DNA of 64,000 nt from Celeribacter indicus (GTDB taxonomy: Bacteria > Pseudomonadota > Alphaproteobacteria > Rhodobacterales > Rhodobacteraceae), in assembly GCF_000819565.1 (NCBI RefSeq), contig NZ_CP004393.1, forward strand, positions 1,736,001 through 1,800,000. Reading direction: 5' to 3'. The stretch's first letter is position 1, and every line of letters begins with the position of its first letter. Of this stretch, positions 1 to 64,000 are shown one piece after another. A model generated the notes under the pieces. It did no database searches, had not been told where the DNA came from, and saw only the letters and a list, made by a program, of their open reading frames with translations. The position numbers and the translations under genes are program-made.

Positions 1-521
1 TGGGCGAGGTAGACGAGGGTTTCGTAATTGCCGAAATAGATCTCGCGCAGCTCGGGGTAGCGGTCGAGGCCGAGCGGTGTCCAGACGAAGGCATCGAACT
101 GGCGCGCGAGGAAATCGGTGAGATAGAAGCTCGTCGCCTCCGCGCGCGCGGCGAAGGCCGCGGTTCCGTCGAAGAAGGCATAGCAATGCGGCGCCTCGAT
201 CATGTCGACGCCGAGCCGGTCGCAGAGCGCCCGGAGCCCGCCGCCGGTGCCGCAATCGCCATAGGCGACGAGGATGCGGTCGTACTCTGCGCGGTGCTCG
301 CGGATGGCGCGCTCGACCGCCTCGGGGATCTTCGCGGGCGTGTTGTGCAGGATCGCGGGCAGGCAGGTGAGGCTCAGGTGGTCGAGCCGGTTCGCCTCGA
401 TGAGCGCCAGCACCTCGCGCGCCAGCGCGCCGCAGGCGATGACGAGCGTCCGGCCCGCGCCGGTGGTGCCGAGGCCGCGGTCGCGCAGGGCCGTGTCGGT
501 GAGGCGGGCCGGCCGGCTCAC
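1..521 (-). CDS. DUF1638 domain protein, 3' end cut by window edge
   Basis: The frame is open from a GTG at 521 to the left edge, so the C-terminus is missing. The translation contains the glycine-rich YGDCGTGGGL segment and the surrounding pattern that I associate with DUF1638 proteins, a family of unknown biochemical role commonly found beside corrinoid methyltransferase components. The GTG start overlaps the stop of the upstream corrinoid-protein gene as GTGA (518-521), so the two are translationally coupled. By context it probably serves the same methyl-transfer or corrinoid pathway; that role is inferred, not seen in the sequence. Confidence 0.8.
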   Translation of the reverse strand, partial: MSRPARLTDTALRDRGLGTTGAGRTLVIACGALAREVLALIEANRLDHLSLTCLPAILHNTPAKIPEAVERAIREHRAEYDRILVAYGDCGTGGGLRALCDRLGVDMIEAPHCYAFFDGTAAFAARAEATSFYLTDFLARQFDAFVWTPLGLDRYPELREIYFGNYETLVYLA

Positions 522-1213
522 GCCCGGTTGTGCCGCGCGTGGATCAGCCGCTTGGCGGTTTCCACGGCGATGGCGGCATCGTCGCAATAGGCATCGGCGC
601 CGATGGCGCGGCCGAATTCCTCGTTGAGCGGCGCGCCGCCGCAGAGCACGATATACTTGTCGCGCAGCCCCTGGGCATCGAGGCTTTCGATCACCGTCTT
701 CATGTAGGGCATGGTCGTGGTCAGCAGCGCCGACATGCCGATGATGTCCGCGCCCTCGCGTTCGGCCGTGCCGATGTAATTCTCCGCCTCGGTGTTGATC
801 CCGAGGTCGATGATCTCGAAGCCCGCGCCCTCCATCATCATCGCGACGAGGTTCTTGCCGATGTCGTGGATGTCGCCCTTCACTGTGCCGATCACCATCT
901 TGCCCATCTTCGGCGCGCCGGTCTCGACGAGCAGCGGCTTCAGGATCGCCATGCCGCCCTTCATCGCCTGGGCGGCGCGCAGCACCTCGGGGACGAAGAG
1001 GATGCCGTCGCGGAAATCGTCGCCGACGATCTGCATTCCGGCGACGAGGGATTTCGTCAGGATGTCATAGGGCGTCCAGCCTCGTTCGAGCAGGATCTGC
1101 ACCGCCTCCTCGATCTCCGGCTTCAGCCCGTCGTAGAGATCGTCCATCATCTGTTCGGTCAGTTCCCCGTCGTCGAGCTCGGAGAGGATCAGATCGTCGT
1201 CTTCCTCAGACAT
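518..1213 (-). CDS. Methyltransferase cognate corrinoid protein (B12-binding)
   Basis: 231 aa. An N-terminal helical cap (B12-binding-2, about residues 15-100) precedes a Rossmann-like cobalamin domain (about 105-225). The signature GDIHDIGKNL supplies the DxHxxG histidine that ligates cobalt in the base-off form. Such proteins carry a methyl group from a substrate-specific methyltransferase to an acceptor such as homocysteine or folate. It is coupled to the DUF1638 gene downstream (GTGA), and a homocysteine S-methyltransferase lies 1.2 kb upstream on the same strand. The methyl donor (betaine, methylamine or other) cannot be read from the sequence. Confidence 0.9.
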   Translation of the reverse strand: MSEEDDDLILSELDDGELTEQMMDDLYDGLKPEIEEAVQILLERGWTPYDILTKSLVAGMQIVGDDFRDGILFVPEVLRAAQAMKGGMAILKPLLVETGAPKMGKMVIGTVKGDIHDIGKNLVAMMMEGAGFEIIDLGINTEAENYIGTAEREGADIIGMSALLTTTMPYMKTVIESLDAQGLRDKYIVLCGGAPLNEEFGRAIGADAYCDDAAIAVETAKRLIHARHNRA

Positions 1214-1301
1214 GCGCGTTTCCTTTCATCAGGCAGGTCTTTGCCTCGCGAGCCTCTTTGCGCTCTTGGCAAATGTTCTCACTTTGTTCTAGTCTTGCGG
1301 C

Positions 1302-2402
1302 ATGAGCCGCGAATCCACATTCTTCTCCGACACCCTCCCGCTCGGCCTCGTGCCGAAGGCGCGGGGCAGCCGGTCCAACGCCGCCGGCCGGTTCGAGCGG
1401 CTGGCGCGGGAGACCTTTCTCGACGGCTGGGACAGCGAGGCGGAGGCGCGCACGCTCGGCACCACCACCGTGGACGAGCGCCCGAAGAAAGTCATCACCC
1501 GCAACGACAGTCCCGACATTCCCTTCGACCGCTCGGTCAATCCCTATCGCGGCTGCGAGCACGGGTGCAGCTATTGCTTCGCCCGTCCCAGCCATGCCTA
1601 TCTCGGCCTCTCGCCGGGGCTGGATTTCGAGACGCGGCTGACGCGCAAGCTCGGCGCGGCGGAGGTGCTGGCGCGCGAACTGGCCGCGAAAAGCTACGAG
1701 GTCGCGCCGATCGCCATCGGCACCAACACCGACCCCTACCAGCCGATCGAGGCGCGCGACCGGATCATGCGCGCGATCCTCGAGGTGCTGCGCGATCACA
1801 ACCACCCGGTGACGATCACCACCAAGGGCACGCTGATCGAGCGCGACATCGACCTGTTGCGGCCGATGGCGGCGAAGGGTCTGGCGAGCGTCGGGATGTC
1901 CGTGACCTCGCTCGGCTCGCGCCTGTCGCGCCAGATGGAGCCGCGCGCGCCCGCGCCGGCGCGCCGGCTGAAGACGATCCGGGCCCTGAGCGAGGCGGGC
2001 ATCCCGGTGCGGGTCATGGCGGCGCCGATGATCCCCGCGCTCACCGATCACGAGCTCGAGGCGATCCTCGCCGCCGCCGCCCAGCACGGGGCGCGGGCGG
2101 CGGGCTACATCATGCTGCGCCTGCCGCGGGAGGTGGCGCCGCTGTTCGAGGAGTGGCTCGCCGCCCATGTGCCCGACCGCGCCGGCCGCGTGATGAAGCG
2201 GATGCGCGAGCTGCACGGCGGCGAGGTCTATGACAGCCGCTGGGGCAAGCGGATGACGGGGGAGGGCGAATGGGCGGAGCTCATGGCCAGACGCTTCGAC
2301 ATCGCGCTCGCGCGCAGCGGGCTGGCGCGGAAGATGCCGCCGCTGCGGACGGATCTCTTTGCCGTGCCGCCCAGGCCGGGCGACCAGCTCAGCCTGTTCT
2401 GA
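1302..2402 (+). CDS. PA0069-family radical SAM protein
   Basis: 366 aa. Near residue 85 the segment NPYRGCEHGCSYCFARPSH carries the CxxxCxxC cysteines that ligate a 4Fe-4S cluster, embedded in the Spl/PA0069-type context. The family resembles spore photoproduct lyase in its core, but its substrate is not established. It is read opposite to both neighbours: it diverges from the corrinoid gene across 88 bp and converges on the homocysteine methyltransferase with 19 bp between stops. A role in the methyl-transfer cluster is therefore not implied by operon structure. Confidence 0.88.
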   Translation: MSRESTFFSDTLPLGLVPKARGSRSNAAGRFERLARETFLDGWDSEAEARTLGTTTVDERPKKVITRNDSPDIPFDRSVNPYRGCEHGCSYCFARPSHAYLGLSPGLDFETRLTRKLGAAEVLARELAAKSYEVAPIAIGTNTDPYQPIEARDRIMRAILEVLRDHNHPVTITTKGTLIERDIDLLRPMAAKGLASVGMSVTSLGSRLSRQMEPRAPAPARRLKTIRALSEAGIPVRVMAAPMIPALTDHELEAILAAAAQHGARAAGYIMLRLPREVAPLFEEWLAAHVPDRAGRVMKRMRELHGGEVYDSRWGKRMTGEGEWAELMARRFDIALARSGLARKMPPLRTDLFAVPPRPGDQLSLF

Positions 2403-2421
2403 CCGGAGACACCGCATGGCA

Positions 2422-3438
2422 TCAGCCGCGCCGGCGACGCCCGGAGCGTTCGCGTTTCGCGGGCCCCTTGTCGTCGGTGCCGTCGGAGGCGGAGGAGAAG
2501 CCGCCGAGTTTCTCGGCGATCTGTTCGAGCGTCGGGCGCGGGCCGCGGGGGCGGGTTTCGAGCGCCTCCTTCATCGCGCGCAGGTGGTCGGGCGTCGTGC
2601 CGCAGCAGCCGCCGATGATCCGCGCGCCGGAATCGCGGGCCATGCAGGCGTAGTCGGCCATCAGCTCGGGCGTGCCGTCGTAATGGATATGCCCGTCGAC
2701 GTAGCGCGGAATGCCCGCATTTCCCTTGGCGACGATCGGGCGTTCGTGGCCCTGTGCGGCAAAGCCCAGCACGGTGCGCAGCAGGTCGGAGGAGCCGGTG
2801 CCGCAATTCGCGCCATAGGCGACGGGGGGCACCGGCATCTTCTCGACCATGTCGGCGAGCTGGGCAGAGGTCACGCCCATCATCGTGCGCCCGGCGGTGT
2901 CGAAGCTCATCGTGCCGACCCAGGCGAGCCCCGCCTTCGCGGCGCCCTCGGCGGCGGCCCTGTATTCCTCGGGGGCGGAGATCGTCTCGATCCAGGCGAC
3001 ATCGGCGCCGCCGGCCTTCAGCCCCTCGGCCTGTTCGTGGAACATCTCCACGGCGCTCGCATAGGAGAGCGGCCCCATCGGTTCCATGATCTCGCCCGTG
3101 GGGCCCATGGAGCCCGCGACGATCACCGGGCGACCCGCCCTGTCGGCGACCTCGCGGCCGATTTCCGCGGCGGCCCGGTTGAGTTCGAAGACGCGGTCCT
3201 GCGCGTTGTGCAGCTTCAGCCGGGAGGCGGAGCCGCCGAAGGAATTGGTGAGGAAGATGTCGGAGCCGGCGTCCACCGCGCCCTGGTAGAGTGCGGTGAT
3301 GTTGTCGGGCCTGTCGGTGTTCCACAGCTCCGGCGCATCGCCCGAGGACAGGCCCATGTTGAACAGGGTGGTGCCCGTCGCGCCGTCGGTCATCAGCCAG
3401 TCGCGGGTTTCGAGCAGTTTCGTCAGCGCATCACTCAT
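2422..3438 (-). CDS. Homocysteine S-methyltransferase (betaine-homocysteine methyltransferase type)
   Basis: 338 aa. It is a single TIM-barrel domain of the MetH N-terminal/BHMT family, beginning with the DGATGTTLFNMG segment. The zinc thiolates are visible as the Cys in YGANCGTG and the Cys pair in GGCCGTTPDH near residue 290. Family members transfer a methyl group to homocysteine to give methionine. With the corrinoid protein nearby on the same strand, a split MetH-like or betaine demethylation route is likely (inference). The tail is charged and Gly/Arg-rich. I chose the ATG at 3438 because homology begins there; the frame stays open far upstream, antisense to the mprF-like gene, which is a high-GC artefact. 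Confidence 0.87.
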   Translation of the reverse strand: MSDALTKLLETRDWLMTDGATGTTLFNMGLSSGDAPELWNTDRPDNITALYQGAVDAGSDIFLTNSFGGSASRLKLHNAQDRVFELNRAAAEIGREVADRAGRPVIVAGSMGPTGEIMEPMGPLSYASAVEMFHEQAEGLKAGGADVAWIETISAPEEYRAAAEGAAKAGLAWVGTMSFDTAGRTMMGVTSAQLADMVEKMPVPPVAYGANCGTGSSDLLRTVLGFAAQGHERPIVAKGNAGIPRYVDGHIHYDGTPELMADYACMARDSGARIIGGCCGTTPDHLRAMKEALETRPRGPRPTLEQIAEKLGGFSSASDGTDDKGPAKRERSGRRRRG

Positions 3439-3635
3439 CGCGTCATTCGTCCTTTGTCCGGTTGCCTGCCACGGGGGGTGGCGGCGGCGTGTCGAGGGGA
3501 GCCTCGGGGATCGCCGCACGGTCCGGCCGGGTGGGCTTTCCCGTCCTTGCCAGACCTGCGGGGATTTATCAAATTCAATGAGGTCATAAAGATCATGAGG
3601 CGCAGGCGCAATGGCGCGCGCCGGCGGGCCGTGGC

Positions 3636-5675
3636 CTAGCGTGGCTGCCGCCGGAAGATCCGCAACGGCCGGTGGGTCGCGAGGCGCGATGCCTTCATCA
3701 GGTTGGAGGTCGGGCGGCGCGGCGGGGCGGTGACGCGGCGCAGGATGTCCATGGCCGCGATCGTCAGGGCGAGGCGCGAGGGCGCGGCGAGGTAGAGCGT
3801 TTCCCAGCGCGGATCGAAGGCCGCCTTGAACCGGCGCAGCCCGGCGGCGCCGGATCGCCTGAGGAAGATCGCGCGCAGCCGGCGCAGGAGCGGATTGGCA
3901 TCGGTGCCCTGCCAGGGCACGGCGGCGAGGGAAAGGCGCGGGCAGGACTGGCGCGCGGCGGCCCCGATCGCGGCGACGATGAGCGCCTGCACGGTGCCGT
4001 CGGGGGCGGCGCGGCCGGTGCGCATCAGGTCGAGCGTCATCTCGCTGCGGGTCTCGTGCAGGGTGACGAAGCCGACGAGATCCGGGCCGAGGAAGGCGAG
4101 GAAGATCCGCTGGCAGGAGACATAGGCGCGCTCGTAGGTGCCCATGGAAAAGCCGCGCTCCCGGCCGCGCAGGCCGCGCCATTCGGCGGCGACGCGATCC
4201 ATCTCCGCGAGCGGCAGCGGGTGCGGCGCCTCGCGGACGGTCAGGCCGGCGGCGGCGGCCTTGCCGAGGAGCCGGCGCAGTTGCCGCCGGTTGCTGCCCT
4301 CGAGGCTGAAGGTGCCGGGCACGAGCCAGGCCTCCTCTGCCACGGGCAGCACGCGCCAGCCGGCGCGCCGGGCGCTTGCCGCCATGCGGGCGCCGCATTT
4401 GTAGATCGCGGGCATGCGGTAGCGTTGGGCCGCGGCCCCGCTCAGCGCCCCGCGCGCGGCGGAGGGGCAGGTGCGCGCGACGAGCGGGTCGGAAAGCATC
4501 ACGAGCGATTGCCCGATCGGCGCGACGAGGCCGAGCGGCCTGCCGTTGCGCGCCGTGAGCAGGGAGAAGTCGCGGGTGCGCAGCAGGTTGGCCTCCGCGC
4601 GGGGGGCGGCGAAGAGCTGGCGCTCCATCTCCGCCGGCAGGCGCGGCGAGGGCGGGGCCTTCACGAGGCGCGGGGCGCGCGACAGGTTGCAGCGGCGCGG
4701 CCCGCGCAGCAGCAGCAGGCCGCAGAGCAGGGCGGGCAGCAGGTAATAGACGAGGCGGAAGGCGAGGACAGCGCCGATCAGCGTCTCGATGTCGACCGAG
4801 GGCAGGAGGGCGGCGAAGGCCGCCTCGAACGGGCCGAAGCCGCCGGGCGTCGCGCCGACGAGCCCCGCCCCGAGGGAGAAGAGGTAGGCGGAGATCACCT
4901 GTCCCGCCGCCAGGGCGAGATCCTGCGGCAGCAGCGCATAGAGCGCGAGGGCGGCGCAGAGGGTGTCGAGCGCGGTGAGCCCGACGACGGTCGCGATGGT
5001 GCGCAGCGACGGCCAGGGCAGGCGCACGAGCGGTCCCGGCGGGTAGACGGACAGGGCGGTGAGCGTCCCGGCCAGCAGGATCGCGCCGGTCGCGAGCGGC
5101 ATCATCCAGGGGTGGTCGGGGCGGAAGATCAGGACGGCGAGGGCCGCGACGACGGCCCAGCCGGCGAGGAAGGAGAGGGCGACCGCGGCGGAGAGCCGCG
5201 CGGCCTGCCACAGCGTCAGTTCCGGCAGCATGCGCCAGCGCACCAGCGTGCCGGTGAGCGCGCCGAAGCCGAGCACCTGGGACAGGGCGATGGCGATCAC
5301 GCCGGTGCGCCGCGCCGCGCCGGCGGCGATCCCGGTGCCGAGCTGGGCGTGGAGCACGCGGTCGTAATGCCCGACCGCCCAGAAGGAGCCGGCGGTCGCC
5401 AGGAGCGCGAGCACCCATTGCGCCGGGCGCAGCGTGGCGATCGTCGCGCCCACGGCCGCCATGTCGAGATGCGCGGCCTTCTCCCCCACCAGCCAGACCA
5501 CGATCAGGGTGAGCCCGAGGGGCAGCGCCTGCTTGCCGAGGAGCGCGCGCAGCCGCGCCCGGTCGGTCTGCCGCGGCGGGTCCTCCGGCGGCAGGGGGCG
5601 GTTCGCGCCGGTCTCCTCCGGCCCGCCGTCGGGCAGGGGGAGCGCGGTCTCGATGTCGAAAGCGCCGTGACGCAT
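3636..5675 (-). CDS. mprF: MprF-like phosphatidylglycerol lysyltransferase/flippase
   Basis: 679 aa from the ATG at 5675, preceded by an AAGGAG Shine-Dalgarno at suitable spacing; upstream ATGs at 5750 and 5858 lack one. The N-terminal half (about 45-330) is a run of hydrophobic helices corresponding to the flippase module. The C-terminal half (about 345-679) resembles the DUF2156/GNAT-like aminoacyl-transferase domain that moves lysine (or another amino acid) from aminoacyl-tRNA to phosphatidylglycerol. The family lowers membrane negative charge and confers cationic-peptide resistance. It is shorter than Gram-positive MprF (about 840 aa) by several N-terminal helices. It appears monocistronic. 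Confidence 0.82.
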   Translation of the reverse strand: MRHGAFDIETALPLPDGGPEETGANRPLPPEDPPRQTDRARLRALLGKQALPLGLTLIVVWLVGEKAAHLDMAAVGATIATLRPAQWVLALLATAGSFWAVGHYDRVLHAQLGTGIAAGAARRTGVIAIALSQVLGFGALTGTLVRWRMLPELTLWQAARLSAAVALSFLAGWAVVAALAVLIFRPDHPWMMPLATGAILLAGTLTALSVYPPGPLVRLPWPSLRTIATVVGLTALDTLCAALALYALLPQDLALAAGQVISAYLFSLGAGLVGATPGGFGPFEAAFAALLPSVDIETLIGAVLAFRLVYYLLPALLCGLLLLRGPRRCNLSRAPRLVKAPPSPRLPAEMERQLFAAPRAEANLLRTRDFSLLTARNGRPLGLVAPIGQSLVMLSDPLVARTCPSAARGALSGAAAQRYRMPAIYKCGARMAASARRAGWRVLPVAEEAWLVPGTFSLEGSNRRQLRRLLGKAAAAGLTVREAPHPLPLAEMDRVAAEWRGLRGRERGFSMGTYERAYVSCQRIFLAFLGPDLVGFVTLHETRSEMTLDLMRTGRAAPDGTVQALIVAAIGAAARQSCPRLSLAAVPWQGTDANPLLRRLRAIFLRRSGAAGLRRFKAAFDPRWETLYLAAPSRLALTIAAMDILRRVTAPPRRPTSNLMKASRLATHRPLRIFRRQPR

Positions 5676-5852
5676 GGCGGGCGGCTCTCCTTCGCGGGCG
5701 GGGCGCGCGGGTCTGCGTCCGGCGCGCATGCGGGGTCTTGCCTGAGCCATAGGACCGTTTTGCCAATATTCGATTAATTCCGCCGCGAATTCCGCCCGAG
5801 TCGGGGTGAGTCGGGCGCCGCCCGCGGGGTGCGCGGCTGATAGCCGGGTGCC

Positions 5853-5888
5853 GGACAAAAAACAAGGCCCGCGCCAAGGGCGCGGGCC
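5853..5888 (-). terminator. Intrinsic terminator after the ATPase inhibitor gene
   Basis: A 10-bp perfect GC stem (5866-5875 with 5879-5888) has a 3-nt loop. On the minus strand it is followed by a T-rich run (complement of 5855-5865). It lies 38 bp past the stop of the 5927-6238 gene. Confidence 0.85.
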
Positions 5889-5926
5889 GGGATGCCGTTC
5901 TCGGGCGGCGGTCGGGAGGGGCGGGC

Positions 5927-6238
5927 TCAGGCGTCGGCGAGCTCGGCCTTCGCCTCTGACAGGTAGCGGGCATAGAGTGCGCGGATCTCTTCGGCCTCCG
6001 CGATCCCCGCGAGATCGGCGGCGACCTTGCGGATCACATCTTCGGCACCGGCTTCCTGCATGTCGGCGCGGATCACCTCCGCGGTGTAGCTTTCGGTTTC
6101 CGGGGCGGATTTCCCGAGCTTTCCGGCGGCCCAGAGCGCGAGCTTGCGGTCGGCGCGCACCTCGGCCTTGAACACCATGGCCGCGTCATGGGCGAATTTG
6201 GTCTCGAACGCGGATTCGCGATCGTCGAAAGTGGTCAT
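5927..6238 (-). CDS. ATP synthase inhibitor subunit zeta (DUF1476)
   Basis: 103 aa, soluble, predicted helical. It starts with the MTTFDDRESAFETKFAHD motif typical of alphaproteobacterial zeta subunits, which bind F1-ATPase and block ATP hydrolysis in the reverse direction. The start at 6238 has a strong GAGGAGGA ribosome site. It is divergent from purC, an arrangement I associate with Rhodobacterales. A strong terminator follows. Confidence 0.9.
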   Translation of the reverse strand: MTTFDDRESAFETKFAHDAAMVFKAEVRADRKLALWAAGKLGKSAPETESYTAEVIRADMQEAGAEDVIRKVAADLAGIAEAEEIRALYARYLSEAKAELADA

Positions 6239-6469
6239 GGCAGGGTCCTCCTCGATAAGGCCACAATTCGAATATGGGGTTTTTAGCCATTCATTTTCAA
6301 GGAAGATCGTCAGCGGAGGGCGAGGTTTTCCACCCGTGCCGGGGCGGGAGGGAGCGGCGCGGGGCGCCGGACCGTGCGGCATGCTTGCCCCGCGCGGTCC
6401 CATGGCCTAAAGAGCGCATCTGAGAAGGCCGGTGCGATGATTCCCGGCCCCGAAGCTATTGGAGGCTCC

Positions 6470-7231
6470 ATGGCGCGCCGCAAGAAAATCTACGAAGGCA
6501 AGGCGAAGACGCTTTACGAAGGCCCGGAACCGGGAACCCTCGTCCAGTATTTCAAGGACGACGCCACCGCCTTCAACGCGCAGAAGAAGGCCACGATCGA
6601 GGGCAAGGGGGTGCTCAACAACCGCCTGTCCGAGTTCTTCATGACGGGGCTCACCAATCTCGGCATTCCGAACCATTTCATCCGTCGCCTCAACATGCGC
6701 GAACAGCTCATCCGCCAGTGCGAGATCATCCCGCTCGAGGTGATCGTGCGCAACTTTGCGGCGGGGTCGATGGCGAAGCGACTGGGGCTCGAGGAGGGGA
6801 TGCGCCTGCCGCGCCCGATCATCGAATTCTCCTACAAGGACGACGCGCTGGGCGATCCGCTGGTGCCCGAGGAATATATCATCGCCTTCGGCTGGGCGTC
6901 GCAGCAGGATCTCGACGACATCGTGGCGCTGGCGCTGCGGGTGAACGACTATCTTTCGGGGGTGATGTACGGCGTCGGCATCCGGCTCGTCGATTTCAAG
7001 ATCGAGATCGGCCGGGTCTGGGACGGCGACTACATGCGGCTGATCGTGGCCGACGAGATTTCCCCCGACAGCTGCCGGCTGTGGGATATCGAGAGCGGGC
7101 AGAAGCTCGACAAGGACGTGTTCCGCCGCGATCTCGGTAACCTGACGGACGCCTATACGGAAGTGGCGCGCCGCCTCGGCGTGCTGCCCACCAACGGCCC
7201 GATCGGCGACAAGCCGACGCTCATCAACTGA
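6470..7231 (+). CDS. purC: SAICAR synthase (phosphoribosylaminoimidazole-succinocarboxamide synthase)
   Basis: 253 aa. The start [18 protein letters not shown] and the segment [19 protein letters not shown] are diagnostic of PurC, which ligates aspartate to CAIR with ATP hydrolysis in purine synthesis. I chose the ATG at 6470 because GGAGG sits just before it and the family's first residues follow; the frame is open further upstream. The next gene, purS, starts 20 bp after the stop, so the two are probably cotranscribed. Confidence 0.97.
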
Positions 7232-7251
7232 TCCCAGGAAAAGGACCGCCC

Positions 7252-7482
7252 ATGAAAGCCCGCGTCTTCGTCATGCTCAAAAACGGTGTTCTCGACCCGC
7301 AGGGCGAGGCGGTGCGCCACGCGCTCGGCAGCCTCGGTTTCGACGGGGTCGAGGGCGTGCGCCAGGGCAAGGTGATCGAGCTCGACCTCGCCGAGGGCAC
7401 GAGCGAGGCGACGGTCACGGAGATGTGCGAGAAGCTGCTGGCCAACACGGTGATCGAGAGCTACCGCGTCGAGATGCTCTGA
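7252..7482 (+). CDS. purS: FGAM synthase subunit PurS
   Basis: 76 aa, full length for the family. PurS is the small dimeric subunit that bridges PurQ and PurL so that ammonia from glutamine reaches FGAR. The start MKARVFVMLKNGVLDPQG matches the family. It lies 20 bp after purC and is followed at once by a strong terminator, so purQ (9847) needs its own promoter. Confidence 0.97.
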   Translation: MKARVFVMLKNGVLDPQGEAVRHALGSLGFDGVEGVRQGKVIELDLAEGTSEATVTEMCEKLLANTVIESYRVEML

Positions 7483-7500
7483 CAGCCCCGGATGTCGCGA

Positions 7501-7543
7501 GACAAGGCACCCCCCGGAAAGTGCCGGGGGGTGCCTTGTCTTT
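7501..7543 (+). terminator. Strong intrinsic terminator after purCS
   Basis: A 17-bp perfect inverted repeat (7501-7517 with 7524-7540) has a 6-nt loop and is followed by TTT. It sits between purS and the convergent gene at 7553-8278, and the symmetric stem could stop both directions. Confidence 0.85.
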
Positions 7544-7552
7544 GGGACGGAG

Positions 7553-8278
7553 CTAGTCGTAATTCACCATGGTTTCCCGGAGAATTTCGCTCACGCGGTC
7601 CAGGCCGTATTTTTCCACTTCGGGCTTCAGGTCCCGGAAATAGAGCCGCAGGGCCAATTCCGACATGATCTCTCTTCGGTCTCCCGCGGGCGGCGGGGGA
7701 GATCTCTCCGGTCCCGAGACGGCCGGAGCGGCGGCGGGGTCGGAAGCCGGACGTGGCCCGGTCCCCGAGGCGAGTTTGCGCGGGGGCAGGCGTGTCTCCC
7801 ATTCACAGGTGCTTGCGAGGGCATAGATGGCATCGACTGTCTTTGTCAGCCTGTATTGACCGGTGCCGCGCGCGGTATAGCCTTCGACATCGAGAATGAC
7901 GCTGCCTTCCTCAACCATCCGCGCGATGAAGGCGATCGGATTGGAAATGAAGGCCGCCTGGCCGGTCGTGGAGTCCTCCGCCCCGATGCGGGTGGCACGG
8001 TCCATCCCTGCCCAGCGGACACGCAGGGTGCCCCTGTGGCCATACACCCCGTCGAAATTGAGAAAGGCTTCGGTCCTGTTGTTTTCGCAGCGAAAGATCA
8101 GGCTGCCGGTTCTGTGCGAATTCGGCTGGGGTGCGACGCCGACGATATGTGTCGGAAACCTGGGGTTCGCAATGTTCTCGCGAACCGTCACGTAATCGGC
8201 CCTTGCCGGTGATGCGGAAAAAACCAGGACGGAAAGAACGCAGAGCAACGTCGTTTTGGACAGGCGCAATGGAGACAT
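7553..8278 (-). CDS. Secreted protein resembling type VI-associated TagO/VasI
   Basis: 241 aa. A clear signal peptide (first ~27 residues, ending ASPARA) predicts a periplasmic protein. The central part (LIFRCENNRTEAFLNF, then a FIARMVEEGSVILDVEGY-type stretch and a closing CEW) has the cysteine spacing and strand pattern I associate with TagO/VasI-like proteins. No type VI secretion genes are nearby, so involvement in that system is unsupported. The final ~60 residues, after a Pro-rich linker, are low in recognisable features. It converges on purS across the terminator. Confidence 0.55.
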   Translation of the reverse strand: MSPLRLSKTTLLCVLSVLVFSASPARADYVTVRENIANPRFPTHIVGVAPQPNSHRTGSLIFRCENNRTEAFLNFDGVYGHRGTLRVRWAGMDRATRIGAEDSTTGQAAFISNPIAFIARMVEEGSVILDVEGYTARGTGQYRLTKTVDAIYALASTCEWETRLPPRKLASGTGPRPASDPAAAPAVSGPERSPPPPAGDRREIMSELALRLYFRDLKPEVEKYGLDRVSEILRETMVNYD

Positions 8279-8390
8279 CCCGGTGGCAATCTCATGGGGT
8301 GCAGGATAGCGGAACTTTCTTAATTTCCCGTAAAAATTCAGGGCGCGTCTACGCGATATGCGCAGGGCGCGGATCCGACAGCAGGATGAA

Positions 8391-8413
8391 AGCCGCCCCT
8401 TTCGGAGGCGGCC
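8391..8413 (-). terminator. Possible terminator after the luciferase-like gene
   Basis: A 6-bp GC stem (8392-8397 with 8407-8412) is followed on the minus strand by TTTC. It lies just past the stop of 8424-9443. The stem is short and the T-run weak. Confidence 0.45.
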
Positions 8414-8423
8414 TTCTGGGGCC

Positions 8424-9443
8424 TTACCGCCACCCCAGCGCCGGGGCGACGTCCTTCAGGATCGTCTCGATCACATGCACGTTGTAATCGACGCCGAGCA
8501 TGTTCGGCACCGTCAGCAGGAGCGTATCGGCCTCTGCGATCGCCTCGTCGCCGCGGAGCTGGTCGATCAGCCGGTCCGGCTCGTCGGCATAGCCGCGCCC
8601 GAAGATGGAGCGGGTTTGCTCGATCATGCCGATCTGGTCGCTGTCCTTGCCGCCGCGGCCGAAATACATCCGGTCCATGTCCGTGGTGAGCGCAAAGATC
8701 GAGCGGCTGACGGAGACGCGCGGGTCCCGCCTGTGCCCCGCGGCCTTCCACGCCTCGCGATAGGCGCGGATCTGTCTGGCCTGCTGGATGTGGAAGGGCT
8801 CCCCGGTTTCGTCGTCCTTGAGCGTCGAGCTTTGCAGGTTCATCCCCAGCCCGGCCGCCCATTCGGCGGTGGCGTTCGAGGCGGAGCCCCACCAGATGCG
8901 CTCGAGAAGCCCCTCGGAATGGGGTTCGAGCCGCAACAGCCCCGGTGGGTTCGGGAACATCGGGCGCGGGCTCGGCCGGGCGAAGCCGCGGCCTTCGAGC
9001 TGTTGCAGGAAGACCTCGGTATGCCGGCGCGCCATGTCGGAGGCGTCCTCGCCCTCGGCCGGCTGGTAGCCGAAATGGCGCCAGCCGTCGACCACCTGCT
9101 CGGGCGAGCCGCGGCTGAGGCCGAGTTGCAGCCGCCCGCCGGCGATCAGGTCGGCGGCGCCGGCGTCCTCGGCCATGTAGAGCGGGTTCTCGTAGCGCAT
9201 GTCGATCACGCCGGTGCCGATCTCGATCTTCGAGGTCTTTGCGCCGATGGCCGCGAGGAGCGGGAAGGGGGAGGCGAGCTGGCGCGCGAAATGGTGCACG
9301 CGGAAATAGGCGCCGTCGAGGCCCAGGTCCTCGGCGGCGACCGCGAGGTCGATGGATTGCAGCAAGGCGTCGGAGGCCGTGCGCACGGCGGAGCCGCGCT
9401 CGGGCGCCCAATGGCCGAAGGAGAGGAAGCCGAGAGTTTTCAA
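8424..9443 (-). CDS. LLM-class flavin-dependent oxidoreductase
   Basis: 339 aa. The start MKTLGFLSFGHWAPERGS, the IEIGTGVIDMRYENPLYMAED stretch near 75 and GGRLQLGLSRGSPEQV near 105 are typical of bacterial luciferase-like monooxygenases (TIM barrel, reduced FMN or F420 as cofactor). Members oxidise varied aldehydes, sulfonates or other organics; the substrate here cannot be assigned. It appears monocistronic. Confidence 0.87.
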   Translation of the reverse strand: MKTLGFLSFGHWAPERGSAVRTASDALLQSIDLAVAAEDLGLDGAYFRVHHFARQLASPFPLLAAIGAKTSKIEIGTGVIDMRYENPLYMAEDAGAADLIAGGRLQLGLSRGSPEQVVDGWRHFGYQPAEGEDASDMARRHTEVFLQQLEGRGFARPSPRPMFPNPPGLLRLEPHSEGLLERIWWGSASNATAEWAAGLGMNLQSSTLKDDETGEPFHIQQARQIRAYREAWKAAGHRRDPRVSVSRSIFALTTDMDRMYFGRGGKDSDQIGMIEQTRSIFGRGYADEPDRLIDQLRGDEAIAEADTLLLTVPNMLGVDYNVHVIETILKDVAPALGWR

Positions 9444-9555
9444 GCGAGTGATCCTTTCGCGAACCGCATTGACGATAAGCTAGGGCGTCACGGCCGTCCG
9501 GGAAAGATGCGGTCCATGTGGCTCCGGGCACAGGGCCGGTGCGCTGGCGAAAGGG

Positions 9556-9693
9556 TTATTTCCCTTCGCCGCCGTCCCTGTTGCGTCCGCGGCGCCTGAC
9601 CCACAGGACCAGAAGCACGGCAAAGACGGCCATGCCGATGAGCGTCAGGCCGGGATCGATGCCGAGGCCGTATCCGTAGCTGAAACTGAACAT
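9556..9693 (-). CDS. Small single-helix membrane protein
   Basis: 45 aa, not previously obvious because of its size. It begins MFSFSYGYGLGIDPG, has one hydrophobic helix (about residues 15-33, rich in L/V/A) and ends in a basic, Gly-rich tail (RRRGRNRDGGEGK). GGAG stands a suitable distance before the ATG at 9693. This is the organisation of many single-pass small proteins. No family recognised. It lies in the 400-bp interval between the LLM oxidoreductase and purQ. Confidence 0.5.
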   Translation of the reverse strand: MFSFSYGYGLGIDPGLTLIGMAVFAVLLVLWVRRRGRNRDGGEGK

Positions 9694-9846
9694 GGTCCGC
9701 TCCGATCGTCGAGAGCCACAGCCTGCCACAGGGCGGCGGCGGGGGCAAATTCCATGGGGAGATCGCCCCGCCGCGCATGAAGCCTTGATCCGGACCGCGC
9801 CCCGGCGTATCAGGCGCGGGAACAGCCCTCACAGGAGTCCCGCCCG

Positions 9847-10515
9847 ATGAAAGCCGCCGTTCTTCAGTTCCCCGGCTCCAATTGCGACCGCGACATGTAT
9901 ACCGCGCTGAAAAACGCGGGCGCCGAGGTCACGATGGTCTGGCACAAGGATGCGGAGCTTCCGCAGGGGGTGGATGTGGTCGGCGTCCCCGGCGGGTTTT
10001 CCTATGGCGATTACCTGCGCTGCGGTGCGATCGCGGCGAATTCGCCGGTCGTGGCCTCGCTGAAGCGGCATGTGGAGCGGGGCGGCTTCGCCTTCGGCAT
10101 CTGCAACGGCTTTCAGGTCCTGACAGAGGCGCGGCTGCTGCCCGGCGCGCTGCTGCGCAACGCGGGGCTGAAATACATCTGCAAGACCACGCCGCTCGCC
10201 GTCGAGACCACCGACAGCCCCTATACCGCCGCCTATGCGCAGGGCCAGCATATCGGCATTCCGATCGCGCATCACGACGGCAATTTCACCGCCGACGAGG
10301 ACACGCTCGACCGGCTCGAGGGCGAGGGGCGCGTCGCCTTCCGCTATCTCGACAATCCGAACGGCTCGAAGCGCGATATCGCCGGCATCCTGTCGGAAAA
10401 CCGCCGGGTGCTCGGCATGATGCCGCATCCCGAACGCGCGGCCGAGGCGGCGCATGGCAACGAGGACGGGCAGCCCTTCTTCGCCGCGCTGGTCGAAGCG
10501 GTGGTTTCCGCCTGA
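9847..10515 (+). CDS. purQ: FGAM synthase glutaminase subunit PurQ
   Basis: 222 aa. It is a class I glutamine amidotransferase: the nucleophilic Cys is in [12 protein letters not shown] (about residue 86) and the catalytic His/Glu pair is in the terminal MPHPERAAE. PurQ releases ammonia from glutamine for FGAR amidation with PurS and PurL. AGGAG precedes the ATG. It is separated from purS by about 2.4 kb of unrelated genes. Confidence 0.97.
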
Positions 10516-10633
10516 ACCGCCCGGCGGGCCGGCGGTCTTTCGCTCAAATGCCTGAGAACCGGGCCGGAATGCGCCCCGGCCGGGGCCGCTCTCCCCTTGC
10601 GGCGGCCGGGCGCGAGCGCGTAACCTGCGCGCC

Positions 10634-12394
10634 ATGAGTGACAGAACGGCGATAGGCCCCGTGCGGCCGCGAACGATGACCTGGGCGGGTCGGCTGGCGC
10701 TGTTCGCCTTTGTCGCGGCGGCGGTCGGCGTGATCTGGTTCACCAACATATTCCTCACCGAGCGCTACACGATCCTCACCCGCAACCGCGCGGAGGTGCG
10801 CCAGGCGCTTTATGCGGGGAACCTGATGAGCGAGTTGCAGCGCTCGACCATCGTCCCGATCCTGCTCGCCCGCGACCCGGTCCTCGTGGGTGCGCTCAAC
10901 TCCAACGATTTCGCGACCACCTCGCAGCATCTCATTTCCTATGTCGAGGAGATCGGCGCGGCGGGGATCACGCTGCTCGACGAGCAGGGGCGGGTGGTCG
11001 CGGCGACGGACCGCGCGCTTCTGGGCGCGAACAACCGCCAGTCGCCGGCCTTCGTGGACGCGCTGCGCTCGAACGACACCGTCTTCAAGACCACGCAGCT
11101 CGACAACGGGGCCTATGAATTCACCTATTCGCGCCGCATCGACGTGAACGGGGCGCTGGCGGGCGTGATCGTGGTGAAGGTCGACCTGGCGAAATTCGAA
11201 CGCACCTGGGCGGGGATCTCGGACGCGGTGATCGTGGCGAATTCCGAGGGCCAGATCATCCTGTCGACCGAGCCGCGCTGGCGCGGCAAGACCGAGGGCG
11301 AGGCGCTCCAGGTCACCGACGCGCCGACGGCGATCGAACGGGCTTTCCGCGTGACGACGGACTGGACGGGCAGCGATCCCGGAGAGGTCTATGTCGGGGG
11401 CGAGGCGCTGATGCGGCTGGAGAGCCGCATTCCCTTCCGCGGCTGGCGCATGACCTCCTACACCGCCTATTCGAGCGTGCGCGAGCGCGTGAACGGCTTC
11501 CTGGCGCTCGAGATCATGGGCTTTGCGATCCTGCTCGCGGGGGTCTTCTATCTCACCTCGCGGCGCGCGGTGTCGCGCGCGGGGCTGTTCCAGCGCGAAA
11601 GCGCGGAGCTCAGGCTGCTGAACGCCGCGCTCGAGCGGGAGATCACCGAACGCAAGCGGGCGGAGAAGAGCCTCGAGGTGGCCGAGCAGACGCTCGCGCA
11701 GAGTTCCAAGCTCGCGGTGCTGGGGGAGATGTCGGCGGCGGTGTCGCACGAGCTCAACCAGCCGCTTGCCGCGATGAAGACCTATCTCGCCGGCGCGCGG
11801 CTGCTGATCAAGCGCAAGCGCAGCGAGGAGGCGCTCGCCTCCTTCGGGCGGATCGACGACCTGATCGAGCGCATGGGCGCGATCACCAAGCAGCTCAAGT
11901 CCTATGCCCGCAAGGGGTCGGACACGTTGCAGCCGATCGACATCCGCGGCTGCGTCAATGCCGCGCTGTCGATGATGGAGCCGCAGCTCAAGCAGCGCTC
12001 GGTGGAGATCATCCGCACCCTTCCGCCGGAGCCGGTGATCGTCGACGGCGACCGCGTGCGGCTCGAACAGGTGCTCGTGAACCTGCTGCGCAATGCCTTC
12101 GACGCTTGTAAAACCGCCGCCGAGCCCCAGATTGAAATTCTGGTCACGGGCGGCACACAGGCGAGCGTGACGGTGCGAGACAACGGGACGGGGATCGAGA
12201 ATCTCGATACCCTGTTCGAGCCGTTCTATACGACGAAGGCGCCGGGAGACGGGGTGGGCCTCGGCCTCGCGATCTCCTCGGGCATCGTCCAGGAACTCGG
12301 CGGGCGGCTCACCGCCCGCAACCGCCCCGTCGGAGGGGCCGCGTTCGAAATGGTTTTGCCGCTTTCCGAAGAAGGGCGGCACGCGGCGGAATGA
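10634..12394 (+). CDS. dctB: DctB-type sensor histidine kinase
   Basis: 586 aa. A transmembrane helix at about 18-38 is followed by a periplasmic double-PAS (Cache) sensor domain of about 250 residues and a second helix near 292-312. A short coiled coil and a HisKA domain follow, with the phospho-acceptor in AAVSHELNQPLAAMK. The ATPase domain carries the N box LLRNAFDA and the G boxes DNGTGIEN and GVGLGLAIS. The layout matches DctB sensors of C4-dicarboxylates. No dicarboxylate transporter lies in the window, so the ligand is inferred from family only. The response regulator starts 56 bp downstream. Confidence 0.88.
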   Translation: MSDRTAIGPVRPRTMTWAGRLALFAFVAAAVGVIWFTNIFLTERYTILTRNRAEVRQALYAGNLMSELQRSTIVPILLARDPVLVGALNSNDFATTSQHLISYVEEIGAAGITLLDEQGRVVAATDRALLGANNRQSPAFVDALRSNDTVFKTTQLDNGAYEFTYSRRIDVNGALAGVIVVKVDLAKFERTWAGISDAVIVANSEGQIILSTEPRWRGKTEGEALQVTDAPTAIERAFRVTTDWTGSDPGEVYVGGEALMRLESRIPFRGWRMTSYTAYSSVRERVNGFLALEIMGFAILLAGVFYLTSRRAVSRAGLFQRESAELRLLNAALEREITERKRAEKSLEVAEQTLAQSSKLAVLGEMSAAVSHELNQPLAAMKTYLAGARLLIKRKRSEEALASFGRIDDLIERMGAITKQLKSYARKGSDTLQPIDIRGCVNAALSMMEPQLKQRSVEIIRTLPPEPVIVDGDRVRLEQVLVNLLRNAFDACKTAAEPQIEILVTGGTQASVTVRDNGTGIENLDTLFEPFYTTKAPGDGVGLGLAISSGIVQELGGRLTARNRPVGGAAFEMVLPLSEEGRHAAE

Positions 12395-12449
12395 CATGCC
12401 GCCAGATGGAAGACCCGGCCGGGAACGGCGGAAAAGAAGAGGATAGACC

Positions 12450-13787
12450 ATGGCGACGGCTATGAAGATTGCAATCGTGGATGACGAACAGGACATGCGC
12501 CAGTCCATCAGCCAGTGGCTCGCGCTTTCCGGCTTCGACACGGAGACCTTCGCGTCCGCCGAGGATGCGGTGAAGGCGCTGGGGTCCGACTATCCGGGGG
12601 TGGTCATCACCGATATCAAGATGCCCGGCATGGACGGAATGCAGTTCCTCAAGAAGCTGATGAGCGTGGACAGCGGCCTGCCGGTCATCATGATCACCGG
12701 CCATGGCGATGTGCCGATGGCGGTGGAGGCGATGCGGATCGGCGCCTTCGACTTCCTCGAGAAGCCGTTCAACCCGGACCGGATGACGGAGCTTGCGAAG
12801 AAGGCGACGAATGCCCGCCGCCTGACGCTCGACAACCGCGCGCTGCGCAAGGAGCTGTCGGGCGGGGCGGGGATCATGAACAAGCTGATCGGCGCGAGCC
12901 CGGTGATGGAGCGGCTGCGCGAGGACATCCTCGATCTCGGCCAGGCGGACGGCCATGTGCTGATCGACGGGGAGACCGGGACGGGCAAGACGCTCGTGGC
13001 CCATGCGCTCCATGCCGTCGGCACCCGCGGCTCGAAGAAGTTCATCACCTTCGCCTGTGCCGGCCGTGACGAGGCGGACCTGACGAAGCGGCTGTTCGGT
13101 CCCGATCCCGACGGGCAGATCCAGCCGCTGATCGAGGAGGCGCGGGGCGGCACGCTGGTGCTCGAGGATATCGAGGCGCTGCCGCAGACGCTCCAGGCGC
13201 GGCTGCTGACCTGGATCAACGATCAGGGCACGCCGCCGGAGACGCGGATCATCGCGATCTGCAACCTTCAGGAACAGGGCCGCACCTGCGAGAGCGCGCT
13301 GCGCCCGGATCTCTATTACCGCCTCGCGGCGATGAAGATCACCACACCGCCGCTGCGCTCGCGGGGGGAGGACATCCTGTTGCTCTTCACCCAGCTCAGC
13401 CAGCAATTCGCGGAGGAATACGGCTGCGAAAGCCCGGAGGTTTCCGCGCAGGAGGCCGCGCAGCTCCTCCAGGCGCCCTGGCCGGGCAATATCCGCCAGC
13501 TCATCAACGTCGCGGAGCGCGCGGTGCTCCAGAACCGGCGCGGGTCGGGGTCGATCACCTCGCTCCTGCTGTCGGAGAGCGACGCGCCGGAGCAGCAGAC
13601 GATGACCACCGAGGGCAAGCCGCTCAAGGAATATGTCGAGGCCTTCGAGCGGATGCTGATCGACAACACGATGCGCCGGCACAAGGGCTCGATCGTCGCG
13701 GTGATGGACGAGCTGTGCCTGCCGCGCCGGACATTGAACGAGAAGATGGCGAAATACGGCCTCCAGCGCGCCGATTACCTCGGCTGA
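12450..13787 (+). CDS. dctD: DctD-type response regulator lacking the GAFTGA loop
   Basis: 445 aa. The receiver domain (1-120) has the phospho-acceptor Asp in VVITDIKMPGMDG. The AAA+ domain has Walker A GETGTGKT. The C-terminus is a Fis-type helix-turn-helix (RRHKGSIVAVMDELCLPRRTL). The GAFTGA loop that contacts sigma-54 should follow LFG; here the sequence reads LFGPDPDGQIQPLIEEARGG with no such motif, and Walker B is LVLEDIE instead of the usual FLDEI. It may thus activate by another route, as Rhodobacter capsulatus NtrC (which lacks the loop) does with the housekeeping sigma. Cotranscribed with dctB. Confidence 0.85.
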   Translation: MATAMKIAIVDDEQDMRQSISQWLALSGFDTETFASAEDAVKALGSDYPGVVITDIKMPGMDGMQFLKKLMSVDSGLPVIMITGHGDVPMAVEAMRIGAFDFLEKPFNPDRMTELAKKATNARRLTLDNRALRKELSGGAGIMNKLIGASPVMERLREDILDLGQADGHVLIDGETGTGKTLVAHALHAVGTRGSKKFITFACAGRDEADLTKRLFGPDPDGQIQPLIEEARGGTLVLEDIEALPQTLQARLLTWINDQGTPPETRIIAICNLQEQGRTCESALRPDLYYRLAAMKITTPPLRSRGEDILLLFTQLSQQFAEEYGCESPEVSAQEAAQLLQAPWPGNIRQLINVAERAVLQNRRGSGSITSLLLSESDAPEQQTMTTEGKPLKEYVEAFERMLIDNTMRRHKGSIVAVMDELCLPRRTLNEKMAKYGLQRADYLG

Positions 13788-13797
13788 GGGCGGCGTG

Positions 13798-13825
13798 GCC
13801 GGCCCGCGGCAGCGCGGGGCCGGCC
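13798..13825. terminator. GC-rich hairpin between convergent genes
   Basis: A near-perfect inverted repeat of the GGCCGGCC...CGCG type lies around 13798-13825, between the response regulator and the convergent FMN reductase. It has no clear T-run, so it is only a possible bidirectional terminator. Confidence 0.4.
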
Positions 13826-13834
13826 GGGGACGGG

Positions 13835-14386
13835 TCAGGCGTGCTTGCCGACCCAGTCGGCAAAGGCGGCCATGACCGTGCCGAGGAACTTGCGGGTGTC
13901 CGCGTTCTTCACCTCGCCCTCCGCGTCGAACATCTCGTAGATCCCGCCGATATAGGCTTCGGGCTGCTGCATCGGCGGCATGTCGAGGAAGACGAGCGAC
14001 TGGCGCAGGTGGTGGTTCGCGCCGAAGCCGCCGACGCCGCCCGGCGAGCCGGTGACGACCGCCGCGGGCTTGCCGCCCCAGACGCTGTCGCCATAGGGGC
14101 GCGAGCCCACGTCGAGCGCGTTCTTGATCGTCGCGGGCACCGAGCGGTTGTATTCCGGCGTGACGAAGAGCACGCCGTCCACCGTCTTCATCTCGGTGCG
14201 GAACCGGGTCCAGGACTCGGGCGGCGTGTCCGTGTCCAGATCCTCGTTGTAGAAGGGCAGGTCGCCGATCTCCACGAAGGTGAAATCGAGGCTGTCGGGC
14301 GCGAGCCGGGTGAGGGCATGGGCGAGTTTGCGGTTGTGGGACTCGCGGCGCAGCGAGCCGACGAGGACGGCGATCTTGTAGGCCAT
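13835..14386 (-). CDS. NADPH-dependent FMN reductase (azo/chromate reductase family)
   Basis: 183 aa, flavodoxin-like. The start MAYKIAVLVGSLRRESHNRKL holds the phosphate-binding loop of ChrR/ArsH-type reductases, and TPEYNRSVPATIKNALDV and GSPGGVGGFGANHHLR are further family blocks. Members reduce FMN, quinones, azo dyes or metals with NAD(P)H; physiological role unknown here. The ATG at 14386 has AAGGAG upstream; the frame is open to 14626 but homology begins at 14386. Monocistronic. Confidence 0.9.
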   Translation of the reverse strand: MAYKIAVLVGSLRRESHNRKLAHALTRLAPDSLDFTFVEIGDLPFYNEDLDTDTPPESWTRFRTEMKTVDGVLFVTPEYNRSVPATIKNALDVGSRPYGDSVWGGKPAAVVTGSPGGVGGFGANHHLRQSLVFLDMPPMQQPEAYIGGIYEMFDAEGEVKNADTRKFLGTVMAAFADWVGKHA

Positions 14387-15108
14387 GTGGGGCTCTCCTT
14401 CGATGGGATCCGTGGCTATCACGATGGCGCCATGGCGCGGGAAAATCCAGTCCGCATCGTGAAAATCTCCTGTGCGGGAGGACAGAAACCCTGTCATCCT
14501 GCGCACATAGGCGGCGCTTGCGGATCTTCGGCGGACCCTCGCCGAGGCGCGCCACGGCAAGGGACCGGCTGCCGGAAAAACGGGCGGATGCCACGAAATC
14601 CCCGTCATATGAGCAGACGTGATCAAATTGCGTGTTGTGTTACCGCTCTTCCATCACTACTGATAGAGGAACGCAGGTCCGCCGTCGGGAGTCCGCCGCC
14701 GGAAACCGCGTGATCCAGATTAGCTGTCCGCGAGATCGGGAGCCGCCCAAGCGGTGCACGGCAAAGGTTCGCAAGCGAACCGCGATGCGTCCGGGACCGG
14801 CCTCTCCGCGAGAGCAGACCGAAATGCGCCGCGCGGCATGACAAAACCGCACGGCTGTGAAACGCCCCGGCGTCCCGCAGAGGACAGGGGAATTGAACGG
14901 GCGCAGAGGAAGGGGCAATGTCCCCGACCGCGATGCGCCGGAGAAGAAACGCGATGCAACGCGCTGAGGCAAGAGTTGGGCATGGACGGGGCGGTTGCGC
15001 CCCCGTGCCCTTGGCCGCGCGAGCGCTCGCCCCAGAACATCACCCGTCGACCCGCGTCGCCGCCCCGAGGGGAGGCGCGCCCGTTTCGGGTGACGAAAGA
15101 CACATACA
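14387..15108 (+). promoter_or_regulatory. Gene-free leader region upstream of rne
   Basis: About 720 bp without a convincing gene. A weak promoter-like pair lies at 14635-14640 (TTGTGT) and 14658-14663 (TACTGA) with 17-bp spacing; if used, it would give an RNase E leader of roughly 440 nt. RNase E genes are known to autoregulate through structured 5' leaders in enterobacteria. Whether this leader does so is inference. Confidence 0.35.
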
Positions 15109-18100
15109 ATGGCAAAGAAAATGCTCATCGATGCCACCCACGCGGAGGAAACCCGCGTCGTGGTGGTCGACGGAAACAAGGTCGAGGAGTTCGATTTTGA
15201 ATCCGAGAACAAGCGCCAGCTCGCTGGCAACATCTATCTCGCGAAGGTAACGCGCGTCGAACCGTCGCTTCAGGCGGCCTTCGTCGACTACGGCGGCAAC
15301 CGCCACGGTTTCCTCGCCTTCTCCGAGATCCACCCGGATTACTACCAGATCCCGGTCGCCGACCGCGAGGCGCTGCTGGCCGAGGAAATGGAATATGCCA
15401 GGGCGCAGGAGGAAGAGGAGGAGAAGCCGAAACGCTCCCGCCGCTCCCGCTCGCGCACCCGTCCGAAATCGAAGGCCGAGGAGGTGAAATCCGGTGATGC
15501 GGTCGAGACGCGGGAGATCGACGCGCTCGAGGTGATCGAGCCCGAGGCCTCCGAGGCCGATGCGCTGATCGAGGAAGGCACCGAGGTCGAGGAGGGCACG
15601 TCGCCCGCCTTCACCGTCGCGGAGACCCCCGTCGAGGAACCCGAGGACGACGATGCCGAGGCCGACGACGCCGGGGAGGACGAGGACGAGGAGGACACCG
15701 CCGGCCGCGCCAGCGACCGCGACGAGAGCATCGAGAACGTCGCCGACGACGACACGGAGGAGGATATCCGCCGGGTCCGCAAGCCGCGCCCGCGCCGGTA
15801 CAAGATCCAGGAAGTCGTGAAGGTGCGCCAGATCATGCTGGTGCAGGTCGTGAAGGAGGAGCGCGGCAACAAGGGCGCCGCGCTGACCACCTATCTTTCG
15901 CTGGCCGGCCGCTATTGCGTGCTGATGCCGAACACCGCCCGTGGCGGCGGCATCTCCCGCAAGATCACGAATGCCGCGGACCGCAAGAAGCTCAAGGAGA
16001 TCGCGGGTGAGCTCGAGGTGCCGTCGGGCGCCGGGCTCATCATCCGCACGGCCGGTTCGCAGCGGACGAAGACGGAGATCAAGCGCGATTACGACTATCT
16101 CAAGCGGATGTGGGAACAGATCCGCGAGCTGACGCTCAAATCCGTCGCGCCGGCGAAGATCTACGAGGAAGGCGATCTCATCAAGCGGTCGATCCGCGAT
16201 CTCTACAACAAGGACATCGACGAGGTCTTCGTGGAGGGCGAGGCGGGCTATCGCGAGGCCAAGGACTTCATGAAGATGATCATGCCGTCCCATGCCAAGA
16301 ACGTGAAGCCCTATACCGATCCGCTTCCGCTCTTCGCGCGCTACCAGGTGGAAAGCTACCTTGCCGGGATGTTCAACCCGACCGTGCAGCTCAAGTCCGG
16401 CGGCTATATCGTGATCGACGTGACCGAGGCGCTCGTCGCCGTGGACGTGAACTCCGGCCGGGCGACGAAGGAAGGCTCGATCGAGGAGACCGCTCTCAAG
16501 ACCAACCTCGAGGCCGCCGAGGAGGTCGCCCGCCAGGCGCGGCTGCGCGACCTCGCCGGGCTCATCGTGATCGACTTCATCGACATGGAGGAGCGCAAGA
16601 ACAACAACGCGGTGGAGAAGCGGCTCAAGGACAAGCTGAAGACCGACCGCGCGCGCATCCAGGTCGGCCGCATCTCCGGCTTCGGCCTTCTGGAGATGAG
16701 CCGCCAGCGGCTGCGCCCCGGCATGCTCGAGGCGACGACGCAGCCCTGTCCGCATTGCCATGGCACGGGTCTCATCCGCTCCGACGACAACATGGCGCTG
16801 TCGATCCTGCGCCAGCTCGAGGAGGAAGGCACCCGCAAACGCTCGCGCGAAGTGCTTCTGAAGGCGCCGGTCGCGATCGTGAACTACCTCGTCAACATGA
16901 AACGCGAGAACATCGCCCAGATCGAGGCGCGCTATGGCATGGCCGTGCGGATCGAGGCCGATCCCTTCCTGATCTCGCCCGATTTCTCGCTCGAACGGTT
17001 CAAGACCGCGACCCGCGTCGTGCCAGAGGCCGCGCCGGTCGTCTCCGCCTCCGCCGATCTGATGGCGGATTACGAGGAGGAACTCGAGGCCGAGGCCGAA
17101 CTCGAGGAGGATCAGGTCGAGGAAAGCGCTGTCGCCTCCGAGGAGGTCAACGGCGAGGACGACCAGAAGCCGAAGAAACGCCGCCGTCGCCGCCGCCGCC
17201 GCGGCAAGTCGCGCGACCAGATCGACGGGGCGGAGACGCAGGGCGCCGAGGACGAGGCCGGCACCGAGGCGGAGGAGCAGCCGGAGGACGAGCGTCCCGC
17301 CGCCGAACCGGCCGTTGCCGAGGAGGCCGCCGCCGCGGATGCGACCGCGCAGGCGCCTGCGCCCGAGGCGACCGGGGCAGAGGCCGCGGAAAAGCCGAAG
17401 CGGACCCGCACGCGCAGCCGCAGGAAGACCGCCGAGGCAGAGAGCCCGGAGGCCGAAGCGGCAGAGGCCGGTGCCGGGACGCCCGCGGAGGCCCCCGCGG
17501 CCGAGGCGGCGCCGAAGCCGAAGCGCAGCCGCGCGAAGAAGGCCGAGGTGGCGACCGAGGAGGGCGAAACCGCCGAGGCCAAGCCGAAACGCGTCACGCG
17601 CACCCGCAAGACGAAGGCCGCGGAGCCTGCGACGGGCGAGGAGGCGGGCGAGGCGCCGGCCGAGAAGCCGAAGCGCGTCACCCGCAAGCGCAAGACGAAG
17701 GCCGAGCGGGAGGCCGAGGCCGCCGCGCTCGCCGCCGAGGCCGAAGCTGCCGCCGGCACGCCGGAGACCGCAGTCGGGGCCGCGGCGGATGCCGCCGCAC
17801 CGCTCGGTGCGCCCGAAGCCGGGATCAGCGCCGGCAGCGAGGATGTGCCCCATGCCGGGACCGGCGCAGAGGCCGCCGCGGAGGATGGCGCCGAGGCGCT
17901 GCCCGCCGCCGGGGAGGCACCGCAGGAGGTGCCTGCCGCGCAGGCCGGCGAAGCGTCGGAACCGGCGCAGGAGCGTTCCGCGGAGGAACCGGCCGGGGAG
18001 GCTGCGGAGACCGCTGCGAAGGAGCCCGAGATGGCCGAGGCCGAGGGCGCCGGGGACGAGGCGGAGGACGGCAAGCCGAAGCGCCGCGGCTGGTGGAACG

Positions 18101-18111
18101 TCGCGCGCTGA
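15109..18111 (+). CDS. rne: Ribonuclease E
   Basis: 1000 aa. The start MAKKMLIDATHAEETRVVVV and the following S1 domain are typical of alphaproteobacterial RNase E. A long acidic, low-complexity insert (about 95-225) splits the S1 region, as in that class. The DNase I-like catalytic part contains GGYIVIDVTEALVAVDVNSG, whose acidic residues bind the metal. CPHCHGTG (about 547) is the zinc link that joins protomers. The last ~350 residues are disordered, rich in Ala/Glu/Pro with basic KPKR repeats, and probably scaffold a degradosome and bind RNA. It performs mRNA decay and rRNA/tRNA maturation. Confidence 0.97.
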   Translation: MAKKMLIDATHAEETRVVVVDGNKVEEFDFESENKRQLAGNIYLAKVTRVEPSLQAAFVDYGGNRHGFLAFSEIHPDYYQIPVADREALLAEEMEYARAQEEEEEKPKRSRRSRSRTRPKSKAEEVKSGDAVETREIDALEVIEPEASEADALIEEGTEVEEGTSPAFTVAETPVEEPEDDDAEADDAGEDEDEEDTAGRASDRDESIENVADDDTEEDIRRVRKPRPRRYKIQEVVKVRQIMLVQVVKEERGNKGAALTTYLSLAGRYCVLMPNTARGGGISRKITNAADRKKLKEIAGELEVPSGAGLIIRTAGSQRTKTEIKRDYDYLKRMWEQIRELTLKSVAPAKIYEEGDLIKRSIRDLYNKDIDEVFVEGEAGYREAKDFMKMIMPSHAKNVKPYTDPLPLFARYQVESYLAGMFNPTVQLKSGGYIVIDVTEALVAVDVNSGRATKEGSIEETALKTNLEAAEEVARQARLRDLAGLIVIDFIDMEERKNNNAVEKRLKDKLKTDRARIQVGRISGFGLLEMSRQRLRPGMLEATTQPCPHCHGTGLIRSDDNMALSILRQLEEEGTRKRSREVLLKAPVAIVNYLVNMKRENIAQIEARYGMAVRIEADPFLISPDFSLERFKTATRVVPEAAPVVSASADLMADYEEELEAEAELEEDQVEESAVASEEVNGEDDQKPKKRRRRRRRRGKSRDQIDGAETQGAEDEAGTEAEEQPEDERPAAEPAVAEEAAAADATAQAPAPEATGAEAAEKPKRTRTRSRRKTAEAESPEAEAAEAGAGTPAEAPAAEAAPKPKRSRAKKAEVATEEGETAEAKPKRVTRTRKTKAAEPATGEEAGEAPAEKPKRVTRKRKTKAEREAEAAALAAEAEAAAGTPETAVGAAADAAAPLGAPEAGISAGSEDVPHAGTGAEAAAEDGAEALPAAGEAPQEVPAAQAGEASEPAQERSAEEPAGEAAETAAKEPEMAEAEGAGDEAEDGKPKRRGWWNVAR

Positions 18112-18138
18112 GCCGCGGCTTGCGCAAGTGAACAAAGG

Positions 18139-18166
18139 AACGGCCGGAGCGATCCGGCCGTTTTCT
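18139..18166 (+). terminator. Intrinsic terminator of rne
   Basis: A 10-bp perfect stem (18139-18148 with 18153-18162) has a 4-nt loop and continues into a T-rich run, 27 bp past the rne stop. Confidence 0.92.
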
Positions 18167-18268
18167 TGTGCCGGGCCGGGGCGGGCGGCGACGGGCGCAA
18201 CAGGAAAGTGAGCGGCTGCGACACATGCGGCGCTTTCCCGCCGCCGCCGCCTGTGGCATCACCGTCGC

Positions 18269-19021
18269 ATGTTCGGAATCGACCTCTTCGACGCGACCCT
18301 CCTGCCGGCGATGCTCGTGGCGCTCGCCGCGGGCACGGTGTCGTTTCTCAGCCCCTGCGTGCTGCCCATCGTGCCGCCCTATCTCGCCTATATGTCGGGC
18401 ATCTCCATGGGGGAACTCACCGACGGCGGGCGCGGGTCGCGCAAGGCGGTGCTGCCGGCGCTGCTCTTCGTGCTCGGCCTGTCGACGGTCTTCCTCTTCA
18501 TGGGCTTCACCGCCTCCGCCTTCGGCATGTTCTTCCTGAAGAACCAGGTGCTTTTCGCGCGGATCTCGGGTGTCGTCATCATCCTGCTCGGGCTCCATTT
18601 CCTGTCGGTCTTCCGCATTCCGATCCTCGACCGCGAGGCGCGGATCGACGCGGGCGACCAGGGCGGCTCGGCCTTCGGCGCCTATGTGCTGGGGCTCGCC
18701 TTCGCCTTCGGCTGGACGCCCTGCATCGGGCCGCAGCTCGGCGCGATCCTGTCCATGGCGGCCTCCGAGGGCTCCGTCTCGCGCGGGACGACGCTGCTGG
18801 CGATCTATGCGATCGGGCTGGGGCTGCCGTTCCTGCTGTCGGCCATCTTCATCACCCGCGCGGTCGGCGTAATGAACCGGCTGAAGCGCCACATGGGCCT
18901 GATCGAGAAGATCATGGGCGGGCTGTTGCTGTTCGTCGGGCTGCTGATGGTGACCGGCGCCTTCTCGCGCCTGTCCTACTGGCTGCTCGAGACCTTTCCG
19001 GGACTTGCCAGCCTCGGTTGA
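18269..19021 (+). CDS. ccdA: Cytochrome c biogenesis protein CcdA
   Basis: 250 aa with six hydrophobic helices. The redox cysteines are in FLSPCVLPIVPPYLAYMSG (helix 1) and FGWTPCIGPQLG (helix 4), the DsbD/CcdA arrangement. CcdA passes electrons from cytoplasmic thioredoxin across the inner membrane to apocytochrome c thiols or other periplasmic oxidoreductases. There is no strong ribosome site before the ATG at 18269. Other Ccm genes are not nearby. Confidence 0.93.
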   Translation: MFGIDLFDATLLPAMLVALAAGTVSFLSPCVLPIVPPYLAYMSGISMGELTDGGRGSRKAVLPALLFVLGLSTVFLFMGFTASAFGMFFLKNQVLFARISGVVIILLGLHFLSVFRIPILDREARIDAGDQGGSAFGAYVLGLAFAFGWTPCIGPQLGAILSMAASEGSVSRGTTLLAIYAIGLGLPFLLSAIFITRAVGVMNRLKRHMGLIEKIMGGLLLFVGLLMVTGAFSRLSYWLLETFPGLASLG

Positions 19022-19084
19022 ATTAAGCCTTAATTTCACCATGGTGCCGCGCTAAGCTGCCCCGAAAGACGACAGGGGATCCTC

Positions 19085-20308
19085 ATGGACGGGCAGGACG
19101 CAGCTCGGGTCAGGCGACGGCGGGTGTTCTACATTCCCGGATACGATCCGGTGCCGCCGCGCCGTTATCGCGAACTCTATCGCAAGGAAGGGGCGGAACA
19201 GGCGCGGATCTCCGGCTATTCGCTCGCCATCGCGCCCAGACAGGGCGGCAATTTCGGCTGGACGGTCGAGGCGGAGATCGACGGCGCGACGACCCGGACG
19301 GAGATCGACGTGCTGGTCTGGTCCGACATCGTGCGGGACAGCATGGAGGGCGGCGTCCTGCGCAGCTATCTGGTCCTGATCCGCACCGCCTGGATCTATC
19401 TCTCCACCGGCGTGCTGTTCCGGCTGATGCGGCTGAGGCGCGGGCCGGTGCTCGCGGCGCTCTACCCGGTCGGAATGCTGCTCGGCCAGTTGCTCGTGGC
19501 GCTGGGGGCCGGGGCGCTGCTCTATGCGCTGCTGCTGCAACTTGCGGGCGGGACGGCTGCGCGGCTGGCCTGGCTGGTGCCGGCGGTGGCGGTGACGCTT
19601 CTGCTCCTGCACGGGTTCAGGAAGCTCGACGGCAGGTTCTTTGCCTATTACCTGATGCACGACTACGGTTTCTCGGCCCGCTGGTGCGGCGCCGATCCGC
19701 CGCCGCTCGTGCCGCGCATGGCGGCCTTCCGCGCGGAGATTTCCGCCGCGCTGAAGGAGGACTGGGACGAGGTTCTGGTCATCGGCCACAGTTCGGGCGC
19801 GCATCTCGGCATCCAGATCCTCGCGGAGATCGTGCGGCGGGAAGAGGTGCGGCCGGAGGGGCCGGAGCTGTCCTTCCTCACGCTCGGGCAGGTCGTGCCG
19901 ATGGTTTCCTTCCTGCCGGAGGCGAAGACGCTGCGCCGCGACCTCGCGCAGCTTTCGGCGGCGCGCGACCTGTTCTGGCTCGACGTGACCGCGCCGGGGG
20001 ATCCGTGCTGCTTCGCGCTCTGCGATCCGGCTAAGGTGACGGGCGTCGCCCCCGACGACCAGGTCTGGCCGCTGGTGATTTCCGCGGCCTTCCGCCAGAC
20101 GCTGAGCCCGGAGAAACAGGCGCAGCTCCGGCGGCGCTTCTTCCGCCTGCATTTCCAGTATCTCTGTGCCTTCGACCGGCCGGGAGAGTACGATTATTTC
20201 CGCATCACCGCGGGCGGTCAGAGCCTGCGCGCCCGTTACGGCACCCACGAGCCGAGCCCCGGCCGGATCGACATTCCGGCCAGCGGATATACGAGCGTGG
20301 CGCAATGA
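19085..20308 (+). CDS. Membrane protein with alpha/beta-hydrolase-like motif
   Basis: 407 aa, not recognised by name. Its N-terminus (RRRVFYIPGYDPVPPRRYRELYRKE) resembles the oxyanion-loop start of a hydrolase. Two hydrophobic helices lie near 130-185. The segment VLVIGHSSGAHLGIQIL near 240 gives a GxSxG nucleophile elbow. A serine hydrolase or esterase acting at the membrane face is plausible; substrate unknown. Its stop overlaps the start of the P450 gene (ATGA, 20305-20308), so the two products are made in concert. Confidence 0.6.
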   Translation: MDGQDAARVRRRRVFYIPGYDPVPPRRYRELYRKEGAEQARISGYSLAIAPRQGGNFGWTVEAEIDGATTRTEIDVLVWSDIVRDSMEGGVLRSYLVLIRTAWIYLSTGVLFRLMRLRRGPVLAALYPVGMLLGQLLVALGAGALLYALLLQLAGGTAARLAWLVPAVAVTLLLLHGFRKLDGRFFAYYLMHDYGFSARWCGADPPPLVPRMAAFRAEISAALKEDWDEVLVIGHSSGAHLGIQILAEIVRREEVRPEGPELSFLTLGQVVPMVSFLPEAKTLRRDLAQLSAARDLFWLDVTAPGDPCCFALCDPAKVTGVAPDDQVWPLVISAAFRQTLSPEKQAQLRRRFFRLHFQYLCAFDRPGEYDYFRITAGGQSLRARYGTHEPSPGRIDIPASGYTSVAQ

Positions 20309-21681
20309 CGGAGGCGGGACCGGATGCGGGCATGCCGCCCCGGCCGGCGTCGCGGCCGGAGAAGACGAGCCTGCGCACCTATCTGAAGCTGTTCCGGCGC
20401 GATATCCTCTCGGCCCAGCCGGACAAGCTCTACGGCGCGTGGATGGCGGAATACCGCACGCCCTTCTTCCGTTCCTATCTCGTCAACCAGCCGGCGCTCG
20501 TGAAGACGGTGCTGAACGAACGGCCGATGGATTTTCCCAAATCCGCGCGTATCGCGGAGGGGCTGCGGCCGCTTCTGGGGGAGAGCGTGTTCCTGACCAA
20601 TGGCGAGACCTGGCTCCGGCAGAGGCGGATCATCGACCCGGCCTTCGAGGGCGGGCGGCTGAAGGACACCTTTCCCGCGATGCTCGCGGCGGGGCGTGAG
20701 ATGGTCGCGCGGCTCGGAGCGGAGGAGGGGGATTTCGACGTCGAGCCGCATGCCTCCCATGGGGCGGCGGACGTGATCTTCCGCACGCTGTTCTCGATCC
20801 CGATCACCCATCACACGGCGCGCGCCGTCTTCGACGAGTTCCAGAGCTACCAGCGCGCCCAGCCGATCCTCAACCTCGCGGCCTTCGTGCCGCTGCCGAA
20901 ATGGGTGCCGCGGTTCCATCGGCGGGCGGCGCGGAGGGGGGCGCGGGCGATCCGGCGGCTGATCACCGGTCTCACGGCGGAGCGCATGGCCGCGATCCGG
21001 GCGGGAACGGCGCCGGACGATCTCGCGACCAAGATCATGACGACGACCGATCCGGTGACCGGCGCGCGGTTCAGCACGGAGGAAATGGTCGACCAGGTGG
21101 CGATCTTCTTCCTCGCGGGGCACGAGACCTCGGCTACCGCGCTCGGCTGGGCGCTCTGGCTGCTCGCCGCCTATCCCGAGGTGCAGGAGCGCGTTGCCGC
21201 GGAGGCCGCGACGCTGCCCGAGGTGCCGGAATTTTCCGACCTGTCGAAGCTGCGTTTCACCAAGGACGTGTTCCGCGAGACGCTGCGGCTCTATCCGCCG
21301 GTCCCGATGATGGTGCGCGAGGCGGCCTGTCCGGTGCGGTTTCGCGCCCGCGACGTGCCGAAAGGGGCGCAGATCGTGCTGTCGCCCTGGCATCTCGGAC
21401 GGCACCGGCATCTGTGGGAGCGGCCGGACGCCTTCGACCCGGACCGTTTCGCGACGGCGAACGGGCGGCAATGTCTGCGCGATGCGTTCATCCCCTTTTC
21501 CGCCGGGCCGCGGGTCTGCACCGGAGCGGGATTCGCGATGGTCGAGGGGCCGCTCTTCCTCGCCCTCATCCTGCGCGCCTTCCGCATCGAGACGGTGGAG
21601 GGGCGGCGGCCGGTGCCCGTCGCCCATCTCACCGTGCGCTCGCGGGACGGGATCTGGCTGCGCCTTGCGCCGCGCGGCTGA
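20305..21681 (+). CDS. Cytochrome P450
   Basis: 458 aa. The I-helix oxygen-binding motif is LAGHETSATALGW (about residue 271). The K-helix ExxR is in ETLRLYPPVP. The heme-ligating Cys is in FSAGPRVCTGAGFAMVEG (about 400). It is a monooxygenase needing external electron transfer proteins, none of which are adjacent. Coupled by a 4-bp overlap to the hydrolase-like membrane protein upstream, suggesting that one handles the other's product (inference). Confidence 0.95.
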   Translation: MTEAGPDAGMPPRPASRPEKTSLRTYLKLFRRDILSAQPDKLYGAWMAEYRTPFFRSYLVNQPALVKTVLNERPMDFPKSARIAEGLRPLLGESVFLTNGETWLRQRRIIDPAFEGGRLKDTFPAMLAAGREMVARLGAEEGDFDVEPHASHGAADVIFRTLFSIPITHHTARAVFDEFQSYQRAQPILNLAAFVPLPKWVPRFHRRAARRGARAIRRLITGLTAERMAAIRAGTAPDDLATKIMTTTDPVTGARFSTEEMVDQVAIFFLAGHETSATALGWALWLLAAYPEVQERVAAEAATLPEVPEFSDLSKLRFTKDVFRETLRLYPPVPMMVREAACPVRFRARDVPKGAQIVLSPWHLGRHRHLWERPDAFDPDRFATANGRQCLRDAFIPFSAGPRVCTGAGFAMVEGPLFLALILRAFRIETVEGRRPVPVAHLTVRSRDGIWLRLAPRG

Positions 21682-21742
21682 GGGGTGGCGGGCGGAAAGA
21701 CGCGGGCGGGCGCGCCGGGGGAGGAGACGGACGGACGTTCCG

Positions 21743-21819
21743 GTTTTGCGCAAACTTCGCGAATGCGGTCCCTGTCTGGTCCGGCACATCTTGAGTTGCG
21801 CAAACCGGCGTCCTACACA
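21743..21819 (+). promoter_or_regulatory. Putative cysK-operon promoter with TTGCGCAA palindromes
   Basis: A TTGAGT (21791-21796) and TACACA (21814-21819) pair has 17-bp spacing. A TTGCGCAA palindrome (21796-21803) lies across the -35 edge and spacer, and a second (TTTGCGCAAA, 21745-21754) lies about 50 bp upstream. A repressor or activator binding both is plausible; the regulator is unknown. Confidence 0.4.
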
Positions 21820-21851
21820 TTCCGGGACCGCGAGATAAAAGGACCGACAGA

Positions 21852-22898
21852 ATGCCCGCGCCTTCGCCCATCAGGAAAGACATGATCGACAGCATCGGCA
21901 ACACGCCCCTCATCCGGCTCAAGGGGCCGTCGGAGGCGACGGGCTGCGAGATCCTCGGGAAGGCCGAATTCATGAATCCCGGCCAGTCCGTGAAGGACCG
22001 CGCGGCGCTCTACATCATCCGCGACGCGATGGAGAAGGGGCTTCTGCGCGAGGGCGGCACGATCGTCGAGGGCACGGCCGGGAACACCGGCATCGGGCTC
22101 GCCCTCGTGGGCGCCGCGCTCGGCTTCCGCACGGTGATCGTCATTCCCGAGACCCAGTCGCAGGAAAAGAAGGACATGATCCGGCTCGCCGGTGCCGAGC
22201 TCGTGCAGGTGCCTGCGGCGCCCTACAGGAATCCGAACAACTACGTGCGCTATTCCGGGCGGCTTGCGGAGGCGCTCGCGCGGATCGAGCCGCGCGGCGC
22301 GATCTGGGCCAACCAGTTCGACAACGTGGCGAACCGCCAGGCCCATATCGAGACGACCGGCCCGGAGATCTGGGACCAGACCGACGGCAAGGTGGACGGG
22401 TTCATCTGCGCGGTCGGGTCCGGCGGGACGCTCGCGGGGGTGGGCATGGCGCTTCAGCCCAGGGGGGTGAAGATCGGCATCGCCGATCCGATGGGCGCCG
22501 CGCTCTACAGCTATTACACCACGGGCGAGCTCAAGTCCGAGGGGGATTCGATCACCGAGGGGATCGGACAGGGGCGGATCACCGCCAATCTCGAGGGCTT
22601 CACCCCCGATTTCGCCTGCCAGATCCCGGACGAGGAGGCGCTTCCCGTCGTCTTCGACCTGCTCGCCGACGAGGGGCTGTGCCTTGGCGGGTCGACCGGC
22701 ATCAATGTCGCCGGCGCGATGCGCATGGCGCGGGAGATGGGGCCGGGGCACACCATCGTCACGGTGTTGTGCGATTACGGCACGCGCTATCAGTCGAAAC
22801 TGTTCAACCCCGAGTTCCTGAAGGAAAAGGGCCTGCCCGTGCCGGACTGGCTGGACCGTGGACCGCGGCCGCTGCCTGACGTATACGAAGAGGCATGA
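21852..22898 (+). CDS. cysK: Cysteine synthase (O-acetylserine sulfhydrylase family)
   Basis: 348 aa, fold-type II PLP enzyme. The PLP lysine is in FMNPGQSVKDRAAL (about residue 47). The phosphate-binding loop is GTAGNTGIG. Family members make cysteine from O-acetylserine and sulfide. The C-terminal ~35 residues (SKLFNPEFLKEKGLPVPDW and beyond) are longer than in E. coli CysK. The gene leads an operon: its stop overlaps the MscS-type gene (ATGA at 22895-22898). Confidence 0.9.
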   Translation: MPAPSPIRKDMIDSIGNTPLIRLKGPSEATGCEILGKAEFMNPGQSVKDRAALYIIRDAMEKGLLREGGTIVEGTAGNTGIGLALVGAALGFRTVIVIPETQSQEKKDMIRLAGAELVQVPAAPYRNPNNYVRYSGRLAEALARIEPRGAIWANQFDNVANRQAHIETTGPEIWDQTDGKVDGFICAVGSGGTLAGVGMALQPRGVKIGIADPMGAALYSYYTTGELKSEGDSITEGIGQGRITANLEGFTPDFACQIPDEEALPVVFDLLADEGLCLGGSTGINVAGAMRMAREMGPGHTIVTVLCDYGTRYQSKLFNPEFLKEKGLPVPDWLDRGPRPLPDVYEEA

Positions 22899-25357
22899 TC
22901 CGACACCTTCTGGCCCGTCTTGTCCTGATCCTTTGCCTCTGCCTGCCGCTTTCGCTGAGCGCGCAGGGCGAGGGGGGGCCGGATTATGCGGGCTGGGAGA
23001 GCTTTGCCGAGGCGGCCGAGGACCGGATCGACGACCGGAACACGGAGAATGCCGATCTCGAGGCGATCCGCGCGGAACTGGTCGAATGGCGGCTGTCCTT
23101 CGAACAGGCGCAGACCGCGAATGCCTCGCGCATCCAGACGCTCGAGGCGCAGATGGAGGCGCTCGGCCCCGCCCCCGAGGATGGGACGGTCGAGCCGCGC
23201 GACGTCGCGGAGCGTCGGAGCGCGCTCCGCCGGCAGATCGAATCCGCCAGGGCCCCGGTGCGCAGCGCCGAGGAGGCCTATACCCGCGCGGACGGGCTGA
23301 TCGGGGAAATCGACGGCACGCTGCTCGACCGGCAGGCCGACGCGCTGACCGAACTCGGGCCGAGCCCGCTCAACCCGACGCTCTGGCCGGAGGCGGCACG
23401 GGCGCTGGCCGACAGCGCGGTGGCGGCCTGGACCACGATCTCCGACAATCTCGCCTCGCCCGAGAATCGCGCGACGCTGCGGGCCAATGCGGTGACGATC
23501 CTGATCTATCTCGTGGTGGCGCTGGTGCTGGTGGCGCGCGGCCCGCGCTGGTCGGACCGGATGACGGAATGGGTGCGCCGCCGCGTCTCCGGCGAGGCGG
23601 GCAAGGGTGTGACCGGGTTTCTCGCCTCCCTGGGCGAGATCGTCGTGCCGCTCGCCGGTCTGGTGGCGCTGCTGCTCGCGGCGCGGGTCTCCGGCCTGCT
23701 GGGCGACCGCGCCCTCGTCGCCGTCGCCGCGATCCCGCAGATCGGGCTGATCTATCTGTTCTGGCGCTGGATCGCGGGGCGGCTGTTCTATCCGACCGGG
23801 GCGGGAGAGCCGATCCTCGACCTCGGCTCGGTGCGGCGGCGCGAGGCGACGATGATGGGGGCGCTCGCCGGGACGATGTCGGTGTTCGACGGCAGGCTGA
23901 GCGCGCTGGCGGAGATCGACGGCTATTCCACCGCGACCGTCGCCGTGCTGAGCTTTCCGCTCGTCGCCATCGCCGCCGGGGCCCTGTTCCGCCTCGCCCG
24001 CATCCTCGCCCCCGCGACGCCGCCGGCGGACGGGGCGATCCAGGGCGAGATGGCCGAGGATCACAACTTTGCCTATCTCGTCCTGAGGACGATCACCCGC
24101 ATCGTGCTCGTCGCCTCCGTCGTCGCGGTGGTTCTCGCGGCGGCGGGCTACATGACCGCGGCGAAGGCCATCGTCTTCCCGCTGCTGCGCTCGCTCGGGC
24201 TGCTCGGCTTCGTGGCGGTCCTGTCGCGGCTGGGCTACGATCTCTATGCGCTGGTGACGCGCCGGCCGGACGGGGCGCGGGACGCGCTCGTGCCGGTGCT
24301 GCTGTCCTTCTGCATCGTGACCGCCTCCATCCCCTTCTTCCTGCTGATCTGGGGCGTGCGCGAGGACCAGCTCTTCGAGCTCTGGGCGACGCTGCGCGCC
24401 GGCGTGACGCTGGGCGGGGTGAAGATCTCCCCCAGCAACTTCTTCACCTTCGTCCTCGTCTTCGCCATCGGCCTCGGCATCACGCGGCTGTTCAAGACCG
24501 GACTGCGCAGCACGGTCCTGCCGAAGACGAAGATCGACAAGGGCGGCCAGAATGCCATCGTCGCCGGGGCGGGGTATGTCGGGATCTTCCTTGCCGCCAT
24601 CGTCGCCATCGTGGCCGCCGGCATCGATCTTTCCGCGCTTGCCATCGTCGCCGGCGCGCTTTCCGTCGGGATCGGCTTCGGCCTCCAGAACATCGTGCAG
24701 AACTTCGTCTCCGGCATCATCCTGCTGATCGAGCGCCCGATCTCGGAGGGCGACTGGATCGACGTCGGCAACGGCCAGATGGGTTTCGTGCGCGACATAT
24801 CGGTGCGCTCCACGCGGGTCGAGACCTTCGACAAGACCGACCTGATCGTGCCGAATGCCGACCTCATCTCCAACCAGGTGACGAATTACACGCGCGGCAA
24901 CCTGATCGGCCGGGTGATCGTGCCGGTCGGCGTGGCCTATGGCACCGACACGCGCAAGGTCGAGCGCATCCTGCGCGAGATCGCCGAGGACCAGCCCATG
25001 GTGTCGATGAACCCGGCGCCGCAGGTCCTGTTCATGAGTTTCGGGGCCGATGCGCTGGAATTCGAGATCCGGGCGATCCTGCGCGACGTGACCTTCGTTC
25101 TCGCGGTGAAGAACGACATCAACCATGCCATCGCGCAGCGCTTTGCCGAGGAGGGGATCGAGATCCCCTTCGCGCAGCGCGACATCTGGCTGCGCAACCC
25201 GGAGGCGCTGGGCGGCCGCGGTACGGAGCCCGTGCCGGAGGTGCCCGCGGTGCCGCCCTCGCAGGCCGCGACCGTGTCGCAGAGCGACCGCCTCGGCGCG
25301 ATCGGGCCGGAGGACATGCCCGACGGGGGCGCAGGCGACGAGGGGGAGACGACATGA
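22895..25357 (+). CDS. DUF3772 / MscS-family mechanosensitive channel
   Basis: 820 aa. A signal peptide precedes a periplasmic DUF3772 region (about 25-150) with heptad-like charged segments. About eleven membrane helices follow. The last helix and beta domain (GALSVGIGFGLQNIVQNFVSG) are the MscS pore signature, with GDWIDVGNGQMGFV in the beta domain. These large MscS relatives release solutes on hypo-osmotic shock. The tail is Pro/Gly-rich. It is coupled by 4-bp overlaps to cysK upstream and to the AlaX gene downstream. Confidence 0.92.
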   Translation: MIRHLLARLVLILCLCLPLSLSAQGEGGPDYAGWESFAEAAEDRIDDRNTENADLEAIRAELVEWRLSFEQAQTANASRIQTLEAQMEALGPAPEDGTVEPRDVAERRSALRRQIESARAPVRSAEEAYTRADGLIGEIDGTLLDRQADALTELGPSPLNPTLWPEAARALADSAVAAWTTISDNLASPENRATLRANAVTILIYLVVALVLVARGPRWSDRMTEWVRRRVSGEAGKGVTGFLASLGEIVVPLAGLVALLLAARVSGLLGDRALVAVAAIPQIGLIYLFWRWIAGRLFYPTGAGEPILDLGSVRRREATMMGALAGTMSVFDGRLSALAEIDGYSTATVAVLSFPLVAIAAGALFRLARILAPATPPADGAIQGEMAEDHNFAYLVLRTITRIVLVASVVAVVLAAAGYMTAAKAIVFPLLRSLGLLGFVAVLSRLGYDLYALVTRRPDGARDALVPVLLSFCIVTASIPFFLLIWGVREDQLFELWATLRAGVTLGGVKISPSNFFTFVLVFAIGLGITRLFKTGLRSTVLPKTKIDKGGQNAIVAGAGYVGIFLAAIVAIVAAGIDLSALAIVAGALSVGIGFGLQNIVQNFVSGIILLIERPISEGDWIDVGNGQMGFVRDISVRSTRVETFDKTDLIVPNADLISNQVTNYTRGNLIGRVIVPVGVAYGTDTRKVERILREIAEDQPMVSMNPAPQVLFMSFGADALEFEIRAILRDVTFVLAVKNDINHAIAQRFAEEGIEIPFAQRDIWLRNPEALGGRGTEPVPEVPAVPPSQAATVSQSDRLGAIGPEDMPDGGAGDEGETT

Positions 25358-26070
25358 CCGAACCGCTGTTCCACGCCGATGCCTATCTCCAGGAGGCCGG
25401 GGGCGAGGTGCGCCGGCTGACGCCCGAGGGCGGCATCGTGCTCGACCGCAGCCTGTTCTATCCGACCGGCGGCGGCCAGCCCGGCGACAGCGGCTGGCTC
25501 GACTGGGCCGGCGGCAGCCTCGCCGTCGCGACGACGGTGAAGGGGGAGGGCGGGGAGATCGTGCTCCTGCCTGCCGTTCCCGCCGCCCTGCCGCCTGTGG
25601 GGACGCGGGTGCGCCAGCGTCTCGACTGGCTCCGCCGCCATCGCCACATGCGGGTGCACACCGCGCTGCACCTGCTCTGCGCGGTGATCCCGCTGCCGGT
25701 GACGGGTGGGGCGATCGGCGCGGAGAAGGGGCGGCTGGATTTCCGCATGCCCGAACCGCCCGCGGATCCCGCCGCGATCGAGGCGGCGCTGGGCGCGCTG
25801 ATCGAGCGGGATCTCGTCGTGCGCGAGGACTGGATCGACGAGGCGGGCCTCGACGCCAATCCCGCGCTGGTGCGGACGCTCTCGGTCGGTCCGCCGCGGG
25901 GGCAGGGGAAGATCCGCCTCGTGCGGATCGGCGAGGGGGCGGATCAGGTCGACCTGCAACCCTGCGGCGGCACCCATGTCGCGCGCCTCTCGGAGATCGG
26001 CCGCCTGCGCCTTGGCCGGATCGAGAACAAGGGCCGCGACACCCGCCGCGTCACGATCTATCTGGACTGA
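25354..26070 (+). CDS. Alanyl-tRNA editing protein AlaX
   Basis: 238 aa. The zinc site of the AlaRS editing fold is visible: HxxxH in RVHTALHLLCAV (about 103-107) and CxxxH in PCGGTHVARL near 205. The protein trans-edits Ser- or Gly-tRNA(Ala). It starts inside the 3' end of the channel gene (ATGA, 25354-25357). The tRNA-Ser gene lies 129 bp downstream. Confidence 0.92.
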   Translation: MTEPLFHADAYLQEAGGEVRRLTPEGGIVLDRSLFYPTGGGQPGDSGWLDWAGGSLAVATTVKGEGGEIVLLPAVPAALPPVGTRVRQRLDWLRRHRHMRVHTALHLLCAVIPLPVTGGAIGAEKGRLDFRMPEPPADPAAIEAALGALIERDLVVREDWIDEAGLDANPALVRTLSVGPPRGQGKIRLVRIGEGADQVDLQPCGGTHVARLSEIGRLRLGRIENKGRDTRRVTIYLD

Positions 26071-26199
26071 GGTGCCTGTCCCGGAACATCCTGATTTCAG
26101 GTGATTTTCCATGGCCGGAGCGGGGTTCGCCAAAAAACATTCGCTTTCGGCCACTCCGGGGCTTGCATCCCCCGCGCGATCTCCTCTATAGACGCCGGC

Positions 26200-26289
26200 G
26201 GAGAGGTGGCCGAGTGGTCGAAGGCGCACGCCTGGAAAGTGTGTAGGCGGGGAACCGTCTCGAGGGTTCGAATCCCTTCCTCTCCGCCA
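26200..26289 (+). tRNA. tRNA-Ser (anticodon GGA)
   Basis: 90 nt with encoded CCA. The 7-bp acceptor stem is 26200-26206 with 26279-26285. The D arm, an anticodon stem CACGC/GTGTG around a CTGGAAA loop (anticodon GGA), a long variable arm typical of serine tRNAs and a T arm with GGTTCGAATCCC are all present. It reads UCC/UCU codons. The ICE abuts its 3' end. Confidence 0.97.
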
Positions 26290-26300
26290 TTTCAGACCGC
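26262..26300. other. Putative attachment-site region of the ICE
   Basis: The chromosomal synteny ends at the tRNA-Ser 3' end and the recombinase frame begins directly next to it. The crossover point cannot be fixed, because the other end of the element lies outside the window and no second copy of the tRNA 3' end was found here. Confidence 0.45.
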
Positions 26301-27909
26301 ATCTGGGCACGCCAATCGCCGCCGATTGCCGCACTTGGCCGCCCGCAAGCGTCCTCAGCAGTTCCGTTTTCGATCCCATGATGCGAATTGCGTCATCCGC
26401 CACCTCGACACGCTGCGCCAGAGCGCGGAGGTGATCCCGCCGATAGCCGCCCTCACGGTCCCGGATACGATCGCGTGCGATCTGCGAGAATTGCCGGATC
26501 ATCGCCGGGCTGACAGCGCTGTGGCCGGGGCTGTCGAGCAGCGCTTGCGCCCGGTCGGCGTCCGCCCGCGCCTGATCGCGGATGACCTTGAGGCCGGCGA
26601 TGCGCTCGGTTAGCGCCGGGTCGTCCAGATCGGCCACCCCCGCCTCGATAGCGTCATAGAGGCGCTTAAGGCGTAATTCCGATTCGGCGGCACGCCGCTG
26701 TAATTCGGCGATGTGCTGGCGGCGGCGCTCGGCCTGATCCGAGCGGCGGCCGAGCACGCTGCCAAGCAGTTTCTCGAGCCGATCGGGATCGAGCAGACGA
26801 TCCTCGATATGGCTGACAACCATGGTGTCGAGCTTGTCCATAGGGATCGCGCGGCCCTTGCAGCCGGTCTCGCCCTGTCGCGCCCGGATCGAACAGGCAT
26901 AATAACGATAGCGGCCGCTCTTGCCGGTGCGGATGGTCATCGCGCCCCCGCAATTGCCGCAATAGCAGATGCCGGTCAGCAGGGTCGGCCCGATCACGAC
27001 GCGCGCAGGCAGTTCGGTCTTGGGATTGCGGGCCTGCAAGAGCTTCTGCACCGCGTCGAAGGTTTCGCGGTCGATGATCGGCGGCACCGGCACGACGACG
27101 ATGTCATCGGCTTCCTTGTCCGACTTGTTCTTCCGCTTCTTGCCCCATTGATGCTCTCCCATATAGGTGCGCCGCGTCAGGATGCGGTGAACTTGGCCGA
27201 TCCCCCAACGGCCGCCGTCACGGGTGAAGATGCCCTTGCCGTTGAGATGCTTGACGATGGCCTTGACGCCCATCTGGCCGGAATCGCCGTCGCCTTCCAG
27301 CGCCAGGCGATAGATCAGGCGGATCGTGTCGGCGTGCAGCGGGTCGATTTCCAGCTTCTTCTTGACCTTCGCGCCGCGCTGCTCGGCCGCGACGACACGA
27401 TAACCGACCGGCGGCAGCGAACCATTCCAGAAGCCCTGGCGGGCATTTTCCTTCAAAGCACGCAGGACGTGCTTGGCGTTCTCTTTCGACTGGTATTCGT
27501 CGAACAGCGCCATGATCTGTCGCATCATGACATGCATGGGATCGTCGCCCATCTCCTGCGTGATGGAAACGAGGCGAATACCGTTCTTCGCCAGCTTCCT
27601 GACGTAGAACTCAAGCTCGAAATGATCGCGGAAGAAGCGCGAGAAGCTGTGAACTACCACCACGTCGAACGGCGCGGGCTTGGACGTTCCCGCCTCGATC
27701 ATCCGTTGGAACTCGGGGCGGCGGTCGTTGGTGGCCGAAGCGCCGGCTTCCACGAAGGTGTCGACAAGCTGATAGCCCCTTGCTTCGCACCATGCTTCTC
27801 CCTGCTTGCGCTGGTCGGGGATCGACACGTCATGTTCGGCCTGGCGGGAGGTGGAGACGCGCAGGTAGAGTGCGGCCCGCAGGGCGACATTGGGATTTTG
27901 GACATTCAT
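26290..27909 (-). CDS. Large serine recombinase (ICE integrase)
   Basis: About 540 aa to the tRNA boundary. The resolvase domain has the catalytic Ser19 in [17 protein letters not shown] and the arginine-rich SRFFRD block. The recombinase domain follows, then a zinc ribbon (CYCGNCGG near 328 with a second Cys pair near 350) and a coiled coil near 390-450. It integrates and excises the element. The frame contains no stop before the tRNA: it continues antisense through tRNA-Ser (giving the well-known RDSNPR peptide) and on to 24937. Its ATG overlaps the stop of the upstream HTH gene (ATGA). Confidence 0.88.
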
Positions 27910-28292
27910 TTGCGGGTTCCTTTCCTGCGAGGCCCGATCAGGGGCAAGACCAGTTCCACCCGATCATGAACGAGCTTGGGGACCAGTCTCAGACCCCGGC
28001 CTTTTTCCATGCGGACCAGGCCGACACTCTCCATCTTCTTGAGCGTGCGCGAGACGTTGGGCGTGGCGCGGCCGGTGAGTTGGGCCAGTTCTTCCAGCGA
28101 GTCGGGTTTCTGCTCATGGATGACGCGCAGCAGCTCCCGATTGCCTGCCGACAAAAGCCGGGCGAAGGATTCCGTGGTTGCGAACCAGACGGCTGGATCG
28201 CCGGGCTTGGGTGTTTCCTCGCCATTGGCGATCCGAAGGGTGCGGGCCTTCATTTCCTCGGGGCCGGCAATCCCGACTTTCAGCGTCGTCAT
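27906..28292 (-). CDS. Winged-helix regulator of the HVO_A0114 type
   Basis: 128 aa. The middle (about 60-105) is a winged helix: SLEELAQLTGRATPNVSRTLKKMESVGLVRM. The family is a set of MarR-like DNA-binding proteins, often antitoxin- or mobile-element-linked. It is coupled by ATGA to the recombinase gene and follows the 28313-28627 gene by 20 bp, so it probably controls or fine-tunes integrase expression (inference). Confidence 0.75.
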   Translation of the reverse strand: MTTLKVGIAGPEEMKARTLRIANGEETPKPGDPAVWFATTESFARLLSAGNRELLRVIHEQKPDSLEELAQLTGRATPNVSRTLKKMESVGLVRMEKGRGLRLVPKLVHDRVELVLPLIGPRRKGTRK

Positions 28293-28312
28293 GGCAATTC
28301 CTGTCGTTCACC

Positions 28313-28627
28313 TCATGGCCTATCCTTATCATCACGAGATAATATTTTCAAGTCATCGGGCAAATCGACCGAGCCGAACAACTCATCGAACACGTCGGCG
28401 AACCAGCGCTCGAACACCTGAATCTCGGCCTCGGTGATCGGCACGTCCTCGGGCCAGTCGTCGATGACCAGCAGCCGCTCGACATCGAAAAGATGGAGCG
28501 GGCGTCCGCGCGACGGACTGACGTGCGGCATCGGATCGTCGCTGTAGTCGTAGAGATCGTCGGGGAGCGTTTTGGGGACCGGCTGGCGTGGGCGGCCCCC
28601 GCTGCTGTGACGGCATTTCGTGGACAT
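28313..28627 (-). CDS. Hypothetical acidic protein, first gene of the integrase operon
   Basis: 104 aa, not recognised. It has a basic, Pro-rich start (to about residue 20) and an acidic helical second half (PITEAEIQVFERWFADVFDELFG). It heads the operon hypothetical-HTH-recombinase, all within 20-bp gaps or overlaps. A leader shared with the rdfS operon lies about 72 nt upstream. Partnership with the HTH protein as a toxin-antitoxin-like pair is possible but has no direct support. Confidence 0.6.
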   Translation of the reverse strand: MSTKCRHSSGGRPRQPVPKTLPDDLYDYSDDPMPHVSPSRGRPLHLFDVERLLVIDDWPEDVPITEAEIQVFERWFADVFDELFGSVDLPDDLKILSRDDKDRP

Positions 28628-28680
28628 GGAATCCTCCGTGGTTCGCGGGATTTTCTGGGGCCTGGAAGCCCCGGATCAGG

Positions 28681-28750
28681 CGAAGCATGGAGGGGGATCG
28701 GCGGCCTGTAGCGTGCCGCATTTGCGTTGATGCGCTGGCGGCACCCCTCG
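28681..28750 (-). repeat. Shared leader repeat, copy upstream of the integrase operon
   Basis: About 70 bp nearly matching 54550-54619, including a 26-bp identical core (28699-28724). Both copies contain an inverted repeat GTGCCGC/GCGGCAC. This copy's core is 72 nt upstream of the 28627 start; the other is 75 nt upstream of the AlpA-like gene, in the same orientation. A common regulatory sequence is the simplest reading. Confidence 0.75.
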
Positions 28751-28773
28751 CTTGCGGAGATGCCGCCAGTGAG

Positions 28774-28995
28774 TTAGCTGGCCGAACGCCGCGCCTTTGC
28801 GAAGCCGCGGTCCGTGGCGATGAACCGCTCCAGCATGGGCACGATCAGCCTGACGGGATCGGCAACGGCTTGCCCCGTCTCGCGCCCCAGCACCTCGGCA
28901 TAGGCGACCAGATCGCGGTGGAGCGGCGCGGGCAGCTCCAGGGTCACTTTCACCGGCTTGTCGTCGGGCAGCGGGCCGAGTTTCAGCTTGGTCAT
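28774..28995 (-). CDS. DUF2274 family protein
   Basis: 73 aa. The sequence MTKLKLGPLPDDKPVKVTLE with a following helical stretch resembles a ribbon-helix-helix start and matches the DUF2274 proteins found directly after trbI in alphaproteobacterial ICEs. It starts 2 bp after the trbI stop, closing the trb operon. A DNA-binding role is inferred from the fold resemblance. Confidence 0.75.
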   Translation of the reverse strand: MTKLKLGPLPDDKPVKVTLELPAPLHRDLVAYAEVLGRETGQAVADPVRLIVPMLERFIATDRGFAKARRSAS

Positions 28996-28997
28996 GG

Positions 28998-30134
28998 TCA
29001 ACCTCCTGCCGGCTCGAATACAAGGTCGCGGGTCACGATGATCCTGACCGGGAAGCCGGGCCGGATGGTCAGCGTGGGCGCGACCTGCAACTGGCGCTGG
29101 ACGATCTGCTGGCCCGCCTGATTGACGGTATCCTGCGCGCCGTCGCGGATGGCGCGGATCAGCCGGTCCTCGTCGCTGGTCGCCAGCTCCGTGCCGACTG
29201 CGAGCAGCGTGGATAGTCCTGCGGCCTTCATCAGATCCCACCAATGATAATCGACGCCATCCTCAAGCCCGGCATAGCCGCTGGCGTCCGTGCCCGGCAG
29301 GCGCTCCAGAACGATGGAACGGCCGCCCGGCAAGATCAGGCGATTCCAGACAAGCAGGACGCGGCGCTGGCCGAAGGTCACGCCATCGTCGTATTGGCCG
29401 ATGATGCGGGTGCCCTGCGGGATCAGGAGCAGCGAGCCGGTGGGGCTGTCATAGACGTTCTCGGTCACCTGTGCGGTGATCTGGCCCGGAAGGTCGGAAC
29501 GGATGCCGGTGATGAGCGCGGCGGGAATGACTGCTCCCGCCTGAAGGATGTAAGGCGATGCTGGCGGCGTGACACGATCCGGCGCGACGATCTGGCGATC
29601 CACTGGCCCGTTGAGAAACGCCGCGCGCCGGTCCTGCGAGGTGGACTGTCCTCCAAGGTCGAGACCGGCCAGGCCGGGCATGGCGGTGCCGGCCGGCGTT
29701 CCGGTGCGCGGGCCGGTCTGGAAGAACACATTGCTCAGGCGCGCGGCCTCTTCCTCTGCGCGGCGTCGTTCTTCCTCGGGATCGACGGCGGGCGTGGTAA
29801 TCGCAGGCGCGGCGATCGGCTGTCCCCGATTCTGCGCATCAAGAATGGGACGGCCAAGGTCGCCGGGCAGCGCGGGGCCGAGCACCGGGCCGGTGTAGTC
29901 GGAGGGCAAGCCCGTGAGTCCGTCCGCCGTGGGCCGGTTTTCTGTCGAATAGAGTTCTTCGCCGCCCGTTCCTGCATCGCGGGTCTGGAGTGCGTAGATC
30001 AGCGCCCCACCGATGCCGAGAAGCGCGACCGCGCCAATACCTGCCAGCATCTTGCGGGACAGGCGGGTAACACGGGGCGGTTCTGCGCGCAGCCGCATGG
30101 GCGCTGTGGTGTCGGTGATCGGGTTGTCTGTCAT
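28998..30134 (-). CDS. trbI: Conjugal transfer protein TrbI (VirB10-like)
   Basis: 378 aa from the ATG at 30134, which overlaps the trbG stop. One N-terminal membrane helix (about 28-48), a proline-rich periplasmic linker, and a C-terminal VirB10 beta-barrel domain (from about 190: QAGAVIPAALITGIRSDLPG). It spans both membranes and gates the mating channel. The longer open frame to 30824 is antisense shadow outside the homology. Confidence 0.92.
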   Translation of the reverse strand: MTDNPITDTTAPMRLRAEPPRVTRLSRKMLAGIGAVALLGIGGALIYALQTRDAGTGGEELYSTENRPTADGLTGLPSDYTGPVLGPALPGDLGRPILDAQNRGQPIAAPAITTPAVDPEEERRRAEEEAARLSNVFFQTGPRTGTPAGTAMPGLAGLDLGGQSTSQDRRAAFLNGPVDRQIVAPDRVTPPASPYILQAGAVIPAALITGIRSDLPGQITAQVTENVYDSPTGSLLLIPQGTRIIGQYDDGVTFGQRRVLLVWNRLILPGGRSIVLERLPGTDASGYAGLEDGVDYHWWDLMKAAGLSTLLAVGTELATSDEDRLIRAIRDGAQDTVNQAGQQIVQRQLQVAPTLTIRPGFPVRIIVTRDLVFEPAGG

Positions 30135-31153
30135 GACGGGGAATCTCCGGCGGCCGCGGGTTGAGCGGCGGCCTGTCGTTGCTCGACCCGGACGATCCTG
30201 ACGACCTGCTGGCGGTTGCCACTGCCGAGACGAAGTTCGGCCGCGCCAAACAGACGGTCCACGATCAGGATGTTCCGGTAGATGCGGGAATTGACGATCT
30301 GAGGTTCGCCGTCCGATCCGAGCACGAAGATCGGCGGCATTTCGCCCTGTACGATCCCGCGCGGGAAGACGACATAGACGCGGCGGCCATCGTCGAAGAC
30401 GGAAACCGGCCGCCATGGCGGGCTGTCGCCCTGCACCTGCAATCCGTAACGATAGTTTCGCGCCGCTTCGGCCGGGATGACCGGCGCGGCCGGGTCGGCC
30501 CGTCGCTGGCCTGCCGGTGGCGCGGGATACGCCCAGGCGACGGAAGGCATGTAGAGCGATTCCCGCGCGCGCAGCTCGATCATGTAGGTGCGCCGGTCGG
30601 TGGTCACGACAAGGTTGGTCGAGATGTCGTCGCGGGTCGGTTTCACGAGGATATGGACGCGCCGGTTGGCACCGTTGCCGCTCTCGGTATCGCCGATGAT
30701 CCAGCGGGCGGTGTCGCCGGCCGCGATCGGTCCCGCGCCGGTCAGGCTTTCGCCAGGCTCCAGCGCGATATTGGTGATCTGACCAGGGGCGGCATAGACT
30801 TGATAGAGCGCGCCTTCGCTCCACGGATAAATCTGGATGGCGTTGTAGTAGCCTTCGCGGCGCGGCTCGACGCGGGCGGCGGCATTGGCGTTCTCGACGC
30901 GGCCGGTCGGTGTGCCCGCCCTCTCGCCGCCGCGCGCCACGGTCCAGGCGGGCGGGACATGCAGCGGCCGGGGTCGGTCCCCGGTCGAAGCCGCAGGCGG
31001 CGACGGCAGCGGCGGCACGGCGTCGTCATAAGAGAATTGCGGCGTCCGGTTGGTGGCGCAGCCGGCCAGTACGGTCGCGGAAAGCAACAAAACCGGAAAG
31101 CCGAGTTTGCAGAAAACCGGAAACCCGGCTTTACGGAACGTCGTGCGGGTCAT
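30131..31153 (-). CDS. trbG: Conjugal transfer protein TrbG (VirB9-like lipoprotein)
   Basis: 340 aa. A lipoprotein signal with lipobox LAGC (about residue 31) is followed by VirB9-type repeats; YMIELRARESLYMPSVAWAY and the NRIL-type segment SRIYRNILIVDRLFGAAELR are typical. It forms the outer-membrane ring with TrbI. Start at 31153 overlaps the trbF stop (ATGA). Confidence 0.92.
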   Translation of the reverse strand: MTRTTFRKAGFPVFCKLGFPVLLLSATVLAGCATNRTPQFSYDDAVPPLPSPPAASTGDRPRPLHVPPAWTVARGGERAGTPTGRVENANAAARVEPRREGYYNAIQIYPWSEGALYQVYAAPGQITNIALEPGESLTGAGPIAAGDTARWIIGDTESGNGANRRVHILVKPTRDDISTNLVVTTDRRTYMIELRARESLYMPSVAWAYPAPPAGQRRADPAAPVIPAEAARNYRYGLQVQGDSPPWRPVSVFDDGRRVYVVFPRGIVQGEMPPIFVLGSDGEPQIVNSRIYRNILIVDRLFGAAELRLGSGNRQQVVRIVRVEQRQAAAQPAAAGDSPS

Positions 31154-31839
31154 TGGCTCATCTCCCGCGACCACGAGATTGCGTTGACGTAGATGCCGAG
31201 CGGATTGGCGCGCAGGCGTTCTGCGGTGCGCGGAGTCTGGATCACGATGGTCAGGATCGCGGTCCATCGCTCGGTGCTGCCAAGCTGGCCGTTCTCGTAA
31301 AGGCGCTCCGTCCAGGCCACACGGAAACTGTCCGGCGAGGCGCGGATGACGCTCGACACCTCGACCGCGATCTGTTGCCGGCCGACGCGGGTGAACGGAT
31401 CGTTGGCGCGGGCATAGTCGTTGAGCGCCGCCGCGCCGCGATCGGTGGTGAACTCATAGGCCCGAAGCCAGTTCTGTCGGACGATGATCGGGTCGGCCGG
31501 GATCGCGCGGACCTGCTCGATGAAGCGGCCGAGATGGAACGCGATCTGCGGATCGGTCGGGCGATAGTCGGCGTTCGCCGGTGCGACGGTCTGGGCTTCG
31601 CCGAGCGCATCGACCTGCACCACCCAGGGCACCACGGTCCCGCGCTCCGACTGCCACACCAGCGCCGAGGCGAAGCCGGCCGACAGGATCAGGGAAGCGA
31701 AGGCCATGAACCTCCAGTTCCGCGCCTGCACGCGGGCCGAGCCGATGCGCTCGTCCCAGACCTGCGCGGCCTTCTGATATGGGGTCTCGGGTTCCGGCGT
31801 CTTGCCGTAATGGGCTGCGGGTCGTTTGAAGATGCTCAT
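31150..31839 (-). CDS. trbF: Conjugal transfer protein TrbF (VirB8-like)
   Basis: 229 aa. A short cytoplasmic segment, one membrane helix near 45-65 and a periplasmic NTF2-like domain (WLRAYEFTTDRGAAALNDYA) define VirB8/TrbF, an assembly factor of the inner-membrane platform. Overlaps trbL by ATGA at 31836-31839. Confidence 0.93.
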   Translation of the reverse strand: MSIFKRPAAHYGKTPEPETPYQKAAQVWDERIGSARVQARNWRFMAFASLILSAGFASALVWQSERGTVVPWVVQVDALGEAQTVAPANADYRPTDPQIAFHLGRFIEQVRAIPADPIIVRQNWLRAYEFTTDRGAAALNDYARANDPFTRVGRQQIAVEVSSVIRASPDSFRVAWTERLYENGQLGSTERWTAILTIVIQTPRTAERLRANPLGIYVNAISWSREMSQ

Positions 31840-33212
31840 GAGCGGTCACTTTCGGAAAGGTTGACGGAAGAGCCGGTGCCGTGGCTGTCGCCGGAGCGGA
31901 CGGCGTGCGCGGCCATGGTCGTGCCGTGGTTCATGGCCTGCGAGCGCCGCATCCGCTGCGCCCAGGCAGGCGGTGCGCCTGTGGCCGAGGCGGACGCGGC
32001 CGGGGCGGATGCTTCCGCCGCCCCACCGACCGTTCCCATGGTGGATGTGCCACCACTCGCACTAAGCCCAGCCTTCGCGCCTTCGGAGAAACTGGATTTG
32101 ACGCTTTCGGACGCGCGGGAGACAGCGCGTTTCAAAGGTGAGACGGCTGCCGATCCTGCCGCGCGAGCGACGCCGCCAACGCCGGAGGCGACGCCGGTCG
32201 CGCCGGTCTGGCCGAGCGAGCCGAGGCTGTAGGCTGCGGAGGCGGCTCCTGCGGCCGTCGCGCCGCCGCGAACGGCCGCGACCCGGCCGGACAGAGCGGC
32301 AGCGCCGCCCTTCGCGCCGAGCATGGCCGCGCCACCCGCCGCCGCACCACCCGCCAGCACCATGCCGCCAGCGGCAAGCCCGGTTCCCACGGCCGCGCCC
32401 GCGCCGAGCTGCGGGCCGCCCGAGACGATGCCGGTGGCGATGCCAGGTCCGAAGATGCCGAGGCCGAGCAGCGACAGGGCTGCCAGCACAATCGCCATGG
32501 CGTCGTCGATGGTCGGGGTCGCGCCGCCGAAACCGGCCGTGAATTGCGAGAACAGCGTCGAACCGATGCCGATGATGACGGCCAGGACCAGAACCTTGAT
32601 GCCGGAAGAGATTACGTTGCCAAGCACACGCTCGGCCATGAAGGCGGTCTTGCCGAACAGGCCGAAGGGGATCAGCACGAAGCCGGCCAGCGTGGTCAGC
32701 TTGAACTCGATCAGCGTGACGAAGAGTTGCACGGCGAGAATGAAGAAGGCGAGGATGACCAGCGCCCAAGCGAACAGCAGGCAGGCGATCTGGATGAAGT
32801 TCTCGAAGAACGACCAGTAGCCCATCAGGTCGGAAATGGAATCGAGCAACGGCCGTCCTGCATCCAGCCCGGTCTGTGCCACCCGGCCGGGCCGCATGAG
32901 GTCGGCAGCGGAAAAGCCGGTTCCCGACGCCATGAGACCGAGACCGGCGAATGAGTCGAAGACGATGCGGGCGAGGTTGTTCCAGTTGCCGATGATGTAG
33001 GCGAAGACACCGACGAACAGGGTCTTCTTGACCAGCCGCGCGATGATGTCGTCATCCGCGCCCCAGGCCCAGAACAGCGCGGCCAGCGTCACATCGATGA
33101 CGATCAGGGTGGTGGCGATGAACGCCACTTCCCCACCGAGCAGGCCGAAGCCGGAATCTATGTAGCTGGTGAAGACCCCAAGAAACGAGTCGATGACGCC
33201 GGTTCCGCCCAT
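31836..33212 (-). CDS. trbL: Conjugal transfer protein TrbL (VirB6-like)
   Basis: 458 aa with about six to seven membrane helices in the first 300 residues, then a Gly/Ala-rich and Ser-rich soluble tail. VirB6/TrbL proteins line the inner-membrane channel through which DNA passes. It lies 3 bp after trbK and overlaps trbF. Confidence 0.92.
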   Translation of the reverse strand: MGGTGVIDSFLGVFTSYIDSGFGLLGGEVAFIATTLIVIDVTLAALFWAWGADDDIIARLVKKTLFVGVFAYIIGNWNNLARIVFDSFAGLGLMASGTGFSAADLMRPGRVAQTGLDAGRPLLDSISDLMGYWSFFENFIQIACLLFAWALVILAFFILAVQLFVTLIEFKLTTLAGFVLIPFGLFGKTAFMAERVLGNVISSGIKVLVLAVIIGIGSTLFSQFTAGFGGATPTIDDAMAIVLAALSLLGLGIFGPGIATGIVSGGPQLGAGAAVGTGLAAGGMVLAGGAAAGGAAMLGAKGGAAALSGRVAAVRGGATAAGAASAAYSLGSLGQTGATGVASGVGGVARAAGSAAVSPLKRAVSRASESVKSSFSEGAKAGLSASGGTSTMGTVGGAAEASAPAASASATGAPPAWAQRMRRSQAMNHGTTMAAHAVRSGDSHGTGSSVNLSESDRS

Positions 33213-33215
33213 GGA

Positions 33216-33503
33216 TCACTGTTCCTCGTTCTGTCGCGGAGCGGTCTGCGCGGGCGTCCGGCCAAGAAAGCGGTCGCGGCTCTCGGCCCATGCGGCGAGG
33301 CAGGCCGGTTCGCTCGTCGCCGCTACCCCAAGCTGCTGGCACCGGCGGAGCGTCGCGCGGAGCGGATCGGCCGGCGGTTGCAGCGCCAGTGCGGTGCTGA
33401 CCGGCGCGGGATCGTCCTTGCGGGTCATCTCAATAGCCGTGGCGGTGATGGCGATGGCGACGAATACGACGGCCCCGAGCCGGGCCAGCATCTTGCCGTC
33501 CAT
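33216..33503 (-). CDS. trbK: Entry-exclusion-type protein TrbK-alt
   Basis: 95 aa. One N-terminal membrane helix (residues 7-24), then a short periplasmic part with the CQQLG...CLAAW cysteine pair. Small proteins at this place in ICE trb operons are named TrbK-alt by analogy with the RP4 entry-exclusion lipoprotein; that role is inferred from position. There is no lipobox here. Confidence 0.8.
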   Translation of the reverse strand: MDGKMLARLGAVVFVAIAITATAIEMTRKDDPAPVSTALALQPPADPLRATLRRCQQLGVAATSEPACLAAWAESRDRFLGRTPAQTAPRQNEEQ

Positions 33504-33521
33504 GGGCGGCTCCTCCCGTGG

Positions 33522-34289
33522 TCAGTTGTTGCCGTTGAACATTTGCGCGTTGCCCGGCTGGTAGCCGCTGCCGGGGGTCAGGAAGCGCTCGCGCTGGACA
33601 CGGCCCTGTTCGGCGGCCGTCGCACGCTCGGCCTCGATCAGCGCTTCCGACCGGCCGTTGGCGGCGAGCATGGCGATCAGGTCGGAAAGCTGCTGCGACT
33701 GGAGGGCGAGGATCTGATTGCCGGCCTGCGTGGCTTGCAGCGCCCCGGTCGCGCCTTGGCTTTCGCCGACCAGCGCGGTCATCTCGGCGCGGTTGCTGTC
33801 GATGTTGCCGACCGCTCCCGCCTGCACCTTCATGGCGTCCTGCAAGCCGCCGACCGTGTTTTGCCAACGGTCGCGCGCATCGGCGACAAGCTGGGCGTCG
33901 GTCGCCGACAGCGAGACGTTGCCGTATTGGCTTTGGAACGCCTGGTCGATCTGGCCAACCTCGAACGCGATGTTCTGCGCTTGGCCGAGAAGCTGCTGCG
34001 TGCGCTGGACGTTCTGCTGGAGCTGCTGGAGCGAGGAATACGGCAGGCTCGATAGATTGCGGGCCTGGTTGATGAGCATCTGCGCTTCGTTCTGGAGGCT
34101 GGTGATCTGGTTGTTGATCTGCTCCAGCGTGCGCGCGGCCGTGAGCACGTTCTGCGCGTAGTTGCTCGGATCATAGACGATGCGCCACGCATGTGCCGGG
34201 CTTGCCAGCATGGGTGACAGTGCGACGGGCACGGCCAGGACCGCCGCCGCGATCAACGCGGCGCGAGGGGTCGGGAAACGGATAATCAT
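33522..34289 (-). CDS. trbJ: Conjugal transfer protein TrbJ (VirB5-like)
   Basis: 255 aa. A signal peptide ending near residue 33 (SPAHA) is followed by long alpha-helices rich in Gln/Asn, including the YAQNVLTAARTLEQINNQI block of TrbJ. It is a pilus-tip or adhesin-like component. Start at 34289 overlaps the trbE stop. Confidence 0.92.
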   Translation of the reverse strand: MIIRFPTPRAALIAAAVLAVPVALSPMLASPAHAWRIVYDPSNYAQNVLTAARTLEQINNQITSLQNEAQMLINQARNLSSLPYSSLQQLQQNVQRTQQLLGQAQNIAFEVGQIDQAFQSQYGNVSLSATDAQLVADARDRWQNTVGGLQDAMKVQAGAVGNIDSNRAEMTALVGESQGATGALQATQAGNQILALQSQQLSDLIAMLAANGRSEALIEAERATAAEQGRVQRERFLTPGSGYQPGNAQMFNGNN

Positions 34290-36742
34290 TGTGTGGACTC
34301 CTTTTCAGGCTGGGGGATGAGATTGGTGAGGTTCGGGATCAACTCGGCCGCCCAATCGACGCCGCGCTCGCGCAGCCATGCGGCGAGGAAGCCGTCGCGG
34401 CCATGTTCGGCGACGATCTGCGCAATCAGCGTCTGGTCGGATTTGGCGGATGCGGCGCAAAGCGCGAGGCCGACTTCGGACAGGCCAAGCTCGAACAGGC
34501 GATTGCCGCGCCGCGACTGGCAGTAGTATTCCCGCTTCGGCGTCGCGCGGGCGACAAGCTCGATCTGGCGGTCATTGAGGCCGAAGCGGCGATAGATAGC
34601 CGTGATCTGCGGCTCGATGGCCCGCTCGTTCGGCAGCAGGAGCCGCGTCGGGCAGTTCTCGATAATCGCGGGCGCGATGTTGCTGCCGTCAATGTCGGAC
34701 AGGCTTTGCGTGGCGAAGATGACGCTGGCGTTCTTCTTGCGTAGCGTTTTCAGCCATTCGCGGAGCTGGCCGGCGAACCCCTCGTCGTCCAGCGCAAGCC
34801 AACCCTCGTCGATGATGAGCAGCGTCGGCCGCCCATCGAGCCGATCGCCGATGCGATGGAACAGATAGGCGAGCACGGCCGGGGCCGCGCCGGTCCCGAC
34901 AAGGCCCTCGATCTCGAACGCTTGCACGTCCGCCGATCCCAAATGCTCTGTTTCGGCGTCGAGCAGCCGGCCATAGGCCCCGCCGACGCAGAACGGCCGG
35001 AGCGCCTGTTTCAGATCGTTGGATTGCAACAGCACCGCAAGGCCGGTGATGGTGCGTTCTCCGACCGGCGCGGACGCCAGCGAGGTCAGCGCCGTCCAAA
35101 GATGCTCTTTGACCTCGGGGGTGATGGCGATCCCCTCACGCATGAGGATGGCCGCAACCCAGTCCGCCGCCCATGCGCGTTCATAGGTGTCGTGGATACG
35201 GGCAAGCGGCTGGAGCGAGACGGAGGTCTCGGAAGCATCGGTCAATTCACCGCCGAGATCGTGCCAATCCCCGCCCATGGCGAGCGACGCGGCGCGGATG
35301 CTGCCGCCGAAGTCGAAGGCGAATACCTGCGAACCGGCATAGCGCCGGAACTGCAAGGCCATGAGCGCCAGCAGCACGGATTTGCCCGCGCCGGTCGGGC
35401 CGACGACGAGCGTGTGGCCCACATCGCCGACATGGAGACTTAGCCGGAACGGGGTTGAGCCTTCGGTCCTGGCGTAGAGCAATGGAGCGTCGCCTAAATG
35501 CTCGTCCCGTTCCGGCCCCGCCCACACCGCCGAAAGCGGGATCATGTGGGCGAGATTCAAAGTGCTGATGGGCGGTTGGCGGACATTCGCGTAGGCGTGT
35601 CCGGGCAGGCTGCCGAGCCATGCGTCCACGGCGTTGACGGTTTCGGCCATGGCGGTGAAGTCGCGGCCCTGAACGATCTTCTCGACCAGGCGCAGCTTCT
35701 CTTGCGCCACGCGCGGGTCGGCATCCCATACCGTCACCGTGGCGGTGACGTAGGCCATACCCGCCACGTCCGCGCCGAGTTCCTGCAAGGCCATGTCGGC
35801 GTCGAGCGCCTTGTTGGCGGCGTCGGTGTCCACAAGAGCGGACGCCTCGTTCGTCATGACCTCTTTCAAGATCGCGGCGACGCTCTTGCGCTTGGCGAAC
35901 CATTGGCGACGGATGCGGGTCAGCAGCCGGGTCGCATCTGTCTTGTCGAGCAGGATCGCGCGCGTGCTCCACCTGTAGGGGAACGGCAGGCGGTTCATTT
36001 CGTCGAGCAGGCCCGGCGTCGTCGCGGTCGGGAATCCCACGATGGTCAGGACGCGGAGATGCGCGTCGCCAAGGCGCGGCTCCAGCCCGCCGGTCAACGG
36101 CTGGTCGGCAAGCAGCGCGTCGAGGTGCATGGGCACCTCGGGCACGCGCACGCGATGTCGGTTGGTCGAGATGGTGGAATGGAGATAGGTCAGCGTCGCG
36201 CCGTCATCCATCCAACGGCACTCGGGCATGAAGCCGTCGAGCAGCGCCAACACGCGGTCGGTGCGGTCGATGAAGCCGCGCAGCAGTTCCCACGGGTCCA
36301 CGCCCGCTTTCTCGCGGCCCTCATAGAGCCATGTTTCGGCGCGGGCCGCTTCCTCGGCCGGCGGCAGCCAGAGGAAGGTCAGGAGGTAGCCGCACACGAA
36401 ATGCGAGCCCGCTTCCTCGAAACCGGCCTTGCGCTCCGCATCGACTAGCGCCGACGCGGGATCGGGAAACATGCTGTCGGGATAGGTTGCGGCTTCGCTA
36501 CGCTGCGCCTCGACGAAGATGCTCCAGCCGGAGCCGAGACGGCGCACGGCGTTGTTGATGCGGCCGGCGACGGCGACCAGCTCGGCCGCGACGGCGGAAT
36601 CCAGATCGGGACCGCGAAACTTCGCCGTCCGCTGGAACGAGCCGTCCTTGTTCAAGACGACGCCAGAGCCGACCAGCGCCGCCCAGGGCAGATAGTCGGC
36701 GAGCCGGGTGGCGGTGCGGCGGTATTCGGCAAGGTTCATCAT
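34286..36742 (-). CDS. trbE: Conjugal transfer ATPase TrbE (VirB4-like)
   Basis: 818 aa from tandem ATGs at 36742/36739. Walker A is VVGPTGAGKSVLLAL near residue 446 and Walker B is LLIIDEGWLAL near 640. VirB4-type ATPases power pilus assembly and substrate transfer. Reading the frame further upstream to 36865 would overlap trbD and has no homology. Confidence 0.95.
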   Translation of the reverse strand: MMNLAEYRRTATRLADYLPWAALVGSGVVLNKDGSFQRTAKFRGPDLDSAVAAELVAVAGRINNAVRRLGSGWSIFVEAQRSEAATYPDSMFPDPASALVDAERKAGFEEAGSHFVCGYLLTFLWLPPAEEAARAETWLYEGREKAGVDPWELLRGFIDRTDRVLALLDGFMPECRWMDDGATLTYLHSTISTNRHRVRVPEVPMHLDALLADQPLTGGLEPRLGDAHLRVLTIVGFPTATTPGLLDEMNRLPFPYRWSTRAILLDKTDATRLLTRIRRQWFAKRKSVAAILKEVMTNEASALVDTDAANKALDADMALQELGADVAGMAYVTATVTVWDADPRVAQEKLRLVEKIVQGRDFTAMAETVNAVDAWLGSLPGHAYANVRQPPISTLNLAHMIPLSAVWAGPERDEHLGDAPLLYARTEGSTPFRLSLHVGDVGHTLVVGPTGAGKSVLLALMALQFRRYAGSQVFAFDFGGSIRAASLAMGGDWHDLGGELTDASETSVSLQPLARIHDTYERAWAADWVAAILMREGIAITPEVKEHLWTALTSLASAPVGERTITGLAVLLQSNDLKQALRPFCVGGAYGRLLDAETEHLGSADVQAFEIEGLVGTGAAPAVLAYLFHRIGDRLDGRPTLLIIDEGWLALDDEGFAGQLREWLKTLRKKNASVIFATQSLSDIDGSNIAPAIIENCPTRLLLPNERAIEPQITAIYRRFGLNDRQIELVARATPKREYYCQSRRGNRLFELGLSEVGLALCAASAKSDQTLIAQIVAEHGRDGFLAAWLRERGVDWAAELIPNLTNLIPQPEKESTQ

Positions 36743-36752
36743 GGCCGCGCCC

Positions 36753-37034
36753 TCACACCGCCAGAAAAGCCGGGATGCGGAGATGCCGCCGCCCGACTTC
36801 GATGAATTGGGGATCGCGCTTCGCCGCCCACACGGCCGCGAAATGGCCGATGGCCCAGATGGCAATGCCGACCAGCCAGAGACGCAGGCCGAGGCCCACG
36901 GCCCCGGCGAGCGTCCCGTTCATGATGGCAATGCTTCTCGGTGCGCCGCCGAGCAGGATATGCTCGGTCAGCGCCCGGTGAACCGGAACCGTGAATCCCG
37001 GCACCGCGTCGAGCTGTTCGAGTCCGCCCGCCAT
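36753..37034 (-). CDS. trbD: Conjugal transfer protein TrbD (VirB3-like)
   Basis: 93 aa. A polar start with PVHRALTEHILLGGAPR precedes two hydrophobic helices and the closing RRHLRIPAFLAV, the VirB3/TrbD pattern. Its ATG shares one base with the trbC stop (TGATG at 37032-37036). Confidence 0.92.
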   Translation of the reverse strand: MAGGLEQLDAVPGFTVPVHRALTEHILLGGAPRSIAIMNGTLAGAVGLGLRLWLVGIAIWAIGHFAAVWAAKRDPQFIEVGRRHLRIPAFLAV

Positions 37035-37366
37035 CAAACGAGCGCCCCGCCGCCAAACGAGAAGAACGACAGGAAGAAGCTCGACGCCGCGAACGCGATG
37101 CTGAGGCCGAACACGATCTGGATCAGGCGACGGAAGCCGCCGCTGGTATCGCCGAAGGCCAGCGTCAGGCCGGTCACGATGATGATGATGACGGCGATGA
37201 TCTTGGCGACCGGCCCCTCGATGGATTCGAGGATGGATTGCAGCGGCGCCTCCCATGGCATCGACGATCCCGAGGCATGGGCGGCCGGAGCCATGAAGAA
37301 GCTGACATAGGTGACGGCCGCCACCGTGGCGACGTGGCGGCGGATGCGCATGGCATGACGGATCAT
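37034..37366 (-). CDS. trbC: Conjugal transfer pilin TrbC (VirB2-like)
   Basis: 110 aa. A signal peptide to about residue 31 and two long hydrophobic helices make the pilin precursor of the VirB2/TrbC family, which in RP4 is cyclised by TraF; a TraF-type peptidase is encoded at 51222-51767. Overlaps trbB (ATGA at 37363-37366). Confidence 0.92.
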   Translation of the reverse strand: MIRHAMRIRRHVATVAAVTYVSFFMAPAAHASGSSMPWEAPLQSILESIEGPVAKIIAVIIIIVTGLTLAFGDTSGGFRRLIQIVFGLSIAFAASSFFLSFFSFGGGALV

Positions 37367-38358
37367 TCGGGGTCTCCAGTTCTGGTTGGGGGTGCCAAGG
37401 GCCCGGGGTGCGTGATGCGGTAATCGCCGTCCGGTCCCAGCCCTTCGACGCGGGCGAGTTCGGCCAGCCGGCGCGCGGAACCGCGCCCGGAAAGGACGGC
37501 AACAAGGTCGATGGTCTCGGCGATCAGGGCGCGCGGGACGGTGACGACAGCCTCTTGAATGAGCTGTTCAAGCCGGCGCAGCGCGCCGATCCCTGATCCG
37601 GCATGGATGGTGCCGATGCCGCCGGGGTGTCCCGTTCCCCAGGCTTTGAGAAGGTCGAGTGCTTCCGATCCGCGCACCTCGCCGATGGGGATACGGTCGG
37701 GGCGCAGGCGCAGCGAGGAACGGACCAGATCGGAAAGCGTCGCCACGCCGTCTTTCGTCCGCATAGCGACAAGGTTGGGCGCGGCGCATTGCAGCTCGCG
37801 CGTGTCTTCGATGATTACGACACGATCCGCGCCCTTGGCGACTTCGGCCAGAAGCGCGTTGGTCAGTGTGGTCTTGCCGGTGCTGGTGCCACCCGCCACG
37901 AGGATGTTGGCGCGGGAAGAAACGGCCGCGCGTAACGTCGCGGCTTGGTCGGCAGACATGATGCCGGCCGCCACATAGTCATCGAGGCTGAACACCGCGA
38001 CAGCCGGCTTGCGGATGGCGAAGGCCGGCGAGGAAACCACCGGGGGAAGCAAGCCTTCAAAGCGTTCGCCGCTCTCGGGAAGTTCGGCCGAGACGCGAGG
38101 ACTGCGGGCATGAACCTCGACGCCGACATGGTGTGCGACCAGGCGCACGATGCGCTCGCCATCGGCCGGCGACATCGTTTCGCCCGTATCCGCCAGCCCT
38201 TCGGAAAGACGGTCGATCCAGATGCGGCCATCCGGGTTCAACATGACCTCGACCACGGCCAGGTCTTCCAGAAACCGGGCAATGGCCGGGCCGAGCGCGG
38301 TGCGCAACATCCGCGCGCCGCGCTGGATCGCCTCCGGTCTGTGATATGTGGCAGTCAT
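37363..38358 (-). CDS. trbB: Conjugal transfer ATPase TrbB (VirB11-like)
   Basis: 331 aa from the ATG at 38358. Walker A is [17 protein letters not shown] (about residue 155); the Asp box [11 protein letters not shown] and His box GTIHAGSG follow, as in VirB11 hexameric ATPases. It heads the trb operon. A copy of a repeat also found before traG lies 118 nt upstream. Confidence 0.95.
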
Positions 38359-38476
38359 GTCGGCCCCGCTTTCGACGGGGCGCGCGACAGTCGGTCCCCT
38401 CATTGGGGTCGATTAAAAGAACCTGATTTTTGGCTGACTCAACAACTATTTACGCGCGTGCGGCCATCGGCGGTGA

Positions 38477-38495
38477 TCGGCGGCAAATAGGACGG
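38477..38495 (-). repeat. Short repeat upstream of trbB (shared with traG)
   Basis: 19 bp, identical at 18 positions to 41062-41080, in the same orientation relative to the downstream gene (118 nt before trbB, 98 nt before traG). Candidate operator or promoter element for transfer genes. Confidence 0.55.
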
Positions 38496-38504
38496 TTTGA
38501 AAAT

Positions 38505-38966
38505 TCAGGGTCGGTCGCTATCGGGGTCGGACGGCCGCTGCGCGGGACTGTCCCCAAGCGAATCGACATCGCGCGACAGCTCCTTGAGGAACCTGTCTCC
38601 GGTGGCGAGCCGCTTGCCGAGGGTCTGAATGAAGCCCTCGAACCGTTCCACGCCTTTCGCGCGGGCGGACGATTGCGCGGTGTCGGAGATCGGCGGCGTG
38701 ATCGTCAGCCAGAACTGGACGAACAGCGAAAGCGTCTCGCCGAGCACGGCGAGATCTTCGTCGAGCCCGTCCATTTGTCGGCCGAGCCTGTCCAGGCGGC
38801 GCGTCATGGCCGCGTCCAGCCGATCCGCCGCGTCGCCGGACAGGAAGGAGGCGACGGACGCCTCTACGATGGCGGACTTTGAGACATTGCGGCGCAGTGC
38901 CAGCATCTCAACCTGTTGCAGCAATTCGGGGTCGAAATAGACATTCATGCGGGTTCGTGTGGCCAT
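38505..38966 (-). CDS. Ribbon-helix-helix (CopG-type) regulator
   Basis: 153 aa. The N-terminal 45 residues (TRTRMNVYFDPELLQQVEML...NVSKSAIVEASVASFL) form a ribbon-helix-helix DNA-binding unit; the rest is helical. It lies 11 bp after traG and before trbB, the position of the TraR-like/CopG gene in Tn4371-type elements. It probably regulates transfer genes (inference). Start 38966 was chosen over 38981 for its GAGGAA ribosome site. Confidence 0.8.
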   Translation of the reverse strand: MATRTRMNVYFDPELLQQVEMLALRRNVSKSAIVEASVASFLSGDAADRLDAAMTRRLDRLGRQMDGLDEDLAVLGETLSLFVQFWLTITPPISDTAQSSARAKGVERFEGFIQTLGKRLATGDRFLKELSRDVDSLGDSPAQRPSDPDSDRP

Positions 38967-38977
38967 AAGCGGGTTCC

Positions 38978-40963
38978 TCAAAGCTCAATGCCGTCATCGG
39001 GGTTCATCGACGCTTGCCGGGCGACCGCGCGCATACGCTGACGCAGCGCGCGGGCCTTGGCCGCGTCCAGGTCCGGTTCATCGTCAAGGATGTCGAACTC
39101 CCACGCCGGAGACGACGGCGGAACGATTTCCTCATGCTCGGGCAATTCCGGTTCACGGCGGATGCCGGCATTGGCCGGATCGCCCTCGGCCCCGTCTGCG
39201 GCGTCCGTCGCGGAACGGCTTTCCGCCGCGACCACGCGGCCGGACCAATCATCGGTCGATGGTCTGGGCGCTAACGGTGCGGGGGAAAGGTCGGGCGGGG
39301 TCAGGATGCGTTCCTGCAACCGCACGTCCTCGAAATAGCGCGCCTTGGTGGCGCGGATCGGCGGCGTGCCCGCGACCATGACGATTTCTTCGGTGGGCGG
39401 AAGCTGCATGATTTCGCCCGGCGTCATCAAAGGCCGGGCCGTCTCCTGCCGTGAAACCATCAAATGCCCCAGCCAGGGTGCGAGGCGATGGCCGGCATAG
39501 TTGGTGGAATCGCGCAACTCGGTCGCGGTGCCGAGCGCGTCGCTCACCCGCTTGGCCGTGCGTTCGTCATTGGTGGCGAAGCTGACGCGGACATGGCAGT
39601 TGTCGAGGATCGAATTGTTCTGACCGTAGGCCCGTTCTATCTGGTTGAGGCTCTGCGCGATCAGGAAGCTCTTGAGACCGTAACCGGCCATGAAGGCGAG
39701 CGCGGATTCAAAGAAGTCGAGCCGGCCGAGCGCCGGAAACTCGTCCAGCATCAACAATAGGCGGTGGCGCTTGCCGGACGTGTTCAAGTCTTCGGTCAGC
39801 CGGCGGCCGATCTGGTTGAGGATGAGCCGGATAAGCGGTTTGGTGCGGTTGATGTCGGATGGAGGCACAACAAGGTAGAGGCTGACCGGCTCCTTGCTGC
39901 CGACCAGATCGGCAATGCGCCAGTCGCATCGCGCCGTCACCCGCGCCACGACAGGATCGCGATAAAGACCGAGGAAAGACATGGCCGTAGACAACACGCC
40001 CGACCGTTCGTTCTCAGACTTGTTCAGAAGTTCTCGCGCCGATGACGCGATGACGGGATGCACGCCTTCCTCGCCCAGATGCGGCGTGTCCATCATCGCG
40101 CGCAAGGTCGCCTCGATCGGACGGCGTGGATCGGACAGGAAGTTGGCGACGCCTGCCAGGGTCTTGTCCTTCTCCGCATAAAGAACATGCAGGATCGCGC
40201 CGACCAGCAGGCTATGGGAGGTCTTTTCCCAATGGTTGCGTTTGTCGAGGCTGCCCTCGGGATCGACGAGAATATCCGCGATGTTCTGAACGTCGCGGAC
40301 TTCCCATTCGCCTTGCCGAACCTCCAGCAGCGGGTTGTAGGCTGACGATCTGGCATTGGTCGGATCGAACAGCAGCACGCGGCCATGCTTCGCCCGGAAG
40401 CCTGCCGTCAGCGTCCAGTTCTCGCCCTTGATGTCGTGGACGATACAGCTTCCCGGCCAAGTCAACAGCGTCGGCACGACCAGCCCGACGCCCTTGCCGC
40501 TGCGCGTCGGGGCAAAGCAAAGGACATGCTCGGGACCATCATGGCGCAGATAGTCGCGTTCGTAACGGCCGAGCAGGACGCCATCGGGGCCGAGCAATCC
40601 GACCGCGCGGATTTCGCGATCCTCGGCCCATCGCGCCGAACCATAGGTGACGACGTTCTTTGCCTCCCGCGCTCGGATGATCGACATGAGGATGGCGGCG
40701 GCGATAGCGATGAAACCGCCGGACGCGGCGATGATCGCGCCCTCGACGAAGATCGACGGCGCGTAGGCGTCGAACGAAAACCACCACCAGAAGAAGGCCG
40801 GCGGGTAATAGATCGGCAGTCCGATTAGCTCGAACCACGGATTTCCAAGCTGCGGCTGAAAGCCGAGGCGGAAGGCAACCCATTGCGTTGCGGCCCAGGT
40901 CATCACCAGAACGATGGTGAAGACGACGGCAATCTGACCCCAAAGGATTCGGCCTCCGCGCAT
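38978..40963 (-). CDS. traG: Type IV coupling protein TraG (VirD4-like)
   Basis: 661 aa. Two membrane helices at about 10-30 and 70-95 precede a RecA-like ATPase domain with Walker A CFAPTRSGKGVGLVVP (about residue 149) and Walker B LLLMLDEFPALG. It links the relaxosome to the Trb channel. The tail is acidic and Pro-rich. Transcribed with the RHH gene downstream. Confidence 0.95.
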   Translation of the reverse strand: MRGGRILWGQIAVVFTIVLVMTWAATQWVAFRLGFQPQLGNPWFELIGLPIYYPPAFFWWWFSFDAYAPSIFVEGAIIAASGGFIAIAAAILMSIIRAREAKNVVTYGSARWAEDREIRAVGLLGPDGVLLGRYERDYLRHDGPEHVLCFAPTRSGKGVGLVVPTLLTWPGSCIVHDIKGENWTLTAGFRAKHGRVLLFDPTNARSSAYNPLLEVRQGEWEVRDVQNIADILVDPEGSLDKRNHWEKTSHSLLVGAILHVLYAEKDKTLAGVANFLSDPRRPIEATLRAMMDTPHLGEEGVHPVIASSARELLNKSENERSGVLSTAMSFLGLYRDPVVARVTARCDWRIADLVGSKEPVSLYLVVPPSDINRTKPLIRLILNQIGRRLTEDLNTSGKRHRLLLMLDEFPALGRLDFFESALAFMAGYGLKSFLIAQSLNQIERAYGQNNSILDNCHVRVSFATNDERTAKRVSDALGTATELRDSTNYAGHRLAPWLGHLMVSRQETARPLMTPGEIMQLPPTEEIVMVAGTPPIRATKARYFEDVRLQERILTPPDLSPAPLAPRPSTDDWSGRVVAAESRSATDAADGAEGDPANAGIRREPELPEHEEIVPPSSPAWEFDILDDEPDLDAAKARALRQRMRAVARQASMNPDDGIEL

Positions 40964-41061
40964 ACGGGCTCCAGTCGGTAAAAGAGACGGAGCCGATCAG
41001 AGAATAAGCATTTGCGGCAGTGGCAACAGGAAAGTGGGTCCGAGAGGGCTGCCGGATACTT

Positions 41062-41080
41062 TCGGCGGCAAATAGGATGG
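41062..41080 (-). repeat. Short repeat upstream of traG (shared with trbB)
   Basis: See the partner at 38477-38495: 18 of 19 bases identical. This copy lies 98 nt before the traG start, in the 141-bp gap between traG and the LysR gene. Confidence 0.55.
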
Positions 41081-41104
41081 CCTGAGGCGGAACGGCCGGC
41101 TGCG

Positions 41105-42085
41105 TCACTCGTGGTGTGGGACGGCGCGAGACGAATCGCGGCAACGTGCCAATTCTCGTGCAAGGGCGAGCATATTGCGGATCGCGGCATTCCGATTGAA
41201 CGGCGACCAAATGGCGGAAAAGGAAATTGGCTCCGGCTCGTCGGCAATAGGCAGGAAGACGACATCCGAGATTGGCAGCAGCGAGGTAGCCTCCCCGACG
41301 ATGGTGATGCCAAAGCCTTGGCCGACCATTGATAGCAGCGTGCCGCGCTCGACGTCGAAGCGGTGAACTGTGGCCGGATGCCAGCGCCCGGCGAGACGCA
41401 GGACGATATGTTCTTGTACTTGTGGGCCGGTGCCGCCATGGCGAACAAGGAAGGTTTCGTTGACTAAATCGGCCCAAGTGACAGTTGGCTGTTTAGCGAG
41501 CCGATGTCTCTGCGGTAGCACCGCCATTAGCGATTCGGTCCATAGCGGCCGGGAATGACAATCGGGCAGCTTGGGTGCACCGGCGACGAACACGATGTCC
41601 AGCCGATCGGCACGAAGTTGCATCACAGCATCCCTGGCCGGGCCCTCCGTCACTTCGACCTTTATATGGGGGTGATCTTCACGGTATCGGCCGATCAAGT
41701 CTGCGAGAAAGCTGCGGGGTATCAGGGCATGGACGCCTATCCGCAGGCAGCCCAATTCCCCCGATGCGATCATGCCGGCGGTCTTTACGGCATGGTCGAG
41801 TTGGTCGACGCCGACCGCGACCTGTTCGACAAAATACCTGCCAGCCTCGGTAAGCCGAACACCCCGTGCGTGGCGCTCGAACAGCGGCACGCCAAGGTCT
41901 TCCTCCAGCGTCTTCACGCGGGTGCTGACGCTCGACAGGCTGACGCCGAGCGCTTTGGCGGCGTGGCGGAAGTTTAGATATTCAGCCACCGTTATTGTGT
42001 GAAGGAGCGAGGCAAGAGGTATGCGCCCCCGCCGTATTAGAGAATGTTGATCTAGCTGTGGACCCTTGGGGAAACGCCGGCGCAT
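41105..42085 (-). CDS. LysR-family transcriptional regulator
   Basis: 326 aa. The winged HTH (about 30-90) reads NFRHAAKALGVSLSSVSTRVKTLEEDLGVPLFERH; a periplasmic-binding-like effector domain follows. It stands upstream of traG on the same strand, a position often taken by a LysR gene in related ICEs; its targets are unknown. Confidence 0.9.
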   Translation of the reverse strand: MRRRFPKGPQLDQHSLIRRGRIPLASLLHTITVAEYLNFRHAAKALGVSLSSVSTRVKTLEEDLGVPLFERHARGVRLTEAGRYFVEQVAVGVDQLDHAVKTAGMIASGELGCLRIGVHALIPRSFLADLIGRYREDHPHIKVEVTEGPARDAVMQLRADRLDIVFVAGAPKLPDCHSRPLWTESLMAVLPQRHRLAKQPTVTWADLVNETFLVRHGGTGPQVQEHIVLRLAGRWHPATVHRFDVERGTLLSMVGQGFGITIVGEATSLLPISDVVFLPIADEPEPISFSAIWSPFNRNAAIRNMLALARELARCRDSSRAVPHHE

Positions 42086-42119
42086 GATCGCGAATACCTG
42101 TTACGCTGCAACCAGCCGT

Positions 42120-42740
42120 TCAGCGAGGTTCCACCCCGTTCAAGAAAAGGTTGACCGCTGAAAGTACCGCCTCCTGCATTTCCTTCTCATCGGGCGCGGG
42201 CCGAAGTGCGAGGACAACCTGCAAGTGAACGTTGTCGCGAATCAAAGCCACGAAGTGGCCCGCCGTGCGAATGCAGTCATCGGTATGTATCTCGCCTCGT
42301 GCCTTGGCCGCCTCCAGCACCTCGGCGAGCCGGTTCGTGGCCCGATCGGGCCCGGATTGGTAGAACTTCTGTCCAAGGTCCGGATACCTGCTCGCCTCCG
42401 CAACGATGGTCCGATAGATGCCGATCAAGGCCGGTGACATGTAGATCGTCATGAGCTGATGGCCGAACGCAATGAGGATGTCGCGCAGGTGTCGGCCTTC
42501 GATCTCGTCAATCACGAGAGAAGAAAGAGCTTTTTCAGCAGATGTACTGACGATTGCGGCGAATAGGCCCTCTTTATTGCCGAACTCGTTGTAGATGTTG
42601 CGCTTTGATCCGCCGGCGCGCTCGATGATCGCGTCGATACTCGTCGCGGCGTAGCCCTGCTCAAAAAACAACTCAGCCGCAGCGGCGAGCAATCGCTCGC
42701 GACGACCCGGTGCGCGCCTTGACTTCGCAGCAACCATCAT
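42120..42740 (-). CDS. TetR-family repressor of the efflux operon
   Basis: 206 aa from 42740 (a second ATG follows at 42737). The HTH is TSIDAIIERAGGSKRNIYNEFGNK and the C-terminal ligand domain ends DNVHLQVVLALRP...AVNLFLNG. It is divergent from the emrA-like gene across 83 bp holding two GGTAA-N6-TTACC palindromes, so it very likely represses that promoter and its own. Its C-terminal domain is clearly related to those of 45464-46099 and 46096-47103. Confidence 0.9.
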   Translation of the reverse strand: MMVAAKSRRAPGRRERLLAAAAELFFEQGYAATSIDAIIERAGGSKRNIYNEFGNKEGLFAAIVSTSAEKALSSLVIDEIEGRHLRDILIAFGHQLMTIYMSPALIGIYRTIVAEASRYPDLGQKFYQSGPDRATNRLAEVLEAAKARGEIHTDDCIRTAGHFVALIRDNVHLQVVLALRPAPDEKEMQEAVLSAVNLFLNGVEPR

Positions 42741-42763
42741 TCGCCTCACATTCCGAAATATGC

Positions 42764-42814
42764 TTGACTGGTAACAAGCATTACCATATCTGTCAATGGT
42801 AACACTCATTACCG
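42764..42814 (+). promoter_or_regulatory. Efflux promoter with two TetR operator palindromes
   Basis: TTGACT (42764-42769) and TATCTG (42787-42792) are 17 bp apart, and the spacer is filled by palindrome TGGTAACAAGCATTACCA (42769-42786). A second copy, TGGTAACACTCATTACCG (42797-42814), lies downstream with centres 28 bp apart. Binding would block RNA polymerase directly. Confidence 0.8.
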
Positions 42815-42823
42815 GAGGCCAGC

Positions 42824-43858
42824 GTGGCGCGGCTCAACAGGAAGAAACTCGTCGGCGGGCTGCTCTGCGCTGCCGCAATCGCTCTTGCGGCAACGGCCTG
42901 GATCTGGGTGCGATCGGGCACCGACATCTCGACCGACAACGCCTATGTCCGCGGCGACGTCACGTCTCTTGCGCCTAAGGTCGGCGGCTATGTCACCGCG
43001 GTCGAGGTCCACGACAATCAGTCGGTAAAGGCCGGCGATGTCCTCTTTCGGATCGACGATCGGGACTATCGGGCGCGCCTGGCGCAAGCGGAAGCCAATG
43101 TTCAAGCGGCCCAGGCTCAACTAGCGAACGCAAAGGCTCAGACCGATCTGCAACAGGCGACGATTCGACAGGCTGAAGCACAGCGAGATTCCGCCGTCGC
43201 TGCACTTGGCCTCGCCACCAAGACAAGCGAGCGCCAACGGGAACTGGTTCGAACGAATGCTGTGAGCCAAGCTCAGGTGGACCAGAGCGACGCCGCTCGC
43301 ACGCAGGCTGAGGCGGGTGTTGCCGCCGCGGAGGCCGCGCTTGATGCGCAGCAAAAGCGTCTCAATGTGCTCACGACCCAGCGCGAGGCCGCGGAGGCTG
43401 CCGTCGCGCAAGCGGAGGCGGCACGCGACCTCGCCAGGATTGATCTCGAGAACACGGTCGTTCGCGCCCCAGTCGGCGGCGTGATTGGGAATCGGCAAGT
43501 CAGGGTCGGACGGCTGGTGTCTCCGGGCGCGCCGCTGCTCGACATCGTCCCGGTCGATGACGTTTGGCTGGTGGCGAATTTCAAGGAAACCCAGGTCGGC
43601 GATATTCAGCCCGGTCAACAGGTAAGCATTCTCATCGACGGCTATCCGGGTCGGACGTTCGATGGCGTTGTGGACAGCCTCGCCCCCGGCAGCGGATCGG
43701 CCTTCAGCCTGCTGCCCTCCGATAACGCGACCGGCAACTTTGTCCGGGTGGTCCAGCGTGTTCCGGTCAAGATCCGTCTCGTGAACAATCCACTCCCCGG
43801 CCGCATCGTCCCCGGCCTGTCGGCACGGATCGAGGTGAAACAGGGGAGCGGCTCATGA
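42824..43858 (+). CDS. emrA: EmrA/HlyD-type efflux adaptor
   Basis: 344 aa from a GTG at 42824, with GGAGG 5 bp before it. One N-terminal membrane helix (about 9-28), a biotinyl-lipoyl-like domain (TDNAYVRGDVTSLAPKVGG), a long coiled coil of Ala/Gln-rich heptads (90-205) and a beta-barrel part. It is the periplasmic adaptor of a tripartite pump with the MFS protein next door (ATGA overlap, 43855-43858). A TolC-like partner is not in the window. Confidence 0.9.
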   Translation: MARLNRKKLVGGLLCAAAIALAATAWIWVRSGTDISTDNAYVRGDVTSLAPKVGGYVTAVEVHDNQSVKAGDVLFRIDDRDYRARLAQAEANVQAAQAQLANAKAQTDLQQATIRQAEAQRDSAVAALGLATKTSERQRELVRTNAVSQAQVDQSDAARTQAEAGVAAAEAALDAQQKRLNVLTTQREAAEAAVAQAEAARDLARIDLENTVVRAPVGGVIGNRQVRVGRLVSPGAPLLDIVPVDDVWLVANFKETQVGDIQPGQQVSILIDGYPGRTFDGVVDSLAPGSGSAFSLLPSDNATGNFVRVVQRVPVKIRLVNNPLPGRIVPGLSARIEVKQGSGS

Positions 43859-45474
43859 CAGCGCTCGCCGCTTCCGAACCGAGATCCGTATCGGGGCAAG
43901 CTGGCTGGATGCTGATCGCAGGAATCGTTCTCGCGGCCATCACGGAGGCTGTCGCGAGCACCGTCCTCTCGCTCGGACGCGGCGACATCATCGGTGATAC
44001 CTACGCCACGCCGGACGAGTTCGCTTGGCTAGACATCGGCTATACGGCGCTCAAACTGATGGGTTTCATCGCCGCGCCATGGTTTATCGCCCGCTTCGAT
44101 CCGCGCCGGCTCGTACTTGCCTCGACACTCACCATGGCCGCGGCATGCCTGTTCGCCGCATTCACCGTCGATCTTGAAACCCTGGTGGTGTTGCGCGTCC
44201 TGCAAGGCTTTTCCGGCGGAATTCTGCTCGTCTCGGGCCAGACCTTGCTCTTCCTCGCATATCCTCGGTCGCAACAGCCCTTCGTACAGGCGCTGTTTGC
44301 CATGGGATCGGTGGTGGCTCCCGCGACTCTTGCTCCGGCTCTACAGGGGTGGCTGCTCGACAACCGGTCGTGGACATGGATCTTTTTCGCCAATGCCCCG
44401 ATCGCCATCGCGGCGGCAGGCTTCCTCTTGATGGCGAACGAGCGGTCCCTCCCGCCATTGCCGAGACGGCGCTTCGACTGGCTGGGCTTCGTGTTGCTCT
44501 CAGGAACCCTCGCCTGTGTCGCATACATTTGCAGCCAGGGAAGTCGCTGGGACTGGTTCGAGGAATCCAGGATAGTCTGGCTGACGGGTGCCGCCGCCGC
44601 GACATTCCTGGCATTTGCCGCGCGAGAGCTCGCCGCCGGAGATCGAACTCTCTTCGACTTCGGCGCTTTCCGGACCGACGACTTCACCTTTGCCTTCGTT
44701 GTCAGCTTCGTCGCAGGCGCCGCCCTCTTTGGAAGTGCTTTCCTCATCCCCTCATTCGCCGTGTCCGTTCTGGCGTTCACGCCGACTGATGCCGGACAAC
44801 TCCTGTTTCCGAGCGGCGGCCTGTTCATCGCGGCATTGGTCCTGGCAGCTTTTCTCATGCAAGCGGGGAAGATTCCTCCGATCGCGACGGTGCCGTTCGG
44901 CATTCTCTTGATCATGATCGCAATGTGGATGCTCTCCGGCTCGACGAGCCAGAGCGGTTCGAACGACATGATGCTCGCAATCCTCCTGCGGGGATTGGGG
45001 CTCGGCTTCCTATTCCTTTCGATCCAGCTCATCGCCTTCTGCGGCCTCCCGAACCAGAGCCTGGCGTCTGGCATCGGCTTGTTCAACGCCGGGCGCCAGT
45101 TAGGGGGGTTGATAGGTGTGGCGGCGCTCCAGACGCTTATCGAGCATCACAGCGCGGGAAATCAGGCCGTACTCGGCGCGCATATCACCGCCGGCACGCC
45201 GGCCGTCACGGAGCGTATCGCCACCACAACGTCAATGCTTGTCGGCAGAGGAATGGACGCTGCCGCCGCAGGCAAGGCTGCGTTGATGCTTCTGGGTCGC
45301 ACCGTCGGCGTTCAATCGACCGTTATCGCATTCGATACGGCCTTCAACGCCATTGCTCTGCTCTTCGTTGTGGCCGCACCGTTGCTCATCGCCATCAAGA
45401 TCGCTCTCTCCCGCGCGGCAAAGGCGCACCGCCGGCGGTCCTCAACATCGGAAGGAACTCGACTTGGACGATGA
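43855..45474 (+). CDS. emrB: DHA2-family MFS multidrug transporter (EmrB-like)
   Basis: 539 aa with about 14 membrane helices. Motif A-type and motif C-type segments are present in recognisable form (RFDPRRLVLAS; GSVVAPATLAPALQGWLLD). It is the inner-membrane pump of an EmrAB-like system exporting hydrophobic toxicants; the actual substrate cannot be read. The following regulator starts inside its 3' end. Confidence 0.92.
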   Translation: MTALAASEPRSVSGQAGWMLIAGIVLAAITEAVASTVLSLGRGDIIGDTYATPDEFAWLDIGYTALKLMGFIAAPWFIARFDPRRLVLASTLTMAAACLFAAFTVDLETLVVLRVLQGFSGGILLVSGQTLLFLAYPRSQQPFVQALFAMGSVVAPATLAPALQGWLLDNRSWTWIFFANAPIAIAAAGFLLMANERSLPPLPRRRFDWLGFVLLSGTLACVAYICSQGSRWDWFEESRIVWLTGAAAATFLAFAARELAAGDRTLFDFGAFRTDDFTFAFVVSFVAGAALFGSAFLIPSFAVSVLAFTPTDAGQLLFPSGGLFIAALVLAAFLMQAGKIPPIATVPFGILLIMIAMWMLSGSTSQSGSNDMMLAILLRGLGLGFLFLSIQLIAFCGLPNQSLASGIGLFNAGRQLGGLIGVAALQTLIEHHSAGNQAVLGAHITAGTPAVTERIATTTSMLVGRGMDAAAAGKAALMLLGRTVGVQSTVIAFDTAFNAIALLFVVAAPLLIAIKIALSRAAKAHRRRSSTSEGTRLGR

Positions 45475-46099
45475 AGGCATTGAGCGGCCTGAGAACGGAC
45501 GCATAAAGCGCGGCGACATGCTGCAAAGGCTGAGTGCGAGCCTGAATGACGCGGGCGGCACTGTCATCGGCATCGATCGGATCATTGAGCGCAGCGGATA
45601 TTCCAGGCCTGACATCCTCTTCACGTTCGGCAGCATCGACGACCTCCTCGTCACGATAGCGGAGCGTAAGGCGGCTTTCCTTTCCGCTCCCCTCCGCGAC
45701 TGCCGAAGGATCGTCAATCTCCAGTCTGCACGTAGTGTTCTGATCGACTTCGGAAAGCTGGCATGGAATGAATACTCCACCTCCATGATCGCGCTTGTAC
45801 GTTTGATGATCGCGGAAGGCGCCCGCAGCCCCGATCTGAGAAGACGCGTCTACGACGCCGGCCCGTCCTCCGTCAGCTTCGAACTGAGCCAGTTTTTCAC
45901 CAAGGCGGACGTGGCGGGCGTACTCAAGGTTCCTGAGACGCATCTGGCGGCGGAGCAGTTGCTCGGAATGCTCAGAGAGCCGCTCTATGAGGCGCTCGTG
46001 CTGCATCCGGCCGGCTCATCGGCATCTGACGAGGCGGGCGCGGTCGCGGCCAGCGTCGATCTCGTCCTGCACGGCTGCAAGCGAGGGCGGACGCGATGA
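45464..46099 (+). CDS. TetR-like regulator, second of three paralogues
   Basis: 211 aa from a TTG at 45464 with AAGGA upstream; the frame is open upstream but overlaps emrB. The HTH (GIDRIIERSGYSRPDILFTFGSIDDLL) aligns with the HTH of 42120-42740, and the C-terminal domain is related but more divergent. Start choice is uncertain. It overlaps emrB by 11 bp and the next gene by ATGA (46096-46099). Possibly a heteromer partner or a degenerate co-regulator. Confidence 0.7.
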   Translation: MDDEGIERPENGRIKRGDMLQRLSASLNDAGGTVIGIDRIIERSGYSRPDILFTFGSIDDLLVTIAERKAAFLSAPLRDCRRIVNLQSARSVLIDFGKLAWNEYSTSMIALVRLMIAEGARSPDLRRRVYDAGPSSVSFELSQFFTKADVAGVLKVPETHLAAEQLLGMLREPLYEALVLHPAGSSASDEAGAVAASVDLVLHGCKRGRTR

Positions 46100-47103
46100 T
46101 CCCGGTCGACGATACGGCGCAGACGCGTGCCGGCTGGCTGCACCGCCGGGACAATCCAGAGCTTGAGCAAAAGGCGGTGACGGGCGTTCCGCGAGACCTC
46201 GTCAACAGCATCGACGAGAACGGCTCACTCGTCACCGTCCCGCCGGTCGACTGGATCATCTGCTTCGTTCCGGGCCTTCAGGCGCAATGGTGGCATCGCT
46301 TCGTGTTCAGCAATCATAAGCACGTCTTCGCAATGCGACCGACGAGCACCGGAAGTTGGCTTCTCGTCGAACCCTGGTGGACGCGCATGATGGTGACGAT
46401 CCTGCCGCCGGCGGACGCCGTGAAATTCCTGCGCTGGGGCGGCACCGGCGACATCCTCAGAGTCCGCGAAGCGGTGCCGGGAAACGCCAGCCAGTTCCGC
46501 GGCTGGTCGAACTGCGCCGTCCTTGTTGCCTTTGTACTCGGCCGCCGGAGTTGGACCTGGACTCCGCAGGGACTCTTCCGTCGCCTGCTTCGGGAGACGT
46601 CAACCCGTCGCGAGAATGTCGAAGATCTGCTCGTCGAGCAGTTCACGAAAGTCATTGGACAGCATTCCGCCAACGCGCTCGCCGTAAGCGCGGACCAGCT
46701 ATCGCTTCCCTTGGAAGAACTTCTGACGATCATCGGGCGCAACCTGCTCGAAGCGATGATGACGCCTTCGCTTATCGAGGTCTGCTACACAGCGATCCTT
46801 GAGGCGGAGCGCTATCCCGCCGCCACACGCGTCTATGCGGAACACGGTCCCAAACGCGCGATAGCCGTCATCTCCAGGATCCTAGAGAGAGCAGTCCGCG
46901 ACGGGCATATCGAACTCGCCGACTGCGAAGCCGCCGCCCGCCGGTTCCTCGCGATGCTGCGTGGAGACATCCACCTGCAGGCCGTCCTGCAGATCGGCCG
47001 GCCGCCGACGCCCACGGAGCTCGATCTCAGGGCGCGGACGGCCGTGAAGCTCTTTCTCAACGGTGCGCGAGCAGAGCGCACGGCAAATCATGTCACAGAG
47101 TGA
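46096..47103 (+). CDS. Fusion of a peptidase-like domain with a TetR C-terminal domain
   Basis: 335 aa. There is no DNA-binding HTH. Residues ~50-170 contain NHKHVFAMRP, GSWLLVEPWW and GWSNCAVLVAFVLG, i.e. His then Cys in the order of circularly permuted NlpC/P60-like (papain-like) domains known from phage genes; this assignment is by pattern only. From ~200 on, the sequence (CYTAILEAERYPAATRV ... GDIHLQAVLQI ... AVKLFLNG) closely parallels the ligand-binding domain of the TetR at 42120-42740. Function unknown; a ligand-controlled enzyme or a dominant partner of the TetR proteins is conceivable. Confidence 0.6.
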   Translation: MIPVDDTAQTRAGWLHRRDNPELEQKAVTGVPRDLVNSIDENGSLVTVPPVDWIICFVPGLQAQWWHRFVFSNHKHVFAMRPTSTGSWLLVEPWWTRMMVTILPPADAVKFLRWGGTGDILRVREAVPGNASQFRGWSNCAVLVAFVLGRRSWTWTPQGLFRRLLRETSTRRENVEDLLVEQFTKVIGQHSANALAVSADQLSLPLEELLTIIGRNLLEAMMTPSLIEVCYTAILEAERYPAATRVYAEHGPKRAIAVISRILERAVRDGHIELADCEAAARRFLAMLRGDIHLQAVLQIGRPPTPTELDLRARTAVKLFLNGARAERTANHVTE

Positions 47104-47119
47104 AGCAGGAGAATGGGCA

Positions 47120-47386
47120 ATGACCCACCACTATACGATTTCGATTGCTGCCGCCGGTAAGGAGCATGAACCGGCACTTGTCTTTGCCGTCGAGAGCCAT
47201 GACGACCTCGTCGCGACGGTAGAACGCGTGCGCAGCGCCGACATCGTTTCAGAGAAAGAGGCACCGGCCTTGGCGATCGGACTCAAGCTTTTGGGCGAAG
47301 TCATCATCCGGCATCGCGACGAGCCGATGTTCGCAGAATTGTGGAAGACCGTGCCCGGCTTAATCAAGTCTATCAAGGCGCGATAG
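47120..47386 (+). CDS. DUF3861 family protein
   Basis: 88 aa from the ATG at 47120 (AGGAG upstream). MTHHYTISI, HDDLVATVERVRS and ALAIGLKLLGEVIIRHR match DUF3861 proteins, small cytosolic proteins of unknown function. It closes the cargo operon, 16 bp after the fusion gene. Confidence 0.8.
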   Translation: MTHHYTISIAAAGKEHEPALVFAVESHDDLVATVERVRSADIVSEKEAPALAIGLKLLGEVIIRHRDEPMFAELWKTVPGLIKSIKAR

Positions 47387-47594
47387 TCGCCAGCCCCGCT
47401 AGCGAACAGATTGGGCAGCTTCTGCTATTTTGCCGAAGGCTGTCGCGCCATCACAGCACGGGAAACGTGTCGCACCGTTTTGTTTCTCGTCACTCTATGT
47501 TCCGCGACGTCGTCCGTGGAAGTTTTTACCTACCGGCTCAATCCCCTCTGCCGGCCCAACTGCCACGACACCGATCCGCCTTGCACGACGCCCA

Positions 47595-49583
47595 TCACCT
47601 CGCGGCCGATCTGCCGGTCAATGAGCGGCCGCCACGGGACAAGGGTGAACTCGTGGCTCTTTTCGACCACGGCGAACTTGCCGCTGGATAGTTGCACGGT
47701 GCCGGTGAACTTGCCGCTGACGTCTCGCCGTCAGTGGCTGCGCGGAACGCCAGCCCCTTGCTCTCCACCATCTCCGCACCAACGCGGGCAACCTCCCGTT
47801 CGCGCAGGGTGGCGAGAAGGCTGCGCCGGTAGAATACGCGGCCGTCGCGTGCGCGGGTAGCGTCGCGCTGTTCGATGTGGTGCTCGCGGCGCTGGTCCAT
47901 GGCTTCGCGCACCTCCTGACCGAAACCCGCCGACGCAAGGTCGGCGGTCTCGCCGTGGATCATCCGGCGGTCCAGCCAAGTCACGCCGTCTGCGCCGATC
48001 TGGTTTTCCAGATCGAAGGCCGACAGGACGCGAACGCTAGCCCGCCGGGTGCGGCGGGCATCATAGGCGGCGGCACGGCTCTCGAAGTCCTCGGAGATGC
48101 GCCATTGGTCGGCGTCGATCCGCTCCGCGATCCCGGCCCGGCGCAGCGCCTCCAGCCGGCGGACATGGGCATCGACATAGCCCTCGTAGTCGCCGCCCGG
48201 AACGCGGCCCTCGAACTTCGCCTGCTCCAGATGCCGGCTCGGCCGGTAAATGCCATCCTCGGCGATTGTCGCAATGGTGCGGTCGGACGGCCGGGCCGTC
48301 GCCTCGGCACGTCCGATCTCGATGACGCTGCCGATCCGGGCGTCCTCCAACTGCATGGGGTCGATATTGGCGATGTGGTGCGTGCGCCCGTCGATCCCGT
48401 CCACGACCACGGTGAGATTGTCGCCCAGCTCGTTGGCGAGATATTTGTCGAGGACGCGGCCGGTGACAGGCGTTGCGGGTGCGCCCTCATGGATGCGGAA
48501 GGTCATGGGATCGCGCTCAAGCCCATCGGCGGCGAGCGATCTTTGCATGGTGCGGATGATGTCGCCGCGCTCGCCCAGCTCGCGCAGGGTCGGTTCCAGC
48601 CGCTCGTTCAATTCCCAGACACCGGGGGCATGTTCGGTGGCGAGGCCCATCCGCCCCAGCTTGGAAAGCCGACGCAGGCGAAGCGTGCGCTCGAACTGCC
48701 GCTTCGGCTCTCCGGGTTCATGGCGCAGGTCAAGGAACCGCCCATCGGCTTCCTCGACCATCGCCCGGTCGATGCGGGTGAAACGGTCCTGATCTATCTC
48801 GGCGGTGAGCTTACGGGTTTGCTCGATCTCGCTGACATGACCGAGTTCCAGCGTCGCCAACTCGCAGGCCCGCTCGCGGATACCATGAACGATGTAATCG
48901 CCGTTGATGACCAGATCCTCCCCCAGATCGTCCTTGCCGCGGAGGATGACATGCACATGGGGATGGCCGGTATTGTAGTGATTGACCGCCACCCAATCGA
49001 GTCGGGTGCCGAGGTCGGCTTCCATCCGGCCCATGAGGTCGCGAGTATAGGTCGTGAGGTCCGACAGCTCTGCCCCGTCCTCGGGGGAGACGATGAACCG
49101 GAACTGGTGACGGTCGTCCTGGCCGCGTTCAAGGAAGGCGTCACCATCGGCTCGGTCTTCGGTGCCCGAGTAGAGCTGGCCGCGCTCGCCGTCACGCGAG
49201 GTGCCGTCGCGCTGGATATAGCGCAGATGAGATTGCGCCTTCCGGCCCTTTCCAGGGTGGAGGATGTAGCGCTGCTGCACCATGACGCGCCGCGCGCCCG
49301 GCTGGCGGTGGCTCCAGCCGCCGCCGAGATTGCGGGTGCGGACGAAGACCGCGCCGCGCCCGCGCTTCACGCCCTTGCCGCTCGACAGGACAACTTGGGA
49401 ACCGGCTGGCGTTGCTGGGGTGAACGCCGCCGTTCCGAAACCGACGCGGGGTGAGGTGCGGCGCTGCTGCCGGGCGAGTTTCTTCGCCTGCGTCAGAAAG
49501 CTCTTGGCCTTGCCCGCGCGTGGCGCATCGGAGCGGATACGGCCGGGCCTTGGCCGGAAGCGGTTTTCGTCATCGGCGCTCAT
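47595..49583 (-). CDS. Relaxase (VirD2-like, DUF3363), frameshifted C-terminus
   Basis: 662 aa as read. The HUH metal-binding motif is NTGHPHVHVILRGKDDLG (about residue 204). The DUF3363 part covers the second half. The last ~45 residues after AATDGETSAAS do not resemble the family. In another frame the expected ending (VSGKFTGTVQLSSGKFAVVE onward to GRQRGLSR) continues and stops at 47530. A 1-nt change near 47720-47728 thus shifts the frame; catalytic parts are untouched. The enzyme nicks oriT and leads the strand into the recipient. Confidence 0.88.
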   Translation of the reverse strand: MSADDENRFRPRPGRIRSDAPRAGKAKSFLTQAKKLARQQRRTSPRVGFGTAAFTPATPAGSQVVLSSGKGVKRGRGAVFVRTRNLGGGWSHRQPGARRVMVQQRYILHPGKGRKAQSHLRYIQRDGTSRDGERGQLYSGTEDRADGDAFLERGQDDRHQFRFIVSPEDGAELSDLTTYTRDLMGRMEADLGTRLDWVAVNHYNTGHPHVHVILRGKDDLGEDLVINGDYIVHGIRERACELATLELGHVSEIEQTRKLTAEIDQDRFTRIDRAMVEEADGRFLDLRHEPGEPKRQFERTLRLRRLSKLGRMGLATEHAPGVWELNERLEPTLRELGERGDIIRTMQRSLAADGLERDPMTFRIHEGAPATPVTGRVLDKYLANELGDNLTVVVDGIDGRTHHIANIDPMQLEDARIGSVIEIGRAEATARPSDRTIATIAEDGIYRPSRHLEQAKFEGRVPGGDYEGYVDAHVRRLEALRRAGIAERIDADQWRISEDFESRAAAYDARRTRRASVRVLSAFDLENQIGADGVTWLDRRMIHGETADLASAGFGQEVREAMDQRREHHIEQRDATRARDGRVFYRRSLLATLREREVARVGAEMVESKGLAFRAATDGETSAASSPAPCNYPAASSPWSKRATSSPLSRGGRSLTGRSAAR

Positions 49584-49896
49584 GGATGCGCCTCCGGCCG
49601 AAATCGCGGAAAATCGGGCAATCGGCGGCCATAGTGCCGAACGAAACCCCGCAAAGCCAAGACGTTACACGAAGTCGCGGCACTCCGCCGCCCGAAACCT
49701 TGGTGCCGGAAACGGTCGCCTAACCAGTGTGCAGACAACAACAATTTCCAAAACTGGCCCGTCATGGTGCCATGTTCTTCAATCTTGCCCTCCCTTCTTA
49801 CCGCCCTTTCCGTCCTTCCCGCTGGGATTCCAGACGGGCGCAAACCTGCCTGACTGGACACCGGAACGGATCGCGCCGTGCGCTGGATCGCCGTCC
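49584..49896. other. Gene-free region upstream of the relaxase, candidate oriT
   Basis: About 310 bp, lower in GC than its neighbours, with a 10-bp ATGGTGCCAT palindrome near 49770 and a pyrimidine tract near 49790-49820. In ICEMlSymR7A-like elements oriT lies upstream of the relaxase gene. No nic consensus can be called by eye. Confidence 0.35.
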
Positions 49897-50805
49897 TCAT
49901 GGCGTTCCCTCGTCGTCGGCGCGGGCCACGAAAATGCTGCCGGTTTCCGGCTCCGCATCGACGGGACCGCGCACCGGAACGGTTGCGCGGCCGTCGCCGG
50001 ATTGCGCCCCGGATGGCGGCGCGGCGACAATCGGCGCGTCGGCCGGGCGCGTGACGAAGAGCGGGGCTTCGCGCCAGTCGGGCGGTGGCGGCGTTGTATC
50101 GGGAGATGCCTCGCCGCCGAGGATCGGCGCAAGCGCGGCGACATAAGCCCGCGTCTCCGGTGGCAACGCGCGGCCGGTCGCAAGGTATTCATCGTAGCGA
50201 CCGGGACCGGCGTTATAGGCCGCCAGCATCGCCGCGACATTGCCGTAGCGGTCGAACATCTCGCGCAGATAGGCCGTGCCTGCGAGGATGTTATCGCGCA
50301 GGTCGTAGGGATCGCGGCCGAGCCGATGACGGATGCGCAGGCCCGCCCAAGTGTCGGGCATTACCTGCATCAACCCCATCGCGCCGGCTGATGACACCGC
50401 GCGCACGTCGCCCGCGCTTTCGGCGCGCAACACGGCGACAATCCAGTGCTCGGGAATTCCGAAGCGCCGCGCCGCTTCGGCAATGTGGGGGGCGTGGGGA
50501 TCGACGGCGGACTGAACGGCCGGCGTCGTTTGCGCGATCGCGAAACCAGATGCGCCGCCGAACGACAGAACACCGGTCAATATCAGAACGGCATAGTGCC
50601 ATACCGCCCTGTCTCCGCCACGACGCCAGCCTGCCAGCGTGCTCGCTGCGGTCAAGGGCAAGGCGCAAGCGCCGGCCGATGGCCGCCCTTGACCTTCGGT
50701 GCGCGCGCCGGCCGTCTTGCGCCTGAGCGGGACGGCGGGATGAGACGGCTTTTCCGCGAACAACGGGATGAGGGTTTTGAGCGCGGGGATGACGCGGGAT
50801 CGCAT
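49897..50805 (-). CDS. Conjugation-associated lytic transglycosylase
   Basis: 302 aa. A membrane-anchoring helix around 72-90 precedes an SLT domain (FGIPEHWIVAVLRAESAGD, the Glu being catalytic, then AMGLMQVMPDTW and AAYNAGPGRYDEYL). It opens peptidoglycan for the mating channel (VirB1 role). The C-terminal 80 residues are Pro-rich. It starts 4 bp after the DUF736 gene ends. Confidence 0.88.
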   Translation of the reverse strand: MRSRVIPALKTLIPLFAEKPSHPAVPLRRKTAGARTEGQGRPSAGACALPLTAASTLAGWRRGGDRAVWHYAVLILTGVLSFGGASGFAIAQTTPAVQSAVDPHAPHIAEAARRFGIPEHWIVAVLRAESAGDVRAVSSAGAMGLMQVMPDTWAGLRIRHRLGRDPYDLRDNILAGTAYLREMFDRYGNVAAMLAAYNAGPGRYDEYLATGRALPPETRAYVAALAPILGGEASPDTTPPPPDWREAPLFVTRPADAPIVAAPPSGAQSGDGRATVPVRGPVDAEPETGSIFVARADDEGTP

Positions 50806-50809
50806 GGCC

Positions 50810-51154
50810 TTAGTCCCGCTCGTCGCGCGGTTTCGGACGGTTCCAGTGCAGCGACCACGACGCCTTGTCGTCACCATTCTGGAAGAGATTGGCGCGGATC
50901 GGATGCGGGAATGTGGGATCGTCGAGCAGCACGGAAAGGTATTCGCCGGCCTTCTCGCCGGTGCGTTTCCAGGCTGCGCCGACCTCCGGGCCGGTTTCGT
51001 CGCTCATGCCGTCGAAGAGGTGAACACGGTAATCCGGCGCGTTCTCCGCGTCTGACGGGTTTGCGACGATGATGATGTCCTGATGCAGCAAGAGCGTCCC
51101 GAGGTGTCCGATGAAGCCGGCCTCGTCGCGCGTGAAGTCACCAATCTGGGGCAT
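50810..51154 (-). CDS. DUF736 family protein
   Basis: 114 aa. MPQIGDFTRDEAGFIGHLGT and the closing SWSLHWNRPKP are DUF736 hallmarks; a second DUF736 gene lies at 60964-61284. The family is widespread on conjugative elements, and its function is not established. AAGGAG precedes the ATG. Confidence 0.88.
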   Translation of the reverse strand: MPQIGDFTRDEAGFIGHLGTLLLHQDIIIVANPSDAENAPDYRVHLFDGMSDETGPEVGAAWKRTGEKAGEYLSVLLDDPTFPHPIRANLFQNGDDKASWSLHWNRPKPRDERD

Positions 51155-51221
51155 GACAGTCTCCTTGGCGGTGAGGTTGAAAAACCATCGGCGGGCACCG
51201 CTCCCGCCGATGGGGAAGCGG

Positions 51222-51767
51222 TCATTGGATCGGCGCGCGCCATTCGTAGCGGCCGTCGCCTTCCTCGTCGGTCCAGAGCGGCATCGCCCGGCCGATGACG
51301 GAACTTGCGGGGATGGGTCCGAAATAACGGCCGTCGAGACTGTCGCGGACCTCCCAGTTCATCAGGAAGAGTTCGCCGTCGCCGATGGTCCGGCAGCCCT
51401 GCCAGACGGGCAGATCGCGGCCGATCCCGTCGCGGTCGAGCGCCTCGCCCATCTCGATCCCGTCCACCGTGATCGTGGATCGCAAACGGCAAACCCGCTG
51501 TCCCGGTAGTCCGAGGACGCGCTTCAGGAGCGGCACGCCGCGCCTGACATAGCCGCGTTCGACCATGAATCGCTCCAGCGGTTCGGGCGGCATGACGGCG
51601 ACCAGCTCCGGCACGTCGAGCGCGTCGGCCGGCCCGACCGTGTAGAAGCCGATGGGCGCGCTGGCCGTGGCGTTCCAGATCAGTTTCGTCGGAAGATCGG
51701 CGGCGCTGGCGGCTGCGATGCCGGTGACGGCCAGCGCCGTTACCGCGAGGATACGGCGGCGCGTCAC
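51222..51767 (-). CDS. traF: Conjugative transfer signal peptidase TraF
   Basis: 181 aa. S26-type peptidase with the Ser nucleophile in NATASAPIGFYTV and the Lys base in VPLLKRVLGLPGQRVC, plus an N-terminal export helix. RP4 TraF cyclises the TrbC pilin; the trb operon here encodes TrbC. Overlaps the DUF2840 gene (ATGA at 51764-51767). Confidence 0.92.
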   Translation of the reverse strand: MTRRRILAVTALAVTGIAAASAADLPTKLIWNATASAPIGFYTVGPADALDVPELVAVMPPEPLERFMVERGYVRRGVPLLKRVLGLPGQRVCRLRSTITVDGIEMGEALDRDGIGRDLPVWQGCRTIGDGELFLMNWEVRDSLDGRYFGPIPASSVIGRAMPLWTDEEGDGRYEWRAPIQ

Positions 51768-52282
51768 GGGTCAATCCTCTGGCGGCCGAGCCAGGCGGCG
51801 TGTCGCTCCGGCGTATAGGCGTGCGGCTCCAGACCGGCAGTCAGACGGTTGTGGACATGCCGCCAGTGCTCCGGGGATATGTCGGCCGGATCGAGGCCGA
51901 GCGCTTCCACGGCGTCAATAGCCTGCAAGGCGCGCTGCACCTTCGCCCAGCTATCGAGACGCAACAGGATGTCGCCGCCGGGACGGACGAAGGGCAGCGT
52001 CTGGAACGGTTCGCCGCGGCCGATGGCGCGCACGATGTCGATGCGGGAAAGGGTCGTGCCATGCTCGCCGGACGCCCATCGGACAAAGGCGAAGATGCTG
52101 CCCGGCGCGAAGCCGACGATGCTGCGGCGGCGGTCGAGGATCTGTTCGTAGCTCTTGCGGCCGAAGCGTATCCAGTGCTCGACCTTGCGCTTCTGGAAGG
52201 TCAGTTCGACCAATGTGGTGAAAGGCGCCGGTCCGTCCGGCAGCGGACGGCCGTGCAAGCGGTGGGCCGCATTGCCGGTCAT
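51764..52282 (-). CDS. DUF2840 family protein
   Basis: 172 aa from the ATG at 52282. LVELTFQKRKVEHWIRFGRK and PERHAAWLGRQRI are typical of DUF2840 proteins, known only from ICE/plasmid transfer regions between parA and traF. Coupled by ATGA on both sides; function unknown. Confidence 0.85.
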   Translation of the reverse strand: MTGNAAHRLHGRPLPDGPAPFTTLVELTFQKRKVEHWIRFGRKSYEQILDRRRSIVGFAPGSIFAFVRWASGEHGTTLSRIDIVRAIGRGEPFQTLPFVRPGGDILLRLDSWAKVQRALQAIDAVEALGLDPADISPEHWRHVHNRLTAGLEPHAYTPERHAAWLGRQRIDP

Positions 52283-52533
52283 GGTTGATCTCCCTCGGAG
52301 GATGGAAATTCGCGCGCCAGCAGATCGCGCAGCATGTCGGTGACGGTGATGCCGCGCCGGAAGGCCGCGACCTTGATGCGGCCGCGCAGCTCGGGCGTGA
52401 TGTCGATGGTCAGGCGGGCGGTGAACGCCTCGCCGGCGGGCTTGCCTCCCGGCGGCGTTTCGGCCGCCCTGATCCAACTCTCGGGATTGCCCGGCCGGGA
52501 TGCGAAACCGGGCTTGCGGGTGCGCCCGGTCAT
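52279..52533 (-). CDS. Ribbon-helix-helix partition partner
   Basis: 84 aa. A basic, unstructured start and a C-terminal ribbon-helix-helix (FTARLTIDITPELRGRIKVA...GITVTDMLRDLL). It overlaps parA by ATGA, so it is likely the ParG-like centromere-binding partner of the ParA ATPase (inference from position). Confidence 0.75.
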   Translation of the reverse strand: MTGRTRKPGFASRPGNPESWIRAAETPPGGKPAGEAFTARLTIDITPELRGRIKVAAFRRGITVTDMLRDLLAREFPSSEGDQP

Positions 52534-53183
52534 GGCGCGGCCCTCCCGATGTGCAGCCGGTCGATCTCGGCGGCCAGCGCCGCGATCTCGCGCGCGGCGG
52601 GGCTGTCGTCGTCGATCTCGGATGCAAGCCGGCCGGACTGCGCGGCGTCGGCGAAGACGACGCGCTGGCCGATGGTGGCTGCGAGCAAGGGCGGGTCATG
52701 GTCAGCCAACGTCTCGGCCGTCTCGCGGGCGATGATGGTGCGCGCGCTGCAGCGGTTGAGGACGAAGCGGGCGGCCAGCACGGGTCGGTAGATGCGCGCC
52801 TCCCTGAGAAGCGCCAGCATCTCGGCCGAGGCCCAGCCATCGAAGGGCGATGGCTGTACCGGGATCAGCACGAGGTCGGCGGCGAGCAGTGCCGAGCGCA
52901 TGAGGCTGGCGACACGCGGCGGCCCGTCGATGACGATCATGTCGGCATCGCGGGCCAGCTCCGGGGCTTCCCGGTGCAGCGTGTCGCGGGCCAGGCCGAT
53001 AGTGCTGAACAGCCTCGGCAACCCCTCATGGCTGCGCCGCTGCGACCAGTCGAGCGCGGAGCCTTGTGGATCGGCGTCGATCAGGACGACACGCTGTCCT
53101 TGCGCCGCCCAGGCTCCGGCGAGATGCAGCGCCAGCGTGGTTTTGCCGACGCCGCCTTTCTGATTGAGGAACGCGACGATCAT
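52530..53183 (-). CDS. parA: ParA-family partition ATPase
   Basis: 217 aa. Deviant Walker A FLNQKGGVGKTTLALHLAG at the start and IDADPQGSALDWSQ follow the ParA pattern without an N-terminal HTH (type Ib). It helps keep the element after excision or replication. Coupled to repA upstream by ATGA. Confidence 0.93.
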   Translation of the reverse strand: MIVAFLNQKGGVGKTTLALHLAGAWAAQGQRVVLIDADPQGSALDWSQRRSHEGLPRLFSTIGLARDTLHREAPELARDADMIVIDGPPRVASLMRSALLAADLVLIPVQPSPFDGWASAEMLALLREARIYRPVLAARFVLNRCSARTIIARETAETLADHDPPLLAATIGQRVVFADAAQSGRLASEIDDDSPAAREIAALAAEIDRLHIGRAAP

Positions 53184-54220
53184 GGCGCACCTCGGCGGCT
53201 AAAATCAGCACTGGCACCGGCGCCACGGGTCGCGCGTGCGCGCTTCAAAGAAGAAGAGTTAGATTCTTTGTTAGAGTCTTCTATAGAGTCCGGCGCGCGA
53301 TTTGCGCCTAATGTCCCGATACTGCGTGCGCCTAATGTCCCGATGGGATTCACAGGCGTTTCCACAGGCACTGTGGATAGATTTTCAGGGACGAAGCGCA
53401 GCAGTTCGCACCCGTCTTCCCATTCGATCTGGAGGCGATAGCCGGGCAGCGACTGGCGGGTGGTGAGGCGGCGCAGGTCGAGGGCGAAATCGGAAGGCCG
53501 CGCCGCGCTGCCGGACTTCCGGTGCAGGTGGGAAATCTCGAACGCCCAGCCCTCGGGCTGGCGTCCGGCGTGCTTGCGGGCGACGCGATACAGCCACCGC
53601 TCAATGCCGCCGGTCAGCCGGAAATAGGCCGGGTCGATGGTCAGCACCAGCGAGCGGTCGATGACGCTGTTGTAGAACCATTCGGGCAGGACGAACTCCA
53701 TGCCCTCGACGCGCCCGGTGCGCGTCGTCATTTCCTCCCACTCGTTGATCCATGAGAATTGCCGTCGCCGCCAATGCTTGCCGTTGCGGATCGTCGTAGC
53801 GATGACGGTAGATTGCAGGCGGGCGAGCGCGGCCTTGAGCAACAGGTAATCCCGGTTGCCGGTGGCCCGCCCCACAGCGCGCAGGACCTGGTAAGGCATG
53901 AAGCGGAAGAAGCGCGACGTGGCGAAACCGCTGTTTTCGGCCGCGACGATCTGGCTTGCAGCCCAGATCAGCAGATCGGCATCCCAGATCGTCGCCATGC
54001 CGTGTTCGGGCATGGCGAATACCTGCACCTCTACATCAGCGGCCCGGTAGAGGATCGGTTTTGTGCGGGGCCGCTTCGCCAATGAGAAGAACGGCCGTTC
54101 CATCAGATCGCGCTGGTCGCGCGGGGCAGCGTCGCCGGTCGCGACCACAAAGGGGTCGAGGCGGCTGCGCTCGCTGGTGTCGGTCGGCTGCGCGGGGCTG
54201 TCATCGTCGTCGCGCAGCAT
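53180..54220 (-). CDS. repA: Replication initiator protein A (RepA)
   Basis: 346 aa. ERPFFSLAKRPRTKPILYRA and the following winged-helix regions match plasmid RPA initiators; related ICEs carry the same gene and may replicate transiently. Near the C-terminus a 17-bp direct repeat (53304-53320, 53328-53344; 24-bp period) encodes IGTLGA twice and looks iteron-like. It follows the AlpA-like gene with no gap. Confidence 0.9.
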   Translation of the reverse strand: MLRDDDDSPAQPTDTSERSRLDPFVVATGDAAPRDQRDLMERPFFSLAKRPRTKPILYRAADVEVQVFAMPEHGMATIWDADLLIWAASQIVAAENSGFATSRFFRFMPYQVLRAVGRATGNRDYLLLKAALARLQSTVIATTIRNGKHWRRRQFSWINEWEEMTTRTGRVEGMEFVLPEWFYNSVIDRSLVLTIDPAYFRLTGGIERWLYRVARKHAGRQPEGWAFEISHLHRKSGSAARPSDFALDLRRLTTRQSLPGYRLQIEWEDGCELLRFVPENLSTVPVETPVNPIGTLGARSIGTLGANRAPDSIEDSNKESNSSSLKRARATRGAGASADFSRRGAP

Positions 54221-54493
54221 TCAGCACTCGTCCCGCTCTTCGGGGGTGAGCGGGCGCGCGGCAAAGACGGTGCCGGCGCTTGTGTCGCTGGTGGATTTGC
54301 GCGTGCCGATGGCGCTCCAGTCTTCCAGATCGCGCAGGGTATAGAGGACACGGCCGCCGATCTTTCGATAGAGCGGGCCGGTTCCGTAGGTGCGGTGCTT
54401 TTCAAGGGTGCGGATCGAAATGCCGAGGAAGCGTGCGGCTTCCTTTGTGCGCAGAAGGCGCGGCGGCAGGTCCGCATTGCGGCGGTTCGCCAT
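54221..54493 (-). CDS. rdfS: AlpA-like HTH protein, likely recombination directionality factor RdfS
   Basis: 90 aa. An excisionase/MerR-like HTH (LLRTKEAARFLGISIRTLEKHRTYGTGPLYRKIGG) followed by a short tail. In ICEMlSymR7A the equivalent gene, first in the same rdfS-repA-parA-traF order, is the excisionase RdfS, activated by FseA. The name is assigned by synteny. Upstream lie the shared leader repeat and a structured RNA-like segment. Confidence 0.8.
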   Translation of the reverse strand: MANRRNADLPPRLLRTKEAARFLGISIRTLEKHRTYGTGPLYRKIGGRVLYTLRDLEDWSAIGTRKSTSDTSAGTVFAARPLTPEERDEC

Positions 54494-54549
54494 GGATTAC
54501 CTCCGGTTCGTCAGCGGATGGCGCTGCCGATGACGGCGGCGCGCTATGG

Positions 54550-54619
54550 CGAACCATGGCGAGGGACCGGCGGCCTGTAGCGTGCCGCATTTGGGCACGC
54601 GCGCTGGCGGCACCCCCCT
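54550..54619 (-). repeat. Shared leader repeat, copy upstream of rdfS
   Basis: Partner of 28681-28750, with the identical 26-bp core at 54568-54593. The core ends 75 nt before the rdfS-like start. It carries the same GTGCCGC/GCGGCAC inverted repeat. Confidence 0.75.
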
Positions 54620-54724
54620 CCGGGGCGGGATCAGACTGAAAAGATGGAGAGATTCAGCGTGACAGCGGGGATCGTGCCAATTCGGCGAAGACAATCCGGT
54701 GTGGGTCGGTTAAGACTGAACGCG

Positions 54725-54888
54725 GAGCAGACGCGCTGCTCTGGGGCTTAGTAACCCCTCACGAATGGCTGGTGCTGGCCATGACGGCACCGCACTCCTT
54801 GACCTTATGGTCGGGGAGCCCGTGGCGCATGTCCAGGGCTGCCCGCCTAAAGGCCACGGGGCCGTTTCGTGACGGTTACTAACTCCCC
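54725..54888 (+). ncRNA. Putative structured RNA between rdfS and qseM
   Basis: Successive stems can be drawn. A 6-bp hairpin 54725-54741. A long closing stem P1: 54743-54746/54885-54888, 54748-54756/54874-54882 and 54759-54765/54866-54872. Inside it are a short P2 (54766-54769/54778-54781), a 10-bp P3 with a UUAU loop (54795-54804/54809-54818, two G-U pairs) and an 8-bp P4 (54819-54826/54853-54860). The G-U pairs in P3 become C-A mismatches on the other strand, favouring a plus-strand RNA. It may be a qseM leader or a free RNA; kinship with the known int-alpA RNA motif should be considered. Confidence 0.65.
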
Positions 54889-54962
54889 GATCACCAGGTC
54901 AGAGGGGCCAATTGCGGGGGCGCACCGCAAGCCGCGGCTCTTCCGGTAGAAGGGGAATGACG

Positions 54963-55244
54963 ATGCGAACGCCCGTCGAACTCGATCCCGATGTGGACGA
55001 TGAAGCGCCAGCGGGAAACGACATCACGCCCTACGACGAAGCGCATTTCGTGACCTATCTGCGGCTGCTCGACGCGAAGGCGGAAGGCGCGGACTGGAAG
55101 GAAGTGGCGCAAATCGTGCTGCACCGCGATCCGGTCGGCGACGAGTTCAGGACACGCCGATGCTGGCAAAGCCATCTCGAACGCGCGCAATGGCTTTCGC
55201 GTGAGGGTTACAAGCGGATACTGGAACAGGCCGCCGCAAATTAA
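54963..55244 (+). CDS. qseM: Small DUF2285 protein, likely antiactivator QseM
   Basis: 93 aa. Its core AHFVTYLRLLDAKAEGADWKEVAQIVLHRDP and SHLERAQWLSREGYKRIL resembles DUF2285-type sequences. ICEMlSymR7A QseM is a short DUF2285 protein that binds FseA (and TraR) and blocks transfer. Here it stands divergent to the rdfS-like gene, as expected for that role. Start 54963 has GGGG 7 bp before it; ATG 54957 is possible. A qseC-like HTH partner was not found; the IS3 element begins 167 bp downstream. Confidence 0.7.
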   Translation: MRTPVELDPDVDDEAPAGNDITPYDEAHFVTYLRLLDAKAEGADWKEVAQIVLHRDPVGDEFRTRRCWQSHLERAQWLSREGYKRILEQAAAN

Positions 55245-55450
55245 GGTGTGAAAAGTATTCTGGTCGGTATGCGGGCTCGAAGCCGTTCAACATGCCCGCG
55301 ACAGCGCCGGGCTCAGGTCTAGTCGGGTAACTACCGACGTTCGCTGTGGCCGCTTCCAAGTTCGGGTCTGCGGGACAGAGTGTGAATTCGCTGCGGTTGC
55401 GCCAATGGCGGTGAACCGCTCCGGGTTTGCCGGAGGCTGTTTGGTTTAAG

Positions 55451-56350
55451 TTATGCGGCTATGGTCTTAGTTACCAGAGCTGCGTAGAAGTTTGCCTCTG
55501 CTTCCGCTGGTGGGATGTTCCCGATGGGCTCGAGGAGGCGGCGATTGTTGAACCAGTCGACCCATTCCAGAGTGGCGTATTCCACGGCGTCCAGACTGCG
55601 CCACGGGCCACGGCGGTGGATGACCTCCGCCTTGAAGAGACCATTGATTGTCTCGGCCAAAGCGTTGTCATAGCTGTCACCGACGCTGCCGACCGAGGGT
55701 TCGATTCCTGCCTCGGCCAAGCGTTCGGTGTATTTTATCGCCAGGTATTGCGATCCGCGGTCTGAGTGATGGATCAGTCCCACACCAGGCTGCCGCTGAT
55801 GAACAGCCTGTTCCAAAGCGTCGAGAACGAAGCCTGTGTGAGCCGTGCGGCTGACGCGCCACCCAACGATCCGGCGCGCGAACGTGTCGATCACGAATGC
55901 CACATAAACGAACCCTTGCCAGGTGGCGACATAGGTGAAATCGCTGACCCAGAGCATGTTCGGTGCCGGCACCCGGAATTGCCGGTTTACCTTGTCCATC
56001 GGGCACGGCTGCTTCTTGTCAGGGATCGTCGTTTTATGCGGCTTGCCCCGGATGACGCCCTGCAGGCCCAAATCCTTCATCAACCGGGCTATCGTGCATC
56101 GGGCCACATCAAATCCTTCCCGCCGCATCTGGCGCCAGACTTTGCGCACGCCATAGACCTTGTAATTCTCATCGAACACGCGCTCGATCTCGGGGCGAAG
56201 CTCGTCGTCGCGCTTGAACCGATCCGAGCGCAGATCAGGGTCGGCCCGTTTGGCCAGATGATCGTAGTATGTGGACGGGGCAATCGGCAGGTGCTTGCAG
56301 ATCGGCTCGACCCCGAGCTCTCCACGATAATCGTCGATAAAGGCGATCAT
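55451..56350 (-). CDS. IS3-family transposase OrfB (DDE integrase)
   Basis: 299 aa. An HTH_21-type start and rve domain: the catalytic acidic residues are in [23 protein letters not shown] and [12 protein letters not shown]. Usually made as an OrfAB fusion by -1 frameshifting; orfA and orfB overlap at 56347-56350, with an A/T-rich slip-prone run nearby. Confidence 0.95.
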
Positions 56351-56673
56351 GACTTCGGTCGGCGGTCGAGCTCCGCCATCGCAAAATACGCCGACGCCTT
56401 CCGCAGGATCTCATTCGCCTGCTTGAGTTCGCGGTTCTCGCGCTCCAGCGCCTTCATCTTCTCGGCCATCTCGGTACTGACCCCAGCACGGTCGCCACGA
56501 TCAATCTCTGCCTTTTTGACCCAGTCATTCAGCGTGTTCGTCGAACAGCCTATCTTCGCCGAGATCGATACGATCGCTTGCCAGCGGCTCTCATGCTGAC
56601 CGGCGTTGTCCAAAACCATACGAACCGCTCGCTCGCGCACTTCAGGGGAATATTTGTTCGTTGTCTTGCTCAT
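56347..56673 (-). CDS. IS3-family OrfA
   Basis: 108 aa. A helix-turn-helix ([19 protein letters not shown]) and a C-terminal leucine zipper ([21 protein letters not shown]) mark IS3 OrfA, which binds the inverted repeats and dimerises. Confidence 0.93.
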
Positions 56674-56783
56674 GATGCTCCATCCTACTCAAGAGTTGGA
56701 GCCTCCGGCAAACCCGGAGCGGTTCAGCGGCTCTGCACACTTGACTTAGGAGTCAAGCGGGCCACCCAAGCGATCAGAACTTA

Positions 56784-57983
56784 CTAGCATTGTGATGGAT
56801 CGGCTGCCCTCCTAATCGCTTCCGCATTATTTACTACCGAAGATACTGAGTTCTGAACGACCCAACTTGGACACAAGAAATCCGTCCACATGCGGCACAT
56901 CATATGCTCCCCAATAATGAAGTAAGCTTCTTTGTCGTCCGCGAACAAATTCGAAAAATGAATTTGGCACTGAATGTCATTTTCGTCTGCCTCGACGGAC
57001 AGCCTTGTGCCCTCAAGTGCCAAATTATCCTCAAAGGCCGCCATGTCGAGAAATGTGAAGATGTGAATTTTCCCCTTAACAAATCCTTCATAATGCGCGG
57101 GCTCTGAAAGAGTTAAAGGATACGGGTAATAACAACCCCAAATCTTGTTGGTTTTGATCTGATTGACAGCATTCACCAGAACCCTTGATGAACCAAAGCC
57201 ACTGAAGAGCACATCGTAGTCTGGGGTATCCTCTATAATGACGACAACCTTCAGGCACCCATCAACCTCAAAGCTCGTGGAGCCAACCCCGCTTGCTTGT
57301 TGGATGGCCGCTTGTAGTTGTCCAGAGTATGATTTTGGAGGAACTGCAAACTCCGCCCTGAAAGTTGTACCTGGAAGACCTCGAAAACCATCACTGCGAT
57401 CCAGCGCAAGAAATGTAAAAAGAGATTTTAACTTCTGTTTTTGGCGTTTGCTTCGGCTGTCTTTCGTCGTGGATGATTTAACCTCAATAGGAACAGGATC
57501 ACTGTCTCCCAACAGGCAAATATCGCCGTAGCGCAGCACGTTTGTGATGTCACATAGTACGGCTGGAATCTTATGCGAGATAGCAGTTTCCAAAAGAGAT
57601 ACCTCTGCAGCGGCGCCGGCCTTGTCTATGATGAAACCACCAGATTGCTTGGGGTTCACAGTATCCACATCGAAAAAGGTCTGCTTCAATGCAAACCTGT
57701 CCACGTAGAGAAACGCCAAGCAATCCCCAAGGCACAGAAAATTGTATCGGACGTATTGCCATTCCCGAGGATCCCCATTGTCTCTCTTGGCTCCTCTAAT
57801 TTCCCTTTCTGCCTCCGAAATCGCATCAATTAACCGCCTCTGAATCTCAAGAAGTCGTGAGAGGTTGTCCAAGTCCTGAGATAACCCGTGAACCTCGCGA
57901 TGAATTTCGAATAGCTTGGGATAGAGACGGTTCTCAGCGGGAGGATCAAAACTGTCAGGCGCTGCATAGGGTGTTTGTCGCAT
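56784..57983 (-). CDS. Low-GC hypothetical protein with possible PD-(D/E)XK nuclease motif
   Basis: 399 aa, not recognised. GC content is visibly lower than that of all neighbours, suggesting a distinct origin. An N-terminal helical part with a heptad-like LDNLSRLLEIQRRLIDAISEAE stretch precedes NVLRYGDICLLGDSDPVPIEVKS (about 145-170), whose D...E-x-K spacing fits the active site of PD-(D/E)XK nucleases. A Lys/Arg-rich loop follows. Solitary cargo genes of this type are often phage-defence or restriction-like, but no partner gene or motor domain is present, so this is only a possibility. Confidence 0.5.
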   Translation of the reverse strand: MRQTPYAAPDSFDPPAENRLYPKLFEIHREVHGLSQDLDNLSRLLEIQRRLIDAISEAEREIRGAKRDNGDPREWQYVRYNFLCLGDCLAFLYVDRFALKQTFFDVDTVNPKQSGGFIIDKAGAAAEVSLLETAISHKIPAVLCDITNVLRYGDICLLGDSDPVPIEVKSSTTKDSRSKRQKQKLKSLFTFLALDRSDGFRGLPGTTFRAEFAVPPKSYSGQLQAAIQQASGVGSTSFEVDGCLKVVVIIEDTPDYDVLFSGFGSSRVLVNAVNQIKTNKIWGCYYPYPLTLSEPAHYEGFVKGKIHIFTFLDMAAFEDNLALEGTRLSVEADENDIQCQIHFSNLFADDKEAYFIIGEHMMCRMWTDFLCPSWVVQNSVSSVVNNAEAIRRAADPSQC

Positions 57984-58197
57984 TGGAAACCTTCACAACG
58001 GCGGAGGCACATCGTCCAGCCTCATTCTGTCGCTCAAAAATTTTTCGATATCCTTCTTGAGTGTATAGAGACTGGCACAGTATTTCCACCTCGCGCATAG
58101 CCGCCATTCGTGCCTACTGCAGCATCCGTGACTAAGGGCCCGAAGGAGCCATTTGCCGCGCATCGCGTGAAGGTCGGCAATTGTTGCCGCTACCGAT

Positions 58198-58293
58198 CAG
58201 ATCGCGCTGACGGCATGATACCTTACTTTGTTTGAACTTTGATGGCAGATCGCGCTGACGGCATGATACCTTACTTTGTTTGAACTTTGATGG
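58198..58293. repeat. Perfect 48-bp tandem duplication
   Basis: 58198-58245 and 58246-58293 are identical. The right copy contains the last codons of the DUF2285 gene and its stop; the left copy lies just downstream of that stop. Either recent slippage or a regulatory duplication; an assembly error is also possible. Confidence 0.9.
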
Positions 58294-58927
58294 GATAGTG
58301 CAGCAGGAGCCGGTAGCCGCCGCGCATCATCCTGATGCCGTGGGCGACGAGGCGACGCGCCTTGTTCTTGCTCGGATCGCTCTCGAAATCTTCCTTCGTG
58401 CCCCGAAAGCCAAGCAGGACTTCGGCAATGGTGCGATAGCTCTCGCCGCGCAGCCGGGCGTCGAGGGCGCGCAGGGACAGGATATGCCATTGCCGGAGCT
58501 GGGCGGGCAAGCTGCGGAAGTCAGGGCCAGGTGTTCGGCCTTTGAGGGATCGCCAGAAGCGCCGGGCCGCATGGGCGCGAAGCTCCATGAAGTCGTCCAG
58601 AGGCAGTTCGACGGCGTAGAACGCCGCCGCATCCGGCACGGATTGGGACAGCCAGAATTGGTGCTCGACGCCATCCGCCTGCCAGATGCCGTGCCAGCCA
58701 TCGGCGGCGCGGCGCAAGTCGAGGCCGTCGATATGGGCGAGAACGACGGTCGGCTGGCTTGTCGTCTCATCCGGTTCGGTTGGCACGAGTTTGACGGCTT
58801 GCGGCTGAAACCGGGGTGACCAGAACAGCGGGTCGCGGTCAGGCGCGGCGTCGGGATCGTGCGGGAAATCGCAAACCCCAGCGTCGGGCGAAGGCTTCCA
58901 ACTCGGTTGCATCCGGGCGTTTCGCAC
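58271..58927 (-). CDS. fseA: DUF2285 part of FseA (translated by +1 shift)
   Basis: 218 aa as a free frame, but it lies +1 to the upstream DUF6499 gene and overlaps it. Read through a +1 step at 58865, the two give a 260-aa protein continuing WGLRF-PHDPDAA. The domain includes VVLAHIDGLDLRRAADGW and RAHAARRFWRSL...LRALDARLRGESYRTIAEVLLG, typical of DUF2285. In ICEMlSymR7A the same two parts (Msi172/Msi171) are joined by programmed +1 frameshifting into FseA, the activator of rdfS. The 3' end is part of a 48-bp tandem duplication. Confidence 0.8.
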   Translation of the reverse strand: MRNARMQPSWKPSPDAGVCDFPHDPDAAPDRDPLFWSPRFQPQAVKLVPTEPDETTSQPTVVLAHIDGLDLRRAADGWHGIWQADGVEHQFWLSQSVPDAAAFYAVELPLDDFMELRAHAARRFWRSLKGRTPGPDFRSLPAQLRQWHILSLRALDARLRGESYRTIAEVLLGFRGTKEDFESDPSKNKARRLVAHGIRMMRGGYRLLLHYPIKVQTK

Positions 58928-59054
58928 GGACGAGAAGCTGGAAATCCTCTCGGTAATCGTCGTTGCGACGCAGATATTCCCAGGCGAAACCGGCGGCAGG
59001 GATCGTTCGCGTGTGCTTGTAGGCCGCCGGCGCCCGCCAATCGATTTTCAGCAT
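58839..59054 (-). CDS. fseA: DUF6499 part of FseA (zero-frame product)
   Basis: 71 aa, MLKIDWRAPAAYKHTRTIPA... with GFAWEYLRRNDDYREDFQ, the hallmark of the N-terminal domain of FseA-like activators. In zero frame it ends ARSRRRA at 58839. At TTT-CCC-G (58868-58862) a tRNA-Phe could slip from UUU to UUC, giving entry to the DUF2285 frame. Full-length activator would thus be made only by recoding, limiting excision. Confidence 0.8.
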   Translation of the reverse strand: MLKIDWRAPAAYKHTRTIPAAGFAWEYLRRNDDYREDFQLLVRAKRPDATELEAFARRWGLRFPARSRRRA

Positions 59055-59367
59055 GGCGCACCCTCTCTTACTCGTGGGTTCTTGGAAAGACACCCGGAAT
59101 AAAGAGTTTCGGACTCCACCTATGCGGGAAATAGTCTGTATGATCTGAAATGTTGTTCGTATATCCAGAACACTTATAGTTATTTTATTCTTAACAGTGT
59201 TTGCGTGCTTTTGCGAGCCGGGCGCAGCCCGGCGAGCGTGGCCATGTTTTCTGGGCATGGCCACAACGCCGATCCGCGTCGCCGGATCGGCGGAAAATTT
59301 GGGAACCATGAAAGCCTGAAAAGCGGAAAGCCGCGCAACCGGGTTTCCGGCTGCGCGGCTCTGCTGA
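59055..59367. other. AT-rich promoter region and four-hairpin array upstream of fseA
   Basis: 59090-59210 is AT-rich and probably holds the fseA promoter. From 59217 to 59360 four perfect hairpins follow one another: 59217-59223/59227-59233 (7 bp), 59238-59246/59256-59264 (9 bp), 59067-offset 59267-59276/59283-59292 (10 bp) and 59329-59337/59352-59360 (9 bp). The last, read on the minus strand, is followed by TTTCCGCTTTT and is a likely terminator of the DUF932 gene. The others have no T-run. Confidence 0.65.
59311..59333 (-). repeat. 23-bp repeat after the DUF932 gene
   Basis: Identical to 60850-60872. Each copy lies 35-90 bp past the stop of a minus-strand gene (DUF932 and DUF736), next to a hairpin, so they may be parts of related 3' ends. 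Confidence 0.6.
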
Positions 59368-60564
59368 TTAGGCGGCCTTCTCTAGCAAGGTCTTGGCCTT
59401 CGCCTCCAGTTCAAGGCGGCTGTCCTGATGGGCCTTGCTGCGGGCATGGGCCGTCATGCCCTGCACGAAATCGAAGATGCTTTCCGGCGGGCGGCCTTCC
59501 TCCTGCAACACGGTTTCGATGATCTTGCCGGTCTCCGCCTTGCTGAACCCACGCTTGCGCAGGAAGGTTTCGCGGTCGTCATCGGTGCGGGCAACGATCC
59601 GCTCCCGCGCTGCCCTGATCCCTGCCACGAAGGGCGCGGGGCTGGAGTTGGCGAAGCTGGTCAGTGCCGGGGCAGCTTCATGGGCGAAACGCTGCGCGGC
59701 GAACTTGCTGTGCCGGATGCTGATTTCCTCGAACCCTTCCACGCCCCAAAGGTTGCGGTTCATGCAGACCGCCCGGAGATAGAAGGAAGCGATGCCGAGG
59801 GTCTTCGATCCGACTTCGCTGTTCCAGCAATAGAACCCCCGAAAATAAAGGTCGGGGTCGCCGTTCGGCAGGCGTCCGGCTTCAATGGGGTGCGTATCGT
59901 CCACCAGAAACAGGAACACGTCGCGGTCACTGGCGTAAAGCGTGGTCGTGTCCTTGGTCACGTCCACGAATGGATTGTGCGTCATGGTCGCCCAATCCAG
60001 AACGCCCGGCACCTTCCACATGGTATCGCCGACGCCATTGCCCGCGATCTTCATGACGGCGGCGACAAGCTCGTGATCCCAGATGCGGCCATAATCCGGA
60101 CCGGTGACGGCGCGAAGCTCAACGCGCCCGTCCTCGGTTTCCAGCGTCTTCACCAATTCGACGCGATGGCTGACAAGGCCATGTTGCAGATTGATGCCCG
60201 CCAGCGGCGCGGGAAGGTCGCGCAGGTAGCGGGCCGGTGCGCCGACAAGGCTGCAAAGCTGGCCGAAACTCCAATGCGTCGGGGTGATAGGCTGCTCCTG
60301 TCCGGGGACGATAAGCGACAGCCGTTCCGCATCGTCGCGGCTGGCTTCCACGCGCACGGCGCGGCTTTCCACGGTGCGGGCCTTGGCGCGATCCGCTCGC
60401 CCCTTCACGGCGTCATAAAGCTCGGTCAGCGACAAATAGCGTTCATCATCCGGGCGCGAAAACCACTCGGACGAAACCCGGCCGATAGTCTCGCCGCGCG
60501 AAATGTCCACATGGAAGCCCTTGGAAACGGGCTGCTGGTGATGGTTCAGGGTCATGGTGTTCAT
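59368..60564 (-). CDS. DUF932 plasmid/ICE protein
   Basis: 398 aa from the ATG at 60564 (AAGGAA upstream). FHVDISRGETIGRVSSEWFSRPDDERYLSLTELYDAV and YFRGFYCWNSEVGSKTLGIASFYLRAVCMNRNLWG are characteristic of DUF932 proteins, common on plasmids and ICEs; function unknown. A 30-bp near-perfect palindrome lies 22 bp upstream. Confidence 0.9.
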   Translation of the reverse strand: MNTMTLNHHQQPVSKGFHVDISRGETIGRVSSEWFSRPDDERYLSLTELYDAVKGRADRAKARTVESRAVRVEASRDDAERLSLIVPGQEQPITPTHWSFGQLCSLVGAPARYLRDLPAPLAGINLQHGLVSHRVELVKTLETEDGRVELRAVTGPDYGRIWDHELVAAVMKIAGNGVGDTMWKVPGVLDWATMTHNPFVDVTKDTTTLYASDRDVFLFLVDDTHPIEAGRLPNGDPDLYFRGFYCWNSEVGSKTLGIASFYLRAVCMNRNLWGVEGFEEISIRHSKFAAQRFAHEAAPALTSFANSSPAPFVAGIRAARERIVARTDDDRETFLRKRGFSKAETGKIIETVLQEEGRPPESIFDFVQGMTAHARSKAHQDSRLELEAKAKTLLEKAA

Positions 60565-60585
60565 GGTCTTTCCTTTCATAGGCTT

Positions 60586-60615
60586 GGGTTGGAGCGCAGC
60601 GCTGCGCTGCAACCC
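60586..60615. promoter_or_regulatory. 30-bp near-perfect palindrome upstream of the DUF932 gene
   Basis: Arms 60586-60600 and 60601-60615 are complementary at 14 of 15 positions (mismatch at 60592/60609), with no spacer. Probably an operator for a dimeric regulator or a leader hairpin; the regulator is not known. Confidence 0.6.
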
Positions 60616-60849
60616 TGCCCGTCGGCGAGACCGGGGGGTGCAAGGTGCAAGGGCGGACGGGCGGAGGGGGATCACCCGGCCTGCACAAGCGGATCGACGT
60701 CATGACGAAGATGCGCAGCATGTATCCGCGCGGAAGGCTGGGGATACCGCCCGGCCGCCCTTGTGCCGCGCCAGGGGGCAGCGCCCCCAAGCAACCGGCC
60801 CGGTCAAAGCGAAGCGACGGCCGGGGGAAAAGATCTGATCGGGATACGC

Positions 60850-60872
60850 AAAGCCTGAAAAGCGGAAAGCCG
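60850..60872 (-). repeat. 23-bp repeat after the second DUF736 gene
   Basis: Identical partner of 59311-59333; here bracketed by 8-bp inverted arms. Confidence 0.6.
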
Positions 60873-60915
60873 TGTGTCCCGATCTCCTTGTTCCTTGAGA
60901 GGCGGCGGCCATGAG

Positions 60916-60946
60916 CAAAAAGAAGCCCCGCTCAGATGAGCGGGGC
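60916..60946 (-). terminator. Intrinsic terminator after the second DUF736 gene
   Basis: A 10-bp perfect stem (60925-60934 with 60937-60946) is followed on the minus strand by TTCTTTTT. It lies 17 bp past the stop at 60964. Confidence 0.9.
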
Positions 60947-60963
60947 GATCTCGGGCTTGGGTC

Positions 60964-61284
60964 TCAGTCGCCGTTGCGGCGGGACCAGATGAGGTTGTGG
61001 GACCTCCCGTCCTCGGCTTCGACCAGGCTGGCGTAGATCGGTGCGGGGAAGCTCGGATCGTCCAGCTTGACGGAGAGGTATTCGCGCTGCGTCTCGCGGG
61101 CGATCTTCTTCCAGGCTGCGCCGAACTCGGTGGCGCCTGCGAAGATGCGGAAGTCGGGGCCGCGCTCGCTGTCGCCCTCGGTCGGGACGAGTTTAACGGC
61201 TTTGACGTTGAGGGTCAGGGTCTTGACCGCGCCGCTGAAGCCCGCGCCGTCCTCGTTCTGGGTGAAGGTGCCGATGGTTGCCAT
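60964..61284 (-). CDS. DUF736 family protein, second copy
   Basis: 106 aa from the ATG at 61284 (AAGGAA upstream). [20 protein letters not shown] and [12 protein letters not shown] are DUF736 features. It differs considerably from the copy at 50810-51154, so it is not a recent duplicate. Function unknown. Confidence 0.9.
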
Positions 61285-62049
61285 TGTCGTATTCCTTTTC
61301 CTGTCGGGCCGCACCATTGCGACCTCGATGGCGGTCGTGAGACCGGGGACGATCGGCCCCGCACCCTTCAGGGCTGAAACAACGTGGAAGGCGGCCGGCG
61401 ACGGCATTTTTGCTTCGCGATGCAAAGCCGAAGGCGGCGGAAAAAAGCTGGCGACGGGTGTTGCGGGAAGACGAGCGAGGCGAAGCCGGTCTGCGGTCAG
61501 ACCTTGCCAGATCGAGGACGCGGATGGAGCGCCCATAACAGGAAATCGTGTGGAATACGGCAATGGTGGCCGTCCTGCGCCGCGTCGGGATCGGGGACTC
61601 TGCGCGGGTTCATTGGCTGCGGTTCTCCTTGATCCGACCAACACGGTAAGTTCGCCCTGTCGTCAGCGGGGACCTGCGGGTGTGGTCTCGTCCGACCCTC
61701 ACGGGTGCTGCCATGTTCGGTGTGGCCGGATCGCTTGCGGGGCGTTGCGCCATGCCTCGGCCAAGCAGACGGGTCCGGGGCTCCCGGCACCGATCTGCTC
61801 GCCAGTTGAAGGGGACGGAAAGCCCAATCTCATGCGCCTGCCGTGGTAACCGGGATCGACGCCCCGGATTGCTCCCGTTTATCCGCGTGGGCCTGCCGCG
61901 AAATGGCTGCCGCCGCCCGCTTGCGTTAGGGATTGAAGCCGAATGGCGGAAACGCGCCATGGGCGTGGTTCCGGCGCAGCCAAAAGCCCGGCCCGAAGGG
62001 CAACGCCATCGTCCCCCAATACCTTTCAAAGCGCGAAGCATCCTGACGT
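61285..62049. other. Gene-free stretch
   Basis: About 765 bp. All open frames look like GC-driven shadows without ribosome sites or recognisable domains. It may hold promoters for the DUF736 gene or cis-acting ICE sequences; I see nothing certain. Confidence 0.4.
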
Positions 62050-62472
62050 TCAGTGCTGTGCCATCCAAGGGTCGATGACCGGAATGCCTGCCGCGTCGAA
62101 GGCGCTGGCATCACGGGTCGCAATCGTGAAACCGTGGGCGGTTGCGATGGCGGCGATATAGCCGTCCGGCGTGGGAAAGCCCTTGCCCGCCTTGCGGGCC
62201 GCAACGGCAAGGTCGGCATAGTGGCGGGCGGCGTCGGTATCGAAGGCGAGGATTCTGCCCTCGAACAGGGGCAGCAGCCCGTCGAGCGTGGCAGCGAGCT
62301 TCTGCTTGCGCCGTCCATTCGGCAGCGCGCCGATGCCGAACAGGAGTTCCGCGACGGTGACGCTGGAGATGTAAAGGGTTTCGGCAGCCTGCTCGTCCAG
62401 CCAGTCGCGCACGGCGGGGTCCGGTTCCGGCTTCATCGCCTCGGAGACGACATTCGTATCCAGAACGATCAT
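62050..62472 (-). CDS. vapC: PIN-domain toxin (VapC/FitB family)
   Basis: 140 aa. The acidic metal-binding residues of a PIN RNase are visible: LDTNVVSEAMKP, VTVAELLFGIGAL, PTPDGYIAAIA and ATRDASAFDAAG. It probably cleaves tRNA or other RNA when freed from its antitoxin. Overlaps the antitoxin gene by ATGA; such pairs stabilise mobile elements. Confidence 0.93.
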   Translation of the reverse strand: MIVLDTNVVSEAMKPEPDPAVRDWLDEQAAETLYISSVTVAELLFGIGALPNGRRKQKLAATLDGLLPLFEGRILAFDTDAARHYADLAVAARKAGKGFPTPDGYIAAIATAHGFTIATRDASAFDAAGIPVIDPWMAQH

Positions 62473-62723
62473 TCAAAGCTCATCGGCGTGGCGGGCGTCT
62501 TGTCGCGGGCCTGTTCCAACGCCTCAAAATCGGCATTGGTCAGCCCGGCCTTGCGGCTCAACGCCGACAGGGCGGAGCCGAGGCGCAGGCGCTCGGCGGG
62601 ACGCACCGCCGATTCCAGAATGTCGCGCATTTCGGCCTCGGTGCTGCGGCCGTGATGGGCCGCGCGCAACTTGAGGGCGCGATGGGTCTCGTCGGAGAGG
62701 TTGCGAATGGTGACGGCGGGCAT
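62469..62723 (-). CDS. vapB: FitA/VapB-type antitoxin
   Basis: 84 aa. A ribbon-helix-helix start (PAVTIRNLSDETHRALKLRA) binds the operon promoter and the C-terminal half wraps the toxin. First gene of the pair. Confidence 0.9.
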   Translation of the reverse strand: MPAVTIRNLSDETHRALKLRAAHHGRSTEAEMRDILESAVRPAERLRLGSALSALSRKAGLTNADFEALEQARDKTPATPMSFE

Positions 62724-62800
62724 CTGATGGCGTCTCCGGCCAAGTGATATCTGTGATGGCAATATAGGGGTCATGCTATCATTTGGCAAGGTGCGACCGT

Positions 62801-63217
62801 CTATCTGGCGGGTTGGCCGACGCCCACCGCCAACCGCATCCATGCCGCGATGCCGACGCATCCGCCCCCGGCGATGCAGAAGATTTGCCGCCAGATTTCG
62901 GACGGCACCGCCTCCTTGGTGATCCCATGGACCAGTGCATAGCCCGCGACGGCGGCGGGCGCAGCGAAGACAAGCGCCACGATCAGGCGGATGACGGGTG
63001 TGCGGATCGTCTCGAACAACACGGCCAGGACGCCGAAGGCGACGCCAGCCGAGAACAGCCCGACCAGCCCCGCGCCGACCAGCCCCGAGCCGGTCTGATA
63101 GGCGAATTGCGCGGCGGCCAGCCCGACGAAAAAGGGCAGTGCGTAGATGGCGAGCGTATAGGCGAGGACGCAGAGAAGCGCGATCAACGCAACACCCATG
63201 AACATGACGGCGACCAT
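62801..63217 (-). CDS. Hypothetical membrane protein
   Basis: 138 aa from the ATG at 63217 (AAGGAAC upstream). About four hydrophobic helices and little else; no family recognised. Comparable small membrane proteins occur in ICE cargo. It precedes the toxin-antitoxin pair on the same strand. Confidence 0.65.
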   Translation of the reverse strand: MVAVMFMGVALIALLCVLAYTLAIYALPFFVGLAAAQFAYQTGSGLVGAGLVGLFSAGVAFGVLAVLFETIRTPVIRLIVALVFAAPAAVAGYALVHGITKEAVPSEIWRQIFCIAGGGCVGIAAWMRLAVGVGQPAR

Positions 63218-63399
63218 GATCTTGTTCCTTTGACTTTGCGGCACCGCCTTTCGTGCAGTCGTCAACACTGTCGCTGCACATATTTATGGTGCCGTTATCG
63301 CTCCGATCCGTCGAGGTCATCCGGCCGCGCGGGGAAACCGCGCGGCCGCGATTTTTTCGGTGGAAGACCGGGACCGCTCGCGCGATCCCGGCCCGCCAT

Positions 63400-64000
63400 T
63401 CATTCCGCCGCGACGGGGAAAGCCTCGTCCTCCTTGGCGTCGGTGTTCTCGGCTCCCGGCATGTCCTCAGCCATGGCGAAAGCTTCCGGCTGCTCTTCGG
63501 CCAGCCATGCGGGCCGTTCGGTGCGTAGCACGGGCGGCAGCCAGCCGGTTCCGGCGAGAAGCTGCTCGGCGGCTTCCGCCATGTCCGGCTTCTTCCTGTC
63601 CGCGATCTGCACCGCCAAGGGCATCGCGCACGGCGGCGAGGATTTGCGCCTTGATGACGCGCCCTAGATAGGCGCGAACCGTGGGCGTCCAGTGCGCCGT
63701 CATGTCGAGCGCCACCGCCGTCGCCAGCTTGTCGGCGGTGGCAAGGGCATGGCGCTTGTGGGCCTCCCACGGCTGCTTGACGGCATTGACGGTCAGCGAA
63801 GCGCAATGGGCGAACAGGGCCATGACGCTGGCATGATCCAGTCCGGCGATGAAGCCCCAAAGCTCCGCCACGTCGCGCGGCATGTCCGCCGCCCATCCGG
63901 CATGGCGATCTTCCAACGCCTTCGCCGCCGCCGTGTCCTCGATCCCGTCCGCGTGACTGGCGAGATAGCCGCTCGTCGGGCGGATTTCGAGGCAATGGGC
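63400..64000 (-). pseudogene. ParB-like partition protein, frameshifted, 5' end outside window
   Basis: From the right edge, one frame reads IRPTSGYLASHADGIEDTAAA onward to AQILAAVRDA, as in the C-terminal part of ParB/RepB-like ICE proteins. At about 63618-63622 the sense continues in the +1 frame (LAVQIADRKKPDMAEAAEQL, LLAGTGWLPPVLRTERP) to a stop at 63400. One extra C in a CCC run explains it. If real, the protein loses its last ~75 residues of normal sequence; a sequencing error is possible. Confidence 0.65.

Follow-up and report, generated by a model that had tools for sequence, protein, structure and literature searches.

What occupies the 469-bp gap between an excisionase-like gene and a qseM-like gene of Celeribacter indicus, and does it bear on the control of the latter? 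We addressed this question in a window of 64,000 nucleotides (contig NZ_CP004393.1, positions 1,736,001 to 1,800,000), whose own numbering is used throughout. The excisionase (RdfS)-like HTH gene lies on the minus strand (54221..54493, with its ATG at 54493; HTH_17, E 3.5e-8), and the qseM-like gene, of the DUF2285/RovC_DNA-bd type, on the plus strand (54963..55244; PF10074, E 1.6e-7 for the protein scanned from 54957). The gap runs from 54494 to 54962, the likely qseM start being 54963. A sequence-only reading had described it as gene-free and had placed in it a candidate structured RNA that might be a leader regulating qseM; indeed, no convincing gene was seen in 54494-54962 among ORFs of at least 50 aa. 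The Shine-Dalgarno (SD) sequence of qseM, GGGGA (54952..54956, plus strand), is a 5-nt complement of 54884-54888, within the candidate RNA. A pattern search recognized no sigma-70 promoter at this copy.

The genome carries the RNA element in two identical copies, along with one at 75% identity. A second related region, at 2.26-2.30 Mb of the same contig, is 99.1% identical over window positions 47535-55233; the other matching stretches listed are about 88-97% identical. Positions 55234-58286, that is, about 3 kb after qseM, are missing from that region. They include a transposase pair (55451-56673) that we take to be of the IS3 type from an ALIL frameshift pseudoknot matched by Rfam at 56276-56392 on the minus strand. 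Elsewhere in the window, an Rfam tRNA match was obtained at 26200-26286 (plus strand, 56.7 bits).

Fold, strand and parts of the RNA

The 164 nt at 54725-54888 folded at -91.3 kcal/mol (z -5.7), a stability equalled by 0/200 shuffles, and a comparison region, 54740-54896, gave a z of -6.1. The minus strand of the 164 nt folded nearly as well (z -5.4 vs -5.7), so that single-sequence folding did not decide the strand. Homologues did. We compared 68 of them (alignment A3), drawn from 97 trimmed sequences out of 111 non-redundant ones, near-duplicates, badly trimmed and partial sequences having been left out by hand. Over the nine helices counted, G-U pairs outnumbered A-C combinations by 395 cells to 52 (the small stem P5b, left out of this count, shows the opposite trend, with 8 vs 26), and a covariance model, R1, scored the window element at 160.9 bits on the plus strand vs 21.4 bits on the minus strand. 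Both results indicate an RNA read towards qseM, the orientation that had been deduced earlier from two G-U pairs.

The pairing itself covaries, a check that the sequence-only reading had itself named: 89.9% of 3356 cells were paired, 37 of the 50 pairs showed changes on both sides, and the covariation score was 0.413, vs 0.185 in shuffles (0/500) and 0.07-0.10 when the alignment was slid. From these comparisons, 54725-54896 is almost certainly a structured RNA of the plus strand. The fold is pseudoknotted, with interlocked helices (P1 loop with P7, S2 with the P6 loop, and P3 with P3'). The closing stem of about 20 pairs first described is thereby corrected, not being a single simple stem. In the homologues, the outer GGGG of this stem is paired with a CCCC close by (P1), the P1 loop taking part in P7; the inner part (P2) is formed by the loop of another hairpin, P6, which pairs back. 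Where the GGGG is absent (6/68 homologues), P1 still has 22 of its 24 pairs, against 17 of 23 for the nested closing stem.

All parts of the element lie on the plus strand. It opens with an optional 5' hairpin, P0 (GAGCAGACGCGCTGCTC, 54725..54741), a hairpin at this place being common in homologues as judged by eye. The P1 hairpin follows (GGGG-CTTAGTAA-CCCC, 54743..54758); it is 98.2% paired, with two-sided changes in three of its four pairs. Its loop holds the 5' strand of P7 (54748..54754), which forms seven pairs with 54876-54882, six of them changing on both sides and one invariant; the outermost, 54748-54882, forms in only 22/68 homologues. The hypervariable 5' strand of P2 (S2, 54760..54764) pairs with 54867-54871; P2 is the most variable helix, with two-sided changes in 5/5 pairs and 79.3% of cells paired. 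The H-type pseudoknot P3/P3' spans 54766..54791, where 54766-54770/54777-54781 is interleaved with 54771-54776/54786-54791, and all 11 pairs change on both sides.

The P4 hairpin, CTCCTTGACC-TTAT-GGTCGGGGAG (54795..54818), matches the hairpin reported at the outset, with its ten pairs, two of them U-G, and its UUAU loop; it is 93.9% paired over the nine pairs counted, with mostly one-sided changes. The P5 stem (54819-54826/54853-54860, hence 54819..54860) encloses a conserved internal loop, GYATG(T)CCAGG / CTAAAG, and the inner stem P5b, only 65.2% paired. Beyond it lie the P6 hairpin (CCG-TTTCGTGA-CGG, 54862..54875; 98.5% paired, 3/3 pairs two-sided), whose loop is the 3' strand of P2, and the antisense strand TTACTAACTCCCCGATC (54876..54892). 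The latter comprises the 3' strand of P7 and that of P8, which is of anti-SD type and whose complement is enriched in the downstream regions of relatives. P8, the alternative helix at the 3' end, joins the antisense strand to 54809-54818. P5 is 96.7% paired, with two-sided changes in 8/8 pairs, and P8 is 99.3% paired with little variation, in a set whose loci L038-L157 were taken by an exact pattern inside P8/P5, so that conservation there is partly imposed. P8 and P4 compete for GGTCGGGGAG and are mutually exclusive; given the one-sided changes of P4 and the small variation of P8, the case for their exchange comes mainly from conservation and less from covariation. Further downstream stands the hairpin GCGGGGGCGCACCGC / GCGGGGGCGNACCGC of type A leaders (54914..54928), present within 80 nt in 53/107 loci; in those relatives, the hairpin GCGGGGGCGNACCGC lies between the RNA and the gene.

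Distribution of the family and the genes that follow it

The element proved more widespread than first reported, reaching plasmids, other genomes and other phyla. BLAST found relatives on 317 of 72,556 plasmid records, mostly from Agrobacterium, Rhizobium and Bradyrhizobium, and 214 of the 317 were typed conjugative. R1 matched 45/337 genomes of Alphaproteobacteria, a single genome carrying as many as eight copies. When GTDB contigs were scanned with an exact pattern, at least 120 stretches were returned, and iterated nhmmer recognized the element in 153 of the 158 sources examined; it found no element in three pattern-scan loci (L058, L061 and L105). Among viral contigs with the pattern, the model confirmed 9/10, the tenth (L167) giving no match. 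In addition, nhmmer matched several contigs of Akkermansiaceae (Verrucomicrobia), two MAGs of Acidobacteriaceae and a Rickettsiales MAG with two copies (taxa as binned), together with a Tautonia (Planctomycetes) contig, where the match was partial (68 bits). Three loci (L066:5963-7216, L162:7490-10562 and L036:4999-6206) have a pair of copies separated by about 1 to 3 kb, and in two others (L063:5177-5414 and L153:4743-4986) about 60 nt are inserted within the element.

A search of 4227 Rfam families, of the cmscan type suggested in the sequence-only reading, left the element without a match at threshold, both in the window and in 18 homologous loci. In the literature, judged by titles and abstract openings, we found no paper describing this RNA before traM or qseM, and a term search of the DUF2285 paper PMC10359603 gave nothing. 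We are nearly certain that this is a genuine, widespread structured RNA, some 160 to 190 bases long, for which Rfam holds no full-length family.

Which genes does it precede? We took 24 plasmid records, 22 of them annotated, picked from the listed BLAST matches rather than at random, and scanned chosen downstream proteins with Pfam. A same-strand gene began within 300 bp of the match in 16 of the 22 annotated plasmids, and in six there was none. TraM was recognized by Pfam after the RNA in 7/22 (L028, L033, L243, L244, L245, L247 and L250), a TraM-like protein below the cut-off in one (L009), DUF2285/QseM in one (L006) and HTH regulators in three (L008, L032 and L036; HTH_3 by Pfam in L008 and L036), the remaining four of the 16 having other or unknown genes. 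Four TraM plasmids were searched whole and contained exactly one match each. On the Ti plasmid L028, the sRNA Atu_Ti1 (RF02506) was matched at 4348-4439, on the minus strand, about 1.6 kb upstream of the RNA. RctA was considered for the gene after the copy on R. etli p42d: RctA is a winged-helix protein, and the regulator there is XRE/HTH_3, so we do not call it RctA.

Among the 111 non-redundant loci, a QseM-like gene follows the RNA in 10; elsewhere the gene behind it encodes a membrane protein or a lipoprotein, or is unknown. In L137, L071, L039 and L070, and in L149 and L156, it is followed by small proteins, apparently of the membrane, whose N-termini are similar (MxDYNFWxDLxDTYQS-like or MDQPYSxWAD-like); the one scanned, from L137, matched nothing in Pfam or NCBIfam at E<=0.01. 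Such contexts (traM, HTH, membrane and unknown genes) rule out a link to rdfS-qseM alone. A constant association with QseM is also ruled out: 27/30 QseM-like loci of the window's family lacked the RNA within a flank of about 1.4 kb, the three that had it being the closest (30 of 31 places were used; identity was 34-47% for many of them, which may be other DUF2285 genes). To tie the RNA to the control of excision of a putative ICE, as the sequence-only reading does, is too narrow: most relatives whose neighbours were examined do not lie between rdfS and qseM.

The RNA does recur in TraM/QseM antiactivator circuits, where it precedes both traM and qseM-like genes in the numbers given above. In ICEMlSymR7A, according to an excerpt of the source, qseM is controlled by an adjacently encoded HTH protein, QseC (PMC8627217). 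By contrast, the region upstream of qseM is here occupied by the RNA, and the immediate upstream neighbour is the excisionase-like gene, not qseC.

Relation to C4 and sRNA-Xcc1

A possible relation to the int-alpA motif, which we take to be among the families of Rfam 15, had been raised in the sequence-only reading, and was not supported: at E<=5 the only family to appear at the element was sRNA-Xcc1 (RF02221), and none did at threshold. The sub-threshold sRNA-Xcc1 match covers the whole model (54809..54900, plus strand; 31.2 bits, below the gathering score of 53, E 0.0016 in 521 bases). Three of eight homologous loci gave it as well, at 34.4, 30.7 and 28 bits (E 0.03-0.9 in 51 kb), and in the window's own genome sRNA-Xcc1 had no match at E<=0.001. 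C4 (RF01695) gave no match at gathering in the window, nor at E<=5 in 54480-55000.

We compared architectures, and looked beyond the Rfam match in sRNA-Xcc1 loci. These contain an upstream hairpin and spacer, a terminator-like hairpin with a U run and the sRNA-Xcc1 half, usually with a gene start soon afterwards. The antisense region was complementary over at least 7 nt to its own upstream half in 14/15 loci and to its own downstream leader in 11/15 (15 of 20 loci used; p<=1e-4 each by permutation). The same complementarity was found in C4 loci, with the upstream half in 9/9 and with the downstream leader in 9/9 (9 of 12 loci used). Nine of the 10 proteins scanned after sRNA-Xcc1 had a Pfam match: Bro-N in four (one below the curated cut-off), P22_AR_N in two, KilA-N, Rha and SymE. 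These genes, as predicted from such matches, are of phage antirepressor types, plus a toxin (10 of the 15 loci were scanned; in five cases 94-224 nt separate the match from the frame, and a shorter frame may intervene).

The window element shows features of both families. As in C4, known from phages P1/P7 and their relatives, the hairpin loop and spacer of its upstream half are complementary to two antisense regions (P7 and P2, which covary), and its antisense half is structured; a gene whose SD region might be covered completes the C4 plan, here with a complement of only 5 nt. As in the whole-model alignment of sRNA-Xcc1, its 3' half has an outer P8 stem enclosing the P5 and P6 hairpins, with the P6 loop and the P7 strand. 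There are differences too. In C4, a terminator-like hairpin stands where this RNA has the interlocked pseudoknot and P4, and an antirepressor gene takes the place of the DUF2285 (QseM-like, PF10074) gene; in this RNA, there is no downstream a' copy, and SD pairing would use the P7/P8 strand. sRNA-Xcc1, an 88-nt RNA in the excerpted source (PMC2996969), differs in that the covariation found here runs into the 5' half, as well as in the score below gathering.

Excerpts of the respective sources provide further background. C4 blocks the ant mRNA at its ribosome binding site (PMC12197685), and a motif named c4-a1b1 is listed next to C4 in a table (PMC2864571); we infer from its name that it is the upstream half of C4, which has thus probably been noticed before. 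sRNA-Xcc1 has been observed as a free RNA 88 to about 100 nt long (PMC2996969), lies upstream of symE in Xanthomonas cassettes (PMC12444791) and is integron-encoded and transferred by transposons and plasmids, according to the title of Chen 2011 as cited in PMC12189769. The two families are named together in one paper's table, which, in the portion available, does not relate them.

Applied reciprocally, R1 found two of five sRNA-Xcc1 loci, at 24.6 and 22.7 bits, barely above the wrong-strand score of 21.4, and 0/3 C4 loci. Because this test is weak, we claim a common plan and not common descent. That this family shares the C4-type plan (an upstream half, an antisense half and a gene with an SD that can be covered) appears to us well supported, with a good measure of confidence. 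Judging from sequence comparison, the family, with no Rfam match at threshold, is likely the counterpart in Alphaproteobacteria of the C4 and sRNA-Xcc1 antisense leaders.

Pairing with the Shine-Dalgarno region and possible roles

The 3' strand of the element, NNAACTCCCC, resembles an anti-SD sequence. In 95 of the 111 loci, we searched the downstream region for its complement: 27/95 had one of at least 7 nt, vs 4.4% of 1142 stretches of the same length preceding other ORFs and 5.1% of shuffles, and GGGAGT occurred in 19/95 (110 nt searched) vs 9/1142 (45 nt searched). CTCCCC resembles a ribosomal anti-SD, so that a certain degree of complementarity to SD sequences would arise in any case. In Agrobacterium, two TraM plasmids (one being a Ti plasmid) have a different strand, CTAACCC, matched by GGGTTAG in the leader. 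Of the seven TraM leaders, three show no SD stretch complementary to the strand, and in one more the complement spans only 5 nt; in the window, the complement is limited to the 5-nt GGGGA, and no downstream repeats of the P1 loop or S2, as in C4, were found. Copy-specific a'/b' repeats after the alphaproteobacterial class were likewise not significant in a permutation test of own versus other downstream regions (p 0.074, n 95), a copy-specific test that succeeds for C4 and sRNA-Xcc1.

The leaders of the 95 loci fall into types: 51 have the GCGGGGGCGNACCGC hairpin, as does the window, 13 have a terminator-like hairpin, none has both and 31 have neither. We computed SD accessibility in nested folds of 64 of the 111 homologues (the window and at least L134 being taken with an upstream TTG as start). 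It was 0.249 in the full RNA, 0.189 in the RNA from P8 onward and 0.130 with the antisense strand exposed, higher in the full than in the exposed form in 30 cases and lower in four (Wilcoxon p 9e-7). In the window, where the folds cannot show pseudoknots, the SD of an RNA starting at 54821 pairs with 54884-54888 at a probability of 0.89-0.97. In RNAs starting at 54724, 54740 or 54806, the SD is not captured, and 54953-54956 pair with the coding bases 54986-54989 at about 0.83-0.9; the mean SD unpaired probability is 0.42 in the full RNA, 0.43 from 54806 and 0.30 in the exposed form.

These properties suggest how a C4-type leader could act here. The 3' half (P5, P6 and the strand 54876-54892) would pair either with the 5' half (P7 and P2) and GGTCGGGGAG (P8), or with the SD of the downstream gene. 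In the former state, the qseM SD would be beyond the reach of the antisense strand, the antiactivator would be made and transfer would be off. If both holds were lost, the 5' half being processed away or displaced and GGTCGGGGAG being removed or engaged in P4, the strand would cover the SD and QseM synthesis would fall. Given that the window SD match is only GGGGA, we infer this mechanism for the present copy from the family; transcription of the copy, the direction of control and the trigger of the switch are putative. Note that in the fold from 54806, P8 retains the antisense strand, so that the folds do not predict burial of the SD when only the 5' half is lost, which lowered our confidence: on these models, we consider the chances that the RNA controls qseM translation as a C4-type antisense leader to be about even. 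The earlier suggestion of a leader riboregulator of qseM, or an antisense RNA, comes close to this preferred reading, a C4-type antisense leader that would control qseM.

Other explanations account for part of the data. An aptamer or protein-binding leader, in which the P4/P8 exchange would control the downstream gene and the likeness to C4 would be convergent, is suggested by the competition between these helices, by the highly conserved internal loop GYATG..CCAGG / CTAAAG (conservation at the pattern being partly imposed) and by the same-strand gene close behind the element in 16/22 annotated plasmids. We nevertheless find it unlikely: the downstream genes seem too diverse for one metabolite, and the topology and upstream-half pairing are common to C4 and sRNA-Xcc1. 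If the element were instead a free sRNA acting in trans, its position before qseM would be incidental. The detection of sRNA-Xcc1 as a free RNA fits this idea, as does the terminator-like hairpin straight after the element in 13/95 loci vs 7/475 shuffles; yet the other leader types, 51 and 31 of the 95, lack a terminator, none was found by pattern in the window copy, and the RNA is sited repeatedly before TraM and QseM, which makes this idea, in our estimate, slightly less probable again.

The conjugative typing of 214/317 plasmid records could also point to a structured single-stranded DNA site used in replication or transfer. The excess of G-U over A-C (395 vs 52), the strand bias of the R1 scores (160.9 vs 21.4 bits) and the existence of multi-copy genomes make such a site highly improbable. 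Multiple copies and a patchy distribution would likewise suit a chance or mobile, MITE-like palindrome devoid of function, to which we give hardly any weight in view of the conserved core, the pairing kept in 89.9% of cells and the two-sided changes in 37/50 pairs.

If the C4-type antisense plan does operate here, its meaning may extend beyond this locus. TraM (PF09228) and QseM (PF10074) have the same task although they come from distinct Pfam families, and members of each are preceded by this RNA. We put forward, as a speculation that is rather less probable than not, that C4-type RNAs are a general decision module of mobile DNA and not confined to phages: in conjugative plasmids and ICEs, they would set the level of the quorum-sensing antiactivator, and the variable P2 and P7 helices would be specificity codes, so that co-resident elements would be insulated from one another, or immune to transfer, by means of RNA. 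With members of both antiactivator families preceded by the RNA, the C4 and sRNA-Xcc1 entries of Rfam would become one larger architecture, testable with simple reporters, and an RNA layer would be added to a much-studied quorum-sensing transfer circuit, linking a phage immunity RNA to the control of conjugation.
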